DNA of 13,516 nucleotides from positions 1-13,516 of the forward strand of contig JAQVPE010000009.1 of assembly GCA_028702245.1 (NCBI GenBank), read 5' to 3'. Positions 1 through 13,516 of this stretch are shown one piece after another. Source of the DNA: Candidatus Izemoplasmatales bacterium (lineage in GTDB: Bacteria; Bacillota_I; Bacilli_A; Izemoplasmatales; Hujiaoplasmataceae). The notes beneath the pieces are model-generated. The model did no database searches and had not been told where the DNA came from. It was given only the letters and a program-made list of their open reading frames with translations. Within the stretch, counting starts at the first letter, position 1, and each line of letters starts with the position of its first letter. Made by a program: the position numbers and the translations under genes.

Positions 1-367
1 GTTTTGTCCAAACACCTTTCAAACCGGCAAAACTGCCAAAGACCATCATCTGGTCATAGGCAAATTCATGGATGTGTTCTGGGCTTAAATATTTAGGGTT
101 GTCTTCGGACAGCACATTTTGGATCATCCGATTGATGAATGCCTCGTCGATCCGTAAAAAAATGGTATCTTTTTCGGAATCGGTAATCAACGATTCTAGT
201 TCATGGTTGAAAGAAGTGTAAAAGGCGGTTTCAGAAGACTCGACATACTGATCGATCGGAGCTTCGGTTTTCATATGCAAAAGATACATGGGGACGCCAA
301 TAATCAGTAGAAGCAATATAGCTATGCTGATGAAAACCCATAACAGAAATTTAAACAATCGTTTCAT
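1..367 (-). CDS. Unidentified membrane-anchored protein, N-terminal part (runs off left edge)
   Basis: The first 122 residues are visible; the rest lies beyond base 1. It starts MKRLFKFLLWVFISIAILLL, a short basic stretch followed by one strongly hydrophobic segment (about residues 7-30). A polar, acidic region follows, with a mostly helical look (EAPIDQYVESSE, FINRMIQNVLSED). This is the pattern of a single-pass protein with its bulk outside the membrane; no lipobox cysteine is seen. The start is well placed: AGGAGGT at 374-380 lies six bases before the ATG. It begins 46 bases after the stop of the membrane protein upstream on the same strand, with no terminator between them, so the two are probably co-transcribed. 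I do not recognise the family and cannot assign a function. It is too short for the usual ORF listing only because the window cuts it. Confidence 0.8.
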   Translation of the reverse strand, partial: MKRLFKFLLWVFISIAILLLLIIGVPMYLLHMKTEAPIDQYVESSETAFYTSFNHELESLITDSEKDTIFLRIDEAFINRMIQNVLSEDNPKYLSPEHIHEFAYDQMMVFGSFAGLKGVWTK

Positions 368-413
368 TGTCCGACCTCCTAGAGTGATATTGTGCTTCTA
401 ACTTTGAAATGTC

Positions 414-1340
414 TCAATCGTCTGACTCGCTGGCAACATCTTTAACCGCACGAAAACTAAGATAGTCTTGACCGTCGATCTTCATTTTTGCATGAACTCC
501 GCCATGATAAACGATGATAAACGCCCTTTGCTCATCTTCTTCAAAGGATTCCGAAGTCCAATAGTAGATAACCTGAGAATGGACGTCCCAAAGTGGCGAT
601 TCTTTATCAGGGGTGAGAACATACGTTGCCGTTTTAGTGGCCGGATCCCAAGTCCCGCCCGCATTCTCACCGTGCAACATCAATGATCTAACAACTTCAT
701 CAACCGTCGGCAGCCGCCAAATATTTTGCTCTTCATCCATTAACGTGGTTCCGTCAGAAGACAAATACTTGCACCTCTCCTTAGCCTCTTCCCAAGTGAT
801 CCCCTCATCAGGCCATCCGGGACCGCGAGGAGCCCATGCAAGCGTTACACCATTGCCTTCGACTATTCTTAGACCAAAATCAAAGTCGTTGACTCTTTGA
901 GAGACTTTGATGCCTTGAACAAGAGAAATAGAAATAATAATCAAAAGAGGAATGCCGAGAATCAGGCTCCTCGCAAGTATTAAAGGTTTGGGTTCGCCAA
1001 AGAAGTATAGCAGTCCGAGACCGAGAACCGGAAGCACTATCAAAAGATACAAAACACTGAAATGGGAGCCTGAAAAAAACCAGACACTGAATCCGGCCAA
1101 ACCAAGATGAAGAATCAATCCGACTAGTTTCCATTTCAGAGTCACGATGGCTAGGAAAACAAAGACGATTGAAAATAACAAATATTGAAAAAACATCATG
1201 AACAGGTTTTCCCACAAAGAAGTCGAATACCATCCTTCGTGAAAGTTCTCGATACTGCCCCAATAAGCCCAAAGCCCGGATATAGTGAGCGTAACCGCTA
1301 CTGCCAGCCAACCTAGAACGAGTTTGACCCTAGATTTCAT
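414..1340 (-). CDS. Five-helix membrane protein with C-terminal DUF1566/Lcl_C-like domain
   Basis: 308 residues. The N-terminal half has five hydrophobic segments at about 8-28, 45-67, 72-89, 95-114 and 122-143. The C-terminal half (about 155-302) is soluble and carries the hallmarks of the DUF1566/Lcl_C fold, a relative of the C-type-lectin-like sulfatase-modifying (FGE) fold: ITWEEAKERCKYL, then WRLPTVDEV (208-216), YYWTSES (259-265) and the closing FRAVKD (296-301). With the N-terminus inside and five helices, this domain would face outward. The family is generally linked to binding or adhesion rather than a known reaction; the ligand is unknown. ATG at 1340 is preceded by GGGAG at 1348-1352. 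The gene has a good promoter (1377-1405) and probably reads into the partial gene at 367. Domain call is from motif memory; function is unassigned. Confidence 0.85.
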   Translation of the reverse strand: MKSRVKLVLGWLAVAVTLTISGLWAYWGSIENFHEGWYSTSLWENLFMMFFQYLLFSIVFVFLAIVTLKWKLVGLILHLGLAGFSVWFFSGSHFSVLYLLIVLPVLGLGLLYFFGEPKPLILARSLILGIPLLIIISISLVQGIKVSQRVNDFDFGLRIVEGNGVTLAWAPRGPGWPDEGITWEEAKERCKYLSSDGTTLMDEEQNIWRLPTVDEVVRSLMLHGENAGGTWDPATKTATYVLTPDKESPLWDVHSQVIYYWTSESFEEDEQRAFIIVYHGGVHAKMKIDGQDYLSFRAVKDVASESDD

Positions 1341-1376
1341 AATTGAACTCCCAATAACATGTGTTTAACTAATAAC

Positions 1377-1405
1377 ATATTACCACTTTGGAACCACTGT
1401 TGCAA
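1377..1405 (-). promoter_or_regulatory. Sigma-A-type promoter for the DUF1566 membrane protein gene
   Basis: On the minus strand, TTGCAA (1400-1405) and TAATAT (1377-1382) are separated by exactly 17 bases. The -10 lies about 36 bases upstream of the ATG at 1340. Each hexamer matches consensus in at least four positions. Confidence 0.6.
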
Positions 1406-1411
1406 TCCTTC

Positions 1412-1425
1412 CCAATATCTATTGG
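1412..1425. promoter_or_regulatory. Inverted repeat between divergent promoters (possible operator)
   Basis: CCAATA-tc-TATTGG is a perfect 6-2-6 inverted repeat. It lies seven bases upstream of the minus-strand -35 box and about 48 bases upstream of the plus-strand -35 box, a place where a dimeric regulator could act on one or both genes. No regulator gene is visible nearby, so this is a candidate site only. Confidence 0.35.
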
Positions 1426-1473
1426 CGTCCATTTTGAATTTACTGGAAAGCAACCATGAATCAGCCGGCTTCG

Positions 1474-1502
1474 TTGTATCGATGGTCGGATTATGTTAAA
1501 AT
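1474..1502 (+). promoter_or_regulatory. Promoter for the endonuclease I lipoprotein gene
   Basis: TTGTAT (1474-1479) and TAAAAT (1497-1502) have a 17-base spacer, and TGT just before the -10 makes it an extended -10 element. The predicted transcript would begin near 1509. It therefore excludes the longer reading frame that opens at 1493 and supports the GTG start at 1556. Confidence 0.55.
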
Positions 1503-1555
1503 GCAAGTGTAGCTTACTTACTTATCAATTATATTGTTGCTTAAGGAGTGATTAT

Positions 1556-3664
1556 GTGAAAAAAATAGTCTTTACACTTTTAGCGGCACAGTTATTGACT
1601 GGATGTTCGTTTTTGACTCTGGAGACTACAGTCTTGAACACGACACCATTAACAAACTCAACCAGTATAGCTACAACAACAACAACGACCTCAGCCAGTT
1701 TGACTACAACGGAAGCTATTATCACCACGACCGGTGAGGTTGTATTTCTTTCCTTTGGCGCAAACATTGAAGGAGCTAGTATTCAAAGCAATATCGATGC
1801 TCCTATTCATTCTGGCGATTTTGTTACGCTTACAGCAACACCGCTTGAAGGGTACCGTTTCGTCCACTGGGTCGATCTGGATAACGAAAAAGTCGTATCA
1901 CGTTTGACCAACTTGAGCGTTGAAATAAACCGGAATCGCCAGTTTATGGCCGTTTACACCCTTAACGACACAGTTGGCATATTTGTGCTTTCTAACGCTG
2001 ATGATTTGATACCAGTTCTTCCTGAGATGCCTTTTGGTAGCGGCGAGGAACTATCGATAATTGCGCCCGAAACCGCTGAAATAAGATTTCTATATTGGTA
2101 TGATATGGCTTCGGAAACGAAGATTTCGACAAACAACCCGCTTATAATCAGTCCCGATATCGATATGTATTTGCTTGCTGTCTATGAAGAATATCTCGGT
2201 GAACGATTGACTTACGAGACCGGATTTGAAGATGCCACGAAAGCGAGTTATGCACTGGGGACAATCGAGACCAATGAATTTCCGTTCACTCTAAATGAGG
2301 CCTTGATCGGGTCTTTGGCAAACGATAAAAAGGAAGGGTCAAAAAGCGTTCGCATCGGAAATGGATATCTTGAAACTGGTTTTGAGACAGAAGCTTTGAG
2401 AAAGATCGAGTTTGTTTATGCTTACTACGGAACCGATGGTACAAGCGCTTTTTCCGTTGCCGTGTCGAGCGATAAATCGACGTGGATTGCTCTTGATGAC
2501 TCTATATCTACGACCGATACCCTGCAAACTTTCTCTTTTCAACTCACGGACGATTGGTATCAACTTAACGATTTGCTATTGGAAACAGCACTGTATATAA
2601 GGATCACCGGTTCAGCTGACAAGAGAATCAATATTGACGAATTTAAAATCTGGCGTGAAGCCTTTGATGAACTACCGTTAGTATCCATTTTTGCAGACGA
2701 CACGGATAGCTCTTTTCCCGACAACAGCGAGCGAGCAGATATCGTGTTTGCTGAAGGCTTCAAAGTTGTACTAGCCCAAAACGAACTTTGGGACCCAGCA
2801 CTCTGCAACGCTCTTGACACCGAACTGGGTGAAACGGAGTGCCAGATATATGGCGCTGTCGACACCACCAAACTTGGGTATTATGATGTCATATATTATT
2901 ATCTCGATCCTGATGGCAATTACGCGTCCGCACCGGTTACGCATGTGGTCTTGCACGATCCATCGCTTCTTGAGCAAGACTATGTCGGTTATTATGACGG
3001 AATCGAGGGGCTTTATGGTGATGACTTGCTGTTAAAGCTCCGCGAGATCATCAACGATGGCCTCTATCGTAGGTCATACGACGAAGCTAGAACGATTCTA
3101 GCGGACGCTGACGTCGCGCCGCTTGACGACACAAAAGTTCTGACGATCTACACGCGAGAGCTGGCTCAAAGAGTGTGGGATGCCGAAAGTTGGCACCGGG
3201 AACATATTTGGCCCAATTCTCGTTTAGGAGTTCCCAGGGTTGATGGCAGCGATCGCAATATCGCCAGTGATCTTCATAATCTGCGCGCCATCATTCCTTC
3301 CATCAATAGTTCCCGCAGCAACAAAATCTTCGCTTTTGAAACCACCAGTGAAACCTTTGATCCCGGCCCCGACCGGGGCGAAGTCTCCCGCACCATGTTC
3401 TACATGGTTGTGATGTATGACTATTTGGATTTGGTCGACGAAATCCTGCCAAACGACCCCGAGACTAATTACACGTTAGCGGGAGCTAATATGTCGCTTA
3501 TTTCCGCATTCTTGACTTGGCATTATGAAGATCCTGTCGATCAGTTTGAAAGAGATCGCAATGAGACAATCTACATTTATCAGAACAACCGGAATCCTTT
3601 TGTGGATCATCCGGAACTAGTTGAGTTGATTTGGTTCGACGAACCGGCTTTCCCGCTTGGTTGA
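1556..3664 (+). CDS. Surface lipoprotein with InlB-like repeats and C-terminal endonuclease I
   Basis: 702 residues from a GTG start, chosen because AAGGAG (1543-1548) lies seven bases upstream and a lipoprotein signal follows directly: MKKIVFTLLAAQLLTGC, lipobox cysteine at 17. Next come a Thr-rich linker (about 29-59), two divergent InlB/bacterial-repeat-like modules (about 62-135 and 138-211, e.g. GYRFVHWVD and FLYWYD), a jelly-roll-like region (about 219-370), an Ig/DUF5011-like region (about 375-470) and an endonuclease I domain (about 475-690). The nuclease shows WHREHIWPNS (546-555), DLHNL (572-576), DRGEVSRTMFYM (from 606) and NRNPFVDHPE (from 678), which match the metal-dependent His-Me nuclease family, so it looks active. 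It should cut DNA or RNA at the cell surface, probably for nutrient recovery. An in-frame frame extends upstream to 1493 but lacks a ribosome site. Identity of the middle modules is less certain than that of the nuclease. Confidence 0.9.
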   Translation: MKKIVFTLLAAQLLTGCSFLTLETTVLNTTPLTNSTSIATTTTTTSASLTTTEAIITTTGEVVFLSFGANIEGASIQSNIDAPIHSGDFVTLTATPLEGYRFVHWVDLDNEKVVSRLTNLSVEINRNRQFMAVYTLNDTVGIFVLSNADDLIPVLPEMPFGSGEELSIIAPETAEIRFLYWYDMASETKISTNNPLIISPDIDMYLLAVYEEYLGERLTYETGFEDATKASYALGTIETNEFPFTLNEALIGSLANDKKEGSKSVRIGNGYLETGFETEALRKIEFVYAYYGTDGTSAFSVAVSSDKSTWIALDDSISTTDTLQTFSFQLTDDWYQLNDLLLETALYIRITGSADKRINIDEFKIWREAFDELPLVSIFADDTDSSFPDNSERADIVFAEGFKVVLAQNELWDPALCNALDTELGETECQIYGAVDTTKLGYYDVIYYYLDPDGNYASAPVTHVVLHDPSLLEQDYVGYYDGIEGLYGDDLLLKLREIINDGLYRRSYDEARTILADADVAPLDDTKVLTIYTRELAQRVWDAESWHREHIWPNSRLGVPRVDGSDRNIASDLHNLRAIIPSINSSRSNKIFAFETTSETFDPGPDRGEVSRTMFYMVVMYDYLDLVDEILPNDPETNYTLAGANMSLISAFLTWHYEDPVDQFERDRNETIYIYQNNRNPFVDHPELVELIWFDEPAFPLG

Positions 3665-3670
3665 TTATTG

Positions 3671-3703
3671 AAAAAAAATAGGCCTTCCATTTTGGAAGGA
3701 CCT
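3671..3703 (-). terminator. Rho-independent terminator of the EFR1 gene
   Basis: AGGCCTTCCA (3680-3689) pairs with TGGAAGGACCT (3693-3703) apart from one bulged A at 3700, with a TTT loop. On the minus strand the stem is followed by a run of eight T (A tract at 3671-3678), so it ends transcription of the gene stopping at 3735. On the plus strand there is no T run, but the same hairpin may slow transcripts leaving the endonuclease gene, whose stop is at 3664. Confidence 0.8.
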
Positions 3704-3734
3704 CTTCGATGATTGGCATGATGGCCAAAGCTCT

Positions 3735-4646
3735 TTAGCGTTGTATATAATTGCCGGTTGAATCGTCGATTAGCTTTTGGGTTTTTTCGTAATAGGAACG
3801 AAAGGATTTGAAGTATCCTTTCGTTTTCTTATTAATGTATTCGGAGGGAACCTGCGGATCGTTATGCAACTCCTGGAATGGATAGCCGCCTGAAACCCGC
3901 ATCCAACTGATCACTCCGGGACGGATCGCATCTGTTGGACAGTACATCGTGCAGGCCATGCACATCGAACAGTCAAAGAAGAAGCGGGGATAGCCGTTTT
4001 TAAACTTGATATTGCTTGAAGGACAGAGTTTCTGACATAGTCCGCATTGAAGGCAGCGATCCTTCTTGACGTGAAAGAACGGACCATTGATCCTCGCTCC
4101 CCAATACAAAACATATCTGATCGTAATCATCACGAGCCATGTCCACGGATAGATCTTTCTTTTTGTGACTTTATTGTTGGCAATGTCATTAGCTATGACC
4201 ATTGCCATTTTTCTAGTATGGACATACATTTGCTTGGCAAGCGCAAATGGATAACGAAAAAGGATATTATAGGGCATCAACAGATGCGTATCCATCAATA
4301 ATTGATAGCCTCGTTTCTTCAATAGTCGCATCAAACTCCAACTAGAAGCGTTGTTCAAACAAAATGGTTCCCCTGCAGTTTTGAAGATAAAAACCGGCTT
4401 GTTGTGAGCGGTTGGCAGTATTCTTTTTATCGTTGAAAGAAATAGTTGCGGCGGGTTGAAGGCATGGATGGGATATCCAAGACCGAGGACATCATAAGAT
4501 ATGGGAGCGGGTATTTTGTCCAAAGGTTTCCTGATTTGAAAGAGATCGACTTCATAGCCTTTGTTTTGAAGCTCGGACTGAATCATTTGCGCGGCAATGG
4601 CAGTGTTGTTGGTGCCGCTATAGAAGTAGATGATCGCTCTTGGCAT
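3735..4646 (-). CDS. EFR1-family flavodoxin/4Fe-4S ferredoxin protein
   Basis: 303 residues. The N-terminus (MPRAIIYFYSGTNNTAIAAQ) is a flavodoxin-like domain whose first beta strand runs into the phosphate-binding loop SGTNNT (10-15); the domain continues with GLGYPIHAFNPP (55-66). The C-terminal part binds two 4Fe-4S clusters: C198-x2-C201-x2-C204-x3-C208-P and C226-x2-C229-x2-C232-x3-C236-P. A hydrophobic stretch at about 166-183 could touch the membrane. Such proteins are thought to pass electrons between flavin and iron-sulfur clusters in anaerobes, but their partners are largely unknown, and none is encoded next door. ATG at 4646 was chosen because GGAAGGAA lies just upstream and the flavodoxin strand begins at once. 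A 44-residue upstream extension to 4778 has no family similarity and overlaps the likely promoter. Ends in a strong terminator at 3671-3703; transcribed alone. Confidence 0.88.
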   Translation of the reverse strand: MPRAIIYFYSGTNNTAIAAQMIQSELQNKGYEVDLFQIRKPLDKIPAPISYDVLGLGYPIHAFNPPQLFLSTIKRILPTAHNKPVFIFKTAGEPFCLNNASSWSLMRLLKKRGYQLLMDTHLLMPYNILFRYPFALAKQMYVHTRKMAMVIANDIANNKVTKRKIYPWTWLVMITIRYVLYWGARINGPFFHVKKDRCLQCGLCQKLCPSSNIKFKNGYPRFFFDCSMCMACTMYCPTDAIRPGVISWMRVSGGYPFQELHNDPQVPSEYINKKTKGYFKSFRSYYEKTQKLIDDSTGNYIQR

Positions 4647-4695
4647 CGTATGTTCCTTCCGGTAAACAGGATTTGATTTAAGAGATTTCTTAACT

Positions 4696-4724
4696 ATTAT
4701 AAACAACGTTACCATCAAATAAAA
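4696..4724 (-). promoter_or_regulatory. Probable promoter of the EFR1 gene
   Basis: A perfect TATAAT on the minus strand (4696-4701) lies 49 bases upstream of the chosen ATG. The best -35 at 17-base spacing is a poor TTTTAT (4719-4724), so activity may depend on other factors. Confidence 0.45.
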
Positions 4725-4826
4725 GCATACTAGCGATATTTGGCAAGGTTCTGCCAAAGAATGTGTTTCGACAATCAATATAAGCGAACAAATATGTTAG
4801 CTTTTATCTTGGCCGGCAGATACTAA

Positions 4827-6050
4827 TTAATTTTCTTTATAAATCATCCGATTGTAAACATGGACGAATCCGATTTTTTCATACAGTCTTTTTGCTTTAT
4901 TGTTGCCAAGGTCGACATGGAGAGAGACGTTCCCTTTAGTCAGTTCAACTGCTTTTTGAAGCAATAAAATACCAATCCCCCGGCCCTTGCTTTGGGGGTT
5001 GACGCCAATATATGCCAGGTGATAGCTAGGAATGAATGTTTTGAAACCGATACTAACAATCACACAGATTCCTACATGTTCGCCCTCTTTGTTCGCCAGA
5101 AGAATGAAGCCTTCATCCATGGCATTCTGGATGGCTTCGGCGGTTTCCGGTAAAGAGTCAGAATAGGGGTGAAGCCATGATTTGGTGAATTCTATCAGTT
5201 GCCTTTTGGGAACTTCATCAAAACTTAGGACCCTTTCGATTTTGATCGAGCTTTTGCCGCTGTTAAGCAATATAACATGATTGTCGTTTGCTAAGTCATG
5301 ATTTTTGATCTTGTTCAAAAATACCGCAAAAGCCATCGCGCCGTTTTTAGAAACGCTAAGTTGCTCTTTCTTGAGAAGGACCGCTGATTCTTTGATCAGA
5401 TCATCATCAATCATTTCTTGGACAAAACCATGATCTTCAATTTGATTTGAAGTTTTGTGATTGCTTGTCGCCCAAATAACATTGATGGGGCTTGGTTTGT
5501 TGTCTTCAAGAGACTGTTGATAGATGAATCGGTGCATTCCCGACAAGTCGTGGTTATGGACGGGATATAGGTATAGATTCGTGTTCCCCTCGAGGTTTCG
5601 ATCGCAAATTTCTTGCGCGATGTCCATGACGGCTATTTCCGCCGGAAGCTGATCGGTCTCTCCCTCAAGAGCCAAATACATATTGTTTTCAGAAGCGTAT
5701 TTTTGAAGTGTCTTGAGTTTTATGCCGTCTTCAACGTTTCGCCAGTCAAGAATTGTTGCATTCGAAAATAGTGTCTGTTTCCACCGCTCATTCGCAAAAC
5801 GAGGGATAATCACGGAAAGGTTATCCAAAGCGGCGAAATAATGAAGCGAATTGAGAAAAGGACGTGAACCGTGAGCCAGTATCTGATGACTGTTGCTGTT
5901 AACTGCCGTCTTGACCAACCTTTCGGTGATGCGATCGAGCCTTTCCCCGGTCGGATTCGCGCCTTCAAGTTTTAGATAGATATGATTGATATTTAGTGCC
6001 GCCTCGATTTTTCGGGCTCTGATCATTGGTGTTTTGCCGCTTTTTAACAT
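4827..6050 (-). CDS. Degenerate threonine-synthase-like (PLP fold II) domain fused to GNAT acetyltransferase
   Basis: 407 residues in two parts. Residues 1-~265 follow the plan of type II PLP enzymes such as threonine synthase: GKTPMIRARKIEAALNINHIYLKLEGANPTGE. However, the usual NPTGSFKDR reads NPTGERLDR (32-40), so Leu38 stands where the Schiff-base lysine should be. The substrate loop (AHGSR, 59-63) and the glycine-rich phosphate loop (VHNHDLSGM, 164-172) are also altered. It is therefore unlikely to be a PLP catalyst. Residues ~272-407 are a GNAT domain with the acetyl-CoA loop NPQSKGRGIG (351-360) and the closing NNKAKRLYEKIGF (383-395), apparently intact. The product may be an acetyltransferase whose pseudoenzyme half binds an amino acid or other ligand; that role is inferred. 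ATG at 6050 has CTCCTT/AAGGAG at 6056-6061. The gene is alone, divergent from the phosphoesterase gene, with its own promoter. Confidence 0.82.
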   Translation of the reverse strand: MLKSGKTPMIRARKIEAALNINHIYLKLEGANPTGERLDRITERLVKTAVNSNSHQILAHGSRPFLNSLHYFAALDNLSVIIPRFANERWKQTLFSNATILDWRNVEDGIKLKTLQKYASENNMYLALEGETDQLPAEIAVMDIAQEICDRNLEGNTNLYLYPVHNHDLSGMHRFIYQQSLEDNKPSPINVIWATSNHKTSNQIEDHGFVQEMIDDDLIKESAVLLKKEQLSVSKNGAMAFAVFLNKIKNHDLANDNHVILLNSGKSSIKIERVLSFDEVPKRQLIEFTKSWLHPYSDSLPETAEAIQNAMDEGFILLANKEGEHVGICVIVSIGFKTFIPSYHLAYIGVNPQSKGRGIGILLLQKAVELTKGNVSLHVDLGNNKAKRLYEKIGFVHVYNRMIYKEN

Positions 6051-6090
6051 AGGTGCTCCTTATTGGTATTGTCTTTTTGATCTCATTGTC

Positions 6091-6118
6091 ATTATAACAT
6101 CTTTTGTCCTTGACTCAA
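6091..6118 (-). promoter_or_regulatory. Promoter of the PLP-like/GNAT fusion gene
   Basis: On the minus strand TTGAGT (6113-6118) and a perfect TATAAT (6091-6096) are 16 bases apart. The -10 lies 40 bases upstream of the ATG at 6050. Confidence 0.6.
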
Positions 6119-6233
6119 AATTATGAGGATACCCGATCAGTAATTACTAATGAATCAGAGGCCGAATAGGGCCAGTTTCATATGGAATATGGACAATATC
6201 ATTTAGACAATCAAGGATGAATCCAGTATTAAG

Positions 6234-6242
6234 TGTTATAAT
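6234..6242 (+). promoter_or_regulatory. Extended -10 promoter of the phosphoesterase gene
   Basis: TGTTATAAT is a perfect extended -10 element (TGn-TATAAT). No recognisable -35 hexamer sits 16-18 bases upstream, which is acceptable for extended -10 promoters. The start codon at 6302 is 59 bases downstream. Confidence 0.5.
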
Positions 6243-6301
6243 GTTTATTGTAGAGTTACTTTCCGATTTTTCAATTTATCCATAATAGAGGTGAAGTGGG
6301 A

Positions 6302-7984
6302 ATGAAAACAAAAATCTTCTTTGGCGTTTCGCTATTCAACTTGCTGTTTTACCTGGCGATGGAATCGATTTGGTCAGGAATACAGGGAATGTTTGGTTTG
6401 TGGTGGCTGCAGTATCTTTTCTTGGCCTTGATTGTTTCGCTGTTTATCGTTATGACAGTATTGCTAGCGAAAAAGACATCCGGCAAAGCTCCTTGGGTTT
6501 TCGGAGGCCTGTCTTTGGCTTTCACCATCGCCCTTGGCTATATGTTTTACCTGGGTATCGGCTCACTAAGATATATTCTTCGTAATTTTATCATTTATTC
6601 ACTGGCTTTCGCTCTGGCCTTTGTCATCTTATATTTGTTTCTCGAGTTTCCCAAGAAACAACTGTGGCGTAAGCGATCGTTTCGCCTGTCATTCCTTTTT
6701 GCCGGGCTCTTGGTTCTTCTCGGGATTTGCTTTCTTTCCGGCTTTGTGATGATCAGACAGCTTCCTACCGTCTTCGCGGTCGAGGAAGAATACCAGATAG
6801 TTTGGACAACAACTATCAACGCCACCGGGCAGGTCAAAGTCGGCGACAACCTCTATAGTGAAACATATTCCGGCAGCCTGGATTCGGAAACAACGGTCCA
6901 TAAAGTTGTGGTACCGATGTCTGAACTCGATATGGCAAAAGAATATGAGATAATTTCGACTAATTATCTTTACCGCGGCCCCTATTCCGGGCTTGCCGGG
7001 AGGACCATCAAAAAACAGTTTTCCTTTAGACCGGTTGATCTCTCGGATGGATTGCAGTTTTATTCTTTGGCCGATACCCATGAATATGTCAATGCGGGTT
7101 CAAAAACCGGTGCGTATTTTGGCGACGATCTCGACTTTCTGGTATTGGCAGGAGATATTTCCTCTTTTGTCGATACCGTGTCTGACATTACCATTATCCA
7201 TGAGATCGCCTACAATATCACCGGTGGTGAAAGACCGGTCGTCTACGCTCGTGGCAACCATGAGGTCAAGGGACTTGAGGCCAATAACCTTCACAAATAC
7301 GTTGGTTCGAAAAACGATAAGTTCTATTACACATTTAATCTTGGTGGCGTTTTTGGTGTCGTCCTCGATCTTGGTGAGGATCATCCCGACGATTGGTGGG
7401 AGTATTACGATACCGCCTATTTTACTGATTATCGCTTGGAACAGGTCTCGTTTTTGGAGGATGTTCTCGCTGATCAGGATTATTTGGATCCGGAAATCAG
7501 TTTTCGTCTGGGGATCTGCCATATGCCCATTGTCAATGTATATAATCACGATTCCGAATATGATGAGGACAACTTGTTTTTAGAAGACATCAAAAATGAG
7601 TGGACAACGCTGTTGAATGGGATGAACCTTGATTTGATGATAGCGGGGCATAGGCATCAACTGCTTCAATTTCTCGAAGAAACGCCTAAGTTGACCACTT
7701 TGTATTATCATCAAGACTACAGAGTGTCGACTGAACCCGTGGGCTACATGACCGATGCCAATTTCCCGACTTTCCTTGTTTCTAGAAGAAGCGACGTGCA
7801 GACGGTAGCGACCCAAGAGAACCTCTTTGGGAAAAAAATCGTCGGGTTGGCTACAAGCGTTGATTTTCAAACTTCGCTGATGGATATCTGCTATACAAAT
7901 ACGGCTTTGGAGCTTGTGCCGATTGTCAAACCGTTTTCAGGTGTCAGCGTTGAACACTTTATGATTCCTTTAGGCGGTTGGTGA
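6302..7984 (+). CDS. Membrane-anchored calcineurin-like metallophosphoesterase with outer catalytic domain
   Basis: 560 residues. Five hydrophobic helices lie at about 5-21, 33-55, 64-85, 92-115 and 129-151. They are followed by a beta-rich, fibronectin-III-like segment (about 163-245) resembling the N-terminal domain of purple acid phosphatases, then a metallophosphoesterase domain (about 250-460). All metal-binding motifs are present: D258-T-H260, G-D285, G-N319-H320-E, H407 (CHMP) and G-H450-R-H452. With the N-terminus inside, five helices put the catalytic part outside. The substrate is probably a phosphate ester or nucleotide, but it cannot be read from sequence. ATG at 6302 was preferred because AGGTGA (6289-6294) lies seven bases upstream; a GTG six bases earlier would overlap that site. 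The long hairpin at the stop codon suggests the transcript ends there. Confidence 0.88.
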   Translation: MKTKIFFGVSLFNLLFYLAMESIWSGIQGMFGLWWLQYLFLALIVSLFIVMTVLLAKKTSGKAPWVFGGLSLAFTIALGYMFYLGIGSLRYILRNFIIYSLAFALAFVILYLFLEFPKKQLWRKRSFRLSFLFAGLLVLLGICFLSGFVMIRQLPTVFAVEEEYQIVWTTTINATGQVKVGDNLYSETYSGSLDSETTVHKVVVPMSELDMAKEYEIISTNYLYRGPYSGLAGRTIKKQFSFRPVDLSDGLQFYSLADTHEYVNAGSKTGAYFGDDLDFLVLAGDISSFVDTVSDITIIHEIAYNITGGERPVVYARGNHEVKGLEANNLHKYVGSKNDKFYYTFNLGGVFGVVLDLGEDHPDDWWEYYDTAYFTDYRLEQVSFLEDVLADQDYLDPEISFRLGICHMPIVNVYNHDSEYDEDNLFLEDIKNEWTTLLNGMNLDLMIAGHRHQLLQFLEETPKLTTLYYHQDYRVSTEPVGYMTDANFPTFLVSRRSDVQTVATQENLFGKKIVGLATSVDFQTSLMDICYTNTALELVPIVKPFSGVSVEHFMIPLGGW

Positions 7985-8027
7985 TCGAGACAATCTTATA
8001 CAGATTGCTTAATCACCAAAAGCTTTT
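7978..8027 (+). terminator. Hairpin overlapping the phosphoesterase stop codon (probable terminator)
   Basis: TTGGTGAT (7978-7985) pairs with ATCACCAA (8012-8019), and CAATC (7991-7995) pairs inside with GATTG (8003-8007). A short T-rich stretch (GCTTTTCT) follows. The stem includes the TGA stop. The weak T tract makes it a less certain terminator than the one after the bL25 gene. Confidence 0.55.
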
Positions 8028-8053
8028 CTCACGGATTTTAAGTCGAATTGTTG

Positions 8054-8059
8054 TATAAT
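8054..8059 (+). promoter_or_regulatory. -10 box upstream of the acyltransferase gene
   Basis: A perfect TATAAT lies 30 bases upstream of the ATG at 8090. No good -35 hexamer is found at the usual distance, so the promoter call rests on the -10 and on the hairpin that separates this gene from the one before. Confidence 0.4.
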
Positions 8060-8089
8060 TAGATTGAAATAAGAGAAAGGACCGATCAA

Positions 8090-9238
8090 ATGCAGAAAAC
8101 CAAACGCGATCGCCAACAAGATTTCTGGCTGCAAACACTAAGACCACTGGTCTATATTTGGATGCGGATTGATGCCAAACGCAAGGTCAATTGCGATCCT
8201 TTGATCGATTTCAAGCGCAAAGAGCCCTATGTCATGCTTGTCAATCATACTTTCATGTTCGATGTTGTCCATGTGCCACTGCGCTTCAAAAACGTGCCTT
8301 TCATCATTGCATCGCAAACATTGTTCACAAGACAACCGGCGAAATTTTTTGTCACGCAGATAGCTCATGTCATCCCCAAGTCCAAAGGAAAAAGCGATAT
8401 TCAAACAATCAGGAGTATCTTCAATGCTGTGAAGAAAGGCTATCCAATACTGATTTTCCCCGAAGGAGACACCACTTTTTACGGTGAAACGGGCTACATA
8501 GAAGAATCAACGATGAAACTGATCAAAAAACTCGGCATTGACGTCTTGACTTGTAACGTCAAGGGCGGTTACTTGTCCAAACCGAGATGGGCGACCAGCA
8601 AACGGAAAAATCGGAGAATCGAACTAAACTACAAACTTGAAATCCCCAAGGAAAAATTGAAGGATCTAACCGTCGAGGAAATCAGCGATATTATCCATAA
8701 AGCCCTATATCATAACGATTACGAGTACCAGCGACAAATGATGATACCCCATCCAGGGAAAAGATTGGCCGAAGGCCTCGAAAACATCGTTTATATCTGC
8801 CCTCATTGCGAGAGTGTCAATACGATCGAAACCAATAAGAACGTTATCAGATGCACCGCCTGCAAAAAAGAAGGTTACATCGATAAATTCGGATTCATTA
8901 ACAACTTCGTCTTTGACAATCTACTCGATTGGAATAAATTCCAGCGAAGATTCAGTGACAAGTTATATCAAAGCACGATCGAAAGCAAGGGGTTTTTATC
9001 CTTTTTAAATATGGAAGACGAGTCGCAAGTCTTGATTGGCGAAGTCGATTTGTTATATCGAGATGAAAACTTCTATCTTAGCGGAGCTCATGAAGAAGAA
9101 ATTCCGATCGTCGATATTGAGAATCCGACAGTGACGTTGAGACGTGATCTTGGTTTCAAATTCAAAGAAAAACATTATATCATCAGGCTTGAGCATTATA
9201 GCGCCGCCTTCTTAAGGCTGCTACAAGAGAAGTACTAA
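8090..9238 (+). CDS. PlsC-like lysophospholipid acyltransferase with zinc ribbon
   Basis: 382 residues. Residues ~45-185 form a 1-acyl-glycerol-3-phosphate acyltransferase-type domain. The catalytic H53-x4-D58 is present (NHTFMFD), followed by a substrate motif region (PFIIASQTLF, 70-79) and FPEGD (123-127) in place of the usual FPEGT/S. Such enzymes move an acyl chain onto a lysophospholipid at the inner face of the membrane. A second, less typical part follows: CPHC (237-240) and CTAC (255-258) make a four-cysteine zinc ribbon, and the last ~120 residues (from FGFINNFVF) are unassigned. I recall this acyltransferase-plus-ribbon layout in Mollicutes and Clostridia but not its purpose. Start has GAAAGGA at 8075-8081. 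No clear terminator follows; the bL25 gene has its own promoter. Confidence 0.88.
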   Translation: MQKTKRDRQQDFWLQTLRPLVYIWMRIDAKRKVNCDPLIDFKRKEPYVMLVNHTFMFDVVHVPLRFKNVPFIIASQTLFTRQPAKFFVTQIAHVIPKSKGKSDIQTIRSIFNAVKKGYPILIFPEGDTTFYGETGYIEESTMKLIKKLGIDVLTCNVKGGYLSKPRWATSKRKNRRIELNYKLEIPKEKLKDLTVEEISDIIHKALYHNDYEYQRQMMIPHPGKRLAEGLENIVYICPHCESVNTIETNKNVIRCTACKKEGYIDKFGFINNFVFDNLLDWNKFQRRFSDKLYQSTIESKGFLSFLNMEDESQVLIGEVDLLYRDENFYLSGAHEEEIPIVDIENPTVTLRRDLGFKFKEKHYIIRLEHYSAAFLRLLQEKY

Positions 9239-9303
9239 TAGAGCAACCTTAGAAGATGCGCACATTATAATTGATTAATTCGTAAAATGGCATAAACTCT
9301 TGA

Positions 9304-9333
9304 TTGTGCTTTCAAGTGTTTTTGTGGTATAAT
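9304..9333 (+). promoter_or_regulatory. Promoter of the bL25 gene
   Basis: TTGTGC (9304-9309) and a perfect TATAAT (9328-9333) are 18 bases apart, with TGG before the -10 forming an extended -10. This is one of the strongest promoters in the window, as expected for a ribosomal protein gene. Confidence 0.7.
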
Positions 9334-9369
9334 ATTGGCACGTTGTCTGAGCGAAAGGAGCATATCACC

Positions 9370-9963
9370 ATGAAGATAGAAAATAGAAGCAGTCATCTGC
9401 AAAACCTCAGAAAAATGAAGAAACTGCCGGGCGTACTCTACGGCAAGTCGATCGAGCCGATCTCCATCCAAATCGATGAGAAGGATTTTCGCGATCTGTT
9501 AAAAACCTACGGAAAGACCAAGGCTTTCAAAGTCAAACTCGACAAGGAAACGCATCAGGTTTTCATCAAGGATGTCCAAGCCGATGTCTTGAATCCCAAG
9601 GCAATCCTCAGTTTTGACTTGCTCAAGGTCGAGCGTGGCAACAAGATCAAAAACAGAGTCCCGATCAGGGTCCATGGCCGCGAGGCGGTCGAGAAACTCA
9701 ACGGCATCGTCCAGATCGCCCTCGATGAAATCGAAGTTGAATACAGCGTTGATTCGGGAATCGATCGGATCGACATCGATGTTTCCTCGATGCAAATCGG
9801 CCAATCGATCCATGTCCGCGATCTTAAACTGCCGGATGGGATCAAACCTATTGAAGACGAAGGCAAACTGGTTATCAATGTTCTCGAGGCAAAACACATG
9901 ACCGAGGCCGAAGCCGGCGCTGAGTCCGAAGCTGATATGGAAGAAACTGAAGCCGAAGAATAG
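9370..9963 (+). CDS. rplY: 50S ribosomal protein bL25, long CTC form
   Basis: 197 residues. The N-terminal domain (about 1-90) is the 5S-rRNA-binding bL25 fold, with the family landmarks RKMKKLPGVLYGK and FIKDVQADVLNPK ahead of LSFDLLKV. The C-terminal beta domain (about 95-178: VPIRVHGREAVEK, DIDVSSMQIGQSIHV, LVINVLEA) marks the long form related to Bacillus general stress protein Ctc. It ends in an acidic, Ala/Glu-rich tail of about 20 residues, common in this form. The length fits the CTC family. ATG at 9370 follows AAGGAG at 9355-9360; an open frame reaching back to 9304 overlaps the promoter and is not coding. It is transcribed alone, between its own promoter and a strong terminator. Base composition is the most GC-rich of the window. 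Confidence 0.96.
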   Translation: MKIENRSSHLQNLRKMKKLPGVLYGKSIEPISIQIDEKDFRDLLKTYGKTKAFKVKLDKETHQVFIKDVQADVLNPKAILSFDLLKVERGNKIKNRVPIRVHGREAVEKLNGIVQIALDEIEVEYSVDSGIDRIDIDVSSMQIGQSIHVRDLKLPDGIKPIEDEGKLVINVLEAKHMTEAEAGAESEADMEETEAEE

Positions 9964-9998
9964 GTTTTGGACTAGATTTGTTTGCATGAAGGAATTAC

Positions 9999-10026
9999 AC
10001 CCGCAGATTTGCGGGTTTTTCTTTTT
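9999..10026 (+). terminator. Rho-independent terminator of the bL25 gene
   Basis: ACCCGCA (9999-10005) pairs perfectly with TGCGGGT (10010-10016) around a GATT loop and is followed by TTTTTCTTTTT. This is a textbook intrinsic terminator, 36 bases after the stop codon. Confidence 0.93.
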
Positions 10027-10032
10027 GCTTCA

Positions 10033-10061
10033 TTACCACAATAAATTTCCTGTGATATAAT
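10033..10061 (+). promoter_or_regulatory. Promoter of the two-gene Ig-repeat/PI-PLC operon
   Basis: TTACCA (10033-10038) and TATAAT (10056-10061) are 17 bases apart, and TGA before the -10 gives an extended -10. It lies just after the bL25 terminator and 49 bases upstream of the ATG at 10111. Confidence 0.6.
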
Positions 10062-10110
10062 TAAGCCACAAAGAGGACTTGCTTGCCATTGAGTCAAGGA
10101 ATGGTGAAAA

Positions 10111-10680
10111 ATGAAACTGAAGAGAGTTGCTCTTGTCACATTCGCGGCGCTAGTCGGTTCTGCTTCCTTGTACTTGGCTATTGAGCCAGCTGTTGTCGCA
10201 TGCACACGGTTGGGAGTCATTGTCATAGAGGCGACCGAGGGCGATCCGCCCGAATACATCGATTACACCTATGGAAGCCATGATTACGAGGATTTTGCGA
10301 TAGTGGCATATTGGCCGAGCGGACAAAGAAGAAAAATCCCTTTTGATCTGGACATGCTTAGTGAAAACGATCGGGGAAAATTCGATATTTTGGGGAAACA
10401 CGAACTGACAGTATCATATAAAGGCATCTCGACATCCCTCAAAATCGAAGTCATCCGCTACTGCCAAATCACTTATGTCGTCGATGTTGGCGATGGCAAT
10501 GTCCAAGTCGAAGCTTATCAAAATGGCACCTTGGTGACATTGCCGGTGCCAACAGCCGATGGGCTTGAGTTTCGTGGCTGGTACGATAATCCCGATTATT
10601 CAGGTCAGCCGTACCCTAGCTCGATTGTAATCAATGAAGATATCACGTTATATTGTAAATGGGAAGAACTTCTCTCATAA
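10111..10680 (+). CDS. Secreted protein with Ig-like (Big_3-type) and Listeria-Bacteroides repeat domains
   Basis: 189 residues. The N-terminus (MKLKR, then a hydrophobic core to about 24) is a signal peptide. VVAC at 28-31 could be a lipobox, but the Glu-Pro before it is unusual, so lipidation is uncertain. Residues ~47-115 resemble a bacterial Ig-like Big_3 domain: YIDYTYGSHDYEDFAIVAYW, KIPFDLDML, then GKHELTVSYKGISTSLKIEV. Residues ~119-185 are one InlB B/Listeria-Bacteroides repeat, with the signature LEFRGWYDNPDYSG (152-165) and ITLYCKW. No catalytic residues are visible; a binding or surface role is inferred. AAGGA (10096-10100) and GGTGA (10103-10107) precede the ATG. It is followed after 21 bases by the PI-PLC-like gene, so the two are probably made together. 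Confidence 0.82.
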   Translation: MKLKRVALVTFAALVGSASLYLAIEPAVVACTRLGVIVIEATEGDPPEYIDYTYGSHDYEDFAIVAYWPSGQRRKIPFDLDMLSENDRGKFDILGKHELTVSYKGISTSLKIEVIRYCQITYVVDVGDGNVQVEAYQNGTLVTLPVPTADGLEFRGWYDNPDYSGQPYPSSIVINEDITLYCKWEELLS

Positions 10681-10701
10681 TCGACTAAAGGAGAATGCCT
10701 T

Positions 10702-11817
10702 GTGAAAGTATTTAAAAAAATAGGTAAGTTATTCTTAATCGTTATCGCATCGGTTGTAACCTTGTTTCTGACGCTGATCTTGGTGTTTAGCTCGATCAGA
10801 TGGCGGGATATTTCGCTACAGAAAAAACATCTTGATGATCTTGAAAGCTTGTATGATGAGGATTATGAGGCGACCTCGGAGCAACAATTTGTCGGCTTTG
10901 ACCTTGATCTCAATACGCTCCGACTGAACGAAATCAGAATTCTCGCTTCGCATAACTCATATAAAAAACAAGGCACGGCACTCGGAAAACTTTTCATCGG
11001 ACTAGGCGATTCGTTTGCGGAGGCCAAAGCCCTCAAATATGGCAATCCGGACTTGACAACGCAAATGGATCTGGGAATCCGGAGTTTTGAACTAGATGTT
11101 AGATATCGAAAGGGCGACTTTGAGTGCACGCATGTTCCCCTTGTCGACAACGCAACGACTTGTGCCAAACTTTCCTTGGCGCTTCAGGAGATCAACCTTT
11201 GGTCCGAACACAATCCCGGACATCTTCCCATCATTTTGCTGTTCGAGCTGAAAAACGATTGGATGATGCTCGACCCCGGGCTTTCAGATATCGAAAGCGA
11301 GGAGCTATTGTTGCTCGATACTCTATTGGCTGATGCTTTTGGCGGTTCTTTATACAAACCTGCAGAATTGATGGGATCATATCAATCGATCCGCGAAAGG
11401 CTCGAAACAGAATCATGGCCGCTTGTCAATGAACTCTATGGAAAGGTTATTGTTGTCCTTCACCCAGGTGATTTTACACAAACGTATCTTGATCTTGATC
11501 CTGAATTTGACGAAATGGCAATGTTCCCTGCGGTTTCAAACGCTGATATCGATCATCCATATGCCGCTTTTTCGGTTCATAATGATCCTGATCCCGAAGC
11601 AATCCAAACCTTGCTCGAGGCGAACATGATTATAAGGACGAGAATGGATGCCAATCTCATCGTCGATGAGGATATGAGGACAATGGCCATGAATAGCGGC
11701 GCCCAAATCATGACGACCGATTTCCATCCGGGACATATGTTCAAAGATCAAGATGTAGTCTACCTCGATGATGAGTATCTCATTATCAGGAATCAGGTTT
11801 TGCTTGATTTGGAATAG
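10702..11817 (+). CDS. Membrane-anchored Ca2+-dependent PI-PLC-like phosphodiesterase
   Basis: 371 residues. One N-terminal hydrophobic helix (about 8-31) anchors the protein; the rest should lie outside. Residues ~72-350 match the Ca2+-dependent phosphoinositide-specific phospholipase C family (PI-PLC-C1): NEIRILASHNSYK with H84, DLTTQMDLGIRSFELDVRY with E130 and D132, the second histidine at FECTHVPLVD (H144), NPGHLPIILLFELK with E182, and the closing SGAQIMTTDFHPG (332-344). The expected catalytic histidines and acidic metal ligands are therefore present. The family cleaves phosphodiester lipids, but whether phosphoinositide is the true substrate here is unknown. The start is GTG at 10702, eight bases after AAAGGAG (10687-10693); a nearby ATG at 10695 is out of frame. 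Second gene of an operon with the Ig-repeat protein. Confidence 0.87.
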   Translation: MKVFKKIGKLFLIVIASVVTLFLTLILVFSSIRWRDISLQKKHLDDLESLYDEDYEATSEQQFVGFDLDLNTLRLNEIRILASHNSYKKQGTALGKLFIGLGDSFAEAKALKYGNPDLTTQMDLGIRSFELDVRYRKGDFECTHVPLVDNATTCAKLSLALQEINLWSEHNPGHLPIILLFELKNDWMMLDPGLSDIESEELLLLDTLLADAFGGSLYKPAELMGSYQSIRERLETESWPLVNELYGKVIVVLHPGDFTQTYLDLDPEFDEMAMFPAVSNADIDHPYAAFSVHNDPDPEAIQTLLEANMIIRTRMDANLIVDEDMRTMAMNSGAQIMTTDFHPGHMFKDQDVVYLDDEYLIIRNQVLLDLE

Positions 11818-11832
11818 TAAATCGATTTACTA
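11815..11832. repeat. 18-base perfect palindrome at the PI-PLC stop codon
   Basis: TAGTAAATCGATTTACTA reads the same on both strands and includes the TAG stop of the PI-PLC-like gene. It could fold as an AT-rich hairpin and act as a weak terminator, although no T run follows, or be a protein-binding dyad. Confidence 0.5.
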
Positions 11833-11866
11833 CTAAAAGATGATTGTTTTAAAACAGGCAAAGCGG

Positions 11867-11894
11867 TTGCTTTGTCCACTGAGTATGCTATACT
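11867..11894 (+). promoter_or_regulatory. Orphan plus-strand promoter
   Basis: TTGCTT (11867-11872) and TATACT (11889-11894) are 16 bases apart, with TGC before the -10 giving an extended -10. No plus-strand gene follows; the transcript would run antisense into the penicillin-binding protein gene. The rest of the 11818-12009 gap shows no gene, no ribosome site and no clear terminator for either neighbour. Confidence 0.45.
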
Positions 11895-12009
11895 ATAGGT
11901 GTATTCCCCATATATAGACTTCTGGCATTCGTTTCTGGATTAAAGAGTACTCCATACGAGAAACATAGTTTGGAATTTGGATTAACTCTACCAACGAGAT
12001 TTACAAATT

Positions 12010-13516
12010 TTAATGTGTTACCTCTATCTGTGTTTCAAGGTCAGTTTCGTTTTCCACTACAACCTCAGTATCAGACTTAGTTTGTGTCTTAGATGTTATT
12101 TCTTTTTTTATAACTGTATCAGGTGCTATACCATAATATTTAACGAGTTCTGAAGCAATCTCCATCCATAGCGGGACTGCAGTTTCGGAAGCCCATGGGG
12201 ACTCCTGAGGTTCTCTCAGTTTGACAATTAAAGAAAAGGCTTTAGAAGATGTTAAAAAACCAACGAAAGTAGCATTGGTCCTGTTTGCTGAGTATTTACC
12301 ACCCTCAGGAATTTCTGCAGTTCCGGTTTTCCCCGATATTCTGTAATCTTTTAAAATAAAATACTTAGCTTCTCCTCCCTCCGCCGCTTTTTCGAGTAAA
12401 TCAATCATGGTATCGGAAGTCTCCTTGGAAATTACTCTTCTGATATTTTTCGGAGGAATTTCAGTCTCAAATTTTTCATCAATTATTTTTGATATTATTT
12501 TTGGCTGCATTAAATAACCACCGTTAGCGATTGCGTTAAAAGCAGTCAACACTTGCAAGGGTGTAGCAGAAACACCCTGGCCAAAAGAAATATTGGCGAT
12601 ATCAATGTCAGTCCAATCATCCTTATTTCTAAGAATACCCGTATCCTCCCCCTCTAAGTCAACCCCAGTTTTCTCACCAATACCAAAATTTGATAGATAT
12701 TTATAAAGATTGTCTCTTCCGACTTGATGCCCTACCCAAGCGGCACCAATGTTGTTAGATTTCTGCAGCAGTTCGGTGATTGTTTGTACACCATAATGTT
12801 TTCCATCCCAGTTATTAATAGTGTGAGTAGAATACACAACAGGCCCACTATCTACAAAGGTAGTTTCGGGACCAACAATATTAAGATCAACCGCAGCAGA
12901 AATTGTGAGGGGTTTCATAACTGAACCAGGCTCATAGGTTTCAGAAATAGACAAATTTTTTCTTTCAATATTTTTTCTACCTAATTTATCATCAAAAGAT
13001 TCTTCTGCGTTAAAATCTGCTGGATCATAAGTTGGATAGTTTGCCATCGCAATAATCTCTCCAGTAAATGGATCCATGACAATAACACTGCCGGAGTAAG
13101 CTTTATATTTCTCAACACCTTTTTGCAAACTTTTTTCTACTATATATTGAATAGCTCTATTTATTGTCAAAACAATATTTCTACCTTGTAAAGGAGGAAC
13201 TGTCTTATAATTGCCCATTAAAATAGGATTTCCCAAAGCATCGGTTTCTTCAACAGCTTTACCGGGTTTACCCCTTAAATCTTCATTTAAACTTCCCTCA
13301 ATTCCAAAATACCCAACTTTTTCTCCACTTTCAGTACTTCCCACAAATCCTAGGACGTGACTTGCTAAAGTTCTTTCAGGATAATATCTGACAGGGTATT
13401 CTTCAAACCCAACCCCTGATATCCCGCTCTCCTCAATTTTAATTTTCTCTTCAGAACTTACATCTCTGATGACAGGAACCCAGAAACGATCAGAAGAAAT
13501 ATAATCGTAAAAATCC
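12010..13516 (-). CDS. Class B penicillin-binding protein (FtsI/PBP2-type transpeptidase), N-terminus beyond right edge
   Basis: 501 residues are visible and the frame stays open to the window edge. The GTG at 13344 is internal, since the codons before it continue the family pattern (YPVRYYPERTLASHVLGFVGS). The visible part starts in the pedestal/dimerisation domain and covers the whole transpeptidase domain. The three active-site motifs are intact: SVMK at 12913-12924 (in EPGSVMKPLT), SNN at 12751-12759 and KTG at 12322-12330 (SGKTGTAE). The protein would cross-link peptidoglycan at the septum, anchored by an N-terminal helix not seen here. The last ~30 residues are a charged tail of Lys, Thr and Glu. 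Lines counted by eye are 33-35% GC against about 45-65% in the neighbours. From memory the ending (REPQESPWASETAVPLW, KYYGIAPD) resembles Microgenomates/Patescibacteria proteins, so transfer or an assembly join is possible. Confidence 0.9.
   Translation of the reverse strand, partial: DFYDYISSDRFWVPVIRDVSSEEKIKIEESGISGVGFEEYPVRYYPERTLASHVLGFVGSTESGEKVGYFGIEGSLNEDLRGKPGKAVEETDALGNPILMGNYKTVPPLQGRNIVLTINRAIQYIVEKSLQKGVEKYKAYSGSVIVMDPFTGEIIAMANYPTYDPADFNAEESFDDKLGRKNIERKNLSISETYEPGSVMKPLTISAAVDLNIVGPETTFVDSGPVVYSTHTINNWDGKHYGVQTITELLQKSNNIGAAWVGHQVGRDNLYKYLSNFGIGEKTGVDLEGEDTGILRNKDDWTDIDIANISFGQGVSATPLQVLTAFNAIANGGYLMQPKIISKIIDEKFETEIPPKNIRRVISKETSDTMIDLLEKAAEGGEAKYFILKDYRISGKTGTAEIPEGGKYSANRTNATFVGFLTSSKAFSLIVKLREPQESPWASETAVPLWMEIASELVKYYGIAPDTVIKKEITSKTQTKSDTEVVVENETDLETQIEVTH

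Follow-up and report, generated by a model that had tools for sequence, protein, structure and literature searches.

What can a protein do whose N-terminal half resembles threonine synthase, lacks the lysine that would bind PLP and is joined to a GNAT acetyltransferase? The gene that raises this question lies on the minus strand of the window (the whole 13,516-nucleotide stretch of DNA analyzed here), running from an ATG at 6050 to a stop codon at 4827-4829 and encoding 407 aa; frame 1 of the plus strand of 4827..6050 contains many stops. Met1 is invariant in all 11 fusion proteins compared, and AAGGAG is found immediately before the ATG (6061-6056). A promoter-like match further upstream (6118-6091, TTGAGT-16-TATAAT, with TG before the second hexamer) is weak, as the region contains 9 such sites versus 6.6 +/- 2.4 in shuffles.

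The original prediction of a PLP-fold domain coupled to a GNAT domain is confirmed by Pfam and NCBIfam matches and by its recurrence in 11 proteins, with the reading frame placed on the minus strand, and the anatomy of the fusion is well supported (Table 1). The GNAT family PF00583 matches residues 291-395 (E = 6.2e-13, 49.5 bits) above its cut-off of 20.7, and the Pfam PALP match at residues 5-164 (E = 6.7e-8, 32.7 bits) is slightly below its cut-off of 35. The best NCBIfam match is threonine synthase NF004996 (E = 2.6e-22, 79 bits versus a 266-bit cut-off); missing this cut-off means little because 0/198 genomes and 0/14 control genomes exceed it. The profile of the fusion family likewise matches threonine synthase over residues 4-289 (E = 5e-13). 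The PLP fold II scaffold proposed for the N-terminal half is supported, this half being of fold type II by the features compared; a single-sequence structure model of the fusion had a pLDDT of 34.5, too low for use. A mixed alignment (A3) placed cysteine synthase C-termini on the GNAT domain and was therefore not folded; alignment A4, in which part of the C-terminal half is still misplaced, was used in its place.

Table 1. Positions of the fusion gene, its domains, its altered motifs and its upstream signals in the window.
Feature	Position	Strand	Basis
Fusion gene, putative PLP fold II pseudoenzyme + GNAT acetyltransferase	4827..6050	-	407 aa; ORF, Pfam/NCBIfam, 11 two-half proteins including the window's
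Type II PLP-fold domain, predicted to be without cofactor site, residues about 1-286	5193..6050	-	
Former PLP-lysine motif NPTGERLDR, residues 32-40 (Leu38, Arg37)	5931..5957	-	Lys absent in 11/11 fusions, present in 39/39 paralogues
GSRPFLNS, residues 61-68, replacing the STGN/TSGN loop	5847..5870	-	SGN/TGN in 0/11 fusions versus 39/39 paralogues
About residues 161-174, replacing the Gly-rich phosphate loop	5529..5570	-	11 fusions versus 6 paralogues
VILLNSGKSSI, about residues 259-269, at the VTGNG site of threonine-synthase-like paralogues	5244..5276	-	
GNAT domain, residues about 290-407; acetyl-CoA loop QSKGRGIG (353-360), Y390	4830..5183	-	PF00583, 49.5 bits
Upstream signals of the fusion gene	6056..6118	-	Consensus match only

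We compared the 11 fusions in which both halves are readable, those of ten genomes of the window's phylum (the window, G002, G013, G026, G020, G029, G022, G016, G050, whose last residues are lost at a contig end, and G171) and of Acetoanaerobium noterae, with 39 threonine/cysteine-synthase-like paralogues. These controls comprise every distinct open frame of >200 aa in 49 loci (L012-L030, L070-L099) that matches the profile of the N-terminal half at E 1e-3. The Schiff-base lysine column contains lysine in 39/39 paralogues and in 0/11 fusions. The lysine loss pointed out in the window's protein, whose residues had been numbered correctly (N32-P-T-G-E-R-L38-D-R40), is thereby a trait of the whole family: a check for close homologues that keep the lysine returned none, and a simple mutation in the window alone is ruled out. 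Among the relatives found, none was a fusion intermediate still carrying the lysine. Since the same fusion with the same loss is present in ten other bacteria, it represents a conserved protein design and not a one-off mutation.

The nine-residue motif, NPTGERLDR in the window, reads NPTGHKCDR, NPSGSKFDR, NPSGSKHDR, NSTGSKQDR, NPTESKHDR, NPTGSKADR, NPNRSKYDR, NPTNHKYAR, NPTGHKNDR and SPTGHMHDR in the other fusions. Its flanks are kept (N in 10, P in 10, D in 10 and R in 11 of the 11), so the loss of the lysine is specific, and the unchanged spacing from N to DR indicates that there was no net insertion or deletion. One residue before the old site, 10/11 fusions have Lys or Arg: position 37 is Lys in nine, Arg in the window and Met in G171, and Lys is found there in 0/39 paralogues. 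A lysine so common in the fusions and so foreign to the paralogues could mean that the N-terminal half still binds PLP through Lys37, as an active or PLP-sensing enzyme. We consider this highly improbable, given the Arg and Met at this position in two of the proteins and the loss of the SGN and phosphate loops as well.

In type II PLP enzymes, the SGN loop holds the substrate carboxylate, and the other cofactor-contact loops hold the phosphate and the pyridine ring. The changes noticed earlier in the substrate and phosphate loops of the window's protein extend to its relatives, SGN/TGN and the Gly-rich pattern each being present in 0/11 fusions. The STGN or TSGN of the paralogues (39/39) is replaced in 11/11 fusions by G[SDQ] and other letters. 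For the phosphate loop, the comparison is with six paralogues (e.g. SVGDGCSIGG, GIGTGGTISG), and one or two of its glycines survive in the G002, G050 and A. noterae fusions. At the TGNG site of threonine-synthase-like paralogues, the fusions show L[DNE]x[AG][KR][ST] (columns filled in 9/11, gapped in 2); TGNG is also absent from the two cysteine-synthase-like rows compared (PDNG, PDTG). Because both the lysine and the cofactor-contact loops are lost, PLP binding is unlikely, and the N-terminal half appears to be a non-PLP pseudoenzyme domain. The original prediction also named a phospho-ligand; binding of one in the ancestral way is unlikely without the phosphate loop pattern, and as the SGN loop is lost in 11/11 fusions, ancestral-type binding of an amino acid is not favored either.

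With a threshold of E 1e-20, the family profile matched 11 of the 90 genomes searched in the window's order, and a match to the fusion family was found in 10/34 genomes of the window's family. At E 1e-25, matches were found in 8/247 genomes of a class sample and 5/392 of a phylum sample. The distribution is patchy, with one fusion copy per matching genome. G171 is a fusion genome outside the window's order, and a full-length relative with 34% identity is encoded outside the window's phylum in the A. noterae record CP154629, which is the one record that carries the spread beyond the phylum. This 2.63-Mb record (L048, NZ_CP154629.1) is labeled plasmid pTPELB2 and has 4 listed features; judged by its size and genes, it is more likely a chromosome. 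In G003 and G021 the contig ends within the gene and only the C-terminal part of the fusion is present. A scan of genome contigs with the single protein gave 17 loci, 16 of them matching mainly in the GNAT part; L036 (residues 97-407, 22%) was rejected as a fusion relative, the PLP motifs being absent on reading. Searches of a phage collection (tblastn) and of viral contigs (alignment A1 scan) returned no fusion relatives, leaving a mobile origin of the fusion unsupported.

A 62-row tree of 11 fusion PLP halves, 35 threonine-synthase-like and 16 cysteine-synthase-like rows places the fusion halves in one clade (support 100/100, 100% of 200 bootstrap trees); the bootstrap had not settled, long branches were flagged, and F_Anoterae and F_G171 are possibly falsely joined. 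The threonine-synthase-like rows do not form one group in this tree (2 changes). The simplest history to be read from the sequences would be one fusion, followed by or coincident with one loss of the cofactor site, a loss that most simply would have occurred before the known family members diverged.

Constraint on the protein is uneven along its length. Mean pairwise identity among 10 proteins (without G171) is 0.55 for residues 1-60, 0.30 for residues 61-275 and 0.61 for residues 290-407. For G026-G029, the closest pair, dN/dS is about 0.16 over residues 1-275 (dN 0.20, dS 1.23) and about 0.06 for the GNAT domain (dN 0.08, dS 1.34); dS is high or saturated in several fusion pairs. The pair G013-G026 yields about 0.4 for residues 1-275, 0.08 for the GNAT domain and about 0.5 for residues 61-275 alone, which suggests that constraint in this last segment is weaker than the closest pair indicates. 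Such fast evolution, together with the high dN/dS of that one pair, would suit a PLP half that is decaying baggage of an accidental fusion. This is very unlikely, as no listed copy contains an internal stop, dN is smaller than dS wherever both can be estimated, and no copy whose contig extends far enough lacks the N-terminal half, be it in the window's order, in G171 or in the clostridial species.

The GNAT half, proposed to be intact with its acetyl-CoA loop, is supported as such by its PF00583 match and by the GxG loop residues G356, R357 and G358, which are invariant in 12/12 rows of alignment A1. Further invariant features of the fusion GNATs are Y390 and two strings, FIPxYHLAYIG and SLHVD. 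We rejected the identification of the fusion as RimI: it scores 39.1 bits against TIGR01575, for which 86.4 are needed, and a separate protein in the window genome exceeds this cut-off (96.6 bits). The contig that carries the G002 fusion also has a tsaE-tsaB row with a rimI-like gene, truncated where the contig ends.

The closest stand-alone relative of the fusion GNAT in a plasmid collection is a GNAT of Persicobacter sp. JZB09 (CP012861, L049 2953-3399), with which the window GNAT shares 37% identity (query residues 282-404). Among 247 genomes, it matches only the 8 fusion genomes at E up to 1e-9. It is encoded in a tightly packed row (L049 1532-5691) with an SSF sodium:solute symporter, an M20 amidohydrolase and an alanine racemase, a row that looks like an amino-acid acetylation/racemisation operon. 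These neighbors at one locus suggest amino acids as the acetylation substrates of this GNAT branch, and the M20 amidohydrolase may reverse the acetylation. The amidohydrolase family TIGR01891 is found at E 1e-30 in 30/34 genomes of the window's family and is absent at this threshold from the window genome (86% complete); its co-occurrence with the fusion therefore carries no information.

Alternatively, the GNAT could act on proteins, acetylating their N-termini or lysines under the control of the fused domain, for which ACT-GNAT proteins provide a precedent (PMC6434083). RimI is indeed matched by 12/12 family members; PRK10514 is also matched by 12/12, and the RimI match therefore reflects generic GNAT likeness. 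With a RimI score under the cut-off, a separate RimI elsewhere in the genome and the Persicobacter relative among amino-acid genes, we regard protein acetylation as rather unlikely, if still a serious candidate.

The gene neighborhood does not point to a family-wide partner, as no shared neighbor was found among the loci compared. In the window, the fusion is followed 48 bases downstream, likewise on the minus strand, by an EFR1 flavodoxin-ferredoxin gene (3735-4778; NF038196, 131 bits versus a cut-off of 75), whose translation probably begins at an internal ATG (MPRAIIYFYSGT). It was rejected as an operon partner because no EFR1-like gene is present in 12 other loci (11 around fusion relatives and the Persicobacter locus). 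In five g11/g6 genomes (G013, G026, G020, G022, G016) the fusion is preceded by a PAS/hemerythrin gene and followed by a Wzy_C gene, both named from the G013 copies only. The window, G002, G171 and A. noterae differ from this arrangement, the A. noterae fusion being flanked by an ABC transporter and a uracil-DNA-glycosylase-like gene.

Other genes at these loci were also recorded. Upstream of the fusion, a recurrent row in L058 (1040-6435) and, with some genes inserted or missing, in the similar L059, L060, L062 and L064 contains Crp-like, DUF438/hemerythrin/PAS, YbaN-like, thioredoxin-reductase-like and PAS_10/hemerythrin genes (Crp-like and YbaN-like assigned by eye, the other names taken from L058), possibly concerned with redox or oxygen sensing. 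The window itself encodes a large putative lipoprotein (1493-3664, plus strand) in which an InlB-type B-repeat is combined with an endonuclease I domain at the C-terminus, and a PlsC-type acyltransferase (8090-9238, plus strand) whose C-terminal stretch resembles a zinc ribbon, with ribbon matches under cut-off. It also encodes a Listeria-Bacteroides repeat domain protein (10111-10680), whose gene adjoins that of a PI-PLC-C1 domain protein with a hydrophobic N-terminus (10702-11817, plus strand; PF16670, E = 3e-42).

With a probability of about one half, we read the fusion as a conserved acetyl-CoA N-acetyltransferase to which a non-PLP pseudoenzyme domain is permanently attached, in order to recognise a ligand or partner. 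The GNAT half would perform the chemistry, presumably acetylation, on a substrate that may be a free amino acid or a comparable amine, as one stand-alone relative, the Persicobacter GNAT, hints. The ancestor of the N-terminal half would be a type II PLP enzyme closely related to threonine synthase; after the loss of the cofactor site, this half would persist as a folded module, non-catalytic and tied to the GNAT. What it recognises is most likely a metabolite resembling an amino acid, or a peptide or protein partner, and by this recognition it may select, deliver or gate the GNAT substrate. A role as an amino-acid sensor is possible on the sequence evidence; residues 61-275, which would line the old active site, are the least conserved, an argument against a strictly conserved ligand site in that region.

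The same conservation pattern, in which residues 1-60 and not the old active-site loops are the best-kept part of the N-terminal half, would favor a dead domain that acts purely as a scaffold, by dimerising the GNAT or by docking it to a partner (a true threonine or cysteine synthase, for example), and that senses no small molecule. A threonine-synthase-like gene (C208) coexists in the window genome, and CysK is reported to partner CdiA and to take part in the cysteine synthase complex (PMC4961446, PMC12895370). The N-terminal motif is well kept in ordinary fold II enzymes too, however, and its conservation may be structural; we view the scaffold as possible but doubtful. More tentative still is an extension of the recognition reading, in which the empty cofactor site, with its lysine shifted by one residue, would have been remodeled to form a pocket that acts as a sensor or presents the substrate and drives the tethered GNAT. 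Such a protein might link amino-acid supply to acetylation in the window's lineage and at least one clostridium, as a new class of regulated acetyltransferase.

As a fixed fusion, the protein would provide a PLP-fold pseudoenzyme with an output that can be read, acetyl transfer. Should the dead half bind a ligand, it would illustrate how a metabolic enzyme was turned into a sensor or a part that presents the substrate; should it be a scaffold only, the family would still be misnamed as threonine synthase. The original prediction knew of no described system with this pairing, and this stands among the literature matches listed (most subscription papers lay outside the search), which include neither an account of a fusion between a type II PLP domain and a GNAT nor a lysine-less member of the large type II PLP family.

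Compared with threonine synthase (NF004996/PRK06381, 6cgq) and cysteine synthase, the fusion has the same fold, the same N-terminal GKTPL...KxEGxNPTG...DR pattern and the same register of the C-terminal half, but it has lost the Schiff-base lysine, the SGN loop and the phosphate loop and has gained a GNAT domain. It shares the GNAT fold and acetyl-CoA loop with RimI (TIGR01575), under whose cut-off it falls; the stand-alone Persicobacter sp. JZB09 GNAT, unlike the fusion, has no PLP domain. The nearest parallel in design is AAPatA, of the ACT-GNAT family of actinobacteria, a family activated by Asn or Cys in which a putative amino-acid-related domain is joined to a GNAT (PMC6434083); this published amino-acid sensor with a GNAT makes the general idea reasonable. 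AAPatA carries an ACT domain (PMC6434083), of which there is no sign among the Pfam matches of the fusion at E up to 1, whereas the fusion carries a dead PLP fold II domain instead. The fusion is real, conserved and, as far as searched, undescribed, and as a sensor or scaffold joined to a GNAT it is of a kind already known.
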